Source: Thermococcus sp. LS1 (GTDB taxonomy: Archaea > Methanobacteriota_B > Thermococci > Thermococcales > Thermococcaceae). From it: a DNA stretch of 64,000 nucleotides. Both the position numbers and the translations under genes were made by a program. The stretch covers positions 620,001-684,000 of the forward strand of contig NZ_SNUJ01000001.1 in the NCBI RefSeq assembly GCF_012027395.1, written 5' to 3'. The notes below the pieces were generated by a model. The model did no database searches, had not been told where the DNA came from, and worked only from the letters and a program-made list of their open reading frames with translations. Below are positions 1 to 64,000 of this stretch, one piece after another; positions within the stretch are counted from its first letter, which is position 1; each line of letters opens with the position of its first letter.

Positions 1-457
1 CGCCGATGTACTCGTCGACGATGTCCCTCTGACGAACCTTCCTTATCTCGTCCCAGTCCGCTTTCTTATAATCCCCTGAGAAGATTATCCTTTCCAGCTC
101 CGCCTCCTGCTCGAGGTAGAACTCGGTTCCGTCGCCGTTGAAGACCTTTATTCCGTTGTCCGTGGGCGGGTTGTGGCTGGCTGTTATCATGACTCCAGCG
201 TCGCCATAGCGGTTGGTACCCCATGCCAATGTTGGCGTTGGTATCAGTCCGAACTGGATTACCTCCATGCCTGAACTCAAAAGCCCAGAAACGAGCGCGT
301 TCTCGAGCATTATGCTTGAAGTCCTTCCGTCCCTTGCGACAGTCACTTTTCCCTTCCTGATGTACGTTCCGAGGGCTCTCCCAACGTTCAGCGCTAGATC
401 TGGTGTGACCTTTTCCCATAAAGTGCCCCTAATTCCAGCCGTTCCGAAGAGCTTCAT
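1..457 (-). CDS. Phosphoglucosamine/phosphomannomutase family, 5' part
   Basis: N-terminal 152 codons of an alpha-D-phosphohexomutase; the rest lies beyond the left edge. These enzymes interconvert hexose-6- and hexose-1-phosphates (phosphomannose, phosphoglucose or phosphoglucosamine) to feed nucleotide-sugar synthesis. The protein starts MKLFGTAGIRG, typical of the archaeal family, and carries the phosphoserine loop TASHNP near residue 93. An ATG at 457 is preceded on the minus strand by a GGTGGTGTT ribosome site. Substrate specificity cannot be decided from this portion; in Thermococcales such genes are annotated as GlmM or ManB. Confidence 0.88.
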   Translation of the reverse strand, partial: MKLFGTAGIRGTLWEKVTPDLALNVGRALGTYIRKGKVTVARDGRTSSIMLENALVSGLLSSGMEVIQFGLIPTPTLAWGTNRYGDAGVMITASHNPPTDNGIKVFNGDGTEFYLEQEAELERIIFSGDYKKADWDEIRKVRQRDIVDEYIG

Positions 458-486
458 AACACCACCATGACTACTTGGGAGCGGCT

Positions 487-891
487 TTAAATAGTTTTAG
501 CCATGTATATGGCCAACCCCCTGTGGTTGATAAGCTTCAGATTACCTGGCATTGTGTCACCACTGAGGGGAAGGATGTAAACTGGGAGTCCAAGCTTCTT
601 CCCGAGCTCGAGAATCGGGCGGACTATTTCGGGCGTCGGTCTTACGGAGTACAAGGCTTTGGCATTCCTGTATAGCTCCATCCTTGGGTTGAAGATATCA
701 TCCCGGACGGCGTTTATTCCAAGCTCCCTTGCTTTTTCAACGGAGGCTGGATTCCAGTCAACTGCAAGAACATCGTAGCCCATCTCTCTCAGCTTTAAGG
801 CCACTTTGAACTGGAAACCTATACCGAGTTCGACTATTTTCCCTCTTGGAACCCTTTCCGCCAAGAAATCTGCGAAGTCTTCAATCGGCAT
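487..891 (-). CDS. UPF0146 family protein
   Basis: 134-residue protein with a short Rossmann-type methyltransferase core: glycine-rich IVELGIGFQF loop (about residues 19-28) followed by the acidic strand end VLAVDW (about 41-46). It matches the archaeal UPF0146 family, whose function is unknown. It is shorter than a full SAM-dependent methyltransferase and may lack the substrate-binding half. It lies between malK and the phosphohexomutase on the same strand, but the spacing suggests a separate unit rather than a role in sugar transport. Confidence 0.75.
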   Translation of the reverse strand: MPIEDFADFLAERVPRGKIVELGIGFQFKVALKLREMGYDVLAVDWNPASVEKARELGINAVRDDIFNPRMELYRNAKALYSVRPTPEIVRPILELGKKLGLPVYILPLSGDTMPGNLKLINHRGLAIYMAKTI

Positions 892-924
892 GGTAGAAAA
901 TGGGAGAGGGGAGTTTAAAAAGCT

Positions 925-2052
925 TCAGAAAACGGCCGTTCCGCTTCCCTTGTCAAAGACGTGGACTTTCCTCATGTCGAAGACGACGTCTATCTCCTGG
1001 CCTTCCTTAACCTTGGATTCGGAGCGGAAGGCGCCCAGGAAGGTTACATCTCCGACGCGGAGGTGGACTATCTTCTCGCTTCCGAGGTTTTCGATGATAT
1101 CAACCATTGCCCTGGTCATGTTTTCTCCAGGTATCTTGACCTGCGCGAACATTGCGTCGTAAATGTCTTCTGGGCGAATTCCGAAGATGACCTCCTTTCC
1201 GATCAGATTCTTTTCCCTGAGGACTTCGGCCTGGTCGTCGAGGAGTTTGAGCCTGAACTCCCCGAAGTCGGCCCAGACGCCCCTATCGTCCTCGATTATT
1301 GAAGCATCGATGAAGTTCATCGGTGGGCTGCCTATGAATCCTCCAACGAAGGTGTTTGCTGGCCTGTCATATACCTCGTCTGGCGTGCCGACCTGCTGGA
1401 GAACACCCTGGTTTATGACCGCAATCCTGTCTCCCATGGTCATTGCTTCGACCTGGTCGTGGGTGACGTATATCGTTGTGACTCCAAGCTGTCTCTGGAG
1501 TCTTTTGAGCTCGGCGCGCATTTTCACCCTAAGCTTCGCGTCGAGGTTGCTGAGCGGCTCGTCCATGAGGAAGACCTGGGGCTTTCTCACGATGGCCCTT
1601 CCGAGGGCTACCCTCTGCCTCTGACCGCCGCTTAACTCCCTTGGCTTCCTCTTGAGGAGTTCCGTAAGACCGAGCATCTCGGCGACTTCCCTTACACGCT
1701 GGTCTATCTCCTGCTTTGGAACTTTCCTAAGCTTGAGAGGGAAGGCCATGTTGTCGTAAACAGTCATATGCGGGTAGAGAGCGTAGCTCTGGAAGACCAT
1801 GGCTATATCGCGGTCTTTTGGTGGAACGAAGACTCCTTTTTCCGGGTCGGCTACGAGTTTGTCGCCGATGTAGATTTGTCCCCTTGTGGGCTCCTCAAGG
1901 CCGGCTATCATTCTGAGTGTGGTTGTTTTTCCGCAACCGCTCGGGCCGAGGAGTATCATGAACTCGCCGTGTTTGATCTCCAGGTTCATGTCCTTGACGG
2001 CTGTGAAGTCCCCGAACTGCTTCCAAACTCCAATGAGCTTTACTTCGGCCAT
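925..2052 (-). CDS. malK: Maltodextrin ABC transporter ATPase MalK
   Basis: 375-residue ATP-binding subunit of a carbohydrate-uptake ABC transporter. Visible motifs are Walker A GPSGCGKTT (near residue 38), signature LSGGQRQR (near 140), Walker B VFLMDEP and the switch histidine THD, followed by a C-terminal OB-fold (MOI/TOBE) region typical of MalK/UgpC. It is the last gene of the minus-strand maltodextrin cluster, 29 bases downstream of the amylopullulanase gene. The ATG at 2052 has an excellent GAGGTGAT ribosome site. It is the only malK in the window, so it may also energise the second (trehalose/maltose) permease, whose operon has none. Confidence 0.95.
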   Translation of the reverse strand: MAEVKLIGVWKQFGDFTAVKDMNLEIKHGEFMILLGPSGCGKTTTLRMIAGLEEPTRGQIYIGDKLVADPEKGVFVPPKDRDIAMVFQSYALYPHMTVYDNMAFPLKLRKVPKQEIDQRVREVAEMLGLTELLKRKPRELSGGQRQRVALGRAIVRKPQVFLMDEPLSNLDAKLRVKMRAELKRLQRQLGVTTIYVTHDQVEAMTMGDRIAVINQGVLQQVGTPDEVYDRPANTFVGGFIGSPPMNFIDASIIEDDRGVWADFGEFRLKLLDDQAEVLREKNLIGKEVIFGIRPEDIYDAMFAQVKIPGENMTRAMVDIIENLGSEKIVHLRVGDVTFLGAFRSESKVKEGQEIDVVFDMRKVHVFDKGSGTAVF

Positions 2053-2081
2053 GGTATCACCTCAAAAAATTTGAAAGGGAG

Positions 2082-5000
2082 TCACTTTCTCCTCCTGAGC
2101 AGGAGCGGGGCTAGAGCCAGCCCGAAGAGCAGTGCTGGGCCGCAGATTCCTCCCTCCTCGCCCGGAGTGGTGGTCGTGGTGGTTTCACTGCTGCTTGTGG
2201 TTGTTGTAGTCTCCTGCGGCGTTGTTGTGGTCTCGCTTGGGGTGGTCGTCGTTTCGGTCGGAGTCTCTGTGGGTGTCTCGGTGGGGGTTACTTCCTCACC
2301 ACCGGTTCCCTCAATGAGCGGTATCATGAGCACTGTCGCGAGTGTCTTCTTCTCAAGGTCGTAGGAGCTGAGTTGCTCTTCCTGGGTTGGTTTGAACCCT
2401 TCTGGGACGAGCTCGTCAACAACTCTCGGAGCGAGGTTGTCTATGACAGCGTTCGGATCAGCTCCTCCGAGTTTCCACTGCTCGGCTTCAACGGCTACTG
2501 GCCTCCACTTGTCCGGACCGTAGCCGTCCTGAGAGCCTACGAGCACTGCAGTGTAGAGCCCGTAGTCGGTGATGCTCAGGTACTTCTTGGGAACCTTGAC
2601 TATTATGGCGTTCTTAACTGGGTCAGCGCTTATCTGCATCTCGCCCTGGTAAACGGTTCCGTCGGGCAGGACTATCAGGTTTCCGTAGTCCCAGCCCGCT
2701 ATTCTAAGCGCCAGATCCCACGGGTGTCCCGGATCGAGCTGGACGTTGCTTCCTGGGCCATCGGGGAACATCTTGATGGCGCTGGTGTTTCCTCCGTTGG
2801 TGAAGTCGAAGTAGACCTCGATGATCTGGAGGCTGAAGCCGTTTGGTCCGTTCCACGGGTTGCCGCCGAGGTCCTTGAAGTAGAACTCCAGCGTCCAGGC
2901 GTCGTCGCCCTCTATCATCTTGAACTTGAGCAGGTCGAGGTGTCCCGGCACAAAGACCTTGTCGGTCGGGTAGGTGTAGGTTCCCGGGCCGTGGTCGTCA
3001 CCCTCTGGATCGAGCACGGTTATGCCCTGCTTAAGGAGCGGAATGGCCTTAACGGTGGCGAGCTTTATCTCGTTGGCATCGTAGGAGCTGAGCTGCTCCT
3101 CCTGGGTTGGTTTGAACCCTTCTGGGACGAGCTCGTCCATGACCCTTGGTGCCACGTTGTTGATTACCGCCTGCGGGTCAGCTCCTCCGAGTTTCCACTG
3201 CTCGGCTTCAACGGCTACTGGCCTCCACTTGTCCGGACCGTAGCCGTCCTGAGAGCCTACGAGGACGTCTCCCCAGAGGCCGTAGTCCTCGTTTATCTGG
3301 ATGTACTTCTTGGGTATCTTGACGATGACGGCGTTCTTAACTGGATCGGCGCTTATCTGCATCTCACCCTGGTAGACAGTTCCGTTCGGCAGGACTATGA
3401 GGTTACCGTAGTCCCAGCCGGCTATCCTCAACGCCACGTCCCACGGGTGCTCCGGGTCGAGATTGACGTTTGCTCCCGGCCCGTCCGGGAACATCTTAAT
3501 CGCAGTGCTGTTTCCTCCCTCTTTGAAGTCGAAGTAGACTTCAATGATCTGCAGGCTGAAGCCGTTTGGCCCATTCCAGGGATTGCCGCCGAGCTCCTTG
3601 AAGTAGAACTCCATTACATAGCTGTCGGTCTGCTCGAGCATTCTGAACCTGAGCAGGTCGAAGGCGCCCTCCACGAACACCTTGTCAGTCGGGTAGGTAT
3701 AGGTTCCTGGACCGTAGTCATCGCCCTCGGGGTCGGTGATGTCCACGAGGGTTACTCCCTTGACCTCCGTGGGGAGCTTCAGCTCAATCGGAGTGGTTAT
3801 AACCTCAAGCTCTCCGTCCTTAACTGTGGAGACCGCGAAGTAAAAGTCCTCAGGGGTCTTGATGTATTCGAAGGGAACGATGATCTCCACTCCGCCGTTT
3901 ACCTGCTTAACGACAGCATCGCCGAGCTTCTCGTAGTTCTCGTAGTCAGTGGCGCCGTATATCTCGGCCGCTCCATTATTGTAGACGAGGTGCTTGGTTA
4001 TCATCAGCCCGACGCTGTCCTTTGAGAACGGGAACATCGAGTACCTGAGCTCAGTCGGCCTATCCTGGAGGATCGTGAAGGTGTTGCCAACGCGCTCGCC
4101 CTTCTCGTATATGCTTATCTCGAACTCGCTGAGCTCTCCCTTAACTATGAAGTGAATTCCATCGCCGTCGAAGTAGACGCTTACACCTTCAGCGACGGGG
4201 GACATGCTCGAGTAGTTCTTGACCTGGCCCTCCCCGAGGCCGTCGAGGGCTCTAACTGTGTAGGGCTCTCCATCGGGGAGGAAGTTTCCATAGAGGTAGC
4301 TCGGTGGTTCGAGGCCAGCTAACCTGTACATCTCGTAGAGGTAGGTCTTGAGGTAGCGGTCGAAGGTGTAGTCTTGCCCGCTGCTCTGGTCGCTTCCGTA
4401 CCACCAGAACCAGTCGCTGGCCTCAGCGCGAAGGAGGTACTCATAGGCTTTCTCCCAGTCGGCCTGGCTCATTTCATCCTTGTGCTCCATAAGGGCCTTT
4501 CTCGCCAAGTAGAGCCAGTACCAGCCGTAGTTCTCCTGGGGCTCGCCTATCCACGTTGAGAGGGTTCCATCAATCCAGCTCGACTCAGGCCACTGCATTT
4601 CTTCCTTAACGCCCACCATGTCGTAGAGCTCTCCGAGGCTTTGGGCCTTCGTGAGAGCCTCAACGTTGTCCCCGGTCAGGTCAAGGCGCTCCATCATCTG
4701 GGGCGTGAGCTTGTTTGCCTGGTCTCCGTAGAGCTGGATGTACTCGCTCGGGGTGAGGGTTCTTATGAGTCCCTGCTCCTGGAGCTCGGTGAGCCTCTTA
4801 TAGAGCGTCTCAAGGAAGAGCTTGCCGTCGTATGGGTAGTGCTCCCACGGGTTCTCTCCGTCGAGGGTTATGACGTAGACGAGAGAGCCATCGTAGTTCT
4901 GCTTCTGGAGCTTGAGGAGCTCGTTTATGAAGTCCTCAACGGCATCGTACTGGTTCATTCCACCGTAGGTAAATCCAACGCGGTCGCTCAGCGCGTGGTC

Positions 5001-6119
5001 CCTCGGGAAGAGGTATATCTTCTTTCCGTCGAACTCGGCCACCCAGGGCTTGTAATAGTTCTCGACGGTTCCCTCTATGCCGAGCTTCTGGAGCACGAGC
5101 TGGTCGGTCATGACCCAGGTCCAGCCGTTGTCGGCGAGTATCTCGAGGGTCTTGTCGTTGAGGGCGCTTTCAGCGGCCCATCCTCCAACCGGCTCAACCT
5201 GACCGCCGCCGAGGTACTCCTTGTAGAGCTCGTCGGCCTTCTTCACCTGGTCGTTGAAGTCGCTCTCCCAGCCGAAGTCGTTGAGGATTGGGCCTATCGG
5301 GTGGGCATAGGGGACGACGGTAACCTCCACGTTGCCGTTGCCGAGGAGGAGGTTAATGGCCTCGTGCTCCTCGAAGGTGTGGTTGAGGAGCCACATCTGG
5401 GCGTCCAGAACTGTCTTAACGTCTTCCCTCGTGTAGCCTCCTTCATCAACTTTATCGTAGAGGGCCTTCAGCTCTGGATGGCTCATTATGTAGCCGTAGT
5501 CTATCCAGGCGAGGTTGAACAGAACGGCAAGGTCTATGTAGTCCTGCTCAGTGAACTCGTTGGTAACGGCTATTTTCTGCTCCTCGAGCGGCAGGTTGGC
5601 ATACTTGGCCTTGGCCTGCATCATCTTGTTCTTCAGCTCGGTGTAGCGGTCCCAGAAGTCCCTTATGGGGTTGCCGTTCGGGTCGGTTATCGGCTCACCG
5701 TTCCACGGAATCGTGTGGTCAAAGAACCCTCCCGGGGCCTGGAGCATGAACCACTTCTCGTCAACGGTGAGCGGCTCGCCGTTGGCTATCTTCTCGGTGA
5801 TTATCTGGTAGTTGTCCTTAGCGCCGTTCATATAGTCAGCCAGCTGGGCTATGAGCGAGCCCGAGAGGTCTATGGTAGCGTGAACCTCAGGATACTGGCT
5901 CAGGTAATAGGCCATCTTCCAGTAGTTGTTGGCCGCGTGGAGCCTGACCCACGGCCTCGTGTAGATGTCCTGTATCGGGTCGTAGTAGTAGGGCTGGTGC
6001 TGGTGCCAGACTATTATCACGTTCAGTGGCTTGGGCTCTTCAGCCGTTACACTCGGCTGAACTGCCAGGAGGCTTCCGAGCATTAAAAAGGCCACAAACA
6101 GGGAAAGGACCTTTCTCAT
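2082..6119 (-). CDS. apu: Secreted GH57 amylopullulanase with duplicated binding modules and CGP-CTERM tail
   Basis: 1345-residue extracellular enzyme that cleaves alpha-1,4 and alpha-1,6 bonds of starch, glycogen and pullulan. Order: signal peptide (1-26), GH57 barrel opening with WHQHQPYY (about 38-45), predicted nucleophile E317 in WAAES and acid/base D420 in TLDGENPWE (same 103-residue spacing as reported for the T. hydrothermalis enzyme), two tandem glucodextranase-C-like modules of about 240 residues, a Thr/Pro/Glu stalk, then a tail with GICGP, a hydrophobic helix and RRRK. That tail matches the CGP-CTERM anchor of Thermococcales. It lies between malG and malK, so surface hydrolysis is coupled to oligosaccharide import. 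Confidence 0.95.
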   Translation of the reverse strand: MRKVLSLFVAFLMLGSLLAVQPSVTAEEPKPLNVIIVWHQHQPYYYDPIQDIYTRPWVRLHAANNYWKMAYYLSQYPEVHATIDLSGSLIAQLADYMNGAKDNYQIITEKIANGEPLTVDEKWFMLQAPGGFFDHTIPWNGEPITDPNGNPIRDFWDRYTELKNKMMQAKAKYANLPLEEQKIAVTNEFTEQDYIDLAVLFNLAWIDYGYIMSHPELKALYDKVDEGGYTREDVKTVLDAQMWLLNHTFEEHEAINLLLGNGNVEVTVVPYAHPIGPILNDFGWESDFNDQVKKADELYKEYLGGGQVEPVGGWAAESALNDKTLEILADNGWTWVMTDQLVLQKLGIEGTVENYYKPWVAEFDGKKIYLFPRDHALSDRVGFTYGGMNQYDAVEDFINELLKLQKQNYDGSLVYVITLDGENPWEHYPYDGKLFLETLYKRLTELQEQGLIRTLTPSEYIQLYGDQANKLTPQMMERLDLTGDNVEALTKAQSLGELYDMVGVKEEMQWPESSWIDGTLSTWIGEPQENYGWYWLYLARKALMEHKDEMSQADWEKAYEYLLRAEASDWFWWYGSDQSSGQDYTFDRYLKTYLYEMYRLAGLEPPSYLYGNFLPDGEPYTVRALDGLGEGQVKNYSSMSPVAEGVSVYFDGDGIHFIVKGELSEFEISIYEKGERVGNTFTILQDRPTELRYSMFPFSKDSVGLMITKHLVYNNGAAEIYGATDYENYEKLGDAVVKQVNGGVEIIVPFEYIKTPEDFYFAVSTVKDGELEVITTPIELKLPTEVKGVTLVDITDPEGDDYGPGTYTYPTDKVFVEGAFDLLRFRMLEQTDSYVMEFYFKELGGNPWNGPNGFSLQIIEVYFDFKEGGNSTAIKMFPDGPGANVNLDPEHPWDVALRIAGWDYGNLIVLPNGTVYQGEMQISADPVKNAVIVKIPKKYIQINEDYGLWGDVLVGSQDGYGPDKWRPVAVEAEQWKLGGADPQAVINNVAPRVMDELVPEGFKPTQEEQLSSYDANEIKLATVKAIPLLKQGITVLDPEGDDHGPGTYTYPTDKVFVPGHLDLLKFKMIEGDDAWTLEFYFKDLGGNPWNGPNGFSLQIIEVYFDFTNGGNTSAIKMFPDGPGSNVQLDPGHPWDLALRIAGWDYGNLIVLPDGTVYQGEMQISADPVKNAIIVKVPKKYLSITDYGLYTAVLVGSQDGYGPDKWRPVAVEAEQWKLGGADPNAVIDNLAPRVVDELVPEGFKPTQEEQLSSYDLEKKTLATVLMIPLIEGTGGEEVTPTETPTETPTETTTTPSETTTTPQETTTTTSSSETTTTTTPGEEGGICGPALLFGLALAPLLLRRRK

Positions 6120-6128
6120 ATTATCACC

Positions 6129-7379
6129 TCACTCCTTTAAACCTCCAAGGGTTAGACCGCTCCTTATGTAGTTCTGAGCGAGCATGAACATCACGAACAC
6201 TGGCAGCGCGAAGAGCAGCGCCGCTGCCGCGAAGTAGCTCCAGTCTATTCCCCTGCCGATGCCGCCCATGAGGAGGTAGATCCACACCGAGAGTGGCTGG
6301 TTCTTCTCCGTCAGGAGCAGGCTCGCGAGTATGAACTCCGTCCAGCCGCCGATGAAGGCGAATATTGCCACTGTGGCTATTCCTGGCAGGGCCATCGGCA
6401 GGAGGACGTACCTTATAATCTGCAGGTAGCTTGCACCATCGACTAAAGCAGCTTCGTCGAAGTCTGGACTTATTGAATCTATGTATCCCTTGAGCAGCCA
6501 TGTGTTGAAGGGAACGCTTCCTGCCGCGTAGATGAAAGACAGCACTGGGAGCTTGTCGTATAGGCCGAGCTTCACCACCATACCATAAAGGGCTATCAAT
6601 CCGGCTATGCCGAGACCTCCTGCAACCTGCGTGAACATCAGGTAGAAGTACAGAATGTGATCCCTGCCGAAGAACTGCATCCTTGAGAATGCGTAGGCCG
6701 CTGGAACGACGAAGATCAGTGACAGGAGGACTGTCAGCGTGGCCAGCAGGAGGCTGTTCTTCAGGTAGCCGAAGAACACCGAGTTGACGAATTTGCCTAC
6801 CATTGTAAACTCGGCATTACCTGTGTTTCTGATCACGACGTACTTCTCCATCGGGCCGGAAACTGAAACGCCGTTGACATCACCGCTCGTCAGCTCAACC
6901 TCCCTGACTATTCCGAATCCTATGCTGCCATCATCGTTCATCCTGGTGAGGACAAACAGTCCCTTTATCTCTCCCTTGAGCGTCCCCTGAACGTTCTCTG
7001 TCGTGGAAACGTCGAAGATGATGCCAGAGACGGGTATTTCAAACTTCAGTCCTGTGAAGGGTCCATACTTGATGGCTCCTGTTATCTTTCCATCAGTGAG
7101 ATAGAGCTTGCCGTCCTCGATTTTGGCCTGTCCTTCAATGGTTCCAGTGAAGTTTTTGCTTATCTTGCTTCCTTTGAATCCGAAGAGCACTTCCCTGTAG
7201 GCATCGAGCGTAACGTTCCTTGGTATGAGCTCGATTTTTGTTGTTGCGAGCGTTGCGGCTGGTTTTATCGACACGGTGAATATATAGTACACTGGGAAGA
7301 GGATGATAAACATTATGAAGATGGCCGCGAGGGTGAGGAGGAAGCTTTTGATTATCTCCTTTTTCTTTTGGCCCATCAT
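6129..7379 (-). CDS. malG: Maltodextrin ABC transporter permease MalG with large extracellular insert
   Basis: 416-residue inner-membrane permease, about 130-150 residues longer than usual MalG. The first membrane helix (about 12-35) is followed by a beta-rich insert (about 60-215) before the remaining five helices. The EAA loop with ALVDGAS is near residue 325. The start overlaps the malF stop (ATG at 7379 or 7376), implying translational coupling. The insert resembles that of the P. furiosus maltodextrin MalG from memory; it faces outward and may contact the binding protein or the substrate. It works with MalF, MalE and MalK. Confidence 0.92.
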   Translation of the reverse strand: MMGQKKKEIIKSFLLTLAAIFIMFIILFPVYYIFTVSIKPAATLATTKIELIPRNVTLDAYREVLFGFKGSKISKNFTGTIEGQAKIEDGKLYLTDGKITGAIKYGPFTGLKFEIPVSGIIFDVSTTENVQGTLKGEIKGLFVLTRMNDDGSIGFGIVREVELTSGDVNGVSVSGPMEKYVVIRNTGNAEFTMVGKFVNSVFFGYLKNSLLLATLTVLLSLIFVVPAAYAFSRMQFFGRDHILYFYLMFTQVAGGLGIAGLIALYGMVVKLGLYDKLPVLSFIYAAGSVPFNTWLLKGYIDSISPDFDEAALVDGASYLQIIRYVLLPMALPGIATVAIFAFIGGWTEFILASLLLTEKNQPLSVWIYLLMGGIGRGIDWSYFAAAALLFALPVFVMFMLAQNYIRSGLTLGGLKE

Positions 7380-8275
7380 CCCTTGGCACCCTCCTGGAGC
7401 TTGGTTATCCTAACGTTGACGTACATGTAAACCGCCAGCACGAGGGTCGCTATTATCATCACCGCCGCTGCCCTTCCGTAGTGGGGTGCTGCACCGAATG
7501 CCTTTCTGAAGCCGTAGAGCAGTATGAACTTGTCCTCGAAGAGGCCAGCGTTGTAAATGTATGGCACCATGAAGTACTGGAAGCTGGCTGCACTGGTGAG
7601 TATTGTGGCGAAGGCTATTGGCTTGCCGACTATCGGGAGAACGACGTGCCTGAGCCTCTGCCAGTAGTTGGCACCGTCTATTATTGCCGCTTCCACGAGC
7701 GTGTCCGGGACGGACTGAAGCGCCGCTGTGATGACGGTTATCATAAACGGATAGGCCAGCCAGACCTCGATTATGTTGAGAGCTACAAGGCCCCAGAAAG
7801 GATCGTTCGTCCAGTTGGGGAGGGTACTCACGCCGATCGATTTGAGAATCTGATTAATCGGACCAAAAACCGGATCAAACATAAACCTCCAAACGGTGAC
7901 CGAGAAGAGGAGCGGTAGGGCCCATGGGATTATCAGGAGCGACCTGTAGACCATCTTGCCCTTGACGTATTTGCTGTTGTAGAGCAGGCTGAGGAAGGTT
8001 CCCACAAGAACCTTGAGGGTAACGCTCGTTGCGACGAATATCCACGTCCACATAAAGGCGCTCCTGAACTTCTCGTCGCTCAGTATCCACCTGAAGTTTT
8101 CGAGGCCGACGAATTTGAGCGGCTCAGTGTCAGGGGCCTGAATCGGAAAGTTACCGAGCTGGGCGTTGGTGAAGGCCAGGTAAATCGAGTAGATTATCGG
8201 CCACAGGTTGAAGAGCAGAAACGCCGCCATCCCTGGGAGAATGAGGAACAGAGCAATGGTGGTGATCTTCTTCAT
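7376..8275 (-). CDS. malF: Maltodextrin ABC transporter permease MalF
   Basis: 299-residue permease with six predicted membrane helices and the EAA-loop motif AAIIDGAN near residue 196, which docks onto MalK. It is located between malE and malG, 38 bases downstream of malE and overlapping malG by four bases. It lacks the large periplasmic P2 loop of enterobacterial MalF, as usual for archaeal homologues. The minus-strand leader contains GGAGGGATTGGG before the ATG at 8275. Confidence 0.93.
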   Translation of the reverse strand: MKKITTIALFLILPGMAAFLLFNLWPIIYSIYLAFTNAQLGNFPIQAPDTEPLKFVGLENFRWILSDEKFRSAFMWTWIFVATSVTLKVLVGTFLSLLYNSKYVKGKMVYRSLLIIPWALPLLFSVTVWRFMFDPVFGPINQILKSIGVSTLPNWTNDPFWGLVALNIIEVWLAYPFMITVITAALQSVPDTLVEAAIIDGANYWQRLRHVVLPIVGKPIAFATILTSAASFQYFMVPYIYNAGLFEDKFILLYGFRKAFGAAPHYGRAAAVMIIATLVLAVYMYVNVRITKLQEGAKG

Positions 8276-8313
8276 CCCAATCCCTCCAAAAAGGTAGGAA
8301 AAGGGAAAAGGCT

Positions 8314-11741
<3,428 letters not shown>

Positions 11742-11753
11742 CTTCCCCACCCA

Positions 11754-11812
11754 GGTATCACTAGTGATGATTAAACTAATGCTAGTGAACTTAAAAAGTT
11801 GGAGGTCTGGAA
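11754..11812. promoter_or_regulatory. Divergent promoter region of GH13 gene and tgr
   Basis: Short intergenic region with the palindrome TATCAC-TA-GTGATG at 11756-11769 and a second CTAGTG half-site at 11782-11787. The spacing is 2 instead of 5 bases, so it is not a canonical TGM, although a TATCAC-N5 register also exists with a weaker second arm. AT-rich stretches serve as TATA candidates on both strands. It could be a Tgr autoregulatory site. Confidence 0.45.
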
Positions 11813-12835
11813 ATGAAGGAAGAGGAAATTGTCGAAAAGCTCCAGAAGCTCGGCTTGACTAAGTACGAGAGCTTAGCTTACATAACCCTCCTCAAGCTTG
11901 GCCCCAGCAAGGCCACGGACATAACAAAGGAGAGTGGCATTCCTCACACGAGGGTGTATGACGTTCTGAGCTCCCTTCACAGAAAGGGATTCGTTGACGT
12001 AATGCACGGTGCCCCAAGGCTCTACAAGCCGGTCAATCCTGAAGTTGTCCTCGAGAAGATAAAGGAAGAATTCATCGAGGACATGGAGAACCTGAAGGCA
12101 GCCTTCCTCGAGCTCTACCGCCAGGTGCACGGGGAGGAACTGCCTGAGATATGGACGATTCAAGGCTTTGAGAACACCGTCGAGAGGGCAGAGTACGTCA
12201 TCAGGACGGCCAAACACGAAGTTTTAATAAACACCCCATTCGATTTCCTTCGCCTTTTGAGGGACGAGATAAAGCGCCGGAAGGACATAATCTTCGTCAT
12301 AATCAGCAACTTCGAGGAGATTCCGGAGTGGCTCAGCGGCGACAACATCATCCTGGCGAAAACCGGCGGCGCCCCCTGGCTCATGGCCAGCTGGATAATC
12401 GGGGACATCGACTACGCGCTCTTCTTCGGTGCTTTGCCGAGGGACAAGAGGCGCGAGAAGTTCTACTCCTTCTGGGCCAAGAGTCCAAAGATCATCCAGA
12501 ACTACATGCACTGGTTCTACACCATCTACTTCGACAACAGCAAGATAATCAAGCCCCTGAACTACGATAAGCTCTCCAAACCGCTCTCGCTCGTCAACAT
12601 CAGGACCCTAATAACCCTGCTGAAGTTCACAGAGCTCCCGAAGAGAGCCGAGATAGTCGGCAGGCTCGTTGAGACGAAGGAGCCCGTGACCCTTGACGGG
12701 GAAATAGTTGAGTACGAGTACACGCCGCTCATGGCCAACGTTACGGTTAAGGCCAGCGGCAAGGAATGGAAGGTTGGCGGAATCGGAAGCTACTTTGAGG
12801 ACGTTGAGGGCGAGAAGTTCATCCTTCTGGAATGA
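11813..12835 (+). CDS. tgr: Sugar-responsive transcriptional regulator Tgr/TrmBL1
   Basis: 340-residue TrmB-family regulator. It has an N-terminal winged helix (about 10-85; LGLTKYESLAYITLL and the recognition helix around HTRVYDVLSSL), a short coiled coil (about 85-115), a PLD-like middle part and a C-terminal sugar-binding domain. In T. kodakarensis the orthologue represses glycolytic and activates gluconeogenic genes through the TGM and is displaced by maltotriose. Here it lies beside the maltodextrin operon, whose malE promoter carries a TGM. A GGAGG ribosome site precedes the ATG. Confidence 0.93.
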   Translation: MKEEEIVEKLQKLGLTKYESLAYITLLKLGPSKATDITKESGIPHTRVYDVLSSLHRKGFVDVMHGAPRLYKPVNPEVVLEKIKEEFIEDMENLKAAFLELYRQVHGEELPEIWTIQGFENTVERAEYVIRTAKHEVLINTPFDFLRLLRDEIKRRKDIIFVIISNFEEIPEWLSGDNIILAKTGGAPWLMASWIIGDIDYALFFGALPRDKRREKFYSFWAKSPKIIQNYMHWFYTIYFDNSKIIKPLNYDKLSKPLSLVNIRTLITLLKFTELPKRAEIVGRLVETKEPVTLDGEIVEYEYTPLMANVTVKASGKEWKVGGIGSYFEDVEGEKFILLE

Positions 12836-14454
<1,619 letters not shown>

Positions 14455-14517
14455 CAGCTCTCTCGTTTTCCTTTTCTTTTCGGGCAATCTACGACTTTCC
14501 ACTACAGGGTGGTGCTG

Positions 14518-15396
14518 ATGGGCGGAGTGAAGTACACCGAGGAGAAGTTTGCCTACGGCATGCTGTCCCCCATGCTGGCATTTGTGGTGCTTTTTATCAT
14601 AGTGCCTGTCCTTGGAACCTTCTGGATAAGCTTACACCGGGATGTAACTTTTATTCAGGGTTTTAAATTCGTGGGGCTCAATAATTATATTACCGTGCTT
14701 GAAAAGAGAGATTTCTGGTACTCTCTCTTCGTCACCGTGTCCTTCTCGCTCGTGAGCGTGAGCCTGGAGACTTTACTCGGTCTGACTTTTGCCCTCATAT
14801 TGAACGAACGTATAAGGGGAAGGGGAATTTTGAGGGCAATAGTGCTGATCCCCTGGGCCGTTCCCACGATAATATCTGCCAGAACGTGGGAGCTGATGTA
14901 CAACTACAGCTACGGCCTCTTCAACTGGATACTGGGCGCAGTTGGGCTGAGCGGCGTTAACTGGCTCGGTACCCCTCTGAGCGCGTTTTTCGCGGTGGTT
15001 CTTGCGGACGTGTGGAAGACGACACCTTTCATGGCCCTTCTTCTCCTGGCGGGCCTTCAGGCTATACCTGCGGACACTTATGAGGCCGCCATAATCGACG
15101 GGGCCAGCATGTTCCAGAGGTTCAGGCACATAACTCTCCCGCTGCTTAAACCCGTTCTGATAGTTGCGGTTACCCTGAGGACGATAGATGCCCTGAGGGT
15201 GTTTGACATAATATACGTCCTCACCGGTGGAGGGCCGGGCGGGGCGACCACCTCTGTGTCCCTGATGGCGTTTAACTACTACAACCTCGGCGACTACGGC
15301 GTTGGCTCCGCTATCTCAATACTCACGTTCCTAACGGTTCTGAGCTTTACCGTGGTGTATCTAAGGGTAGGGAGGTTCCAGGAGGGATTGAAATGA
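14518..15396 (+). CDS. malF: Trehalose/maltose ABC transporter permease MalF
   Basis: 292-residue permease with six predicted helices and the EAA-loop motif AAIIDGAS near residue 196. The ATG at 14518 follows a GGTGGTGCT ribosome site; an in-frame GTG nine bases upstream is part of that site. The stop overlaps the malG start by four bases. It forms the membrane channel with MalG. No ATPase gene belongs to this operon, so MalK encoded at 925-2052 is the likely partner. Confidence 0.93.
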   Translation: MGGVKYTEEKFAYGMLSPMLAFVVLFIIVPVLGTFWISLHRDVTFIQGFKFVGLNNYITVLEKRDFWYSLFVTVSFSLVSVSLETLLGLTFALILNERIRGRGILRAIVLIPWAVPTIISARTWELMYNYSYGLFNWILGAVGLSGVNWLGTPLSAFFAVVLADVWKTTPFMALLLLAGLQAIPADTYEAAIIDGASMFQRFRHITLPLLKPVLIVAVTLRTIDALRVFDIIYVLTGGGPGGATTSVSLMAFNYYNLGDYGVGSAISILTFLTVLSFTVVYLRVGRFQEGLK

Positions 15397-16229
15397 ACGA
15401 AAAATCCCTTAAAAATATCCTGCTGGCCATTGGGGCAGTCTTAATGGTATTGGTGTGTCTCTTCCCCTTCATCTGGATGATAATAATATCCTTCACAAAA
15501 GACGCCACCTTCTTGGGCTCCCCCTACGTCAGCTTTGAGTTCACACTGAGCAACTACAGGACGGTCCTGAGCGACCCGACCCTCCACTTCATGGACTATT
15601 TCAGGAACAGCCTTATCATAGCCACCGTCGTGACGGTGGTAACCGTCATGATATCAGCCTTTGGGGCATACGCGGTCTCAAGGATACGGTTCAGGGGCAG
15701 GCTCATAGTGCCAGTTTTTGTCCTGGGAGTCTCGATGTTCCCGCAGATAAGCCTCGTAGGATACCTGTTCAAGTTCATCGAAGAGCTTGGATGGATCAAC
15801 ACGTACAAGGCCCTGTTCTTTCCGTACGTGGCGTGGACACTGCCGCTGGCTCTCTGGATACTCCTCAGCTATTTTGCCCAGCTCCCCAAAGATCTCGATG
15901 AGGCCGCCCTAATAGATGGTGCGTCGAGGATTCAGACCCTTTATAAGGTCATACTGCCCTTGTCTGCTCCCGCCCTGTTTTCAACGGCTCTTCTGGTCTT
16001 CATAGCAGCCTTCAACGAGTTCATGTTTGCACTGCTCTTCACCACTGATTACCGGGCCAGGACGGTGCCCGTCGGCATAGCTCTGTTCCAGGGGGTTCAC
16101 GGAGAGGTGCCGTGGGGCAACATCATGGCCGCCTCCGCAATCTCGACAATCCCGCTGGTCATACTGGCGCTCATCTTCCAGAAGTACATAGTCAGCGGGC
16201 TTACCGCTGGTGCCCTGAAAGGAGAGTGA
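15393..16229 (+). CDS. malG: Trehalose/maltose ABC transporter permease MalG
   Basis: 278-residue permease of ordinary length (unlike the maltodextrin MalG of this window), with six helices and the EAA loop AALIDGAS near residue 170. It starts inside the malF stop (ATGA). The closing segment SGLTAGALKGE is typical of MalG proteins. It lies ten bases upstream of treT. Confidence 0.93.
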   Translation: MNEKSLKNILLAIGAVLMVLVCLFPFIWMIIISFTKDATFLGSPYVSFEFTLSNYRTVLSDPTLHFMDYFRNSLIIATVVTVVTVMISAFGAYAVSRIRFRGRLIVPVFVLGVSMFPQISLVGYLFKFIEELGWINTYKALFFPYVAWTLPLALWILLSYFAQLPKDLDEAALIDGASRIQTLYKVILPLSAPALFSTALLVFIAAFNEFMFALLFTTDYRARTVPVGIALFQGVHGEVPWGNIMAASAISTIPLVILALIFQKYIVSGLTAGALKGE

Positions 16230-16238
16230 GGTGGTAGC

Positions 16239-17483
16239 ATGTTTGAGGTAACAGAATTTGGAGGGCAGGGAAAGAAGCTCCGGGACTACAAAGGAATAAT
16301 CGGGGAGGACGCCCTGAACAGGATACTGGAGAAGGCCGAGCTGGTAAAAGGGGCGGCCTTTGCCAACGTGAACTCGACATCGTTTGGTGGAGGGGTTGCG
16401 GAGATACTCCACAACCTCATACCGCTCATGAGGGACGTCGGGGTGGACGCCAGATGGTTCGTCATTGAGGGTAGCGATGAGTTCTTTAACGTGACCAAGG
16501 GCTTTCACAACGCCCTCCAGGGGAACAGAGAGCTCCGGCTAACCGACGAGATGAAGCGCCTCTATATTGAGACCAATAGGAAGAACGCCCGCGACGTTGA
16601 TCTAGGGGCCTTTGACTACGTGCTCATCCACGACCCCCAGCCGGCACCGCTGATCGAGTTCTATGACAAGAGACAGCCGTGGATATGGAGGTGCCACATA
16701 GACCTAAGCGACCCCAACATGGAGTTCTGGGAGTTCCTCAGGGGCTTCGTGGCGAAGTATGACGCGTACATATTCCACATGGAGGAATACGTGCGCGGGG
16801 ACTTTGAGGGGAGCAAAGTCGTGATAATGCCCCCGTCAATTGACCCCCTGAGCGAAAAAAACATAAAGCTCAGCGAGACGGAAGTGCTTAAAACACTTGA
16901 AAGGTTCGACGTCGATCCAGAGAGGCCGATACTCACCCAGGTTGCCCGCTTTGACCCCTGGAAGGGAATCTTCGACGTCATCGACGTGTACCGGAAGGTC
17001 AAGGAGAAAGTCCCCGATGTCCAGCTGCTGCTGGTCGGCGTTATGGCCCACGACGACCCGGAGGGCTGGGTGTACTTCGAGAAGACGCTGAGAAAGATAG
17101 GCGAGGACTACGATGTGAAAGTCCTGACAAACCTCAACGGAGTCCATGCCAGGGAGGTTAACGCCTTCCAGAGGGCCAGCGATGTTGTCCTGCAGATGTC
17201 CATAAGGGAGGGCTTTGGGCTGACGGTCACGGAGGCCATGTGGAAGGAGAAGCCCGTGGTCGGAAGGGCCGTTGGGGGAATCCGGCTTCAGATAGTTGAT
17301 GGTGAAACCGGTTTCCTCGTGAGGGACGTGGAGGAGGCCTCAGAAAAGGTGCTTTACCTCCTCAAACACCCCGAGGTCGCGGGGAGGATGGGTGCGCGGG
17401 CAAAAGAGCGGGTCAGAGAGAACTTCATCATAACAAGGCACCTTGAGAGGTACCTCGACATCCTAAACTCTTTTAGACCCTAG
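16239..17483 (+). CDS. treT: Trehalose glycosyltransferring synthase TreT
   Basis: 414-residue GT4-type glycosyltransferase. In Thermococcales TreT interconverts trehalose and ADP- (or UDP-)glucose plus glucose, feeding imported trehalose into metabolism. The N-terminal Rossmann domain includes NSTSFGGGVAEIL (about 46-58); the C-terminal domain has the nucleotide-sugar motif EGFGLTVTEAM (about 325-335). It follows malG by nine bases behind GAGGTGGTAGC. Gene order malE-malF-malG-treT-trmB is that of the T. litoralis/P. furiosus trehalose/maltose cluster. Confidence 0.93.
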   Translation: MFEVTEFGGQGKKLRDYKGIIGEDALNRILEKAELVKGAAFANVNSTSFGGGVAEILHNLIPLMRDVGVDARWFVIEGSDEFFNVTKGFHNALQGNRELRLTDEMKRLYIETNRKNARDVDLGAFDYVLIHDPQPAPLIEFYDKRQPWIWRCHIDLSDPNMEFWEFLRGFVAKYDAYIFHMEEYVRGDFEGSKVVIMPPSIDPLSEKNIKLSETEVLKTLERFDVDPERPILTQVARFDPWKGIFDVIDVYRKVKEKVPDVQLLLVGVMAHDDPEGWVYFEKTLRKIGEDYDVKVLTNLNGVHAREVNAFQRASDVVLQMSIREGFGLTVTEAMWKEKPVVGRAVGGIRLQIVDGETGFLVRDVEEASEKVLYLLKHPEVAGRMGARAKERVRENFIITRHLERYLDILNSFRP

Positions 17484-17518
17484 TTTAATTTTTTAGCTAT
17501 ACTGTGAAGGTGGTGGCA

Positions 17519-18544
17519 ATGGAGATTCCGTCCCATCTCTCGCAGGCACTGAGCGAGATAGGCTTCACAAAGTATGAGGTCATGACGTACTGGACGCTCC
17601 TTGTCTACGGGCCCAGCACTGCGAGAGAGATATCCACAAAAAGCGGGGTGCCCTATAACAGGGTCTACGATACGGTGTCGTCCCTAAAGGCAAGGGGATT
17701 TGTCACTGAAATAGAGGGCAATCCCAAAGTCTACGCTGCTTACTCCCCCAGAATAGCGTTTCTCCGATTCAAGAAGGAACTCGAAACAATAGTGGAGCAG
17801 CTGGAGAAAGCACTGAATGATGTGAAGCGTGAGGATCACAGGCCTGCAATATGGAGAAGCAGGAGCCTCGACGAGGCCCTTGAAATGTTCCGGGAGGCCA
17901 TTGATTCCGCTGAGAATGAGGTCATTGTCGTCATTCCCAGCGAGTTCTTTGGGCACGTGGAGGAAGACCTGGTGAGGACGTTTAAGCGGGGTGTGACCCT
18001 GTCGGTATACACCGACAAAATTCCGGAGCTCTCGAAGTTCCAAGGAAGAGGAAACCTGTTTGTGAGGGAGTTTTACAAGCTCAACCACATCATAGGGATG
18101 GTTGACGGAAAGGAGGTCATAGCGGTTCAGAACGTTGCTTTCAACTCAAGGAGTCCCCCAGCTTTCAGATCAACGTATCCTGAGATAATCTTCTCCCAGT
18201 ACAGCCTCATAATAGAGATCTTCAAGGAGTCGTCACTGAGGGTGGAAGTTATCAACAATCCCGGGGATCTCCGGTTTTTTGCTATGTTCCATGCGGTTGA
18301 TTTTGTCAGCAGATACCTGAAAGACAGGCATATTATGGCCACGATCAGGGGCAAACACATTGAAACGGGGAAAAACGAGACGATTAATGGGCTCGTGGTG
18401 GGGTATACATTTTCACTCAAGGAAGCTATTAACAACATCCATGTGGAGACGGAAGGGGGCATAGTAAAGATCGGAGGAATGTTTGCCGTTGTTGAGGATT
18501 ATGAGAGCACCGACGTCAGGTTCACAGTGGGTGAGCCATCATAA
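17519..18544 (+). CDS. trmB: Trehalose/maltose operon regulator TrmB
   Basis: 341-residue TrmB: N-terminal winged helix ([15 protein letters not shown] at about 15-29, recognition region [12 protein letters not shown]), a coiled-coil linker around residues 80-110 and a C-terminal sugar-binding domain. It probably represses the operon at 13102 through the palindrome overlapping its TATA box, with maltose/trehalose as inducers. The ATG at 17519 is preferred over the in-frame GTG at 17504 because AGGTGG lies just before it and the protein then begins MEIP as in T. litoralis TrmB. The gene that follows is glycogen synthase instead of the malK found in T. litoralis and P. furiosus. Confidence 0.94.
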
Positions 18545-18592
18545 TTCCGGCATCCGAGATTATATTCGATTAAAACGTCTGGAGGTGTCTGG

Positions 18593-19945
18593 ATGAGGAT
18601 TTTGATACTGGGATTTGAGTACCTTCCCGTTAAGGTCGGAGGCCTAGCCGAGGCCGTAACCAGCATAGCCGAGGGCCTCTCGAATCTCGGCCATGAAGTG
18701 GCCGTTTTTACCCCGAGCCACGGAAAAGAACTTGGCGAGCCTTTCACATCCTTTAGGGTTTCAGCCTTTGGTAAGAGAGTGGAGGTGGCTGTAAAAAAGA
18801 GAGAGCAGAATGGTGTCGTGGTTTATTCTCTTGGCGGCGGTGTTCTTGACAGTTCTGACGTTTATGGCCCCGGCTGGGACGGCCTGCTGAGGAAGGCCGT
18901 TCTCTTCGGCAAGGCCAGTGTTGGACTCATGAACGAACTGGTAGGTGAGTTCAAGCCCGATGTCCTCCACGCTCACGACTGGCACACGGTCTTCGCGCTC
19001 GGTCTTCTCAGAAAATACTTTGGTTTGAGGAGCGTCTTCACCGTCCACAGGCTCAACAAGGCCAAGGTTCCAGCGCGCTACTTCCACGAGGCCAATCTCG
19101 ATGAGCTCGTCCCCTATCCGGACATAGACCCCGAGCATACGGCCGCTTACATAGCCGACGCAGTAACGACCGTCAGTAGGAGCTACCTCCTGGAGGAATG
19201 GGACTTCTTCGGGCTCTTCGAGGGCAAAGTTACGCATGTCTTCAACGGTATAGACTGCTCCTTCTGGAACAAGGAGCTGATGGAGACAGGAGACCTTCCG
19301 AGGGAAGAGCGCAGGAGGAGGATTCTTGAGGATCTTGGATTAAGCGACGGAAAGACCTTTATGTTCATAGGGCGTTTTGATAAGGCACAGAAGGGTGTGG
19401 ACACCCTGCTGTATGCGATAGAGCTCCTCTCCACGGACCCCTCTTTCAGTGAAATGAGGTTCATCATCATCGGCAAGGGGGATTCGGAGCTGGAAGCGTG
19501 GGCAAGGGCCATGGAAAACCGTTTCCCTGAGAACGTGAGGGCAATTACCAAACTTCTCAGCAGAGAGGTCGTTAGGGAGCTCTACGGTTCCGTGGACTTC
19601 GTTGTAATCCCGTCGTACTTCGAGCCTTTCGGTCTGGTTCAGCTCGAGGCGATGTGCCTTGGTGCCGTTCCAATAGCTTCCGCCGTTGGGGGATTAAAGG
19701 ACACGATAATAGACCTCAGCAGCGATCCAGAGCGTGCGACGGGGATGCTCGTTCCTCCAAGGGACGCCTTTGCCCTGGCGAGGGCGATGATATGGGCCAA
19801 GGAGCTCGACGATGAGACCCTGGAGAAGCTCAGGGAGAACGGGAAAAAGCGGGCCAGGGAGGACTTCAGCTGGGAGAAAGCGTGCGAGCGATACGTGCAG
19901 GTTTACGAGGGAAGGGTTGACAAGGCAGTTTCATTCCTTCGCTGA
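18593..19945 (+). CDS. glgA: Glycogen synthase, GT5 family
   Basis: 450-residue retaining glucosyltransferase that elongates alpha-1,4-glucan from ADP- or UDP-glucose. Hallmarks are the N-terminal KVGGLAEA motif (about residues 14-21) and the C-terminal EPFGLVQLEAM (about 343-353); the length fits the short archaeal glycogen synthases. A GGAGGTGTCTGG ribosome site precedes the ATG. Its position after the two sugar-import operons suggests storage of surplus glucan, although its own promoter region shows no clear TrmB or TGM palindrome. Confidence 0.9.
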   Translation: MRILILGFEYLPVKVGGLAEAVTSIAEGLSNLGHEVAVFTPSHGKELGEPFTSFRVSAFGKRVEVAVKKREQNGVVVYSLGGGVLDSSDVYGPGWDGLLRKAVLFGKASVGLMNELVGEFKPDVLHAHDWHTVFALGLLRKYFGLRSVFTVHRLNKAKVPARYFHEANLDELVPYPDIDPEHTAAYIADAVTTVSRSYLLEEWDFFGLFEGKVTHVFNGIDCSFWNKELMETGDLPREERRRRILEDLGLSDGKTFMFIGRFDKAQKGVDTLLYAIELLSTDPSFSEMRFIIIGKGDSELEAWARAMENRFPENVRAITKLLSREVVRELYGSVDFVVIPSYFEPFGLVQLEAMCLGAVPIASAVGGLKDTIIDLSSDPERATGMLVPPRDAFALARAMIWAKELDDETLEKLRENGKKRAREDFSWEKACERYVQVYEGRVDKAVSFLR

Positions 19946-19947
19946 TT

Positions 19948-20310
19948 TTATTTCCACCCAAACTCACTCAGGAACTTTCTCTTCAGCCTCTTTATCGTCC
20001 CAGAAACACCGAGCGTCCTGAAAATCGCCTTAGAGCCGTTTATGTGAGTGACGAGCGTCAGGGCGAAGCGAAGCTCCTCCACGTGCTTTCTATCAACGCG
20101 CACTATACCAGTCTGGCTCTTCTCGTCGAACTTTATGAACCAGGGCTTGGCCCGAGCGGAGCCGAGCGTTCCGAGGGTCGAGAGGCTTGCCTCCCAGATG
20201 GCCCTCTTTATCTCGTCCTTTGTGAAGGTTCTCTCACCGATGACCTGAAAGGCAATATAGCGGTGCTTATCCCTTAGTGTCGGCGGCAGTGTCTTGGGTC
20301 TTTCCCTCAT
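19948..20310 (-). CDS. rnp2: Ribonuclease P protein component 2 (Pop5)
   Basis: 120-residue Pop5 homologue, one of the protein subunits of archaeal RNase P, which with Rpp30 supports the catalytic RNA in tRNA 5' maturation. The sequence begins [21 protein letters not shown], typical of the family, and contains the central [17 protein letters not shown] strand-helix region. The stop lies two bases from the glgA stop (convergent). It is divergent from the radical SAM gene. Confidence 0.9.
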
Positions 20311-20392
20311 TCCAACACCTTCCCATTTTTGGCTACCAACCTTTTTAAGGCCTGCTCCTCTGGTTGTGTTAGCGAGAGCTGGAGGGATTTGG

Positions 20393-21475
20393 ATGTGGGA
20401 GACCCCTTACTTTTCATACGCCGTGAGAGAACTGCCGAAGGGCTGCCAGATGTGCGTTAGAGGAGAGAAGCTCGTTCTCTTCACCACGGGCGCATGTCCG
20501 AGGGACTGCTTCTACTGCCCGCTGAGCCCTTGGAGGAGAGAGGACGTCGTTTACGCCAACGAGAGACCTGTTAAAAGGATAGATGACATCATTGAGGAGG
20601 CCAGAATTCAGGATGCAAGGGGAGCAGGGGTCACCGGTGGAGATCCGCTGGCGAGACTGGAGAGAACAGCTGAATATATTCGAGCCTTAAAGGAGCAGTT
20701 CGGGGAAAAGTTCCACATCCACCTCTACACGACCGGAGCTCTCACAACGAAAAAGGCACTTGAAAAGCTCTACAATGCTGGTTTAGATGAGATCCGCTTC
20801 CATCCGGACCTCTTCAACCCGAACTCAAGGCTCTTCAGGGTGGAGATTGAGAACATAAAGAACGCATTCGACTTCGACTGGGACGTTGGGGGAGAGGTTC
20901 CCGCCGTTCCTGGTCAGGGCGAGAGGATTAAGTGGTTCGCGGAGTTTTTGGACGGACTTGGAGCGAAGTTCCTCAACATCAACGAGCTGGAGTTCAGCGA
21001 GACCAATTTGAGGAACCTCTTGGACAGGGGATACCGGCCCATCAGCGACGAGAGTTCGGCGATTAAGGGAAGCTTAGAGCTTGGCCTCGAAATCCTCCGC
21101 TGGGGTGAGGAGAACACCTCACTGAGCTACCACCTCTGCACCGCCAAGCTCAAGGACGCGGTTCAGCTCAAGAACAGGCTGAAAAGGATGGCGAGAAACG
21201 TCGCTAAGCCTTACATGGAGATAACCGAGGACGGAACGCTTCGCTTTGGCATAGCAGAGTACGAGGACTTAGACGAGCTCTACGCTCTCCTCGTGGAGGA
21301 GGCCGAGGTTCCCGAGGAGTGGCTTTACGTAAACCGCGAGAAGGGCAGGATAGAGATGCCTGAGGAGGTCGCGGTCGAGCTGGCGGAAGCGATAGAGGGC
21401 GACGTCAGGTTCTTCATCGTCGAGGAATACCCAACCTGGGACAGGATAGAGGTCGAAAGGATGCCACTGCCTTGA
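20393..21475 (+). CDS. Radical SAM protein
   Basis: 360-residue radical SAM enzyme with the cluster motif CPRDCFYC (CX3CX2C, about residues 34-41) and a following TGGDPL segment that fits the SAM-binding GGE-type motif. A second cysteine pair GCQMC lies at about 17-21. A GGAGGGATTTGG ribosome site precedes the ATG at 20393; an open frame extends upstream into the promoter of the divergent Pop5 gene and is not used. The substrate is unknown; it resembles archaeal proteins annotated as pyruvate-formate-lyase-activating-enzyme-like. Confidence 0.82.
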
Positions 21476-21502
21476 GTTTTACTTTTTCAGGTTGCTGGTT
21501 CT

Positions 21503-21537
21503 GGGGGCGTAAGTAACTTACGGGGGCGTAAGTTACG
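21503..21537 (+). repeat. Short tandem and inverted repeat CGTAAGT/ACTTACG
   Basis: Directly repeated GGGGGCGTAAGT at 21503 and 21522, with the complement ACTTACG between the copies, so CGTAAGT, ACTTACG and CGTAAGT alternate within 35 bases. It can form a hairpin and lies 28 bases downstream of the radical SAM stop, just before the orphan small frame. It may be a terminator or a recombination scar. Confidence 0.5.
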
Positions 21538-21623
21538 AGGGTTTCGAGAGTTGTTTACCTAACTCTCTCAGAGAACTTCCTCTGGAAGAGTTTTCGGAAC
21601 AAGCCCAAGCACTTCTGGATGAG

Positions 21624-21752
21624 ATGGCTGGGGATTTTCTCAGGGGCATTTCTGAGGAAAGACAGAGAAACGCAAGGTTGAAGATAATCGTGGGAATTGC
21701 TGGTTTGACTGTCTCTATACTCGCCACAGTTCTTCTGGGTAAGATGCTTTAA
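21624..21752 (+). CDS. Orphan small membrane peptide or gene remnant
   Basis: 42 codons from ATG 21624 give a charged N-terminal part and a C-terminal membrane helix (IIVGIAGLTVSILATVLLG). The same frame stays open upstream to about 21517 and encodes a plausible amphipathic stretch (LPLEEFSEQAQALLDEM), but no start codon with a ribosome site is present there. This looks like the 3' end of a larger gene that lost its start, or a very small single-pass protein. It is convergent with ileS. Confidence 0.35.
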   Translation: MAGDFLRGISEERQRNARLKIIVGIAGLTVSILATVLLGKML

Positions 21753-21769
21753 AGGAAAAGGGAGAGAAG

Positions 21770-24700
21770 TCAAACCTTCTCAATCCCTATCTTCGCCTGA
21801 ACCTCGGGCCACTCGACGACGTAGCCCTTTGCTTCTCCAAAGACTACCTCAACCGCCCTGGTTTCCCTCTTTACGTAGTCGAGGTTCTCGCTAAGAAGCT
21901 CGCGGTTCTCGTCGGTGGTCTCTATGGTGACGATTATCCTGTCGTTGACGTCGAGGTCGAGCCTCTTCCTCATCTCCTGTATTCTCCTGACGAACTCCCT
22001 CGCGAGGCCCTCAGCGAGGAGCTCCCTGGTGAGGGTCTTGTCCACGAAGACCCTTCCGCCGTCGAAGTCTTCGCTGACGAAGAAGTCTGGCAGCTTCTCC
22101 TCTATGCTGAGGTGCTCCCTTGTGAGGTGGAAGGTCTTTCCTTCGATCTCGACGTCCATCTCGCCGGCCTCGTAGAGCTCCCTGCCGTGCTCGGCTATCC
22201 ACTGGGAGACGAGTCTGGCGTCGCCCTTGAACTCCGGCCCGACCTTCGCGAAGTTCGGCTTTATGATGAGCTCGCGCTCGACCTTTTCTACAACGACCTC
22301 CTTGGCGTTGAGCTGGTCGCGGAGTATTCTGTTAAGCCTATCGACTGCCTTGACGACGGTTTCATCCTCTGTCTCTATGATTATCCTCCTAACTGGGTAG
22401 CGGAGCTTTATCTTTGCCTTCTGTCTGGCACTTGAGCCGGCCTCGACTATCTTCCTTACGGCTTCCATCTCCTTCTCGAGCTCTTCATCGATGGCCTTCT
22501 CATCAGCCTTGGGCCAGTCGAGCATGTGGACGCTCTCAACGCCAAGGAACGGCTTGAGGAGGTTCTGGTATATCTCTTCAGCTATGTAGGGCGTGAAGGG
22601 TGCCATAAGCCTCAGGAGGACGTTGAAGACCTTCCAGACGGTGTAGTAGGCAGCTAACTTGTCCGGGTCGTCGCCTTCAACCCACATGCGCTTCCTGATC
22701 AGCCTGATGTACCACCTGCTCAGGTCCTCGACGACAAAGTGGTATATCGCCCTCGTCGCCCTGCTGAGGTAGAAGCTCTCTATGCCGTTCTCGACCGCTC
22801 CGATTAGGCTGTTGGCCCTGCTTAGTATCCACCTGTCCTCCTCGCGGAAGGGCAGCTCTTCGGGGTTGACTCTCGTTGGGTCGAAGTTATCCAGGCTCAT
22901 GTAGGTGGCGCTCAAAACGTAGACGTTCCAGAGTATGTTGAGCATCCTCTTGACCTGAGCCAGGCCCTTCCAGCTGAACTTGAGGTTCTCCCAGGGGTTG
23001 GTGGCCCAGAGCATGTAGAACCTGAAGGGATCCCTTCCCTCCTTCTGGACGACCTCCTCCGGCCTTATGATGTTGCCGAGGCTCTTGCTCATCTTGTCGC
23101 CCTTTTCATCGAGGACGTAGCCGTGCATGGCGACCTTCCTGTAGGGGACCGTGTCAAAGGCTATAACGCTGGCCGCCTGCTGGGAGTAGAACCACTTGGT
23201 TACCTGGTCTTCACCCTCTACTATGAAATCCGCAGGCCAGAGCTCCTTGAAGAGCTCCTCGTTCCTCGGGTAGTCGAGGGAAGCCCAGCTGGCTATTCCG
23301 CTGTCAAACCAGACGTCAACGACGTCCTTAACGCGGCGCATCTCCTTGCCGTTGACCTTTATGATGAATGCATCCACGTAGGGCCTGTGGAGATCCTCCG
23401 GGCCGAGCTTCTCTTCAATGACCTTGAGCTTCTCTTCGTAGCTCTCCGGCAGCTCTATTCTCTCGCCGTTCACCTCTATGGCCACCGACAGCTTTACGAG
23501 CTCCTCAAAGCTTCCAACGACGTATATCTCGCCGTCCTCGCTCTGCCATATCGGCAGGGGTATTCCCCAGTAGCGCTGTCTGCTTATGACCCAATCTCCG
23601 GAGTTCATGACGCCGTTGTCGTACCTGACCTTCACCCAGTCGGGGTACCAGGTCACCTTCTCGTCGTTCTCCTTGATTATCTGGTCTTTGACCTTGCTCA
23701 CCTTGAGGAACCATTGGTCGGTGGCGCGGAAGATGAGCGGCGTCTTACAGCGCCAGCAGTGCGGGTACTTGTGCTCTATCGTTCCGGCCTTGACGAGGTA
23801 GCCCTTCTCCTTGAGGTGGTCTATGATCTCAGGATCGGCGTCTTTGACGTAGACTCCCTTCCATCTGCCCTCCACGTATCTGCCCTGGTCATCAACTGGT
23901 GAATATGCCGGAAGGCCGTACTCCCTTCCGACTTCGAAGTCCTCCTCACCGTGGCCCGGTGCGGTGTGAACCAGTCCGGTACCATCCTCAAGCGTCACGT
24001 GCTCGCCGAGGATAACGCGGTGGGCCCACTCGTACCTCTCGCGGAACTCCTTCTGAGTTGGGTACTCCTCCATAAGTATGTGCATGTAGCGGAGTCCCTC
24101 GAGGTCTTCACCCTTGAACTCCTCGACTATCTCGCCCTTAACGCCGACCTCGGCAAGAACCCTCTCGACGAGGGCCTTCGCCATTATCCAGTACTCCTCG
24201 CCGTTCTCGGTCTCGACCTTAACCTTGGCGTAGTCGTATTCGGGATGAACTGCAACCGCGAGGTTGGCCGGCAGAGTCCATGGCGTGGTGGTCCAGATGA
24301 GAAGGTACTCGTTGTCTTTGCCCTCAACCGGGAACTTGACGTATATGCTCGGATCCTCCCTTATCTTGTACTCACCACGAACCTCGTGCTCAGCCAGGGC
24401 CGTCTCACAGCGCGGGCACCAGTGCAGAACCCTCTTGTCCTTCTCAAGGAGGCCCTTCTCCCAGGCGCGCTTGAGCGTGAACCAGCCCGATTCTATGTAC
24501 TCGTTCTTTATGGTCATGTAGGGGTTGTCCCAGTCCATCCATATGCCGAGCATCTTGAACTGCTCGGTCATCACCTTGAGGTTGTTGAGGGCGAACTCCT
24601 TACACTTCCTTATGAACTCGTCAACGCCTATCTCGGTCTCTATGTCCTTCTTGGTCTTCAGGCCGAGAGCCTGCTCGACCTTGACCTCTATCGGTAGGCC

Positions 24701-24967
24701 GTGCATATCGAAGCCCGGCTGCCTGCGAACGTTGTAGCCCTGCATGGTCCTGAACCTTATCACCATGTCCTTGATTATCTTGTTCCAGGCCGTTCCGAGG
24801 TGTATGGCACCGCTGACGTAGGGAGGCCCGTCGAGGAAGTAGTACTTCGGGCCGTTCTGGCGCGCGGCTTTCACCTTCTCATAGATGTTGTTCTCCTTCC
24901 AAAATCGCTCAACCTTTTCCTCAAGCTTCCCTGGGTTGTATTCCCTAAACTCTGGCTCCCTTATCAT
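21770..24967 (-). CDS. ileS: Isoleucyl-tRNA synthetase
   Basis: 1065-residue class I synthetase charging tRNA-Ile. The HIGH-type motif appears as HLGT in PPYVSGAIHLGT (about residue 57), the CP1 editing domain includes GTGLVHTAPGHG, KMSKS is present in DKMSKSLGN, and the anticodon-binding and C-terminal junction domains follow. Full archaeal length. The minus-strand leader has GGAGG before the ATG at 24967. A structured GC-rich segment lies about 220-290 bases upstream. Confidence 0.97.
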   Translation of the reverse strand: MIREPEFREYNPGKLEEKVERFWKENNIYEKVKAARQNGPKYYFLDGPPYVSGAIHLGTAWNKIIKDMVIRFRTMQGYNVRRQPGFDMHGLPIEVKVEQALGLKTKKDIETEIGVDEFIRKCKEFALNNLKVMTEQFKMLGIWMDWDNPYMTIKNEYIESGWFTLKRAWEKGLLEKDKRVLHWCPRCETALAEHEVRGEYKIREDPSIYVKFPVEGKDNEYLLIWTTTPWTLPANLAVAVHPEYDYAKVKVETENGEEYWIMAKALVERVLAEVGVKGEIVEEFKGEDLEGLRYMHILMEEYPTQKEFRERYEWAHRVILGEHVTLEDGTGLVHTAPGHGEEDFEVGREYGLPAYSPVDDQGRYVEGRWKGVYVKDADPEIIDHLKEKGYLVKAGTIEHKYPHCWRCKTPLIFRATDQWFLKVSKVKDQIIKENDEKVTWYPDWVKVRYDNGVMNSGDWVISRQRYWGIPLPIWQSEDGEIYVVGSFEELVKLSVAIEVNGERIELPESYEEKLKVIEEKLGPEDLHRPYVDAFIIKVNGKEMRRVKDVVDVWFDSGIASWASLDYPRNEELFKELWPADFIVEGEDQVTKWFYSQQAASVIAFDTVPYRKVAMHGYVLDEKGDKMSKSLGNIIRPEEVVQKEGRDPFRFYMLWATNPWENLKFSWKGLAQVKRMLNILWNVYVLSATYMSLDNFDPTRVNPEELPFREEDRWILSRANSLIGAVENGIESFYLSRATRAIYHFVVEDLSRWYIRLIRKRMWVEGDDPDKLAAYYTVWKVFNVLLRLMAPFTPYIAEEIYQNLLKPFLGVESVHMLDWPKADEKAIDEELEKEMEAVRKIVEAGSSARQKAKIKLRYPVRRIIIETEDETVVKAVDRLNRILRDQLNAKEVVVEKVERELIIKPNFAKVGPEFKGDARLVSQWIAEHGRELYEAGEMDVEIEGKTFHLTREHLSIEEKLPDFFVSEDFDGGRVFVDKTLTRELLAEGLAREFVRRIQEMRKRLDLDVNDRIIVTIETTDENRELLSENLDYVKRETRAVEVVFGEAKGYVVEWPEVQAKIGIEKV

Positions 24968-24999
24968 CTCAAAACCCTCCAGAAATGATCTTTACGATA

Positions 25000-25394
25000 G
25001 ACTAACCCAGAATAGGGGGATTCAAGCAAGGGCCACGTAACGGGCGAAGCGAAGGATAAAACACTCCCCCCTCATGGGCATCGGGGCAAAATTGGGAACT
25101 TTCCTTATAAGGTTTTTGGATGGGAAGCGCTACGCGTCTCTCATTTTCCAAACGTTCCCTCCTGATTTTGGCTTGCTGGAGACTAGTGGAGAGAAGTGTG
25201 CCCTCCCCGACCGACCCCAGGTCACTTCTCCCAGGGGCGTGAGGGGGAGGGCGCGGTGATGATTATCTCTCTAGAGAATTTAAACCTCACGGAGAACTGG
25301 GTGACGTGAAGAGCACGGTGAGAATTGGGGGGTCCTCTAGAGGCTTGTTTACTTGGCTTGTGTCAAAAGAGGGGATTAGAAAATCGAAAGGGGC
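25000..25394. other. Long intergenic region with GC-rich structured segment
   Basis: About 395 bases between ileS and the next minus-strand gene, with no convincing coding frame. TATA-like CTTATAAGG (25104-25112) and TTTAAATT (25277-25284, better read on the minus strand) are present, plus the perfect palindromes TCTCTAGAGA (25268-25277) and CCTCTAGAGG (25333-25342). The centre holds interleaved complementary segments, listed separately. Confidence 0.5.
25191..25254. ncRNA. Possible pseudoknotted RNA element
   Basis: Two interleaved stems: GAGAAGTG (25191-25198) pairs with CACTTCTC (25223-25230), and GTGCCCTCCCC (25198-25208) pairs with GGGGAGGGCGC (25244-25254; 11 pairs, one a G-T wobble on the plus strand). 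The order 5'-5'-3'-3' is that of an H-type pseudoknot or of two competing hairpins. Strand is uncertain: the wobble favours plus, while a minus-strand TATA at 25277-25284 would place a transcription start almost exactly at 25254. It could be a separate RNA or part of a long ileS leader. Confidence 0.4.
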
Positions 25395-25769
25395 TTACTC
25401 CGTCTTCACCTGCCTCTCTTCCTCCGGCTCGCCCTTTCTCCTGCTCTCATTCTTGATGACCTGGATGACGTAGTCTATGAACTTCCTGACCTCTTCGAGG
25501 TCTTCTTCGGGGATGTCCTGGATCTTCTTGTTCTTCGTCTTGTATGTGAGGAGCTTGAGGAGTGCGAGCCTGCCCAGTGCAGTCCTGGTGCTTATCTCCC
25601 CCTCCTTCCAGTCGCGCCAGATGGCGTTGGCTATTCCATAGAACTCGGGGATGCTGTCCAGTCCGGGATCTCCGACATCGAGGACTTCCTTACCCAGATA
25701 CTTGTAGCGCTTCTCCTTCTCTTCCTTTGAGAACTCCTTCGTTTTCTCCTTAATGTACGCGTGGACCAT
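25395..25769 (-). CDS. Hypothetical Thermococcales protein
   Basis: 124-residue, highly charged, predicted all-helical cytoplasmic protein; no recognised domain. Lysine/glutamate-rich ends frame a central part with GIANAIWRDWKEG. ATG at 25769 is preferred to the in-frame GTG (25778) and ATG (25775) because those lie inside or directly against the GGAGGTG ribosome site. It stands alone between ileS and an EamA transporter. Confidence 0.7.
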   Translation of the reverse strand: MVHAYIKEKTKEFSKEEKEKRYKYLGKEVLDVGDPGLDSIPEFYGIANAIWRDWKEGEISTRTALGRLALLKLLTYKTKNKKIQDIPEEDLEEVRKFIDYVIQVIKNESRRKGEPEEERQVKTE

Positions 25770-25832
25770 CTTCATCACCTCCAGAAGGGGATACGTGAAA
25801 GAATTTATTAACCTTTTGTTGGTAAATACTTC

Positions 25833-26663
25833 TCAGCTCTCTTTTCTGACCTCGTTCCATATGCCTGCCATAATCAGCGCCGCGCCGAGGTAGCCTTTTG
25901 GGCTGAGCACTTCCCGTATCGTGAGGAAAGCCGCTATATGGCCGAAAATGGGCTCTGCGGAGTATATGAGGGCTGCCCGATGGGCCTTGGTGTTCCTCTG
26001 GTGCTTTACCTGGAGGGTGAACGCTATTACCGTCGCGAATACGGCGGTGTAGAGGACACCCAGCCAGGGCATTGGGTCCCTTGGAACCACCAAGGGCTCA
26101 AAGAGCAGAGCAAAAGCTAACGAGAAAACGAAGTTCCAGAGTATCTGCCAGAAAGCCAAGCTGAGATAGTCCTTCTTTCCAAAGCGCTGAACGAGGACTA
26201 TCTGAAAGGCAAAGCTCAGAGCGCAGAGGACGGTGAGCAGATCACCGTAGTTAAAGTTCAGACTGGCCCCGGATATGAGATAAAGGCCGGTCAGCGCCAC
26301 GATCAGGGAAAGAACGTCCCGCCCCTTCAACCTGTCTCCGAGCAGGAAGTAGGCTATAAACGGCGTGAAGACGACATAGAGCGACGTTATGAATGCCGAG
26401 TTCGATGCCGTCGTGTACTTCAGACCGACTATCTGGAAGCCGTGGCCGAAGACGAGGGTTAGACCGAGGATGAAGCCTTCTTTCAGAGTCTCCTTCCTGA
26501 GAATCCGCGAGCGGAAGAGAATGAGCATCAGGAGGGAAGCTACGCCGAAGCGGTAGGCCAGAAACAGTATGGGTGGCAGGTAATCGAGGCTAACTTTCAT
26601 TGCAGGAAATGTGAAGCCCCATATTGCAGTGATGCCTAAAAGGATAAGCTCGGAGCGGTTCAT
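25833..26663 (-). CDS. EamA/DMT-family transporter
   Basis: 276-residue membrane protein with about ten helices arranged as two EamA repeats, typical of the drug/metabolite transporter superfamily (exporters of amino acids or other small metabolites; substrate unknown). The ATG at 26663 (MNRSELILLG) is chosen although the frame is open further upstream: on the minus strand a TATA box CTTATAAAT (about 26684-26693) lies the right distance away for a nearly leaderless transcript starting at this codon. Confidence 0.85.
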   Translation of the reverse strand: MNRSELILLGITAIWGFTFPAMKVSLDYLPPILFLAYRFGVASLLMLILFRSRILRKETLKEGFILGLTLVFGHGFQIVGLKYTTASNSAFITSLYVVFTPFIAYFLLGDRLKGRDVLSLIVALTGLYLISGASLNFNYGDLLTVLCALSFAFQIVLVQRFGKKDYLSLAFWQILWNFVFSLAFALLFEPLVVPRDPMPWLGVLYTAVFATVIAFTLQVKHQRNTKAHRAALIYSAEPIFGHIAAFLTIREVLSPKGYLGAALIMAGIWNEVRKES

Positions 26664-26778
26664 CGCAGGTTTATCATGTTCGACATTTATAAGGACTTCT
26701 GCTTGTATAAATGCCAATCTGAGCGTTTTCACAAGAGTTATATAGTTTGGGTTCCACTTTTGATATCAGGTGTTCCAG

Positions 26779-27309
26779 ATGAGTGACGCTGTGTCCGATG
26801 AGAGGATGTGGATACTAATAACTCCCGACAAGTGCAGCGGATGCAGGCTCTGCGAAGTGGCCTGCTCACTCGAGCACGAGGGTGTAATATGGCCAGAGGC
26901 ATCGCGCATAAGGATTTTTGAGGAATTCCCAGGCGTTAACGTCCCACATACCTGCGTCCAGTGTCCTGACTATCCGTGCGTAAACTCATGCAACTTCGGA
27001 GCCCTGAGCGTTGATGAGAAAACAGGGGCCGTTCTCGTGGACGAGGATAAGTGCACCGGATGCGGCGCATGTGTCTTGGCATGTCCGGGCAATGTCCCAA
27101 GGATTCCTGCCGGCAAGGAAAGCGTCGTTATCTGCGATCTATGCGGAGGCAACCCCAAGTGCGTGGAAGTCTGCCATGAGGCCGGCCACGACGCCCTAAA
27201 ACTCATTAGGGGCAACTACCGTTCAATATACAGGACGTTCGCAAAGGATCCGCTCGAAAAGACCGACGATTTGGCGAGGAAGCTCTACGGGGAGGAGCTG
27301 ATGGGGTGA
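26779..27309 (+). CDS. Polyferredoxin-type electron-transfer subunit for tungsten oxidoreductase
   Basis: 176-residue protein with sixteen cysteines in four clusters (CSGCRLCEVAC, CVQCPDYPCVNSC, CTGCGACVLAC, CDLCGGNPKCVEVC), predicted to bind four [4Fe-4S] clusters like the small subunits of DMSO-reductase-type enzymes. It lies four bases upstream of the tungsten oxidoreductase gene, so it probably takes electrons from that enzyme to ferredoxin or another acceptor. ATG 26779 follows AGGTG at proper spacing; an upstream GTG overlaps that site. A TATA-like TTATATAG lies about 40 bases upstream. Confidence 0.88.
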   Translation: MSDAVSDERMWILITPDKCSGCRLCEVACSLEHEGVIWPEASRIRIFEEFPGVNVPHTCVQCPDYPCVNSCNFGALSVDEKTGAVLVDEDKCTGCGACVLACPGNVPRIPAGKESVVICDLCGGNPKCVEVCHEAGHDALKLIRGNYRSIYRTFAKDPLEKTDDLARKLYGEELMG

Positions 27310-27313
27310 TACC

Positions 27314-29185
27314 ATGTACGGCTACACCGGAAAGCTCTTAGACGTTGATTTGAGCAGGGAGAGCGTGAAGGTAGTTGAGCTCGATGAAGATATGAGGAAG
27401 TTCTACGGAGGCAGGGGGCTGGGGGTTTACATCCTGTGGAAGGAGCTCGGTAAGGACTGGGAAAATATCGACCCCCTTGGCGAGGAAAACCTCCTGCTCA
27501 TCCTCACGGGCCCCCTGACGGGATACTATCCGGGCATGAAGACGGCGGTTGTTTCGAAATCGCCCGAGAGCAACGGCGTTGTGGGGAGCGTCCTGAGCAG
27601 CGAGGTTGGACTGGAGCTGAAAACAGCCGGCTACGACGGGATAATCATCAGGGGAAGGGCAAAGAGCCCGGTATATCTCTTCGTGAACGATGATACCGTT
27701 GAAATCCGTGATGCTTCCAAGTACTGGGGCATGGGTGGAGTAGAGCTTCATAAAACTCTTCTCAGGGAAGTTCACGAGGAGATAAGGAAGAAAGAGAAGC
27801 TCAAGGGAATCCCGAAGGAGCCCGCCATGATGTACATTGGGAAGGGTGGGGAGAACAAAGTCCGCTTCGCCGCGATAATGGCAAAGATGATGCACGCCGC
27901 TGGCTACGGTGGCTTTGGGGCGGTGATGGGCAGCAAGAACCTGAAGGCAGTTATTGTTAAGGGGAGCAAGGCCCTCCCGGAGGTCTATGACAGGGATAAA
28001 ATCAAGACCATGCTGAGGGAATTCTGGAGTGAGCTGTTCCAGATGACAACCTTCAGGGAGTGGGGCACCGGATCTGGCGGCTACAGCGTAGGAAAGGACC
28101 GCTCGAGCCAGCCGGTAAGGAACTGGCAGGAAGAGTACCATGACGACGAGAGGATAAGCGTGGTAAACTTCGAGAACAAGGCCTGGGTGAAGAAGTACTG
28201 GGCCGACTACGGCTGTCCCGTTAACTGCATGAAGATTTCATACCTCCGCTACGGGCCGTATAAGGGAGCCATCACAGACGCCCCGGACTACGAGCTGATG
28301 GCCTACATGGGGACCAACCTCGGCATCTTCGAGCCCGAAAAGATAGTCTACCTCTCCTACCTAGTGGATGAGCTCGGGCTCGATGGAATAAACGCCGGCA
28401 ACGTCCTCGGCTTTGCTGCCGAGCTCTACCAGAGAGGCATCCTCACGGAGGAGGACATCGGCTTCAGGCTTGAGTGGGGCGACGAAAAGGCCTTTGCAAA
28501 GCTCTTAGAGCTCATAGTCGAGAGGAAGGGCATCGGTGAAATCCTCGCGGAGGGAACCTACCGCGCGGCGCTTAAGATAAGCGAGATGAAGGGGGTTGAT
28601 GCCACGAAGTACGCGGTTCACGTCAAGGGGATAGGCGTCGGTGCCCATGGGGTTAGGAGCGATCTCGACTACACCAAGGATATAAGCTACGCAGTCTCCG
28701 TTCAGGGAGGCGACCACACCGCGACGGCTGGCCTTCCGGCGAGGAGCTACGAGGGTGAGCTCGTGAATGCCTTCTACGACTCTGCAGTGGTCTGTATGTT
28801 CGTCACCAAGCCGGGCTTTGAGAGGATCATAGAATTTGGAAACGCGGTTACTGGCTTTGAGCTCACTCCCGAAAAGTGGTTCAACGAGACCGGCCTGAGG
28901 ATAATCCACCTCCAGAGGATTCTGCTCCTTCTTGGCGGCCCCGACACCTACTGGGACCCGAGGAGGGATGACGACAATCCACAGCGCTTCTACGAGCCCC
29001 TGCCGAGCGGTCCTGTTAAAGGCAAGGTCCCAAGCAGGGAGGAGATACGCGCGAAGGTGAAACAATACTACGATGAGGTCGGCTACGACGAGCACGGCAT
29101 TCCGAAGGAAGAAATCCTCGAGGAGCTCGGCCTTGGCGAGGCAAAGCGCGAGGTTAAGCGCATAAAGAAGCGCCTCGGCCTCTAA
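27314..29185 (+). CDS. Tungsten aldehyde:ferredoxin oxidoreductase family, WOR4-like
   Basis: 623-residue AOR-family enzyme carrying a tungstopterin and one Fe-S cluster. N-terminal AOR domain with GPLTG and SKSPESNG segments; cluster ligands are predicted at C301, C305 and C494, but the position of the first cysteine of CX2CX3C is D298 (DYGCPVNC). Loss of one cysteine fits a [3Fe-4S] or Asp-ligated cluster, as I recall being reported for P. furiosus WOR4, which has nearly the same length. Co-transcribed with a polyferredoxin upstream and a MoaD-like protein downstream. The aldehyde substrate is unknown. Confidence 0.88.
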   Translation: MYGYTGKLLDVDLSRESVKVVELDEDMRKFYGGRGLGVYILWKELGKDWENIDPLGEENLLLILTGPLTGYYPGMKTAVVSKSPESNGVVGSVLSSEVGLELKTAGYDGIIIRGRAKSPVYLFVNDDTVEIRDASKYWGMGGVELHKTLLREVHEEIRKKEKLKGIPKEPAMMYIGKGGENKVRFAAIMAKMMHAAGYGGFGAVMGSKNLKAVIVKGSKALPEVYDRDKIKTMLREFWSELFQMTTFREWGTGSGGYSVGKDRSSQPVRNWQEEYHDDERISVVNFENKAWVKKYWADYGCPVNCMKISYLRYGPYKGAITDAPDYELMAYMGTNLGIFEPEKIVYLSYLVDELGLDGINAGNVLGFAAELYQRGILTEEDIGFRLEWGDEKAFAKLLELIVERKGIGEILAEGTYRAALKISEMKGVDATKYAVHVKGIGVGAHGVRSDLDYTKDISYAVSVQGGDHTATAGLPARSYEGELVNAFYDSAVVCMFVTKPGFERIIEFGNAVTGFELTPEKWFNETGLRIIHLQRILLLLGGPDTYWDPRRDDDNPQRFYEPLPSGPVKGKVPSREEIRAKVKQYYDEVGYDEHGIPKEEILEELGLGEAKREVKRIKKRLGL

Positions 29186-29209
29186 CCTTTATTTTTCGGA
29201 GGTGGTTCA

Positions 29210-29431
29210 ATGAAGGTCATGCTGGTTCTCTACGGCGAGGTGGCCCTTCGCTTCTCACCGCGGATGGAGCTTGATATTGGGGAAGGAACAACCGTAGGTG
29301 AGCTTCTGCGGGAACTAGGGATAAGCGCCGCCGAGCACCACATACTTGTGAATGAGAGGAAGGTCAATGAGGGTTACGTCTTGAAGGACGGCGACGTCGT
29401 TAAGCTCCTCCCTGTGGTCTATGGAGGGTGA
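29210..29431 (+). CDS. MoaD/ThiS-family sulfur carrier
   Basis: 73-residue ubiquitin-fold protein ending in the Gly-Gly needed for thiocarboxylate activation (VVYGG). MoaD-type proteins deliver sulfur for pyranopterin dithiolene synthesis. Its place 24 bases after a tungsten enzyme, behind GGAGGTGG, points to tungstopterin cofactor supply. The stop abuts the stop of the convergent gene with no gap. Confidence 0.85.
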   Translation: MKVMLVLYGEVALRFSPRMELDIGEGTTVGELLRELGISAAEHHILVNERKVNEGYVLKDGDVVKLLPVVYGG

Positions 29432-29740
29432 TTACTCCCCCGGCCCGTGGACGCAGGACATGTTCATTGCAAGGAGCATCTCGACGTAACCAGATTCTAG
29501 GTTCCCCTTTATCTTCTCCGCGAGTGCCTTGAACTCATCAAGCGTCAGTGGTCTCTTGGTTTTGAGCCATTTGATTTTTCCGTCGTTCTTATCAAGGACG
29601 ACTATCTCTCCATCCGCGATGAGCGGGACGTAGTTCATCTTGATTCCATACATCTCCTCGGCGAAGGCCATCTTGGCCCTGAGGAGCTCGAGATAGTTTG
29701 CCAGATCCTCTCCGAGAAGCTTTCTAAATTCCTTCTCCAT
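29432..29740 (-). CDS. Hypothetical protein
   Basis: 102-residue cytoplasmic protein of unknown function. It begins MEKEFRKLLGEDLANYLEL, has a beta-strand centre (PLIADGEIVVLDKNDGKI) and ends with a Cys-His pair (CVHGPGE). The minus-strand leader GGGAGGATGGAG gives a good ribosome site. It is convergent with the MoaD-like gene. No family recognised. Confidence 0.7.
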   Translation of the reverse strand: MEKEFRKLLGEDLANYLELLRAKMAFAEEMYGIKMNYVPLIADGEIVVLDKNDGKIKWLKTKRPLTLDEFKALAEKIKGNLESGYVEMLLAMNMSCVHGPGE

Positions 29741-29868
29741 CCTCCCACCGGGCTTAGTTGGATGCTCAGATTTATTAACTTATCGGCCAGATATGGGTAG
29801 AAATAATCTCTAAAGAGCACTCCCGAAAGGGCAATAAACCTCAATGATGTATCACCCATGGTGAGACC

Positions 29869-31605
29869 ATGCGCCCGAAGTGTTTTATGAAGTACGCCCA
29901 CCACTTCCATGCCTACCAGCCTGGTGATATGGTTTATGTCAGGGACGGTGATGGGAGTAAGCCAATAGAGTACGAAGAGCGCAAGAGTCCGGTCGCCATA
30001 AAAATCCGTGGGGAGGAAGTCAGGGGCGAGAACTGGACGAGGGCAATGCTCTATTCCTACGAACACATAGCCGATACACTCTCGCGGATGAAGGGAATAA
30101 GCATAGACATTGAGCCGTTCACCTTTCTAATGCTCCTCCGCTACCACAGGAAGGCCTTCGAGGAGACGGTTTTCCTCCTGGAGAAGTTTGACGCTGTTCC
30201 GACCACACCCTTCCATCCAATCGTCCCGCACCTCGACGAGTTCGAGCAGCGGATTCTGGCGAGGGTTTCCTTTGACTTCTACGCTCCACTTACAGGCAAC
30301 AAGCCTGTCGTTGGCTACTGGCTTCCCGAGGCTGTCATAACACGGAGGAGCGCCGAGATAGTCGAGTCCTCAACGGACAAAAGGCTCGTCTTCCTCCTCG
30401 ACGAGAGGCAGCTCCTCTACGACTTCCCTCAGGCCAAATACTCCTGCAACCGCTATTCTAACTCCTTTGTCTTCGGTCGCGAGTGGGGACTGAGCGATGC
30501 CTTCGCCTTTAACACCCTCGACGTCCCGGGACTGATAGAGGGAACCCTCGGACGGCGGGACGACTATAAGGAGAGCTTGGGAGTTCCGTACTTAGTTTTC
30601 ACTGCCAGCGACCTTGAGAGCCTCCTCGGAAATCCGGCCCAGCTCGACCGCTTCACAGCATGGATGGAGGGTCTCGAAGGGAATGGTGTCGAGAGAGTCT
30701 CTGCCATGGAGTTCGTTAAGAAAAAGCTCACTGGTGAGTTCAAGCGCCTCGAGGGAGAATGCGAGTTTGAGATGGGTGTCAAGGACTACTCGGCTTGGAG
30801 CGACTACTTCGACTTAAGCCTCGACGGAAAGACGAGCGATTCAAGGTGGCTGGGCTACAGAAGGGCCGATGGAAAGGTCTTTGCCCGCGAGGTGGAGGGG
30901 AGGAGGATAAGCCAGCTCTGGAAGGTCGCCTTCACGCGCCTTTTTGAGGAGCTAAACAGGATCGTGAGATTGGGCGTGCTTGAAGGTTTGAAGGATTTCA
31001 ACGCCAACGCCGAGGAGTTCCTCGTGAGATACGCGAGGATTTTCTTCAAGGATTACTATGACTACTTTGGCATTGAAACTTCAATGGACTACGTCCTCGA
31101 GCCAGCGAACGGCGAGAAGAAGGCCCTGAAGCTTGGAAGGATATACTACCTGATGCTCCTGGCGAACCACTCATGTCCGCGCTTTTGGGAGAACCTCGAC
31201 ACGCGCGTGGCCTTCGGCAACGTCTCTGTAATGGCGAAGGCCCTCATCGAGCTTATGGATTACTTCAACGACGAGAGGATGAACATCTTCGTCGAGGCCT
31301 ACCTGAAGCTCCTGAACTTCGGTAGACTCTACCACCTTTGGGACCTCGGCTCATTACCTGCTCTCGAAGGCTGGGAAACGAGCGAGAAAGCGTGGAATAG
31401 CGCGCTGAAGCCGGAGGTACCTAACAGCGGCTACAACGTGGTGACGAGGGCCGCCCTCTACGTCGGAAAGAGGGACATGAAGGGAGAGCTTAAGGCCCTG
31501 ATCGGGCCCTACAACCTCGAGTGGGCCGTTGCCGACACTGGTCACATCCCTGGTGAGAGGCACGGACACTGGGAGAACCCGGGGTGGTGCGAGCACAGAA
31601 ACTGA
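29869..31605 (+). CDS. GH57-family glycoside hydrolase-like protein
   Basis: 578-residue protein without signal peptide. The start AHHFHAYQPGD resembles the first conserved GH57 motif (HQHQPY type), and helical C-terminal sections follow, but the catalytic Glu and Asp motifs cannot be assigned by eye. It may be an intracellular alpha-glucan- or galactoside-active enzyme. A GGTGAG site precedes the ATG. It stands alone on the plus strand. Confidence 0.72.
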   Translation: MRPKCFMKYAHHFHAYQPGDMVYVRDGDGSKPIEYEERKSPVAIKIRGEEVRGENWTRAMLYSYEHIADTLSRMKGISIDIEPFTFLMLLRYHRKAFEETVFLLEKFDAVPTTPFHPIVPHLDEFEQRILARVSFDFYAPLTGNKPVVGYWLPEAVITRRSAEIVESSTDKRLVFLLDERQLLYDFPQAKYSCNRYSNSFVFGREWGLSDAFAFNTLDVPGLIEGTLGRRDDYKESLGVPYLVFTASDLESLLGNPAQLDRFTAWMEGLEGNGVERVSAMEFVKKKLTGEFKRLEGECEFEMGVKDYSAWSDYFDLSLDGKTSDSRWLGYRRADGKVFAREVEGRRISQLWKVAFTRLFEELNRIVRLGVLEGLKDFNANAEEFLVRYARIFFKDYYDYFGIETSMDYVLEPANGEKKALKLGRIYYLMLLANHSCPRFWENLDTRVAFGNVSVMAKALIELMDYFNDERMNIFVEAYLKLLNFGRLYHLWDLGSLPALEGWETSEKAWNSALKPEVPNSGYNVVTRAALYVGKRDMKGELKALIGPYNLEWAVADTGHIPGERHGHWENPGWCEHRN

Positions 31606-31734
31606 ATATTCTGACTTCAAATTTTCTTTATTGACGCAAGCAATGCCAAAACACGGTGATGCCGTGGGTGCAATCATGGAAACCGAGAAGGAGGTTGGCA
31701 AAAGAAAACTGCTTCCTTCATAAGGTGGTGCTGA

Positions 31735-31878
31735 GTGAAGGAGTCCAAGTCCTCTAGAGAGAACTCTTTCATACTGGGGCTGATATCTGGAACTCTGAAT
31801 GGGGAGGAGTATTTGAAGTTGAAACGAATACTGGAAGAGATTGAAAAGCTGTTCGATGAACGGGAGCTTCGGCCTTAG
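31735..31878 (+). CDS. Possible 47-residue small protein
   Basis: GTG start with an AGGTGGTGCTGA ribosome site; the product is charged and mainly helical (ENSFILGLISGTLNGEEYLKLKRILEEIEKLF). A 26-codon frame with ATG (31643-31723) ends just before it and may be translated with it. The stop overlaps the CCA-adding enzyme stop by four bases, convergently. Amino-acid composition looks coding, but no family is recognised, and it could be a remnant. Confidence 0.4.
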   Translation: MKESKSSRENSFILGLISGTLNGEEYLKLKRILEEIEKLFDERELRP

Positions 31879-33239
31879 CCCTTTAAATCCCACTTTTTCC
31901 TGCTCAGGAAGAGGTATGCCTCCCTCTCGAGCTCCCCTGGAACGTAATCCACCAGAATATCAGCGGAGTGGATGAACTCTCTTACTTGCTTGCCTAGGGC
32001 AACTTGATTCTTCTCCAGGAGCTCTACGATGACGTCGACGATGCTCTCCTTAACCCTCTTTTCCGCATACAGCCTCTTTCCAATCAGCCAGACCCTCTCG
32101 TTCTTCCGGTAGAAGTCCCAGCCCCTCTCAGTGAAGAACTCCGGGCCGGGTTTTATGGTTATCTTCTCGCGCACTATTCTGTCCAGCTCCAGCATGATGA
32201 ACGCTTCCTCCCCAACGTAGCCGTAGTCCCAGCCGAGAACCCTGAAGTTCTCCCTGCCCAACGCTTTCTCGAAGCCTTTGGCACTCCTCTCCAGCTGCGG
32301 GAGGATCAGGTCATCAACAAGCTGGGGCTTTTTGAAGAGGAGCGTGACAAGGTGTGTTCCCTTCCTTCTGAGCTCTCCGAGGTAGTTCTCTCCCGCGCTC
32401 TCCGTCGGGAAGAAAAACTCTACGAGGGGCTCTTCCAGAAATTGATGGGCCTTGAAGTAGAACCTCCCGAACTTCTCCCAGCCCAGATTTGCAGCGACGT
32501 TCCTCCTCGGGTCAACGGGATCTATGACGATGAGCGGCTTGTCCCCTTCAGCTTCCCTCTTAATGGTCTTCATGGCTATTTCTGGCTCACTCTTGAGCCA
32601 GCCGGCGGGGTCTATTATCTTCTGCCTCAGCATGAAGTCGGCCTTCTCCAGAACGTCCAAGAATGAGCCGTACTTGATAATCAGGATTTCGGCAAGGTAG
32701 CCCGAAAAGCCTCTCACGTAAATCTCGCTGCCGTAGGCGTTTATTCCCTTGAGGAAGCGCTTCAAAAGCCTGACATCGTCGTTTCTGCCGTTGAGGTTTT
32801 CAAGCACCCACTTCGTGTGGAGTATGGAGCGGTCAACTGCCGTTCTGACGTCCTTCCAGCTCTCGACGTCGTAGCAAGGGACTAGATCAACCTTAACCCC
32901 TTTATAGCGGGCTCTCACGTAGGGGTGCTCCGCGTAGGCAACTTCGTAGTTATCGAGCCTCTCCGCTATGGCCTTACCGAGCTCAAGGCCCTTCCCGCGG
33001 AGCTCTTCGAGGGGAGTGTCGAGGGGAAAGGCCAGGAAGAGGTCAACGTCGTGGTCACCGGCGAGGTAGGTGTCCTTGGCGAGGGAGCCAACGAAATAAT
33101 GTTTAACGTCAAGGCCGAGCTCTTCGGCCCTTCCGCGGGCTATGTTCTCGATCTCCCGCATTAGGCCCTCAACAAAAGCCCTCTCCTCCTCGTTCGGCCT
33201 GATTCTGGTGAGGACCTCTCCGATAACTTCTTGAACCAT
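31875..33239 (-). CDS. cca: CCA-adding tRNA nucleotidyltransferase, archaeal class I
   Basis: 454-residue enzyme that adds or repairs the 3' CCA of tRNA. It has the nucleotidyltransferase motif GSLAKDTYLAGDHDVDLFL (about residues 49-67, catalytic Asp pair in DHDVDLF) and the archaeal tail and body domains. The ATG at 33239 gives an eight-base spacing to GGAG; ATG 33245 and GTG 33248 are too close to it. It overlaps or abuts the upstream thpR gene, so the two RNA-repair genes are translated together. Confidence 0.93.
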   Translation of the reverse strand: MVQEVIGEVLTRIRPNEEERAFVEGLMREIENIARGRAEELGLDVKHYFVGSLAKDTYLAGDHDVDLFLAFPLDTPLEELRGKGLELGKAIAERLDNYEVAYAEHPYVRARYKGVKVDLVPCYDVESWKDVRTAVDRSILHTKWVLENLNGRNDDVRLLKRFLKGINAYGSEIYVRGFSGYLAEILIIKYGSFLDVLEKADFMLRQKIIDPAGWLKSEPEIAMKTIKREAEGDKPLIVIDPVDPRRNVAANLGWEKFGRFYFKAHQFLEEPLVEFFFPTESAGENYLGELRRKGTHLVTLLFKKPQLVDDLILPQLERSAKGFEKALGRENFRVLGWDYGYVGEEAFIMLELDRIVREKITIKPGPEFFTERGWDFYRKNERVWLIGKRLYAEKRVKESIVDVIVELLEKNQVALGKQVREFIHSADILVDYVPGELEREAYLFLSRKKWDLKG

Positions 33240-33244
33240 CACCA

Positions 33245-33799
33245 TCACTCCGCCAGCTCGAACCTCGCCACGGTCTCGTAAATCGGGCCCTTGGGAGTGA
33301 GCGTGCTCTTCTTCAGTTCTATAGCCTCGACCTCAAACTCCCCGAAGTCCTCGTTGGCGAGGTCTTTGAGCGCCATCGCCAGCTCCAGCTTGTCCCTCAC
33401 GAACTTGACGCGGCCGATTGTGATGTGGGCGACGAAGTCCTTATCCTTCTTGAAGCCCAGCCTTCTCATGGCCTTTTCTACGTCCTGGGCTATCGCCTTT
33501 ATGCCCTCGTCGTTCTCTATTCCCGCCCAGATGACGCGGACGTAGTTCGGGTTGGGGAAGAGGCCGATGCCCTTGACCCTAACGCGGTGCTTCTTGTGCT
33601 TCTTCGCTATTTCTGCCAAAGCCCCCTTCACTTCCTCGGCAGTTGCCTCGTCGATCTCGCCGAGGAACTTGAGCGTGACGTGGAAGTTCTCCCTCTCGAC
33701 GAACTTTATTTTGGCGGACTTGTTACCTATTCTCTCCTGGGCCTTCAGAAGGTTGTCGCGAACCTCATCGCTGACATCTATCGCTATGAACGCCCTCAT
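33245..33799 (-). CDS. thpR: RNA 2',3'-cyclic phosphodiesterase ThpR
   Basis: 184-residue 2H phosphoesterase with the two catalytic HxT motifs HVTLKFLG (about residues 40-47) and HITIGRVK (about 125-132). It opens 2',3'-cyclic phosphates in RNA (earlier called 2'-5' RNA ligase). ATG 33799 begins [11 protein letters not shown], the usual family start, behind GGTGGTGTT; the longer frame upstream is rejected. It forms an operon with cca. Confidence 0.92.
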
Positions 33800-33851
33800 A
33801 ACACCACCGAGAAAAGTTGGGGGGGAGGAGGTTAAAGGGGTTGTGATGAAC

Positions 33852-34715
33852 TTAACCTCCACCCAGGATATAGTAAGGAATCCCTGGAACTTCCCACAAT
33901 TTTCCGTTGTTGCAATCTTTGATTTTAAATTTTAGCGAGATGATAGCATTTTCTGCTGGAGTCCCGATGCGAAGAGGAACGATTAGGGCTATAGCTTCAC
34001 CCGGTTTGATTTCTAGTCCACTTTGGGGGATAACTTTTGCTTTTTTGATATTTGGAACGTCAAGATCTTGCGGTGGAGCATTCTCTGGTATCTCCTGATA
34101 ATAGAAACCAAGTATCTCTATCAAAGGGCTATTGGCATTGACATTTGTGATCCTGATGCTCCCGTTTCCGATGTTTTTGAATACGGTATAGTAATAAAAC
34201 GTGTCGTTTGGTGTTATATTATCACTCAAGTAGCTTCCGGCATAGGGATAATAAATTGATTTTATGCCTTCGAAGGTGTCGTTGGTAACTTCAAGCTTCA
34301 CTCTTCCAAGCTTTGAGGAGACCGACCATGAATTCGAGGTTATCCTTATAGTCACATCTGAGAGGTCATAACTTCCTGGAGATGTGGGAACTAGCATGAT
34401 GGTAATGTCTCTGCACCTCCAACTTTTCAGCCTGTTGGGACAGGAGATGTCCCTAATCTCCGTTTTTCTTTGGAGCCCTATGGGGATGTTCTTAACGTCA
34501 ATAGAAAATCCCTGAGTGGGCTCTTTCTCCATTAGAATGCCATGGAATTCTAGTGTTGCGTTGGTTCTAATGAATGCATATCCTACATAGTCATAACTGA
34601 GACGGGTCATGGGTTTTTCTGTGGGATTTTCATTGTTTAAACTGTCCTGAATCATCCATCCCGTGATGAAAAAAATAGAAACTATAGCTATAGCCAACAT
34701 GGCCTTCTTTCTCAT
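33852..34715 (-). CDS. Exported or membrane-anchored hypothetical protein in low-GC island
   Basis: 287-residue protein with an N-terminal membrane anchor ([18 protein letters not shown]) and a beta-rich outside part with several N-glycosylation-type sequons and a late [27 protein letters not shown] strand pair, resembling archaeal extracellular Ig-like domains. The cysteines in [12 protein letters not shown] could form a disulfide. Codon use is visibly more AT-rich than its neighbours. It follows the next gene by 22 bases, so both form a two-gene operon. Function unknown. Confidence 0.7.
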
Positions 34716-34737
34716 TTCCACTTCACCTACCCACTCA

Positions 34738-35292
34738 TTAACCCCCCAAGTCAATTGCTCTGAACTCTATGTGGTCCCATTTGGATGCATAAACTGTTTT
34801 GTGTTCACCAGTGTTGTGCTCTCGTCCCCACCTATCGACGTAGTATTTCGTTTGAATTACTCTTTTTGTTTTATATACGTCTCTATACTGGATTGCTAAG
34901 TGTTGGTTGGGATATTTGTAGTGGTATGTGGCACTTCTTTCAACACTACCTGACTTTGTTACGTCAAATCCCACCGCTACACTTAGTTTATACCGGGATA
35001 CTTCAAGTTCGCCGGAGATAGTATTGTGCCAAGTGTATGAACGTCCTTCTGTGAATGCGCATGTCAATGAATCTGGGGGAGAGCCATATCCACTTACGCA
35101 AGTTCTCCAAGCTCCATATGTGGTGTAAAAACTGCTTGTGTACGTAATCTTCCAGATGTACTCTTCTGGAACCCAAATAACGTCTTTGGGTGTCTCCCCT
35201 GGGAAATTTTGAGTCGCTGCTGCCGCGCTCCCTGCCGTCACTCCGACCATCAGCAGTCCCAGCAGGACTGCGAACAACGACTTCCACTTCAC
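34738..35292 (-). CDS. Secreted hypothetical protein in low-GC island
   Basis: 184-residue protein with a clear signal peptide (KWKSLFAVLLGLLMVG ... SAAAA) and a mature part rich in Tyr, Thr and Ser. A segment reading IQYRDVYKTKRVIQTKYYVDRWG recalls secreted proteins of Firmicutes with repeated YKTKKVTQTKY patterns (recollection, not a search). GTG 35292 is chosen because GAGGTG lies six bases upstream; the GTG at 35301 is inside that ribosome site. AT-rich and possibly transferred from bacteria. First gene of the pair. Confidence 0.7.
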   Translation of the reverse strand: MKWKSLFAVLLGLLMVGVTAGSAAAATQNFPGETPKDVIWVPEEYIWKITYTSSFYTTYGAWRTCVSGYGSPPDSLTCAFTEGRSYTWHNTISGELEVSRYKLSVAVGFDVTKSGSVERSATYHYKYPNQHLAIQYRDVYKTKRVIQTKYYVDRWGREHNTGEHKTVYASKWDHIEFRAIDLGG

Positions 35293-35340
35293 AAGGTTCA
35301 CCTCACAACGATTTTTGCATCATATTTTAACCAACTTATC

Positions 35341-35372
35341 CTTATAAATTTTTCCTTTTACTTTAAGTAAAA
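35341..35372 (-). promoter_or_regulatory. Promoter and palindrome of the secreted-protein pair
   Basis: Minus-strand TATA TTTATAAG (about 35341-35348) with a perfect palindrome just upstream (arms TTTTACTT/AAGTAAAA, one-base spacer, 35356-35372). The position overlaps the BRE side of the promoter, where an activator or repressor could bind. No such palindrome occurs at neighbouring housekeeping genes. Confidence 0.5.
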
Positions 35373-35455
35373 ATTTTTCCTTTTTTTTCGAGTGTGAATT
35401 TATTCTAATCTCTGTTTTTCTCTTAGAACCCGTCAAAAGAAGCTTGAGTAAAAGA

Positions 35456-35473
35456 GTTGCATGAATATGCAAC
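35456..35473 (-). terminator. Hairpin downstream of the phosphoribosyltransferase gene
   Basis: Perfect seven-base stem GTTGCAT/ATGCAAC with a four-base loop, about 30 bases beyond the stop at 35505; on the minus strand it is followed by two short T tracts (CTCTTTTAC and CTTCTTTTG). Possible transcript 3' end. Confidence 0.4.
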
Positions 35474-35504
35474 GGAGAGGAGAAGTGAACTAAAAGTCAA
35501 AACC

Positions 35505-35969
35505 TCACTCCCTCACAACAACAGGGAACTCTTCCCAGGGGAAGACTATCCACTTGTCGGTCCTGAAGACGTAGAAGTCAGGAACGACCTTGGTCCAGGG
35601 CTTCATGCTGAGGCAGGCGACCTTTACCTCCTTGGCGCCGGCCTTCTTGACCTCCTCTATGACAACCTCGAGGGTCTTGCCCGTGTCGCTGACGTCGTCG
35701 ACGATGACGACCCTCTTTCCATCCAGCGAGCCATGCAGCGGTATTGTCACCACGGGTTTCTCCATGTGCTCCTCTATATCCTTGTAGAACTTGACGGCTA
35801 TGACCTTGACGTCAACGTCGCCGAGGATGTGGCTGAGCCTTACAGCGGGAATAAGGCCGCCCCTGGCGACTCCGACTATGACGTCGGGCATGAACTTCTT
35901 CCTCAGCTCTTCGGCGAGCGCGAAGACCGCCCTGTCAATCTGCCACCAGGTGAAATAAACCTTGTCCAT
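35505..35969 (-). CDS. Purine phosphoribosyltransferase-family protein
   Basis: 154-residue type I phosphoribosyltransferase with the PRPP-binding motif VVIVDDVSDTGKTL (about residues 85-98) and a flexible-loop region upstream. In Thermococcales such proteins are annotated as hypoxanthine/xanthine/guanine phosphoribosyltransferases used in purine salvage; base specificity cannot be read here. Ribosome site GGAGGTGTTAAT before ATG 35969. Confidence 0.85.
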   Translation of the reverse strand: MDKVYFTWWQIDRAVFALAEELRKKFMPDVIVGVARGGLIPAVRLSHILGDVDVKVIAVKFYKDIEEHMEKPVVTIPLHGSLDGKRVVIVDDVSDTGKTLEVVIEEVKKAGAKEVKVACLSMKPWTKVVPDFYVFRTDKWIVFPWEEFPVVVRE

Positions 35970-36106
35970 ATTAACACCTCCGAATAGCGCAGGTTGGAAC
36001 GGCCCTTAATTTAAGGCTTTCGTCTGATGGGGAGAAGTTAAATCTGTGAGCTTAAAAAGCCTCCGTTAACAGGGAGATGTCAAAGCATAAGGAAAAGGGG
36101 GAGAAG

Positions 36107-38902
<2,796 letters not shown>

Positions 38903-38926
38903 TTATGGCTGTCACCCCTACATATA

Positions 38927-38991
38927 CCTTACCCCGGTGGCCTTTGCCGAGGTGACAAATTTATGCCCCTAAATTTGCCTGCGGGGTAAGG
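38927..38991. repeat. 65-base cloverleaf-like inverted repeat
   Basis: Perfect ten-base outer stem (CCTTACCCCG at 38927-38936 with CGGGGTAAGG at 38982-38991) enclosing a perfect eight-base stem (CAAATTTA/TAAATTTG, 38956-38977) and a small GGC/GCC hairpin (38939-38948). It lies between the nrdJ promoter side and the end of the ferritin-like gene. It could terminate the upstream minus-strand operon, be a protein-binding site, or be a miniature mobile element end. Confidence 0.55.
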
Positions 38992-39029
38992 AGGTAGAAA
39001 AGGGAGATGTCGGACAAATTATCCAAACG

Positions 39030-39464
39030 TCAAAGCCCTTCGTAGACCAGCCTGAGCCTGTAGGCGTGTTTGAGCTCCTCACTGGCCATCATTCTGAAAA
39101 TCTGGCTGAGAGAGCCCTCCAAGATTTCAGAGAGCTTCGTGTAGAGCTCGTAGGCGTGCTTCTCCCTTATCAGCGCCTCGAGTATCAGCTCCTCGAGGCT
39201 CTCGGGCTCGGCCCTTTCGTCGCTCAGCATCGGCTCCAGCGAAAGTGAGTCTAGGTAGTCTATAACGGCCGTGTCCTTTAGGGTTCCCTCGGAGAGCATC
39301 CCCTCGAGGGTCTTCCTGTGTCTGAGCTCCTCCTCGGCTATGAGACGGAACGTCTCGACGAACTCGGGCCTTTCGTAGGTGGCGAACGTTTCGCCGAGCT
39401 TGTACAGGTTGTAGAGCTCGTTCTCCTGCCAGATGAGTCTTTCGAGCAGCTCACGAAGGTTCAT
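39030..39464 (-). CDS. Ferritin-like/rubrerythrin-type protein
   Basis: 144-residue four-helix-bundle protein. Helices carry spaced Glu and Glu-x-x-His ligands (IWQENELYNLY, AEEELRHRK, REKHAYELY, ASEELKHAYRL) that fit a diiron centre of the ferritin-like superfamily. No rubredoxin domain is present. Possible roles are peroxide reduction or iron handling. Its ATG overlaps the stop of the upstream phosphatase gene, so the two are co-translated. Confidence 0.82.
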   Translation of the reverse strand: MNLRELLERLIWQENELYNLYKLGETFATYERPEFVETFRLIAEEELRHRKTLEGMLSEGTLKDTAVIDYLDSLSLEPMLSDERAEPESLEELILEALIREKHAYELYTKLSEILEGSLSQIFRMMASEELKHAYRLRLVYEGL

Positions 39465-40267
39465 TCTGAAGCCTCCAGCCTGACCTTTAGGTATTCGAGC
39501 AGCTCCTTAATGCTCGGGAGGATCAGGTCGGGTTTTACCTCGCTCTTCTCAACGTCTTTCAGCGTGCTGACGCCCGTCAGGACCATTATCGCCTTCATGC
39601 CAAATCTCCTGGCGAAGGCTATGTCCGTGTCGAGCCTGTCGCCCACCATCCATATCTCGTCGACGTCACCGAGCTTCTCCCTGACGACCTCGTAGGCGGG
39701 TTCGTTGGGCTTGCCTATTATGAGGGGATCAACATCCGTCGATGCCTTCAGCGCCGCTATAATCGACCCCGCTCCTGGATAGAGACCTTCCTCGGCGGGA
39801 TACGTTGTGTCCGGGTTGGTTCCTATGAACTTCGCTCCCTTTCTTATTGCCAGCGTTCCGTACTTGAGCTTCTCGTAGGTTAACTCAGGGTCGAGGCCGA
39901 CCACGACGTATTTGATATCCCTCCACCTCTCCCTTGCTTCCTCGAGGCCCATCACGGGCCAGCCCATCCTCACTACTTCCTCTTGGAGTCCTTTCCCGCC
40001 AATGACAAAGATGGGGCCTTCCTTAAAGTGGGTCTGGAGGTACCTGGCGGTGGCGTAGCCGGAGGTGACGATACGCTCTTCTTCGACGTCTATTCCCATC
40101 CCGAGGAGCTTCTCGCGGTACATCCGGGCGTTCTTGGTGGAGTTGTTGGTAAGGAAGGCGAAGGGGATGTCCCTTTCTTTCAGGAAGTTTACTACCTCCC
40201 GCGTGCCATCTATGGGCTTATTGCCCCGGTATATCACGCCGTCCATGTCGAAGATTATCCCGATCAT
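39461..40267 (-). CDS. HAD-family sugar/nucleotide phosphatase, NagD-like
   Basis: 268-residue haloacid-dehalogenase hydrolase with motif I DMDGVIYRG (nucleophile Asp at residue 7), motif II LTNNSTKN and motif III/IV GDRLDTDIAFA near residue 205; the type II cap is that of NagD/PGPase proteins. Substrate unknown. ATG 40267 (MIGIIFDMDG) is used because AGGTGCTCACG precedes it; the upstream in-frame codons lack a site. Operon with the ferritin-like gene. Confidence 0.87.
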   Translation of the reverse strand: MIGIIFDMDGVIYRGNKPIDGTREVVNFLKERDIPFAFLTNNSTKNARMYREKLLGMGIDVEEERIVTSGYATARYLQTHFKEGPIFVIGGKGLQEEVVRMGWPVMGLEEARERWRDIKYVVVGLDPELTYEKLKYGTLAIRKGAKFIGTNPDTTYPAEEGLYPGAGSIIAALKASTDVDPLIIGKPNEPAYEVVREKLGDVDEIWMVGDRLDTDIAFARRFGMKAIMVLTGVSTLKDVEKSEVKPDLILPSIKELLEYLKVRLEASE

Positions 40268-40307
40268 CGTGAGCACCTGAAGAAGAAAAGGTGGGGAGTT
40301 TAAAAGC

Positions 40308-40904
40308 TCACTGCTCGGCGTTTATCTTCATGTCCACATCCACCCTGTCGGTCTGGCACTCGTTGCCTGCCTCTGGGGAGAACCTTACCCTCATGACGAC
40401 CTTCAGCACCTCACCCTCGCCAAGGGAGCCTTTGAAGAGCTCTATCTCCTTCCCGTCAAGTTCCTTTAGGGTTTTGCCCACTACCTCTGCCAGGTCGGTG
40501 GTTATATCCCCATGCTGTACCGAGAGGCCGGTTATCACGAGATAGCCGCTCAGCTCGCCCCTATCCGTGGTGTTGTCGACCTCCTTCTCGGCGGGAGGGA
40601 GGGCACCGTCCTCCAAGTCATTAATGTAAAGGGTCATCGTAATCCTTGAAACCTCGAGGTCCCCGCGGTTCTTCACGTAGAATGTTACTGCCCTCTCGTC
40701 GCCCGGCTTTAAATCCGAGAAGTCGAAGAGCTTGAGGTCGTTGTAGAATCTTTCCCCGTCCTTGCTTATGCCTATGTCAAACTCTCCCGAGGAGATCTCG
40801 TTGTTCTCCGAGAGAGCAACGTCTGTGAAGATGGAGCGGGAGAATCCCGCGAGCGCAACCAGCAGCAGAAGGGCCCCGGCTAATACTATCTTCTGGTGTC
40901 CCAT
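40308..40904 (-). CDS. TasA/CalY-like secreted protein
   Basis: 198-residue exported protein: signal/anchor GHQKIVLAGALLLLVALAG, then SSGEFDIGI and LKPGDERAVTFYVKNRGDLEVSRITMTL, the pattern of TasA/camelysin-type fibre proteins. Archaeal TasA relatives form bundling pili. ATG 40904 behind GGTGGAA; a minus-strand TATA CTTTATAAG (40948-40957) lies about 45 bases upstream. It is adjacent to DUF1616 and MoxR-type membrane genes, suggesting a cell-surface system. Confidence 0.75.
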   Translation of the reverse strand: MGHQKIVLAGALLLLVALAGFSRSIFTDVALSENNEISSGEFDIGISKDGERFYNDLKLFDFSDLKPGDERAVTFYVKNRGDLEVSRITMTLYINDLEDGALPPAEKEVDNTTDRGELSGYLVITGLSVQHGDITTDLAEVVGKTLKELDGKEIELFKGSLGEGEVLKVVMRVRFSPEAGNECQTDRVDVDMKINAEQ

Positions 40905-40987
40905 TTCCACCACCGATAATAGTATTCGGTGACGATTACGTATGGCCAACTTATAAAGTTTTCTCTCAAAATAGTAAGAAATGAGAC

Positions 40988-41977
40988 TCAGGAGGTCACC
41001 TTCACGTTGAGCTTGAGGCTCTGCACCGTGCCGTTTATCGCCTCAAGGATGAGGTTCCTGGCATCGGTTTCGGCGTAGTTCCCGTCCGGCGGTGCCGGCG
41101 GAAGCTCTGGTGGCTCGTCCTTGAAGAGGAGGAACCAGACCTGCCACTGGCCGGGTTTATCGATGCTGAAGGTGTAGTTGGTCTCGAACTGGGGAGTCCA
41201 GTTGCCCTCGATGTTGACGGGAACGTCCGGCAGGGTGACGTTGAACCAGCCCTGCATAGGGTACATCTCGTATATTATCGTCGTGTTGGTCGTGTTGTCC
41301 CACGTCAGGTTAACGAGCCATATCTGGACGTAGTAGGTTACGTTCCTGTGCTCGTGGTTGACTATGCCGATTATCACCCTTCCCTCCTGGCCGACTCTCA
41401 GCTCGGTTGGATAATCGGCGGCCTTGCCCTCCGGCCCAAGGATGTAGAACTCCGTGAAGGCCTCGCCGGGCTTTGGGTGGGTTATGACGTAGCCCAGGGT
41501 GCCTATGGAGGTTATGATGGCGATTATCAGGATCACCGTGAGGGCCTTGTCGAGCTTGCTCGACTCATCCCACTCGAGCTCATCCTTTATCCTCTCGAGC
41601 GTTATCCATGGAATCCACGGCTCGAAGGCCTTTGCCCTGCGGTAGATGGCGATGATTGAAAAGGCAATGTTGAAAATCGTCAGGCTGACGAGTATCGGGA
41701 TGAGCCTTATGCCCCAAGGGGTGTAGTTGAGGCCGAGGCCGATGAGCGGGACGATGGCTATGCTGAGGCCGAAGCTGAGGGCGAGCCTCTCGAGGTTGTC
41801 GAGCTCCTTCCTGTTGGGGAAGAGGGCGGTTATGAAGACATATCCCGGGAAGAAGAGGACGAAGGCTAATCCGAGGGCTTTTCTGAGCAGGCTGTCCGGG
41901 AAGAAGGCTATCAGGAGGTCGAGGATCAACGACAGGGCGATGATTGTGAGCAGATCCCAGTAGTCTTTGAGCTTCAT
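40988..41977 (-). CDS. DUF1616 membrane protein
   Basis: 329-residue protein with four N-terminal membrane helices plus one near residue 155, followed by an extracellular beta domain (about 175-329) with several NxT/S sequons. This is the archaeal DUF1616 architecture; function unknown, often next to surface-protein genes. GGGAGGGGAGTG is the ribosome site. It shares orientation with the TasA-like gene 83 bases downstream. Confidence 0.82.
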   Translation of the reverse strand: MKLKDYWDLLTIIALSLILDLLIAFFPDSLLRKALGLAFVLFFPGYVFITALFPNRKELDNLERLALSFGLSIAIVPLIGLGLNYTPWGIRLIPILVSLTIFNIAFSIIAIYRRAKAFEPWIPWITLERIKDELEWDESSKLDKALTVILIIAIITSIGTLGYVITHPKPGEAFTEFYILGPEGKAADYPTELRVGQEGRVIIGIVNHEHRNVTYYVQIWLVNLTWDNTTNTTIIYEMYPMQGWFNVTLPDVPVNIEGNWTPQFETNYTFSIDKPGQWQVWFLLFKDEPPELPPAPPDGNYAETDARNLILEAINGTVQSLKLNVKVTS

Positions 41978-42157
41978 TCACTCCCCTCCCTTTGGACGGG
42001 GTTGTCCGGCTTAAAACCCTTTCTTCCAAACCAAAGGGTAAGGTGAGCGCTTGGATGCAACCATTCTGGATTGGGCCCGGCTGGGATAGAGGAGGGCAGA
42101 CTTCGGTAAACCGAAAAGAGGATTGTAGTGAAAGCCAGCGAACAAAGGAAAAACCCA
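41978..42157. other. Intergenic gap, hairpins only
   Basis: 180 bases between two minus-strand membrane genes. ACCCTTT/AAAGGGT (42016-42039) and TTCGG/CCGAA (about 42104-42117) could form hairpins in the 3' part of the upstream transcript. A 65-codon minus-strand frame overlapping the DUF1616 start is not convincing (no ribosome site, low-complexity composition). No RNA gene recognised. Confidence 0.4.
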
Positions 42158-42712
42158 TCACTTCTTTCCAAAGAGCCTCACCTCGAGGAACTCGACGTCT
42201 TTCCGCTCGGCGAGGAGTATGAAGAGCAGGCCGAGGCCTATGAGGACGAAGGCCTGACCCACTGGGTCACTGAGGCTGTCCTTTGTCAGGTACATCACTA
42301 CGGCAGAAACGCCCAGCCAGCCGGCGAGGTAGGCAACAACTTTCCCGAAGTGCCTGTAAGTCGAGTAGGTGACGACGGCCAGGAGGGCTATGAGGAACGT
42401 GTAGTCCGTGAGGGCTGAAGCTATGAGGACTGCTGAGAGGATGAGCTCCTCTTTTCCGATTTTAACCCCTCTAAGGACGTCGTCGAGTGCAAGAACCGTG
42501 GAAAGGGCCACGAACCCGGCAAGTCTTAGTCCTTCCCACGTGTAAATCGAGATGCCCGGGAGCGAGACTGTCATGAGGAGGACGTAGAGATAGAAAGCGG
42601 CCAGTGAGAGGTCCCTGTCCCTGAACCGCAGTACGTAGGCCGGTATAACCAGGAGGAAGACGTAGTTGCGGAGTGCTATTCCGGTCAGGATAGTCGCTAT
42701 CAGCCCTATCAC
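42158..42712 (-). CDS. Hypothetical multi-pass membrane protein
   Basis: 184-residue protein with five to six predicted helices and almost no soluble part. It is the last gene of the MoxR/DUF58 block; its start overlaps the DUF58 stop by four bases. Probably a membrane partner of that system. No family recognised. Confidence 0.75.
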   Translation of the reverse strand: MIGLIATILTGIALRNYVFLLVIPAYVLRFRDRDLSLAAFYLYVLLMTVSLPGISIYTWEGLRLAGFVALSTVLALDDVLRGVKIGKEELILSAVLIASALTDYTFLIALLAVVTYSTYRHFGKVVAYLAGWLGVSAVVMYLTKDSLSDPVGQAFVLIGLGLLFILLAERKDVEFLEVRLFGKK

Positions 42713-43992
42713 AGCCTACCCACCACCCTCGGAAGCACATCTTTGGGGCCCACTTCAACGACCCTTATCCCGTTCATGACCTTCCTCATGATGGCCTTCC
42801 TCTCGCGGTAGCCGCGGTAGAGGACCTCTATCTCCCCCTCGGTGAGTTCGTCCTTGTTGACGAAGAGGATTGGGTTTGGATATATGAGAACCGCCTTTGA
42901 GCCCTTCCTCTCAAGCACCCTTGCCGCCTTTAGTATCTCTCCCGGGTGGATGCCCAGGTCATCGACCATTATCACATATGCCCCGTTCTCGACCTTCATG
43001 GCAGCCTTGAGCGGACCGGAGGCGGTGGAGCCGCGCTTCATCTTCAAGATCAACCTGCCCATCTTTGAGGGAGACGATATTCCTGCGGGTTTGAGCGGAG
43101 GCAAGCCCCTCTCGCCCCTGAGCCCGAGCTCGGAGATTGCGGTTAACGGATCCCTCGCGTACTCAATCACCTTGACGATGTCGTTCTCGTCGTAGGCTAT
43201 CAGCTTCACGCTGTGGCCGAACCTTCTGAAGTATGTGAAGAGCTGGGTGATTATCAGAACGAGGTAGTCTATTTTACCGGCCTTGAGCTCCCTCCGGAAC
43301 TTACTGTCCACGTTGACGAGCAGGTACACATCGGCCAGGGTTTCCCTCTTGAAGACCCTGACTATGAGGGTGTTGAGCCTCGATGTGGCCTTCCAGTCGA
43401 TCTTGGTTATGTCGTCCCCCGGGAGGAACTCCCTCAGCTCCTCGAAGTCGAGGGTTTCCGCCCCGATTCCAAGCGCGCTCTCCGCTTCGGCCAGGGCTTC
43501 GACCTGGCGCCTTTCCTTAAGAGCCTCCATTATGCTCTTCGGCGACGGAAAGACCGTCATTTCTCCGTGCTCAACTACCTGAAAGTCCCTCTTGAACAGC
43601 CCAAGCTCGTCCTCAAAGGTTGCCTCGGCCTTGAGCGTTATCCTGCCCTTTGACTGGGGCACCACCGTCTGCTCGAGGTACTTTCTCTCACCGGGATTCA
43701 GGAATACCTTAAGCTCCTTCACAAAGACACGCCTTGAAGTTTCCCGTATCCTCAGGAGGCCCTTAACCCGCGAGAGGTTCTCGACTTTGATTCTGGCTTT
43801 TGCAGGTTCCCGCTCCATTCCCCTGTTGGGGACGGTTCTCTCGACCCTGACGTTGGGTTCGAAGCTCAGCTTGGCGAGGGAGTAGTGGGCCATGATCCCG
43901 ACCGCTATCAGCGCCGCCGCTGGGCTGCCCGTCAGGTAAGCGGCCGCTGAAACCACCGCCGCGAGGGAGAGCAGGACTTCCGCCCTTTTCAT
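42709..43992 (-). CDS. DUF58 domain protein
   Basis: 427-residue protein: two N-terminal helices, a beta-rich part (about 45-180), then the DUF58 core with ELREFLPGDDITKIDWKATSRL (about residues 200-221) and a von Willebrand A-like region (VYLLVNVDSKF). DUF58 proteins occur with MoxR ATPases in putative metal-chelatase or chaperone-type complexes. Overlaps moxR upstream and the membrane gene downstream by four bases each, so translation is coupled. Confidence 0.87.
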   Translation of the reverse strand: MKRAEVLLSLAAVVSAAAYLTGSPAAALIAVGIMAHYSLAKLSFEPNVRVERTVPNRGMEREPAKARIKVENLSRVKGLLRIRETSRRVFVKELKVFLNPGERKYLEQTVVPQSKGRITLKAEATFEDELGLFKRDFQVVEHGEMTVFPSPKSIMEALKERRQVEALAEAESALGIGAETLDFEELREFLPGDDITKIDWKATSRLNTLIVRVFKRETLADVYLLVNVDSKFRRELKAGKIDYLVLIITQLFTYFRRFGHSVKLIAYDENDIVKVIEYARDPLTAISELGLRGERGLPPLKPAGISSPSKMGRLILKMKRGSTASGPLKAAMKVENGAYVIMVDDLGIHPGEILKAARVLERKGSKAVLIYPNPILFVNKDELTEGEIEVLYRGYRERKAIMRKVMNGIRVVEVGPKDVLPRVVGRL

Positions 43993-44909
43993 TCCGTTGG
44001 CACCTCTACCCTTTCGAGGACTTCCCTCACTACCGCCTTCCCGTCGATGCCGTCCACCTCGTACTCCGGTTTGACGACGACCCTGTGGGCCAGGACGGGA
44101 ACGGAGAGCTCCTTGACGTCGTCCGGGATGACGTAGCTTCTCCCTTCAAGGTAGGCTTTGACCTTGGCGGCGTAGAGGAGATGTTCTCCAGCTCTCGGCG
44201 ACGCTCCGATGATGACCCTCTCGTCGAGCCTGGTTTCTCTGACGATAGAGTAGATGTAGTCGATTATCGCATCACTCACGTGAACCTTCATGGCTTCCCG
44301 CCTAGCCTTGGCCAGCTCGCTCCCGAGGACGACCTGGCTTGCCTCCGAGAACTCGCCGCGGCTCTTCCTCCTGAGCATGACCTTCTCGCTCTCCTCCGGG
44401 AGGTAAGTGAGGTCGATCTTCATCATGAACCTGTCCACCTGCGCCGTGGGAAGTTCATAGACTCCCTCCATCTCCACAGGGTTCCTGGTTGCGAGGACGA
44501 TGAATGGATCCGGGAGCTTGAGAGGGAGGCCCTCTATGGTGACCTGCCGCTCCTCCATCGCCTCGAGCAGAGCGCTCTGAGTCTTGGGCGACGCGCGGTT
44601 TATCTCGTCGACCAAAACAACGTTGGCGAATATCGGGCCCTTCCTTATCTTGAACTCCCCGGTGCGCATGTCGTAGAAGGTGTGGCCGATTATGTCTGCC
44701 GGCAGTATGTCCGGCGTCATCTGTATCCTCGAGAACTTCAGTCCAAGGGTCTGCGCGAAGTTCTTGCTCAGGGTCGTTTTCGCTATTCCGGGGACTCCCT
44801 CCAGGAGTATGTGGCCGTTGGCTATCAGCGCTATTGTCATCAGCTCGACCACGTCGTCCATTCCGACTATGGCCTTTCCAACCTCGGCCTTAATCTTCCT
44901 GAGTATCAT
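43989..44909 (-). CDS. MoxR-family AAA+ ATPase
   Basis: 306-residue AAA+ ATPase: Walker A GVPGIAKTT (about 40-48), Walker B VVLVDEINRA, sensor 1 LATRNPVE and a lid with ASPRAGEHLL. MoxR proteins act as chaperones that remodel or load partners encoded beside them, here DUF58 and DUF4350 proteins. ATG 44909 follows GGTGGTTGAT and lies directly after the upstream stop; the GTG nine bases earlier is less likely. Confidence 0.9.
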   Translation of the reverse strand: MILRKIKAEVGKAIVGMDDVVELMTIALIANGHILLEGVPGIAKTTLSKNFAQTLGLKFSRIQMTPDILPADIIGHTFYDMRTGEFKIRKGPIFANVVLVDEINRASPKTQSALLEAMEERQVTIEGLPLKLPDPFIVLATRNPVEMEGVYELPTAQVDRFMMKIDLTYLPEESEKVMLRRKSRGEFSEASQVVLGSELAKARREAMKVHVSDAIIDYIYSIVRETRLDERVIIGASPRAGEHLLYAAKVKAYLEGRSYVIPDDVKELSVPVLAHRVVVKPEYEVDGIDGKAVVREVLERVEVPTE

Positions 44910-44910
44910 A

Positions 44911-45909
44911 TCAACCACCCATCCTTTCGAGCATCTCGATTATTTCTTTCTCATCCCAGCCCCGCTCCCTCGCCAAAGCTAAGGCGAGCTCTTCGGGGCT
45001 TTTCCTCTTCCCGAAGAAGCGCGAGATCGGCCTCCAGAGCAGCCTCCCTATGACCCTAAAGGTTCCAAGCTCCTTAAGGAGTATCAGAATGCCGATGGCG
45101 AGTATGAGCTTAACGGCCAGCTCTTTGGGCAGCAGCCTCGTTATCGTGACTGTTCCGGCAGTGTATAGGTTGAAGTCCGGGTGATGGGCCTCGTCGATAT
45201 AGAAAGTATCTCCTCCAAGGTACTCGACGAGGTTCCTCAGGAAGGGCTCGTTCTCGTCGTAGAGCTGGTTTATCAGGACGTCCGGGTCTGCCAGGATTAC
45301 GACCCTCCCCTCCCCGTATTCGACCTCCGTCAGGAGGGGATACTGCCTCCTCTGGAAGTTTATCATAGCCACCTTGCTTGCGTAGACCGCACTGCCTCCC
45401 GTCACGAGAACTGCCGAGGGCTCGTTGGTGACTATTTTGGTGACGTTCCTGGCCAGTATGGGGTCCTCTATTCTCACGGACACTATCAGCCTGTCGTCTT
45501 CCTGATAGAAGAAGTCGCGGAGCGGGTAGCTGGATATGCCAACGGACAGGTTGAGGGCACGCAGTATCTCGTTGCCGGTGCCGAAGTCGTCTGCTATGAA
45601 AAGCGTGTTCCCACGCTCCACGAATGCCTTGAGCTGCTCTATCTCGGCGTCTGTGAACGTCATGTTGGGGCCGACTATGATTAGGACGCCGTTTTTGCCG
45701 CTGATATTGGCCATGTCGAAGGATTCAAAGATAGGAACGATCTGCTTCCCGTCCTCGTGGATCAGTCTGACGAAGTTCGAGATGCCGTTCCAGTTTGTGT
45801 TGAACATACTGTACTGGGTGGAGCTCTTGAAGAGGGGCACAGTTAGGGGCATGGTAATGAGGGTGAAGATGAGGAGGATGAGGGCGAGGTACTTGATGGT
45901 TTTATTCAC
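44911..45909 (-). CDS. DUF4350-type membrane protein
   Basis: 332-residue protein with N- and C-terminal membrane helices (IKYLALILLIFTLITM; LAVKLILAIGILILL) and an outside globular domain with GNTLFIADDFGTGNEIL and GRVVILADPDVLINQLYDENEPF, the pattern of DUF4350 (GATase-like fold). GTG 45909 has GGTGG five bases upstream and overlaps the end of the preceding gene. Part of the MoxR operon. Confidence 0.8.
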   Translation of the reverse strand: MNKTIKYLALILLIFTLITMPLTVPLFKSSTQYSMFNTNWNGISNFVRLIHEDGKQIVPIFESFDMANISGKNGVLIIVGPNMTFTDAEIEQLKAFVERGNTLFIADDFGTGNEILRALNLSVGISSYPLRDFFYQEDDRLIVSVRIEDPILARNVTKIVTNEPSAVLVTGGSAVYASKVAMINFQRRQYPLLTEVEYGEGRVVILADPDVLINQLYDENEPFLRNLVEYLGGDTFYIDEAHHPDFNLYTAGTVTITRLLPKELAVKLILAIGILILLKELGTFRVIGRLLWRPISRFFGKRKSPEELALALARERGWDEKEIIEMLERMGG

Positions 45910-47650
45910 CGCTTCCACCCCGCAGGAGCTTCTTCAGTCCCTCTCTGAACTCTCTCAGCTCTTCCTCACTCAGGGGAATTTCACCGTAGACGGCCTTCTC
46001 GTGGAGCCTCGTTACCTCCTCCAGGTCAGTGTAGAACTCCCAGTCGCGGAGAATCCTTAAGACTTCCCTCGGGGTCAGGCTCTCGCTTATCCCAAACCTA
46101 TCCTTTAGCTTTTCCCTTAGGAGCTTATAAGCCTCACCGACGTCCTCGGGTATTCTCTCTTCCCAGATAACCTCATGCTCCGCAGGAACAGCCTCAACGA
46201 CTCTCTGCGGTGCCGGAGAAATTGGCTTTCTCTCCCTTCTCCTCACAATAACGATGGCCAGCGCGAGCAGCAGGGAGAGGAGTGCTATCGCTATGTACCT
46301 CGGGAGCATGTTCACCGGCGGAACAACGTTGAGCACCACCACGTTGGAGGTAGCGCTATCATACACCTCGCTGCCAGCGAAGGCAACGTAGACCCTCAGC
46401 TGGCCGGGGCTCTGGGGCTCTACTGTGAAGGAAAAGGTTCCGTTCTCGGCCGTGATGTTGAACCAGGGAGTGTCGTTGACATAAACGATGAGGGGGAAGG
46501 TCATGTTCGGCTTCACCCTTCCTGTGAACGCGGCTTTTTCCCCGAGGGTTATTCTCTCGGGCCCGTTGAGGGTTATCGCAACCGGGAAGCGCCTGAACTC
46601 AACCGTGACTATCTCTGAGGTTCCGGTGTGGGTTCCGTCGCCGGCGAATTCCAGCGGCACCTGAAACGTTGCTGCCTCCGATGAGCGATAGACCTTGGCA
46701 AAGGTTCCGTTCTCGCCGGTAATCAGCGTCTCGTCCTCTATGGTTATCTCCCTTCCCTCAAGGGGGTAGCCGTAGTAGTCAACGAGCCTGCCCGACAGCA
46801 CAAGAGTCTGGTTCAGAAAGGCGCTGTACACTCTTTCCACCAAAAAGAGGGATGGTATCTTCCTGACGGTCACGTTGAGCGTGTTTGATTTCATTCCTCC
46901 CTGAGTGGCGTATATCGTGTACGTCCCAAGCTCTCTGAACCTGTAGGTGGTGGAAAAAAGCCCGTTTTGGGGCGTGACTATGATGAACGACGTGAAGTTC
47001 TCCCTGGTGATGACCACAGTAACGGTGTCGTTGCCGGGGCAGGAGCCGAAGATGGTAACCCTCTGATAGAGTATAGGCTCGGAATTCGAGATTCCAATCT
47101 CAAACCTCCCGCTTGGGAGCTTTTCAGAGCTCACCTTCTCGATTATCTCGTTTAGATACCTCCTAACCTTTTGGGTGTTGAACTTCATGAGCTTAGTCCC
47201 GTTCATCAGCTCGAGGGAGTCTATCTCGTCCAGGAGGGACTCCATGTTGAGGGCTGTGCCCTTGATTCCGGCTGTAACCGCGGGTGTCGGATTTTTGTGG
47301 AACTCAAGCATGAGCTCGTTCAGAACCACCAGCTCCCTGGAGAACTCGTAGAACGGAGGGATGACTTTCATCACCGTGGAGTTAACCCCCTTTTCCTGGT
47401 AGTACAGCGTCTCCAGGTGGATGAGCTTCAGCTCCTCCAGGGTGGAGTTGGCGAGCGTTAGGCCGTAGCTCTCGTTAACCAGGGCGTACTTCAGCGAGTA
47501 CTCAAAGCGAAGGATAATCTTGGAGAAGTACTCATAGAGAAAAACATCCCTCTGGGTCGGCTCTTCAACGGCCTTCCCGGAGGCGAGTGGAACGGAGCCG
47601 ACGATTAGAATGAGGATTATTATTAAAAGCGACGCTCTCCTCATCGCCAT
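45902..47650 (-). CDS. Large membrane protein with Ig-like repeats and DUF4129-type tail
   Basis: 582-residue type I membrane protein: signal peptide, helical region (about 30-180), two or three Ig-like beta domains (for example VTVRKIPSLFLVERVY and NGPERITLGEKAAFTGRV), a membrane helix near residue 460 and a cytoplasmic helical tail (EAYKLLREKLKDRFGI ... LTPREVLRILRD) as in DUF4129 proteins. First gene of the MoxR/DUF58 operon. Start uncertain among ATG 47659, 47650 and 47644; the promoter suggests a very short leader. Confidence 0.78.
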   Translation of the reverse strand: MAMRRASLLIIILILIVGSVPLASGKAVEEPTQRDVFLYEYFSKIILRFEYSLKYALVNESYGLTLANSTLEELKLIHLETLYYQEKGVNSTVMKVIPPFYEFSRELVVLNELMLEFHKNPTPAVTAGIKGTALNMESLLDEIDSLELMNGTKLMKFNTQKVRRYLNEIIEKVSSEKLPSGRFEIGISNSEPILYQRVTIFGSCPGNDTVTVVITRENFTSFIIVTPQNGLFSTTYRFRELGTYTIYATQGGMKSNTLNVTVRKIPSLFLVERVYSAFLNQTLVLSGRLVDYYGYPLEGREITIEDETLITGENGTFAKVYRSSEAATFQVPLEFAGDGTHTGTSEIVTVEFRRFPVAITLNGPERITLGEKAAFTGRVKPNMTFPLIVYVNDTPWFNITAENGTFSFTVEPQSPGQLRVYVAFAGSEVYDSATSNVVVLNVVPPVNMLPRYIAIALLSLLLALAIVIVRRRERKPISPAPQRVVEAVPAEHEVIWEERIPEDVGEAYKLLREKLKDRFGISESLTPREVLRILRDWEFYTDLEEVTRLHEKAVYGEIPLSEEELREFREGLKKLLRGGSGE

Positions 47651-47659
47651 CACATCCAT

Positions 47660-47701
47660 AAGGCATAAAAACCTTTTAAGTTTATTCATTCCGGTGTTAG
47701 A
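47660..47701. promoter_or_regulatory. Divergent promoters, both nearly leaderless
   Basis: The CTTTTAAG/CTTAAAAG element at about 47672-47679 is TATA-like on both strands and stands about 25-30 bases from both divergent start codons (47702 and the 47644-47659 cluster), as for leaderless archaeal transcripts. Confidence 0.5.
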
Positions 47702-48421
47702 ATGGGGAGGATTTTGGGAAGTATCCTTTCAGCGGCTGGAATCGTCCTATGGTACTATGGGGGAATGTCTGGAATAACATCTCTGGTCAACCTGGGGATA
47801 GGAGCGATAATTCTTGGTCTGGTAATAGCGGCCATGCCTTCCCGGGGCCACGTTGACAGGGAGGCCCTTTTCCTAACGTGCGGACCTTCCAGTGAGTTCG
47901 TTGAAAAGCTCAGAAACGACCTCGAACTCAGGGGGAAGCCAGTGGTCATACCGCCCTACGAGAACCTCCCCAAAGGCGGCATCTTCCTCCCCAAGTCTGA
48001 GACTGTCTCCCTGAGCCTTGGAAAGCTCGACGAGGGGACCGTCTTTGTTACGGGCACCGAGGAGGAGAGCGGCGTTCTGATAAGTCCCCCAGCCGGGTGG
48101 GCACTTGTGAACTACATCGAGGAGAACGTCGGCGGGCTCTCCGGAACGGGCCTCGGATACGCCTCCTCGGCCGTCTCCTCCGGCTTAAGCGCCCTGGGCC
48201 TCGGTTCGGCGGAGGCCTTTGAGAGGGAGGACGGGACGGTAGAGGTCTTTGTGAAGCCCCTCTGCGACGGCCCTGTCTACGCTGACCCCGTTGCCTCGGC
48301 CGTTCTCCTCGGAATCGCCGCCGGAATGGAAGAACTCCTGAGGATAGAATCCGTTGAGAGCGTAAAGGACTACGTCAAGGTGATCCTTGAGCGGCTCGGT
48401 GGGATCGAGAGATGGCTATGA
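47702..48421 (+). CDS. Hypothetical membrane protein
   Basis: 239-residue protein: two N-terminal helices (about 4-45), then a soluble domain with strands and a glycine/serine-rich stretch (GGLSGTGLGYASSAVSSGLSALGLGSAEAF). Weakly reminiscent of DUF-type proteins of the MoxR neighbourhood; no family named. The ATG follows the promoter with almost no leader. Overlaps the next small membrane gene by ten bases. Confidence 0.72.
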   Translation: MGRILGSILSAAGIVLWYYGGMSGITSLVNLGIGAIILGLVIAAMPSRGHVDREALFLTCGPSSEFVEKLRNDLELRGKPVVIPPYENLPKGGIFLPKSETVSLSLGKLDEGTVFVTGTEEESGVLISPPAGWALVNYIEENVGGLSGTGLGYASSAVSSGLSALGLGSAEAFEREDGTVEVFVKPLCDGPVYADPVASAVLLGIAAGMEELLRIESVESVKDYVKVILERLGGIERWL

Positions 48422-48651
48422 GGGAGAACGTCGTCCTGTTCCTTGCGGTATGGATCGTAATAGCCGCACTTATAAGCCCCTCTGTCGAGATATTCCTGAC
48501 CATCGCCCTCATTGGAATCCTGATAACGCTCGAGATAGGCGAGTTCTACCTGCCAAGGGACGTCAAAAGCTCCCTGAAACTCTCCGCCTATCTGCTCCTT
48601 CTCGCCTTTGCCTTCATAGTGGCGAGAAAAGTGTATGAGGTAATAAAATAA
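48412..48651 (+). CDS. Small membrane protein
   Basis: 79-residue protein with two or three hydrophobic helices (VVLFLAVWIVIAAL; IFLTIALIGILITL; SAYLLLLAFAFIVA). The start overlaps the upstream gene's stop (ATG 48412, alternative ATG 48418), so it is co-translated and probably interacts with that protein. Function unknown. Confidence 0.68.
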   Translation: MAMRENVVLFLAVWIVIAALISPSVEIFLTIALIGILITLEIGEFYLPRDVKSSLKLSAYLLLLAFAFIVARKVYEVIK

Positions 48652-48652
48652 A

Positions 48653-49606
48653 TTAGACAGTCGCCAGTAGTTCCCTGACCGTTCTCCTCACAGCCTCGTA
48701 GCTGTTGAGCTTTGGTTCCCAGCCGGTTTTCTTCGCCTTCTCTATGCTCAGGCGCATGAACTTGACGTCGCCCTTCCAGCCGCGGCCGCCGTCGACGCCG
48801 CCCGTGAACCTGAAGGCTGGATTTAACCCCATCTCCTCGCTGACTATCTCCGCTATCTCTTTAACTGTAATCCAGTCGTCGTTTCCAAGGTTGTAAGCGT
48901 CGTAGGTTTTGCCTTCCTTCCTGAAGTGCTCGAAGATGTGGAGCATCCCATCAACGGTGTCGCTCACGTGGAGGTAGCTCTTCCTCTGGGTTCCGTCGCC
49001 CAGGATTTCCAGCTCATTGGGGTTCTTCCTGAGCTTGTTGATGAAGTCGTATATTACGCCGTGGTTGGAGCGCTCGCCTATGATGTTGGCCAGCCTGAAG
49101 GCCAATGCCTTGAAGTCGAAGGTGTGGGCGTATCCGCTTATCAGGGCTTCAGCCGCGAGCTTCGCGCCGCCGTAGACGCTTATCGGCTCGAGCGGGGAGT
49201 AGTCCTCTGGAGTGGGAATGACCTCGGCGTCGCCGTAGACCGTTGATGATGAGGCGAAAACCAAGTATTTGACTCCGGCTTTTCTCATAGCTTCAAGGAG
49301 GTTGTAGGTTATAACGACGTTGGTCTCGTAGAGCAGCTCCGGGCTCTGGGAGCCGATTCTGACCTCAGGATTAGCGGCCAAGTGAAAAACAATATCAACA
49401 CCATCAACGGCCTTCTTCACGGTCTCCATGTTCCTCATGTCCCCTCTGATGAACTCAAACCTCTCGTGGTTCAGCCAGCGCCCAATGTTGTCCAAGCTCC
49501 CGGCGCTTAAATCGTCAAGAACCCTGACCTCGTACCCGAGCTCCATGAGCCTGTCCACGAGATGGGAACCTATGAACCCCGCACCGCCCGTGACGAGAAC
49601 CTTCAT
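48653..49606 (-). CDS. NAD-dependent sugar epimerase/dehydratase, GalE-like
   Basis: 317-residue extended short-chain dehydrogenase: GGAGFIGSH nucleotide loop (about 7-15), SSSTVYGD, and catalytic YGGAK (about 146-150). It probably acts on a UDP-hexose (4-epimerase class). The ribosome site GGTGGTTATGA precedes ATG 49606. Divergent from a sugar nucleotidyltransferase gene, which supports nucleotide-sugar synthesis for surface glycans. Confidence 0.88.
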   Translation of the reverse strand: MKVLVTGGAGFIGSHLVDRLMELGYEVRVLDDLSAGSLDNIGRWLNHERFEFIRGDMRNMETVKKAVDGVDIVFHLAANPEVRIGSQSPELLYETNVVITYNLLEAMRKAGVKYLVFASSSTVYGDAEVIPTPEDYSPLEPISVYGGAKLAAEALISGYAHTFDFKALAFRLANIIGERSNHGVIYDFINKLRKNPNELEILGDGTQRKSYLHVSDTVDGMLHIFEHFRKEGKTYDAYNLGNDDWITVKEIAEIVSEEMGLNPAFRFTGGVDGGRGWKGDVKFMRLSIEKAKKTGWEPKLNSYEAVRRTVRELLATV

Positions 49607-49693
49607 TCATAACCACCACCAATGATGAAGCAAAATTATTTAAATATGTTAGGGATAACTATGCGGTTGAAGTACGTTCAAACGGTGGGTGCC

Positions 49694-50689
49694 ATGAAGG
49701 TCCTAATAATGGCCGGTGGCTACGCAACGAGACTCTGGCCGATAACCAAGGACAACCCCAAAGCCCTCCTCCCAGTTGGGAACAAGGTGATACTCGACTA
49801 CATCCTGGAGAAGGTCGAAGAACTTGGCCTCGAAACATACATATCGACCAACAGGTTCTTCGAGATGCACTTCCGTCCCTACGCCGAGAAGAAAGGCTTG
49901 AACCTCATCGTTGAGGACACCCTCCACGAAGAAGAGAAGCTGGGCACAATGGGGGCCATGAAAAGGGCCGTCGAGGAGCTTGGCTTAGATGATTATCTCG
50001 TCATATCTGGGGACAACATCTTCTCCTTCAGCCTGGTGGACTTCCTGAAAGCCTACGACGGGAGGACCCTCATAGCGGTCTACGACGTCGGCGACCTGGA
50101 GCTGGCCAAGCGCTACGGTGTGGTCGTTCTTGAAGGCGACAGGGTCATCTCCTTCCAGGAGAAGCCGGCCGAACCGAAGTCGACCCTCGTCAGCACTGGA
50201 GTTTACGTCTTCCCGAGAAGGGTGATGGAGAAAATCGATGAGTACCTCTCCGACGGAAACAAGGATTCACCGGGCTACTTCATCCAGTGGCTCCTGGAGA
50301 ACGGTGAGGACATCAGGGCCTACCGCTTCTCAAAGTACTGGTACGACATAGGAAGTGCGGACAGCTACCTGGAGGCCCTCAAGACCCTGCTGAAGGAGAG
50401 CCGCGTCGAGGAGATTCAAATAAGCCCCTACGCCAAGATAATCCCGCCGGTGGTAATAAAGCGCGGCGCAAAGATACTGGGCAGGTCGATAATAGGGCCC
50501 TACGCCTACATAGGAGAAGAGTGTATCATAGAGAACTCCGACATCAGCGACTCGATAGTATTCAGGAAGACCATTATCAGGAACTCGACGATATGGCGCT
50601 CCATCATCGATGAGAAGTGCGAGATAAGGAACCTTGAGCTGAGAAAGAGCCTCGTCGGGGGTCACGCAAAGATACAGAGGGGCGAGTAA
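49694..50689 (+). CDS. Sugar-1-phosphate nucleotidyltransferase
   Basis: 331-residue enzyme: N-terminal nucleotidyltransferase domain (MAGGYATRLWPITKDNPKA, about 5-23) and a C-terminal left-handed beta-helix (hexapeptide repeats such as IIGPYAYIGEECIIENSDI, about 235-325). It resembles mannose-1-phosphate guanylyltransferase and UTP/dTTP-using relatives; specificity unclear. ATG 49694 follows GGTGGGTGCC. A TATA-like TTATTTAAATA (about 49635-49645) lies upstream. Confidence 0.87.
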   Translation: MKVLIMAGGYATRLWPITKDNPKALLPVGNKVILDYILEKVEELGLETYISTNRFFEMHFRPYAEKKGLNLIVEDTLHEEEKLGTMGAMKRAVEELGLDDYLVISGDNIFSFSLVDFLKAYDGRTLIAVYDVGDLELAKRYGVVVLEGDRVISFQEKPAEPKSTLVSTGVYVFPRRVMEKIDEYLSDGNKDSPGYFIQWLLENGEDIRAYRFSKYWYDIGSADSYLEALKTLLKESRVEEIQISPYAKIIPPVVIKRGAKILGRSIIGPYAYIGEECIIENSDISDSIVFRKTIIRNSTIWRSIIDEKCEIRNLELRKSLVGGHAKIQRGE

Positions 50690-50751
50690 GATCTCTACAT
50701 ATTTTTTGCATCTTTGAACGGCCATTCCCCACTAGAGCATCCGCAACTTTT

Positions 50752-50785
50752 TTATACCTATAAGGTATAATACCTGTGGGGTATA
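50752..50785 (+). promoter_or_regulatory. Operator-like palindrome of ATPase gene 1
   Basis: Perfect inverted repeat TTATACCT/AGGTATAA with a three-base spacer (50752-50770), then a further TACC/GGTATAA pair (50771-50786), all within 20 bases of the ATG at 50789. The repeat overlaps the TATA box of a leaderless transcript, ideal for repression by the product or a partner. Confidence 0.65.
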
Positions 50786-50788
50786 AAA

Positions 50789-52147
50789 ATGAAGTTTTAT
50801 GATCGTGAGCGGGAGATTGAACTCCTCAGAAGGGGCAAGAGAATTGCCATAATCGGACGGCGCAGAGTGGGAAAGACTAGATTGGTTGAGGAGGCTCTCA
50901 ACCCTATAACGCTCTTCATCCCTGCCGAAAAGAACGAGGCCTTAATATGCCGAGATTGGATCGAAGAAATTCGCGAGAGGAGATACATTCCAACGCTCAA
51001 CTCTATGAAGGAAATCGTTGAGTTCTTAATGAGGGAAGGGGAGACGATATTCATTGATGAACTCCAGAATGCCCTCAAGGTAAATCCCTCATTTCTTTAT
51101 GATCTCCAAAGGCTCCTCGACAAGTACCGCGATGCAAAGCTCGTCGTTACGGGTTCACTCATTAGTATGAGCAAGAAGCTCGTTGAGGACTATCAAGGCC
51201 CGCTTTATGGCAGGTTCGATTACATCATAAAACTCCGGGAGCTGGGTTTTGGGACAGTGACGGAAATAATGCGCGATTTGGGCTACAGCATCGAGGACGC
51301 CGTTGTGATGTGGGCGGTCTTTGGCGGCTCGCCCAAGTACTACGAGACGCTTGAGAGATTCAGTCTGCCGGTTGAGGACTTCATCCGTATGATGTTCTTT
51401 GAGGAGCCTTATCCAATGTTTCCTGAAGTCCTCATGATGCTCAAGGAGGAGCTAGGTAAGGAGTACAGGACTTACTTCAGCATCCTCCAAGCGATAAGCG
51501 AGGGCAAGAACATGCTAGGGGAGATTTCCTCTTATCTGTCCGTCAAGAGCACGAGCCTCACCAAGTATCTCGCAGCCCTTGAGCGGGAGTATGAACTGGT
51601 CACAAAGCGGAAAGATGTCTTTGAGCGGGGGAGAAACAGGTATTACATAACCCAAAACCTGGTTGACTTCTGGTTCAGGTTTCTGTGGCGGAATTATTCC
51701 AAGCTCGAGAGGAACGAGCTGAGCTTTGATAAAAACGACTTCAACGCTTACGTTGGCCGTAAGTTTGAGAGTCTGGTGGAGCTGCTTGTTCCAAAACTTG
51801 TGCCTTTTGAGGTCATCAGAACGGGCAAGCTCTGGGGGAAGTTCAAAGGCAAGGAGAAGGGTAAGGATTCCTTTGAGATTGATGTGGTCGCCCTCGGAAG
51901 GGAAGACATTGCGTTTTTTGAGGTGAAGTGGGAGGAGCTGAGCTTTGGCGAGGCCAAAAAGGAGCTCAAATTGCTGTCCAAAAAAGCCGAAGCTGTGGGG
52001 GATAAGCGGAGGGTTCATTTAGCCCTCGTCGCGAAGAGGATTGGAGGTAAAGAATGGCTAGGTGGTATGGTGTACGATTTGGAAGATTTAGACGAGATGC
52101 TGGGCAGTGGCCACACACCGTTTAGAAACGGAGCGGTAGAATCGTGA
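50789..52147 (+). CDS. Archaeal ATPase with winged helix and DUF234 nuclease-like tail (1)
   Basis: 452-residue protein. The P-loop NTPase of the archaeal ATPase_2/STAND-related family (DREREIELL, Walker A GRRRVGKT at about 24-31, Walker B IFIDELQN) is followed by a winged helix (about 235-290, LGEISSYLSVKSTSLTKYL) and a DUF234 domain with FEIDVVAL and FFEVKW, which fits a PD-(D/E)XK nuclease core (D and ExK). Known members are mobile and of unknown function; defence or selfish roles are proposed. Leaderless promoter with its own palindrome. Confidence 0.85.
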   Translation: MKFYDREREIELLRRGKRIAIIGRRRVGKTRLVEEALNPITLFIPAEKNEALICRDWIEEIRERRYIPTLNSMKEIVEFLMREGETIFIDELQNALKVNPSFLYDLQRLLDKYRDAKLVVTGSLISMSKKLVEDYQGPLYGRFDYIIKLRELGFGTVTEIMRDLGYSIEDAVVMWAVFGGSPKYYETLERFSLPVEDFIRMMFFEEPYPMFPEVLMMLKEELGKEYRTYFSILQAISEGKNMLGEISSYLSVKSTSLTKYLAALEREYELVTKRKDVFERGRNRYYITQNLVDFWFRFLWRNYSKLERNELSFDKNDFNAYVGRKFESLVELLVPKLVPFEVIRTGKLWGKFKGKEKGKDSFEIDVVALGREDIAFFEVKWEELSFGEAKKELKLLSKKAEAVGDKRRVHLALVAKRIGGKEWLGGMVYDLEDLDEMLGSGHTPFRNGAVES

Positions 52148-52311
52148 GGAGCGCCATACAGACGAGTCTGGAGTGAAGTTCCACTCTTGACAGACCTTTC
52201 CCTAGTTAATAGTGACTCCGTGACCCTCTCAGATCATGGAATCACTGTTCGGATTGGGTCTGCTCGGGGTGAAGCTTTCGCTTCAGTCTCCCTTGCACAG
52301 CACTCCTCATA
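52145..52311 (-). ncRNA. Novel structured RNA, copy 1
   Basis: Predicted minus-strand RNA of about 167 bases. A promoter with purine BRE plus TTTATATAG (52330-52338) places the start near 52310. Helices, in plus-strand coordinates: terminal stem 52300-52309 with 52145-52154 (10 pairs), GACCC/GGGUC at 52256-52260 with 52222-52226, GUCUG/CAGAC at 52191-52195 with 52166-52170 capped by GAGUG/CACUC, and a GAAGC-GAAA-GCUUC hairpin. The second copy changes bases but keeps the pairs. Wobbles are valid only on the minus strand. The 3' end overlaps the ATPase stop codon. Confidence 0.7.
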
Positions 52312-52329
52312 CACTATTAGGTGCTTTAA

Positions 52330-52339
52330 CTATATAAAC
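52330..52339 (-). promoter_or_regulatory. Promoter of structured RNA copy 1
   Basis: GTTTATATAG on the minus strand with purine-rich AGCAAAA directly upstream (BRE). The distance to the first helix base is about 25, the archaeal norm. The same element occurs at copy 2. Confidence 0.65.
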
Positions 52340-52368
52340 TTTTGCTTTTATTTAAAGCAAAATTTTTT
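52340..52368. repeat. Hairpin followed by T run
   Basis: Perfect nine-base stem TTTTGCTTT/AAAGCAAAA with a five-base loop (52340-52362), followed by six T. On the plus strand it looks like an intrinsic-type terminator, and on the minus strand it overlaps the BRE of RNA copy 1, so it could also be an operator. It is absent from copy 2. Confidence 0.5.
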
Positions 52369-52472
52369 GGCAACTTTCCGAAATAACTTCAATAAAGTTG
52401 GGAATTCGGTTTGAGAGGGAGGTGTTTAGTAGTTAGCTAGAATGGAAATCGAATCATACATCGAGAAAATAG

Positions 52473-52630
52473 TGAGGAGCACCTTGCAAGTGGGGCCTCG
52501 GTGAAAATCCCACTCTCAAGGAACACTAGGCTCGTGACTCCAGCCCTCTCGACTTATGGAACACGTTGGGCTTAGCACCCGTCAAGGGTGAAACTTTTGC
52601 TTCGGTCTCACCGACAGAGTACTCCTCATA
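52473..52630 (-). ncRNA. Novel structured RNA, copy 2
   Basis: Paralogue of copy 1, about 158 bases, promoter GTTTATATAG at 52649-52658. Terminal stem 52619-52628 with 52473-52482 keeps ten pairs with a G-C to A-U exchange. The AGCCC/GGGCU helix (52568-52572 with 52542-52546) replaces GACCC/GGGUC with two compensatory exchanges. CCUUG/CGAGG (52517-52521 with 52496-52500) capped by GUG/CAC replaces GUCUG/CAGAC. GAAGC-AAAA-GUUUC replaces the GNRA hairpin. Conserved single strands include UUCCAU, GAGAGGG and GGAGUCAC. No match to an RNA class I know. Confidence 0.7.
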
Positions 52631-52648
52631 TACTATTAGGTGCTTTAC

Positions 52649-52658
52649 CTATATAAAC
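52649..52658 (-). promoter_or_regulatory. Promoter of structured RNA copy 2
   Basis: Minus-strand GTTTATATAG with GGCAAAG upstream, same spacing to the RNA as at copy 1. The ten-base TATA element is identical in both copies. Confidence 0.65.
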
Positions 52659-52828
52659 CTTTGCCTTTTTATAATACAAGTACCTGTTGAAATATGTTCG
52701 AAACATGCCGAGTCATTAAGTCCAGAAAACAAAATAGAAGGTGCCGCTCCCGCCCGGCAATCGTTCGGAGAAGAATAAACCCAACCCTTAAATTCTGCAG
52801 AGATCAAAATTATACAGGGGCGTGGGCG

Positions 52829-53473
52829 ATGGGCGAGAGGTTAGTTAAGGTGCTGACGGTTCTCGTGGTTATTCTGCTTATCTTCAACATCGGCATGGTC
52901 TACGGTGCGCTCAAAGCCAGGAGCATAGCGTTGGAGGAAATCGACAGCGTCATAACCCTCGTGGAGGGCATGAAGAACGAGAGGATAACCATCCAGTACC
53001 CGTTCGACCAGGAGATACAGGTTCCCCTCAGGATGAACCTCAGCGTCCCCGTTTCCATGGTGGCCAGGGTTCCGGTCAACGAGGATATTGCCGTAAAGGT
53101 TCCCCTCGATACCTACGTTGACGTTCCCGTCAACACCACCGCGAGGGTGCACATCGTCCAGAACATAACTACCACAGTTGATGTGAACGGCGAGCAGGAG
53201 ACAGTGGTCATTCCGCTAGATACCTACGTCGATGTCCCCATAGTCACGACGGTCAGGGTTAGGGTCAGGGACGTCGTAGACACCACCGTGCCCCTCAACA
53301 TGACCCTTGAGGTTCCCATCAACCAGACGGTTGTTGTGCCCGTTGATGAGACGCTGACCGTTCCGATTAAGATGAACCTCACCATCGAGACAACTCCTGA
53401 GGAGATGGGCCTGGGTGAAGTGATTGATAGGGTTGTTAAGATGCTCGAGGGAATGAAGGCGGCGATTGGGTGA
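52829..53473 (+). CDS. Membrane-anchored beta-repeat stalk protein
   Basis: 214-residue protein: one N-terminal membrane helix (VLTVLVVILLIFNIGMVYG), then about ten imperfect repeats of 10-14 residues of the type VPLDTYVDVPVNTTARV / VPINQTVVVPVDETLTVP between about residues 55 and 190, and a short amphipathic end (EVIDRVVKMLEGMKAA). The alternation of Val, Pro and polar residues suggests a long beta rod or solenoid outside the cell. ATG 52829 is at the membrane helix; the frame is open upstream but non-coding-like. Two bases separate it from a TTG-started gene. Confidence 0.7.
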   Translation: MGERLVKVLTVLVVILLIFNIGMVYGALKARSIALEEIDSVITLVEGMKNERITIQYPFDQEIQVPLRMNLSVPVSMVARVPVNEDIAVKVPLDTYVDVPVNTTARVHIVQNITTTVDVNGEQETVVIPLDTYVDVPIVTTVRVRVRDVVDTTVPLNMTLEVPINQTVVVPVDETLTVPIKMNLTIETTPEEMGLGEVIDRVVKMLEGMKAAIG

Positions 53474-53476
53474 GCT

Positions 53477-53992
53477 TTGAGGATCGGAAGTCATAAGCTG
53501 CAAAACTCCATCAAAGCGAGGGAGTTCTCCGGGGATTCTGCCCTGATATGGAGCGGAGTTGGGGAGTTTATTCTGGCGACGGAGAAATACCTGGGGAAGG
53601 ACATCGGAGACTTCCATCTGACGGGTGTTGAAAGGTTCGGGGATTTTGGGATGGAGCTTGTTGGAACCGGGCGGTATCACTATTATTATTCCGAAAAGGC
53701 CAAGAACCTATCCCTGGAAGAGGTTGTTGTGCATGCGCTGCTCGTGGAGTTCGGACCGAGGACGATCCTGTATTCAACCGTCCTGCTGCTGGCCCATAGG
53801 GACAAGATAGGCCGGAAGAAGCTTTTTGAGCTCGGCATGAAATACGACGTGGATGTGGAAGGGCTGCTGGAGTACCTTAAGGGCAAAGGAGTTAAAAGGT
53901 ACCCTTACCCTTCTATGGAAGAAGTGAGGGAAACTTTCAAAATGTACTTCGGTGAAGGGAATTTTGGTGCAGTAACTCAAACTGAATTTTGA
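53477..53992 (+). CDS. Hypothetical cytoplasmic protein
   Basis: 171-residue protein started by TTG behind GGTGAGCT, directly after the stalk protein. N-terminal mixed part (SALIWSGVGEFILATEKYLG), tyrosine-rich RYHYYYSEK, then a helical half with DKIGRKKLFELGMKYDVDVEGLLEYLKGKGV that may be a winged helix. No family recognised; could be a regulator or a toxin-antitoxin-like component. Confidence 0.6.
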   Translation: MRIGSHKLQNSIKAREFSGDSALIWSGVGEFILATEKYLGKDIGDFHLTGVERFGDFGMELVGTGRYHYYYSEKAKNLSLEEVVVHALLVEFGPRTILYSTVLLLAHRDKIGRKKLFELGMKYDVDVEGLLEYLKGKGVKRYPYPSMEEVRETFKMYFGEGNFGAVTQTEF

Positions 53993-54006
53993 AAGGAAAG
54001 ACCTAA

Positions 54007-54027
54007 ATATGGAAGGGGCTTCCATAT
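54007..54027 (+). promoter_or_regulatory. Operator-like palindrome of ATPase gene 2
   Basis: Perfect inverted repeat ATATGGAAG/CTTCCATAT with GGG spacer, starting in the TATA-like CTAAATATG and ending 18 bases before the ATG at 54046. The core CCATATGG recurs at the right end. Confidence 0.65.
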
Positions 54028-54045
54028 GGAATGGGGTGTCTATAA

Positions 54046-55131
54046 ATGTTTCAAATTCGACCGATAACCGATGAGAAAAACCTTTACGGAAAAAGGCACA
54101 GAGAAGCCCTTAAACAGCTGAAGAAGAATGTTGAGGAAAGGACTTTTACGGCAATTCTCGGCCCAAGGAGGGTCGGCAAGACGAGCATCATTAGAGTTTT
54201 TTTGAATAAGTACAAGTACCGGTACATATACTATGATCTCTCTCCCTTTATGGGTAAGCAGGGGATCAGCTACACCGAGCTGACTCCGGCAATGATGAAC
54301 ATTGATACAAGCGAACTCTCGTACCATGCCCAGCTCAGCCTGGGCCTCGTGCGGCTTGATGTTAAACCTGAAAACGGGGTGCAGTTCCAAAACGCCCTGA
54401 TCAATCTCATCAGAGAACTGAATGCCAAATACGATGAACTCCTTGTGGTAATAGACGAGGCCCAGGTAATGCCCCGCATCAGGGGTATCAACATGCTCGG
54501 CCTCCTCCAGCTGATAAGCAACACAATGGACAACACGACCGTGATAATGACGGGTTCGATGCCGGGTCTGCTTGAGAGGATACTCAGCCCATCGGCGTCC
54601 CAGCCGATGTTCGCCAGATATGTTGACAAGATTCACATACCGCGCTGGACACCGGAAGAAAGCATGGGGTACCTCAAAAAAGGATTGAGTGAGGCAGAAG
54701 TGTCATACACCGGGGTCGAACTTGAGGAAGCCGTAGAGGAGCTCTCAAACGTGCCCGGATTTCTGGCATACTACGGCAGGCAGAGGGTTAGGGGCATGAG
54801 CCATGATGATGCCCTTGTGGAGACTTTGAACTATGCCATCGGCGTTTGGGAGCAGGACCTGGAGGCGTTTCTTAACATCTACAGCACCAGGGCTTACGTA
54901 ACTACACTCTGGGTGCTGGCGCAGTCAAAATTTGGCCTCGCGCGGAAGGAAATTGCTGGAGAAGTGCTTCGCAGGGAGGAAGTTAGCGACAGGAGCCTCA
55001 CCCGCATATTGAAGAATCTCGTTCTCTCAGGGATGGTCGAGCACAGCAAAAAGCGCGGAAAGTACCGTATTGCGGAGAATCCGCTTGCAAAGGCAGTCCA
55101 GAACATAGCCCGCAAGTACAACATTCATTGA
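54046..55131 (+). CDS. Archaeal ATPase (2), without nuclease tail
   Basis: 361-residue P-loop ATPase: NLYGKRHREALKQL start, Walker A GPRRVGKTS (about 40-48), Walker B LLVVIDEAQ, sensor VIMTGSM, C-terminal winged helix (LARKEIAGEVLRREEVSDRSLTRILKNLVLSGMVE, about 298-332). It ends without the DUF234 domain. A GGGGTG ribosome site precedes the ATG. Followed after 26 bases by the first flippase 5' remnant. Confidence 0.82.
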   Translation: MFQIRPITDEKNLYGKRHREALKQLKKNVEERTFTAILGPRRVGKTSIIRVFLNKYKYRYIYYDLSPFMGKQGISYTELTPAMMNIDTSELSYHAQLSLGLVRLDVKPENGVQFQNALINLIRELNAKYDELLVVIDEAQVMPRIRGINMLGLLQLISNTMDNTTVIMTGSMPGLLERILSPSASQPMFARYVDKIHIPRWTPEESMGYLKKGLSEAEVSYTGVELEEAVEELSNVPGFLAYYGRQRVRGMSHDDALVETLNYAIGVWEQDLEAFLNIYSTRAYVTTLWVLAQSKFGLARKEIAGEVLRREEVSDRSLTRILKNLVLSGMVEHSKKRGKYRIAENPLAKAVQNIARKYNIH

Positions 55132-55157
55132 TTTGTGATTCAGAAGGCGCAAAAAAG

Positions 55158-55287
55158 GTGACCCCACGAGCGAAGCGAGCCAGGCCCTGCAGAAGATCGC
55201 CAAGGGGAACGGAACGGGAATAGTTTTTGCGGGGACGGTTATTTCGATGCTTTCTGGTTGGTTGCCCAAACGAAAGACTTATGAATA
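55158..55287 (+). pseudogene. Flippase gene 5' remnant 1
   Basis: Encodes SEASQALQKIAKGNGTGIVFAG followed by TVISML, the N-terminus typical of Thermococcales polysaccharide flippases (Wzx/MATE-like) as I remember it, then stops at 55287. Compared with remnant 2 one base is lost after the GTG and the second GTG is ACG, so it has no start and is frameshifted. Only about 35 codons of a roughly 400-codon gene remain. Confidence 0.6.
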
Positions 55288-55315
55288 ATACCCTCCGAAC
55301 TGGTTCGGGGGGTAT
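55288..55315 (+). promoter_or_regulatory. Operator-like palindrome of ATPase gene 3
   Basis: Thirteen-base arms ATACCCTCCGAAC and GTTCGGGGGGTAT (one mismatch) around TG, beginning in the TATA region (TTATGAATAATA) and ending five bases before the GTG at 55320. Confidence 0.65.
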
Positions 55316-55319
55316 CGGA

Positions 55320-56405
55320 GTGGGGCGCAGGGTGGAGAGAGGCATATCATTTTTTGATCAAAGACCCCGGAAAGACAAAAGCCGGCTGTTTGGACGTTCT
55401 GAGGAGCTGAACATGTTGGTAAACGCTCTTCACGCGAGAAGCTGGGTGGCGATTCTTGGGCCGAGAATGGCAGGAAAAACAAGCCTTGCACTGACCGGTG
55501 CCAACTCCTTTGCAGAGGAAATGAAATATAGGGTAATTTTTGTTGATCTAAGGAATACTGAAACCTCCCGCCAGGCTACGGAGAAGATATTGGGCAGACT
55601 GCCAAAATCGATTGTCGAAACCCTCACCAAGTATATTGCCGAGGTTTCTCTTTCCGCTGGAGGCACAAGTGGTGGTGTAAGGCTCAGAGAAAATGTCGCT
55701 GCCAAAAATGCGCTGGAAGATGCTCTCTTTTCCCTGAACAACACAATACTAGTACTCGATGAAGTCCAGAACGTGAAACAGGGTGTGAACAGCTTTCTAA
55801 AAGCTCTAGCCACGGCGTTTAATGAAAACGATTCCCTGCTGGTAATATTTACAGGCTCCTACGCGGGTGTCGTTAAAAAGCTGTTCGAGGCCACCCACAG
55901 GGACAGTTTTTATGGAAGGCCACCGATTGAGATACTCCTCCCTCCATGGCCTGAATGGGTGGCGGCGGAGTTTCTGCGGAAAGGTCTTGGGCAGTGTGGA
56001 GTTGATGTTACTCAGAGGGAGATTCAAGATACACTCTGGAGGCTTGGAACACTGCCCGGTTGGTTAAACCTTTATGGACTCAGACGATGCCTTGGAGCAT
56101 CTCATGAAGAAGCACTGCAGAGGGTATTTGAGAAGGCGGTGGCTGAGGCGCTGAGAGAGCTGGAGCACTTCCTAGAAGGGAGGAGCCCAAAAGCCAGAGA
56201 AGTGATCAAGAGATTAACCTACGGTGCCACGTGGGGGGAGCTAGAAAAAACCGGGATCTCAAAGGATACCCTCAGCAGGCTTCTGGATGCCCTTACAGGG
56301 GAGCTGTTCGCAGTGGTTAAAGACAGCATAGGAGTTTACAAGTTTTCGGATCCAGTTTACAGGTACGCTGCAGAGAGACTGCCCCTCTCTCCAAAGGCGA
56401 GATGA
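55320..56405 (+). CDS. Archaeal ATPase (3), without nuclease tail
   Basis: 361 residues from GTG 55320 (alternative GTG 55332), the same length as ATPase 2. LFGRSEELNMLVNAL motif, Walker A GPRMAGKTS (about 51-59), Walker B ILVLDEVQN, sensor VIFTGSY and a C-terminal winged helix (TWGELEKTGISKDTLSRLLDAL). The usual GxRRxGKT is GPRMAGKT here. No DUF234 tail. Flanked on both sides by flippase 5' remnants. Confidence 0.8.
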   Translation: MGRRVERGISFFDQRPRKDKSRLFGRSEELNMLVNALHARSWVAILGPRMAGKTSLALTGANSFAEEMKYRVIFVDLRNTETSRQATEKILGRLPKSIVETLTKYIAEVSLSAGGTSGGVRLRENVAAKNALEDALFSLNNTILVLDEVQNVKQGVNSFLKALATAFNENDSLLVIFTGSYAGVVKKLFEATHRDSFYGRPPIEILLPPWPEWVAAEFLRKGLGQCGVDVTQREIQDTLWRLGTLPGWLNLYGLRRCLGASHEEALQRVFEKAVAEALRELEHFLEGRSPKAREVIKRLTYGATWGELEKTGISKDTLSRLLDALTGELFAVVKDSIGVYKFSDPVYRYAAERLPLSPKAR

Positions 56406-56430
56406 GTGGATTGTAGTAATGAACAAAAAG

Positions 56431-56568
56431 GTGAACCCCGTGAGCGAAGCGAGTCAGGCCCTGCAGAAGATCGCTAGGGGTACGGGAATTGTTTTTGCCG
56501 GAGCGTTCGGTGTTTGCATGGGGGGAGATGGATTCGTGCTAGGCTTCTCCTCCAAACAGTGCCGATAA
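56431..56568 (+). pseudogene. Flippase gene 5' remnant 2
   Basis: GTG-started frame of 45 codons: NPVSEASQALQKIARG then TGIVFAGAFG, after which homology is lost and the frame ends at 56568. The start region AAAAAGGTGAACCCCGTGAG is nearly the same as in remnants 3 and 4. It lies 25 bases after ATPase 3. Confidence 0.6.
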
Positions 56569-56631
56569 TGTTCTCCTCATAGCACGATAGGTTTTTATTT
56601 TCTGGGATAGTATTGACGGCGGTGGATAATC

Positions 56632-57690
56632 ATGAAGGCCCTTATTCTCTCCGGAGGTCACGGTACGAGGTTGAGACCCCTCACTTATTCCCAGCAGAAG
56701 CAGCTCATCCCCGTCGCGAATAAGCCCGTCCTGTTCTACGCCATCGAGGACGTCATCGAGGCCGGCATTCACGAGATTGGAATTATCGTCGGCCCAAACA
56801 AGGAGCAGGTGATGGAGACCGTTAGGAGCGTTGATTGGGACGCGGACATAGAGTTCATCTATCAGGGTGAGCCGAAAGGTTTAGCACACGCGATAAAGGT
56901 CGCGAGGGACTATCTCGGTGACGACGATTTTGTGATGTACCTCGGTGACAACATCCTCAGGGAAGGCATAGTGGAGCACCTGAACCACTTCAAAGGGGGA
57001 AACTTCGACGCCAGCATTTTGCTCTGTGAGGTTCCCAATCCCCAGCGGTTCGGTGTGGCCGAGCTGAGTGAGGACGGAAAGACCATCAAACGGCTGGTTG
57101 AGAAGCCCAAGGTGCCGCCGAGCAACCTGGCGCTTGTGGGAATCTACTTCTTCAAGCCCGTCATCCACGAGGCGGTCGAAAACATAAAGCCCTCCTGGAG
57201 GAACGAGCTTGAGATAACTGACGCGATCCAGTGGCTCATCGACCACGGCTATCGCGTTGGGTGGACGAAGGTCCAGAACTGGTGGAAGGACACCGGAAAG
57301 CCCGAGGACATACTCGACGCCAACAGGCTCATCCTGGACGACATCCAGACGGATATACGGGTCGAGACGAAGGCCAGAATCCATGGAAGGGTGGTCATCG
57401 GGGAAGGTACCCAGATTGACGGGAACACCGTCATAAAGGGCCCCGCGATAATCGGCAGGAACTGCATCATCAGGAACGCCTACATCGGCCCCTACACAAG
57501 CATCGGTGACAACTGCGTCATCGAGAACACCGAAATTGAGGACTCCGTGATCCTTGAGGGAAGCGAGATTAGATGCGGCGGCAGGATAGTAGAGAGCCTC
57601 ATAGGGAAGAACGTGAAGATTTTAGAGGGGAACAACCACCCCATTGGAAGGAAGCTGGTCGTCGGCGACAACTCCCAGTTGATGCTGTGA
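56632..57690 (+). CDS. rmlA: Glucose-1-phosphate thymidylyltransferase, long form
   Basis: 352-residue RmlA: nucleotidyltransferase core with GGHGTRLRPLTYSQQKQL (about 8-25) and an additional C-terminal left-handed beta-helix (about 250-345), as in the long archaeal and actinobacterial forms. It makes dTDP-glucose, the first step of dTDP-L-rhamnose synthesis. GGCGGTGGATAATC precedes the ATG; rmlB follows after nine bases. Confidence 0.93.
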   Translation: MKALILSGGHGTRLRPLTYSQQKQLIPVANKPVLFYAIEDVIEAGIHEIGIIVGPNKEQVMETVRSVDWDADIEFIYQGEPKGLAHAIKVARDYLGDDDFVMYLGDNILREGIVEHLNHFKGGNFDASILLCEVPNPQRFGVAELSEDGKTIKRLVEKPKVPPSNLALVGIYFFKPVIHEAVENIKPSWRNELEITDAIQWLIDHGYRVGWTKVQNWWKDTGKPEDILDANRLILDDIQTDIRVETKARIHGRVVIGEGTQIDGNTVIKGPAIIGRNCIIRNAYIGPYTSIGDNCVIENTEIEDSVILEGSEIRCGGRIVESLIGKNVKILEGNNHPIGRKLVVGDNSQLML

Positions 57691-57699
57691 GGTGGGACC

Positions 57700-58701
57700 A
57701 TGAGACTCTTGGTGACCGGTGGAATGGGCTTCATAGGGAGCAACTTCATCCGCTACATCCTGGAAAAGCACCCTGACTGGGAAGTGATAAACCTCGACAA
57801 GCTCGGCTACGGCTCGAATCCGGCAAATTTGAAAGACATCGAGGACGACCCGCGCTACACCTTCGTCAAGGGAGACATAGCGGACTTCGAGCTCGTTAAG
57901 GAGTTAATCAAGAAAGTTGATGCGGTGGTTAACTTCGCCGCCGAGAGCCATGTGGACAGAAGCATCTCAAGTCCGGAGCACTTTCTGAAAAGCAACGTCA
58001 TCGGTGTTTACACCATTTTAGAGGCGATAAGAAAGGAGAACCCTGAAGTTAGACTAGTTCACGTGAGCACCGATGAAGTCTACGGCGATATCCTGGAAGG
58101 CTCGTTCACCGAAAAAGACGCGCTTATGCCCTCATCTCCATACTCCGCTACTAAAGCTGCCAGTGATGTTCTCGTGCTTGGCTGGACGCGGACTTACAGT
58201 CTGAACGCCTCCATAACGAGGTGCACCAACAACTACGGCCCCTATCAGTTCCCGGAAAAGCTCATCCCCAAGACGATAATCAGGGCCAGTATGGGGCTGA
58301 AAATCCCCATCTATGGCACCGGCCAGAACGTCAGGGACTGGCTCTACGTCGAAGACCACGTCAGGGCAATCGAGCGGGTCCTCCTGAAGGGCGAACCGAG
58401 GGAAGTGTACAACATCTCTGCCGGAGAGGAAAAGACCAACCTCGATGTAGTTAAGACCATCCTCAAGCTGATGGACAAAGGCGAGGATTTGATTGAGTTC
58501 GTCGCGGACAGGCCCGGCCACGATTTGAGGTACTCCCTCGACTCCTGGAAGATAACGCGCGACCTCAAGTGGAGGCCCAGATATAACTTCGAAGAAGGCA
58601 TCAGGAAGACCGTTAACTGGTACCTTGAGAACGAGTGGTGGTGGAGGCCTCTGGTGAACGAGAAGGTCCTCCACCCGACGCCGTGGAAGCTGGGGTGGTG
58701 A
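57700..58701 (+). CDS. rmlB: dTDP-glucose 4,6-dehydratase
   Basis: 333-residue extended short-chain dehydrogenase: GGMGFIGSN (about 7-15), HVSTDEVYGD with the Asp-Glu catalytic pair (about 117-126) and YSATK (about 147-151). Second step of dTDP-rhamnose synthesis. Ribosome site GAGGTGGGACC. The following gene of the pathway (rmlC) is separated from it by two toxin-antitoxin modules. Confidence 0.94.
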   Translation: MRLLVTGGMGFIGSNFIRYILEKHPDWEVINLDKLGYGSNPANLKDIEDDPRYTFVKGDIADFELVKELIKKVDAVVNFAAESHVDRSISSPEHFLKSNVIGVYTILEAIRKENPEVRLVHVSTDEVYGDILEGSFTEKDALMPSSPYSATKAASDVLVLGWTRTYSLNASITRCTNNYGPYQFPEKLIPKTIIRASMGLKIPIYGTGQNVRDWLYVEDHVRAIERVLLKGEPREVYNISAGEEKTNLDVVKTILKLMDKGEDLIEFVADRPGHDLRYSLDSWKITRDLKWRPRYNFEEGIRKTVNWYLENEWWWRPLVNEKVLHPTPWKLGW

Positions 58702-58718
58702 GAACATTTAAATATGTG

Positions 58719-58738
58719 CATACACATAATTATGTATG
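58719..58738 (+). promoter_or_regulatory. Promoter and operator of vapBC module 1
   Basis: TATA-like ACATTTAAATATG (58703-58715) followed by the palindrome CATACA ... TGTATG with central CATAATTATG. Typical position for autoregulation by a VapBC complex; it gives the module its own promoter inside the rml cluster. Confidence 0.6.
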
Positions 58739-58746
58739 GTGATGAT

Positions 58747-59034
58747 ATGCCAACTATGACCCTTTCAATACCTCCGGAGCTCTACCGCAAGATGAAAAAG
58801 CACCCAGAAATCAAATGGAGCGAAGTGGCGAGAAAAGCCATAGCCGAGTACCTCAATGAGCTCGAAAACTCCCGAACTGAGATGTCCATGGTGGAGTTCA
58901 GAGAACTTCTGGGAGAGGGGACTCTTGAGGAAATAGAGTCTATTCCGGACGAGGCTTACGAGAAGTACCACCTGAAAATGAGGGATCTGGAATGGGAGAG
59001 GACAAAAAGAAACTCTACGACACAAACGTTCTGA
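58747..59034 (+). CDS. vapB: VapB-type antitoxin, ribbon-helix-helix (module 1)
   Basis: 95-residue protein with an N-terminal ribbon-helix-helix (TMTLSIPPELYRKM ... WSEVARKAIAEYL, about 3-42) and a charged C-terminal toxin-binding part. ATG 58747 after GGTGATGAT. It overlaps vapC1 by 43 bases. Confidence 0.82.
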   Translation: MPTMTLSIPPELYRKMKKHPEIKWSEVARKAIAEYLNELENSRTEMSMVEFRELLGEGTLEEIESIPDEAYEKYHLKMRDLEWERTKRNSTTQTF

Positions 59035-59333
59035 TCGACCTCGCTAAAAGCGGCGAGAACCCCGGGGACGGCTATACAACCACACTCAATCTCGTGGAGT
59101 ACCCGAAGGGAGTCTCTCTGGATCTGGGAGTCCTCATACCCTCTCCCAGGGAATACGCCCTGGCCGTTAAGCTCTCTGAGAAACTTGTAAAGGCAGGCAC
59201 CCCTGTTCCCGCCGTGGACGTGATAATAGCCGCCGTTGCAATCTCCAGAGGCATGGCCCTGATAACAAAGGACCGGCATTTCTTACTGGTAAAGGATGTC
59301 GCCCCCGAGCTCAGACTCGAACTGGTTGAATGA
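58992..59333 (+). CDS. vapC: VapC-type PIN-domain toxin (module 1)
   Basis: 113-residue PIN ribonuclease: LYDTNVLIDLA (first Asp, about residue 10), PAVDVIIAAVA (third acidic residue) and TKDRHF (fourth). VapC toxins usually cleave tRNA or rRNA when freed from the antitoxin. The second acidic residue is probably E36 in NLVEYPKG. Starts inside vapB1. Confidence 0.83.
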   Translation: MGEDKKKLYDTNVLIDLAKSGENPGDGYTTTLNLVEYPKGVSLDLGVLIPSPREYALAVKLSEKLVKAGTPVPAVDVIIAAVAISRGMALITKDRHFLLVKDVAPELRLELVE

Positions 59334-59367
59334 GATGGGTTATTAATCACTTGGCAGTAAGCAAAAG

Positions 59368-59401
59368 CTGACCTCCTCCCGCCCTAAAGGGCGAGGCTTT
59401 C
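59368..59401 (-). mobile_element. Solo IS200/IS605-type end, minus orientation
   Basis: On the minus strand: GAAAGCCTCGCCCT, AA, AGGGCGGGAGGAGGTCAG. This is the right-end hairpin common to IS200/IS605 elements (also the 3' part of TnpB guide-RNA scaffolds). No tnpA or tnpB is present, so it is a solo remnant. The plus-oriented partner is at 62357. Confidence 0.6.
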
Positions 59402-59451
59402 AAAAGAAAAAGTAATTAAGTTCCGCGAGAATGTTTAGGATGGTGAACGTG

Positions 59452-59655
59452 ATGGAGGACGCTTACAAGCTCTTTCAGCAGCTCCCAGATGACCTCAAGG
59501 AGGAGGTGCTGGACTACATCGAGTTCCTCCTAGAGAGGAACGCGCGCAGGAGACGCTCCCCCATGAAGTTTGGATGGCGCGGGGGGCTGAAGGAGCTCAG
59601 GAAGAAGTACACTTCCGTGGAGCTTCAGCACAAGGCCCTTGAATGGTGGGGCTGA
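59452..59655 (+). CDS. DUF2281-type antitoxin (module 2)
   Basis: 67-residue protein MEDAYKLFQQLPDDLKEEVLDYIEFLLERN, the pattern of the DUF2281 family, often antitoxins of PIN toxins. ATG 59452 after GGTGAACGTG; longer in-frame starts at 59431 and 59440 are possible. The stop overlaps the start of vapC2 (TGATG). Confidence 0.75.
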   Translation: MEDAYKLFQQLPDDLKEEVLDYIEFLLERNARRRRSPMKFGWRGGLKELRKKYTSVELQHKALEWWG

Positions 59656-60053
59656 TGTATCTAGTTGATACCAACGTGTTCCTTGAAATCCTTCTTGATC
59701 AGGAAAACGCTGATAACGCGGAGAGGTTCCTTAGAGAAACTCCACCCAGCGAGCTTGCCGTCTCGGATTTCTCGGTTTACTCAATAGGGATAATACTCTT
59801 CAAGCAGAAGAAACACGGGGTCTTCCGGGAGTTCGTTGAGGACGTTCTCCTGCGCGGTGGGCTCTCCCTGCTGAGACTCACTCCCTTTGATTTTGAATCC
59901 CTGGTTGAAGCCTCCCGTAAATTCCACCTCGATTTTGACGATGCGTACCAGTACACCTTGGCCCGTAAATACGGCCTCCGCATAGTCAGCTACGATTCAG
60001 ATTTTGATGCAACCGATATCGGTAGGGTCACGCCACTTCAGGCGATGAGGTGA
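59655..60053 (+). CDS. VapC-type PIN-domain toxin (module 2)
   Basis: 132-residue PIN protein: YLVDTNVFLEILL (first Asp), LDFDDAYQYTLA (third, about 98-109) and SYDSDFDATD (fourth); SVYSIG marks the position of the second acidic residue, where an acidic side chain is not obvious. Translation is coupled to the DUF2281 antitoxin. Ends five bases before rmlC. Confidence 0.82.
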   Translation: MYLVDTNVFLEILLDQENADNAERFLRETPPSELAVSDFSVYSIGIILFKQKKHGVFREFVEDVLLRGGLSLLRLTPFDFESLVEASRKFHLDFDDAYQYTLARKYGLRIVSYDSDFDATDIGRVTPLQAMR

Positions 60054-60057
60054 TGTT

Positions 60058-60615
60058 ATGCCGTTCGAATTTAAAAGGCTGGAAATCCCTGATGTTATCC
60101 TGATCAAGCCCAAGGTCTTCGAGGACGAGAGGGGCTTCTTCATGGAAACTTACAAGAAATCGGATTTTGAAAAGGCCGGAATCAAAGGGGAGTTCGTCCA
60201 GGACAACCACTCGAAATCAAAGTATGGAGTGCTTAGAGGCCTGCACTTCCAGCGCGAGCCCTACGCCCAGGCCAAGATCGTGAGGGCCGTTAGGGGGGTT
60301 ATCTACGACGTCGCCGTTGATTTAAGGAGGGACTCACCGACCTTCGGCAGATGGGTGGGGGTAATCCTCTCGGAGCACAACAAATACCAGCTCTACATTC
60401 CGAGGGGCTTTGCCCACGGATTTGTAGTGCTGAGCGACGTTGCCGAGGTCGTATATAAGGTTGACAACGTCTACGCCCCTGACTATGAGGGCGGAATAAT
60501 ATGGAACGACCCGGATATAGGCATAGACTGGCCGGTTGATGACCCCATAGTCTCGGAGAAGGACAGAAAGTGGCCAACGCTGAGGGAGGCCATCGAAAAG
60601 GGATGGGTGTTCTGA
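60058..60615 (+). CDS. rmlC: dTDP-4-dehydrorhamnose 3,5-epimerase
   Basis: 185-residue cupin enzyme: RGFFMETY, HSKSKYGVLRGLHFQ (active-site His in GLHFQ, about residue 64) and YIPRGFAHGF. Third step of dTDP-rhamnose synthesis. Ribosome site GAGGTGATGTT overlaps the end of vapC2, so rmlC is probably read through from the toxin-antitoxin module. Confidence 0.93.
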   Translation: MPFEFKRLEIPDVILIKPKVFEDERGFFMETYKKSDFEKAGIKGEFVQDNHSKSKYGVLRGLHFQREPYAQAKIVRAVRGVIYDVAVDLRRDSPTFGRWVGVILSEHNKYQLYIPRGFAHGFVVLSDVAEVVYKVDNVYAPDYEGGIIWNDPDIGIDWPVDDPIVSEKDRKWPTLREAIEKGWVF

Positions 60616-60678
60616 GACACTACTATCGCAAAACATTTTATAACGCTATGATAAAAAATACACCGACGGTGGTTGGAT

Positions 60679-60867
60679 ATGGGAAAAATCGCCATTGAGC
60701 TTAACATCCCTGACGAGATACTGAAGACGATTGACCTCAAGCGGCTGAAACGAATCGTTGAGCGGGAGGTTATTATAGAGTACAGTGTCCAGAAACTTCA
60801 CGGAAAGTTCAAGGACATGGATCTTAAAAAACTCCTCAGAGAGGTCGAAGAGGAATGGGCCATCTAA
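60679..60867 (+). CDS. VapB-type antitoxin (module 3)
   Basis: 62-residue protein (MGKIAIELNIPDEILKTIDL) with an N-terminal beta-helix DNA-binding-like part and acidic end; matches short archaeal VapB partners of PIN toxins. ATG 60679 after GGTGGTTGGAT; overlaps vapC3 by 13 bases. A TATA-like TTTTATAACG lies near 60638. Confidence 0.75.
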   Translation: MGKIAIELNIPDEILKTIDLKRLKRIVEREVIIEYSVQKLHGKFKDMDLKKLLREVEEEWAI

Positions 60868-61325
60868 CGGCCTTCGTGGACACCAACGTAATAATTGAGC
60901 ACCTAGGAGGCAATATTGACCTCCTCGACTTAAGGGAGAGGTTTGACGTCCTGTATTCTAACAGCATAGTGTTCAGTGAGGCGCTTATGGTGTACCTAAG
61001 GGCATTAACTGGCGAACGCCCGTATACACTCAAACACAACCCCGATATTATCAGGAACCTGAGGGAGGAGCTCCTGGACTTCTCAAGGCTTTTTGAACTT
61101 TTTCTTAATCTGGAAATAAACAGGACTGTTGAAACCCTTGCCGTTGAGTACATGATAAAATACGGCCTGCTGCCGAATGATGCACTCATTCTCGCAACCT
61201 GTAAGTTTTACGACGTCAAATATCTAATTTCGTTTGACAGCGATTTTGCCAATGCCTGTGAGAATGAAGGGATATCTCTTCTCAGTGATCCAGAGGAGAT
61301 AACTAGGCTTGGTGATGTCCCGTGA
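60855..61325 (+). CDS. VapC-type PIN-domain toxin (module 3)
   Basis: 156-residue PIN protein: AFVDTNVIIEHLGG (first Asp), IVFSEALM (second, Glu), LPNDALILATC (third) and SFDSDFANAC (fourth); all four acidic positions are present. The stop TGA is shared with the start region of rmlD (GTGA), so toxin and sugar enzyme are translationally coupled. Confidence 0.84.
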   Translation: MGHLTAFVDTNVIIEHLGGNIDLLDLRERFDVLYSNSIVFSEALMVYLRALTGERPYTLKHNPDIIRNLREELLDFSRLFELFLNLEINRTVETLAVEYMIKYGLLPNDALILATCKFYDVKYLISFDSDFANACENEGISLLSDPEEITRLGDVP

Positions 61326-62185
61326 GGGTGGCGATAATCGGGGCCAACGGCCAGCTTGGAACCGACCTGGTGGAGGTCTTTGGGGAAGACCCGTCTTTTG
61401 AGGTCATCCCGCTGACCCACAAAGACTTAGACGTTACAGTTCCCGAGACCCTGAAGGTGCTGAAAGAGCTGAAGCCCGACGTCATCATCAATACCGCCGC
61501 CTACGTGAGGGTCGACGATGCGGAGCTCTATCCGGAGAAAGCTTTTGCGGTGAACGCGATAGGGGCATTGAACGTTGCCAGAGTTGCCAGTGAGATTGAT
61601 GCAATCAACGTCTACATCAGCACGGACTACGTCTTTGACGGCGAGAAGGGAGAACCATACACTGAGGACGACGTTCCGAACCCGATAAACGTCTACGGAG
61701 CGAGCAAGTACGCCGGCGAGATTTTCACGAGGAATTATTCGACGAAGTATTACATCATCAGGGTTGCAAGCCTTTATGGGAAGGCGGGGGCGAGTGGAAA
61801 GGGCGGAAATTTCGTCAACTGGGTCATTGAGAAGGCAAAGCGCGGGGAGGAGCTGAGGATAGTTGACGACCAGTTCATGAGTCCGACATACACGATGGAC
61901 GTCGCTAGGACTCTGAGGGAGTTTCTGGAGATTGGGCCCGAGTGGGGCGTTTACCACATGGTCAACGAGGGATACTGCTCGTGGTATGAGTTCACCAGAG
62001 CGATATTTGAGATCCTGGGCTGGGACGTTGAAGTGAAGCCTATAAAATCGAGCGAGCTTAACAGACTGGCGAGGAGGCCGAGGTTCTCTGCGCTGAAGAA
62101 CGCGAGGCTTCATGGACTTGGCCTGAGGATGCCGGGCTGGAGGGAAGGGCTGAAGGAGTATCTGGGAGAGAAGGGGTATCTCTAA
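61322..62185 (+). CDS. rmlD: dTDP-4-dehydrorhamnose reductase
   Basis: 287-residue short-chain dehydrogenase: GANGQLGTD nucleotide loop (about 7-15), STDYVFDG (about 99-106) and YGASK (about 124-128). Last step of dTDP-L-rhamnose synthesis. GTG start four bases inside vapC3. Completes the rmlABCD set of this window. Confidence 0.93.
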   Translation: MRVAIIGANGQLGTDLVEVFGEDPSFEVIPLTHKDLDVTVPETLKVLKELKPDVIINTAAYVRVDDAELYPEKAFAVNAIGALNVARVASEIDAINVYISTDYVFDGEKGEPYTEDDVPNPINVYGASKYAGEIFTRNYSTKYYIIRVASLYGKAGASGKGGNFVNWVIEKAKRGEELRIVDDQFMSPTYTMDVARTLREFLEIGPEWGVYHMVNEGYCSWYEFTRAIFEILGWDVEVKPIKSSELNRLARRPRFSALKNARLHGLGLRMPGWREGLKEYLGEKGYL

Positions 62186-62197
62186 ACGTCTCTGAAC

Positions 62198-62260
62198 AAA
62201 GGGGCTCCGCCCCTTAGACCCCGTTTTATCCTCTTTTATCTCGGCGCTTACGCGCCGCAC
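62198..62260 (+). repeat. Double-hairpin repeat, copy A
   Basis: About 62 bases with hairpins GGGGC/GCCCC (62201-62213) and GGCGC/GCGCC (62243-62256) joined by TTAGACCCCGTTTTATCC. Nearly identical to copy B at 63915; differences lie in the two loops and one T. REP-like element or strong terminator. Confidence 0.65.
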
Positions 62261-62312
62261 GTATTATATGATGCAAAAATGAAGCAAGAATGATGCAAAA
62301 GATGCAAAAAAG

Positions 62313-62345
62313 GTGAACCCTATGAGCGAGGCAGGTCAGGCTTTA
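62313..62345 (+). pseudogene. Flippase gene 5' remnant 3
   Basis: GTGAACCCTATGAGCGAGGC encodes MNPMSEA then GQAL, after which the solo IS200/IS605-type end follows within about a dozen bases. Only about eleven codons of the flippase start remain, apparently truncated by the insertion. Confidence 0.5.
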
Positions 62346-62356
62346 CATTTTTCTTT

Positions 62357-62390
62357 GAAAGCCTCGCCCTTCAGGCAAGGAGGAGGTCAG
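62357..62390 (+). mobile_element. Solo IS200/IS605-type end, plus orientation
   Basis: GAAAGCCTCGCCCTTCAGGC followed by AAGGAGGAGGTCAG, the same right-end motif as at 59368 but in the opposite direction. No transposase frame nearby. It abuts flippase remnant 3 and lies 33 bases before the palindrome of ATPase 4. Confidence 0.6.
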
Positions 62391-62404
62391 GTTGCTAAAA
62401 CCAA

Positions 62405-62443
62405 AATATTTAAATATTCGAGTCATGATTATTATAATCATGA
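62405..62443 (+). promoter_or_regulatory. Promoter and operator-like palindrome of ATPase gene 4
   Basis: TATA ATATTTAAATAT (62405-62416) followed by a perfect inverted repeat TCATGATTAT/ATAATCATGA with one-base spacer (62423-62443) that includes the start ATG at 62440. The spacing implies a leaderless transcript starting inside the repeat. Confidence 0.7.
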
Positions 62444-63816
62444 TTCGAAAATTTGTAAATAGGAAGAGAGAGCTCGAAGTCCTAGAGAGGGCGTGGAGGG
62501 GAGGCTTTCGACTTTTTGTGGTCTACGGGAGAAGAAGGGTGGGAAAGACTGCCCTTTTGAGGAAATTCTTGGAGAACAAAAGGGGCATATATTTTCTCTG
62601 CTCCCAGAGGGGATATGAGAAAGACCTCGAGAGATTTTCTCACGAGATAAGTTCTTTTATTGGTGCTCCGGTAAGATTCGAAAGCTTTAGGGATGCATTT
62701 AAGTTCCTAAGAGGGCAGGGGAAGCTTTTGGTGATTCTTGATGAGTTCCCTTACTTAATAGAGGCAGACAAGGGTGTTACATCCGAGTTTCAGGAGGTAG
62801 TGGATATAGTGCTTGAGGGTTCAGAGATCACCATTATCCTCTGCGGTTCGAGCGTTGGAATGATGGAGCGTGAGGTTCTCAGCTACAAGAGCCCCCTCTA
62901 TGGGCGGGCAAGTGGGGTTCTGAAGGTCAAACCATTCCGCTTCTTCGATATGGTCGAATGGTTTGGAAAGGACTTTGAGGGGCTTTTAAGACTCTATGGG
63001 GTCACGTGGGGGATTCCTAAATACATGGAATTCTTCAAAACGGGGAGCGATGATGAGATTATCAACAACTTCTTTGACCCGAGTGCATTTCTTTTCAACG
63101 AGGCGAGGCTTCTCCTCATGGAGGAACTGAGGAATCCAACCAGATACATGCAGATCATCGAGGCCATAGCCATGGGAAAAACCCGGCTTAACGAGATCGC
63201 TCAGTACGTTGGGATGGAGGCCAAAGACCTGTCTGCATATCTCAGGGTGCTCTCAAATCTTGGAATTGTGAGTCGTGAGGTTCCAATAACAGAGAGGAAA
63301 GCCAAGAGGGGGATTTATGTTATAGAAGATGAATACTTCCGTTTTTACCACCGCTTCGTCAGTCCGCACTATGAGGATATAGAGTCGCTCAACCCCGAGC
63401 CGGCAGTTCAGGACTTCCTGAGGAACTTTAACACCTACCTTGGAAAGACCTTCGAAAAAGCAGCCAAAGAGTTTCTAATAGAACTTAACAAGCATGGGGG
63501 GCTGCCGTTTAAGTTTACGAAGATCGGAAAGTGGTGGCATAAAAATGAGGAAATTGATCTCGTTGCACTGGACAAAAGGGAAAATAAGGCTTTGCTGGTG
63601 GAGGTAAAGTGGAAGGAGTTGAGAGAGAAAGAGGCGAGGGGAGTTTTAAAAGATTTAGAGCGTAAAAGTGGGCTTGTTGGGTTAGAAAACTGGCAGAAGT
63701 ATTACGGGTTGATAGCGAAGGGCATTGAAAGTAAGGAAGCCATCACAGGTGAGGGCTGGCTCCTGTGGGATCTGGAGGACTTCGAGAATTTGAATTTCAA
63801 GATAAGAAAACTCTGA
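62440..63816 (+). CDS. Archaeal ATPase with winged helix and DUF234 nuclease-like tail (4)
   Basis: 458-residue relative of the protein at 50789: FVNRKRELEVLERAW, Walker A GRRRVGKTA (about 27-35), Walker B LLVILDEFPYL, winged helix (RLNEIAQYVGMEAKDLSAYLRVLSNLGIV) and DUF234 tail with EEIDLVAL and LLVEVKWKE (PD-(D/E)XK-like). ATG 62440 lies within the palindrome; the frame is open upstream but would pass through the promoter. Flanked by flippase remnants and double-hairpin repeats. Confidence 0.85.
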   Translation: MIRKFVNRKRELEVLERAWRGGFRLFVVYGRRRVGKTALLRKFLENKRGIYFLCSQRGYEKDLERFSHEISSFIGAPVRFESFRDAFKFLRGQGKLLVILDEFPYLIEADKGVTSEFQEVVDIVLEGSEITIILCGSSVGMMEREVLSYKSPLYGRASGVLKVKPFRFFDMVEWFGKDFEGLLRLYGVTWGIPKYMEFFKTGSDDEIINNFFDPSAFLFNEARLLLMEELRNPTRYMQIIEAIAMGKTRLNEIAQYVGMEAKDLSAYLRVLSNLGIVSREVPITERKAKRGIYVIEDEYFRFYHRFVSPHYEDIESLNPEPAVQDFLRNFNTYLGKTFEKAAKEFLIELNKHGGLPFKFTKIGKWWHKNEEIDLVALDKRENKALLVEVKWKELREKEARGVLKDLERKSGLVGLENWQKYYGLIAKGIESKEAITGEGWLLWDLEDFENLNFKIRKL

Positions 63817-63868
63817 ACAGGCCCATTTCGAAGGCTAAAGACTCATCGTGAGTCAAATGAGTCAAAAG

Positions 63869-63895
63869 GTGAACCCCGTGAGCGAGGCAACTTAA
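63869..63895 (+). pseudogene. Flippase gene 5' remnant 4
   Basis: AAAAGGTGAACCCCGTGAGC leads into GTG-NPVSEAT and then TAA: eight codons. Same start context as remnant 2, 52 bases after ATPase 4. Confidence 0.45.
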
Positions 63896-63914
63896 TATCA
63901 ATTAATTTTTGGGT

Positions 63915-63975
63915 AAAGGGGCTTCGCCCCTTAGACCCCGTTTTATCCTCTTTATCTCGGCGCTTCGCGCCGCAC
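63915..63975 (+). repeat. Double-hairpin repeat, copy B
   Basis: GGGGC-TTC-GCCCC and GGCGC-TTC-GCGCC hairpins with the same connecting sequence as copy A. The stems are unchanged relative to copy A while the loops differ, which suggests the stems matter. Confidence 0.65.
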
Positions 63976-64000
63976 CTCCAGAACCAAAAAGCTATTAATT

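Follow-up and report, generated by a model that had tools for sequence, protein, structure and literature searches.

A structured small RNA family of Thermococcaceae encoded beside surface-glycan and sulfate-activation genes

What is encoded by the two diverged units that lie in tandem within a non-coding stretch of the Thermococcus sp. LS1 genome? The window analyzed here is a stretch of 64,000 nucleotides, and the coordinates of the two units refer to it. The initial annotation had read the units as two structured RNAs on the minus strand that matched no known archaeal RNA family. Both RNAs are present, with homologues of kept pairing in 40 genomes, and Rfam 15 gave no match even at permissive thresholds. 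It is nearly certain that the two RNAs, termed A and B, belong to a non-coding RNA family that Rfam does not list. The best explanation, offered tentatively from the sequence, is that a stand-alone, protein-binding RNA serves a sulfated-glycan locus.

Tandem units, promoters and unit ends

RNA B lies at 52138-52309 on the minus strand, where covariance model R1 matched 52136-52312 with 164.6 bits. Its core from UGAGG to CUCAC covers 52309-52144 (166 nt), and the 3' end is predicted at GAUUCU, around 52138. RNA A lies at 52464-52628 on the same strand (R1 match 52464-52631, 127.7 bits), with a core of 157 nt at 52628-52472 between the same two motifs and a predicted 3' end, UAUUUUCU, at 52464. 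Single-sequence folding against 300 dinucleotide shuffles gave z values of -3.0 for A and -5.5 for B. Protein coding was rejected, with any frame on either strand open in just 7-8 of 47 members.

The same BRE/TATA element had been noted ahead of each unit, and the block GCAAA(A/G)GTTTATATAGnTAAAGCACCTAATAGT indeed precedes both A and B. The promoter of RNA B (52331-52345, minus strand) consists of the BRE GCAAAAG and the TATA box TTTATATA at 52338-52331. The promoter of RNA A (52650-52664, minus strand) consists of the BRE GCAAAGG and the identical TATA box at 52657-52650. From the end of the TATA box to UGAGG the distance is about 22 bases, and the 30 bases upstream of A and B are nearly identical. 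The BRE/TATA promoter is kept in nearly all family members. RNA B is further preceded by a conserved upstream element, GAAGTTATTTCGGAAAGTTGCCAAAAAATTTTGCTTTAAATAAAAGCAAA, at 52341-52390 on the minus strand, which holds a TTTTGC/GCAAAA inverted repeat and is possibly a regulator site. At B-type loci this element stays with the RNA regardless of the adjoining gene. A shared operator was considered and rejected, with one site only in the window and the genome.

The ends of the unit are defined by a genome (G041) that holds two copies about 28 kb apart, because these copies match only from UGAGG to UAUUCU. The two are identical within those limits, while their promoters have diverged and their outer flanks are unrelated.

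Conserved pairing on the minus strand

Common to the whole family is a long terminal stem (P1) of 15-18 bp, whose ends UGAGG/CUCA are almost invariant. The other shared parts are a short GAC/RGCC helix, the P2 hairpin GAAGC-GAAA-GCUUC, an arm (P3) that is long and variable, and a hairpin region (P4) with the conserved sequence GRAACUUCAC. The terminal stem first described from the two copies is thus held across the family and is longer than the 10 pairs given to it, and the tetraloop hairpin is likewise held across the family in P2. Two further helices proposed from the two copies do not extend to the family. Single pairs of GACCC/GGGUC fall to 52% of homologues and those of GUCUG/CAGAC to 14%, and a GCAGACC/GGUCUGU helix with compensatory change takes their place.

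Pairing was found in 88.6% of cells among 40 sequences, compared with 35-45% when the partners were slid. Changes on both sides were found at 29 of the 48 pairs (0 of 500 shuffles). When the null preserved the tree, the B-type group had 19 compensatory branch events where 4.1 were expected (sd 2.0; 0 of 300), and the other genera had 25 where 4.0 were expected (sd 2.0; 0 of 300). The covariation support is pooled evidence, because a pairwise G-test with a tree-based null gave no significant single column pair; the pooled tests were significant. Compensatory changes above chance on the minus strand place the units among structured non-coding RNAs.

The unit is nearly palindromic, so the model scores on both strands. 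The strand is indicated by the wobble pairs, as the initial annotation had argued. The P1 cells hold 134 G-U against 22 A-C, and this excess establishes the minus strand as the sense strand.

Genomic neighborhood and distribution

The RNAs of the family keep a lasting position beside genes for an AglB-type oligosaccharyltransferase, a sugar nucleotidyltransferase, an epimerase, or ATP sulfurylase/APS kinase. Surface-glycan or sulfate-activation genes (sulfate adenylyltransferase, APS kinase, STT3/AglB, NTP_transferase, epimerase) lie within 8 kb at 43 of 44 loci and at 1 of 20 control stretches; the 43/44 figure is descriptive, because the gene groups were picked from the same loci and most loci share one ancestral position. 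The commonest gene pair beside the RNA is an epimerase with a nucleotidyltransferase. In the window these are an NDP-sugar epimerase (48653-49606, minus strand; Pfam Epimerase, within 8 kb at 23 of the 44 loci) and a sugar-1-phosphate nucleotidyltransferase (49622-50689, plus strand; Pfam NTP_transferase, 28 of the 44 loci). This synteny with surface-glycan and sulfation genes had been missed before.

The RNA region of the window is flanked on both sides by paralogous nucleotidyltransferase-epimerase pairs, at 48653-50689 and 56632-58698. At 52829-53473 on the plus strand, a predicted secreted or membrane-anchored protein with repeated VPxxx/VDVPVxT motifs is encoded, for which Pfam and NCBIfam gave no match. 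Relatives of this protein also adjoin the tandem RNAs in two other genomes (G046 and G097). The convergent neighbor of RNA B is an archaeal AAA ATPase with a DUF234 domain (50789-52147, plus strand; Pfam ATPase_2 and DUF234).

Such an arrangement would suit a local antisense or transcription-boundary element that shapes the expression of its neighbors in cis through transcription or a terminator. The next downstream gene is convergent at 37 of 43 loci and the upstream gene divergent at 34 of 44. In two RNA-free genomes (G018 and G007) the nucleotidyltransferase and aglB genes are 10-13 bp apart in one operon, and in G013 and related genomes the RNA sits between them. However, the neighbors vary among ATPase, epimerase, nucleotidyltransferase, dehydrogenases and permease while the RNA interior is conserved, and both the compensatory changes and the distant second copies are superfluous for a cis role. 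A cis element is therefore considered unlikely. In G013 (L052), two hairpins of nearly the same sequence, AGACCCCACC...GGTAGGGTCT, lie after the RNA in the interval before the nucleotidyltransferase gene.

DNA searches of 80 relatives turned up B-like units in 19 genomes, while 12 genomes gave A-like matches, all in the genus of the window. B-type relatives of 90% identity occur in G025 and G046, and A-type orthologues in G046 and G097 only. Both types are thus found together in the window, G046 and G097, and A lies on a long branch. A first covariance model gave matches in all six genera of Thermococcaceae. With a second model built from 40 members, the RNA was found in 40 of 94 Thermococcales genomes, at one or two copies per genome. 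No RNA match was obtained with the covariance models in the other phylum members searched, outside Thermococcaceae. The RNA is not essential, because roughly half of the complete genomes are without it.

The carriers include genomes that we take to be T. onnurineus (G046), T. sibiricus (G110), T. barophilus (G118), T. paralvinellae (G119) and Palaeococcus pacificus (G082). The genomes without the RNA presumably include T. kodakarensis (G011), T. gammatolerans (G015), P. horikoshii (G086) and P. yayanosii (G092). This presumed pattern would explain why the RNA was missed in the T. kodakarensis transcriptome (PMC4247193) and in the P. abyssi screens (PMC3124441).

Patchy presence would also be expected of a passenger at a recombination hot spot or of a small hairpin-forming mobile DNA element whose transcription is incidental. 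Decayed copies point the same way. A clear remnant with an internal deletion lies at the expected place in G034, and weak 141-base model matches of 25-26 bits in G007 (L180) and G112 (L179) may be relics or chance. The tandem and dispersed duplicates, the nearly palindromic unit that scores on both strands, and the two tRNA genes that adjoin the RNA in G014 (L046:10389-10554) are consistent with this explanation as well. Against it stand the G-U excess on one strand and the promoter that is kept with the RNA. Neither a target-site duplication nor a linked transposase was seen, and phage and plasmid records gave no match. A passenger or mobile element is accordingly judged improbable. A phage or plasmid origin was likewise rejected on the record searches; two IMG/VR contigs with a common 18-base hairpin gave weak partial model matches only. 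The weak match in G007 begins directly after a coding gene that resembles triosephosphate isomerase.

The presence of the RNA was also compared with sulfate activation in genomes at least 90% complete. Of 36 carriers, 34 had ATP sulfurylase, as did 19 of the 39 non-carriers (p about 1e-5 by a Fisher test that ignores phylogeny). The same test, which ignores phylogeny, gives the link p=0.001 inside genus g1 and p=0.007 for the remaining genera. APS kinase showed a similar co-occurrence. CODH, used as a control, had no overall association (p=0.62) and a weak one outside g1 (p=0.02). The co-occurrence does not come from linkage alone, because ATP sulfurylase is more than 100 kb away from the RNA in at least 9 carriers. 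The apparent tie to sulfated surface glycans is an association.

Alternative folds, known RNA classes and possible function

Consensus folding with RIBOSUM scoring gave a rod rather than a cloverleaf. The rod contains a helix between the 3' strand of P2 and the 5' strand of P4. Constrained energies place the two folds within about 1 kcal/mol of each other in many B-type and g21 members, and at -75.8 and -76.2 kcal/mol in B of the window. In genus g22 the rod is mostly favored, usually by 4 to 14 kcal/mol; in A of the window the cloverleaf is favored by about 7 kcal/mol. The best explanation for RNA A is a tandem duplicate that has lost the rod fold. By these predicted energies, two folds of nearly equal stability are open to most members. 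The two folds may be a switch, or they may be a by-product of the similar sequence in both hairpins.

A rod with a conserved center recalls bacterial 6S RNA, and by analogy the family could be a general transcription regulator that binds RNA polymerase. The length is about that of 6S RNA, the rod comes close to the minimum energy in most members and is the best fold in g22, and the sequence is most conserved in the middle of the molecule. However, the patchy, lineage-restricted distribution and the fixed gene neighborhood are unlike a general regulator, the alternative cloverleaf is unlike 6S RNA, and neither sequence nor Rfam 6S models gave a match. A 6S-like role is considered quite doubtful.

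No Rfam 15 match at the gathering threshold was found in the window or in four member loci from four genera at the RNA sites. Permissive scans of the RNA regions, with members of three clades, gave sub-threshold chance matches only, so the earlier expectation that no known class would fit is borne out. HgcC (RF00062) was absent among the Rfam matches to E=10 in the RNA region, and snoRNA-type models for C/D or H/ACA guide RNAs had no match at the site. Elsewhere in the window, the HgcC model matched below threshold at 59355-59486 and 62292-62402 (29.5 and 22.6 bits; cut-off 50), and a Pab91 H/ACA guide RNA was found at 25197-25252 on the minus strand (71.1 against an Rfam gathering score of 71).

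The genome G046, which we take to be that of T. onnurineus NA1, holds the tandem A/B pair. For T. onnurineus NA1, the main text of PMC5316973 gives 57 intergenic transcription start sites and intergenic ncRNAs, which in that text are, unlike the present RNAs, neither named nor described as a family. The A and B transcripts of G046 may be among the intergenic start sites of that study. HgcC and the other Hgc/SscA RNAs of hyperthermophiles (Klein et al. 2002, as cited in PMC4247193) are, like the present family, small GC-rich structured Thermococcales RNAs that were found by composition or comparison and have several copies per genome; in contrast, HgcC is partly tied to transposase genes and the present family to glycan and sulfate genes. 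The P. abyssi RNAs sRk48, sRk52, sRkB and sRkC come from the ends of OrfB (TnpB) transposase genes and bind L7Ae via a K-turn or K-loop (PMC3124441). These thermococcal ncRNAs share covarying stems, BRE/TATA promoters and repeated loci with the present family, which has no transposase tie and in which no K-turn was seen by eye. That the family is a transposon-related RNA of a kind known from Thermococcales, whether HgcC or associated with TnpB (omega RNA or sRk48-52), is very improbable, since TnpB-like genes near the RNA (G025, G004, G119) occur at few of the 44 loci only, on the opposite strand where adjacent, and the HgcC matches of this genome lie away from the site and below the cut-off.

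The stand-alone, protein-binding RNA that serves a sulfated-glycan locus remains the preferred explanation. An own promoter, compact unit ends, minus-strand pairing, no coding frame and patchy presence are the features read from the sequence, and they would fit genes that encode a small RNA of about 165-185 nt, stand-alone and highly structured, in a Thermococcaceae family. The RNA would be expressed and would act in trans through protein binding. Protein binding is inferred, and long antisense pairing is unlikely, because both folds leave few bases of the RNA unpaired. The likeliest task would be the control or support of cell-surface sulfated-glycan synthesis. A protein-binding, glycan-linked function is possible and is put forward with some reserve.

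The rod and the cloverleaf could be working states. A two-state RNA that acts in trans to control cell-surface sulfation or N-glycosylation is a rather unlikely extension, in which the switch might sense a sulfate-activation intermediate or sequester a protein. Novelty is claimed for the RNA family, and the mechanism may turn out to be of a known type. Literature searches found no description of the family. Little is understood about RNA regulators in archaea, and to our knowledge none governs surface glycans or sulfation. If true, the two-state reading would make this the first RNA known to regulate surface glycans in archaea. The new family offers a concrete target: its evolutionary support is strong, its place in the genome is fixed and it has a metabolic correlate. 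Some Thermococcus species are transformable, so that deletion and pull-down are feasible.
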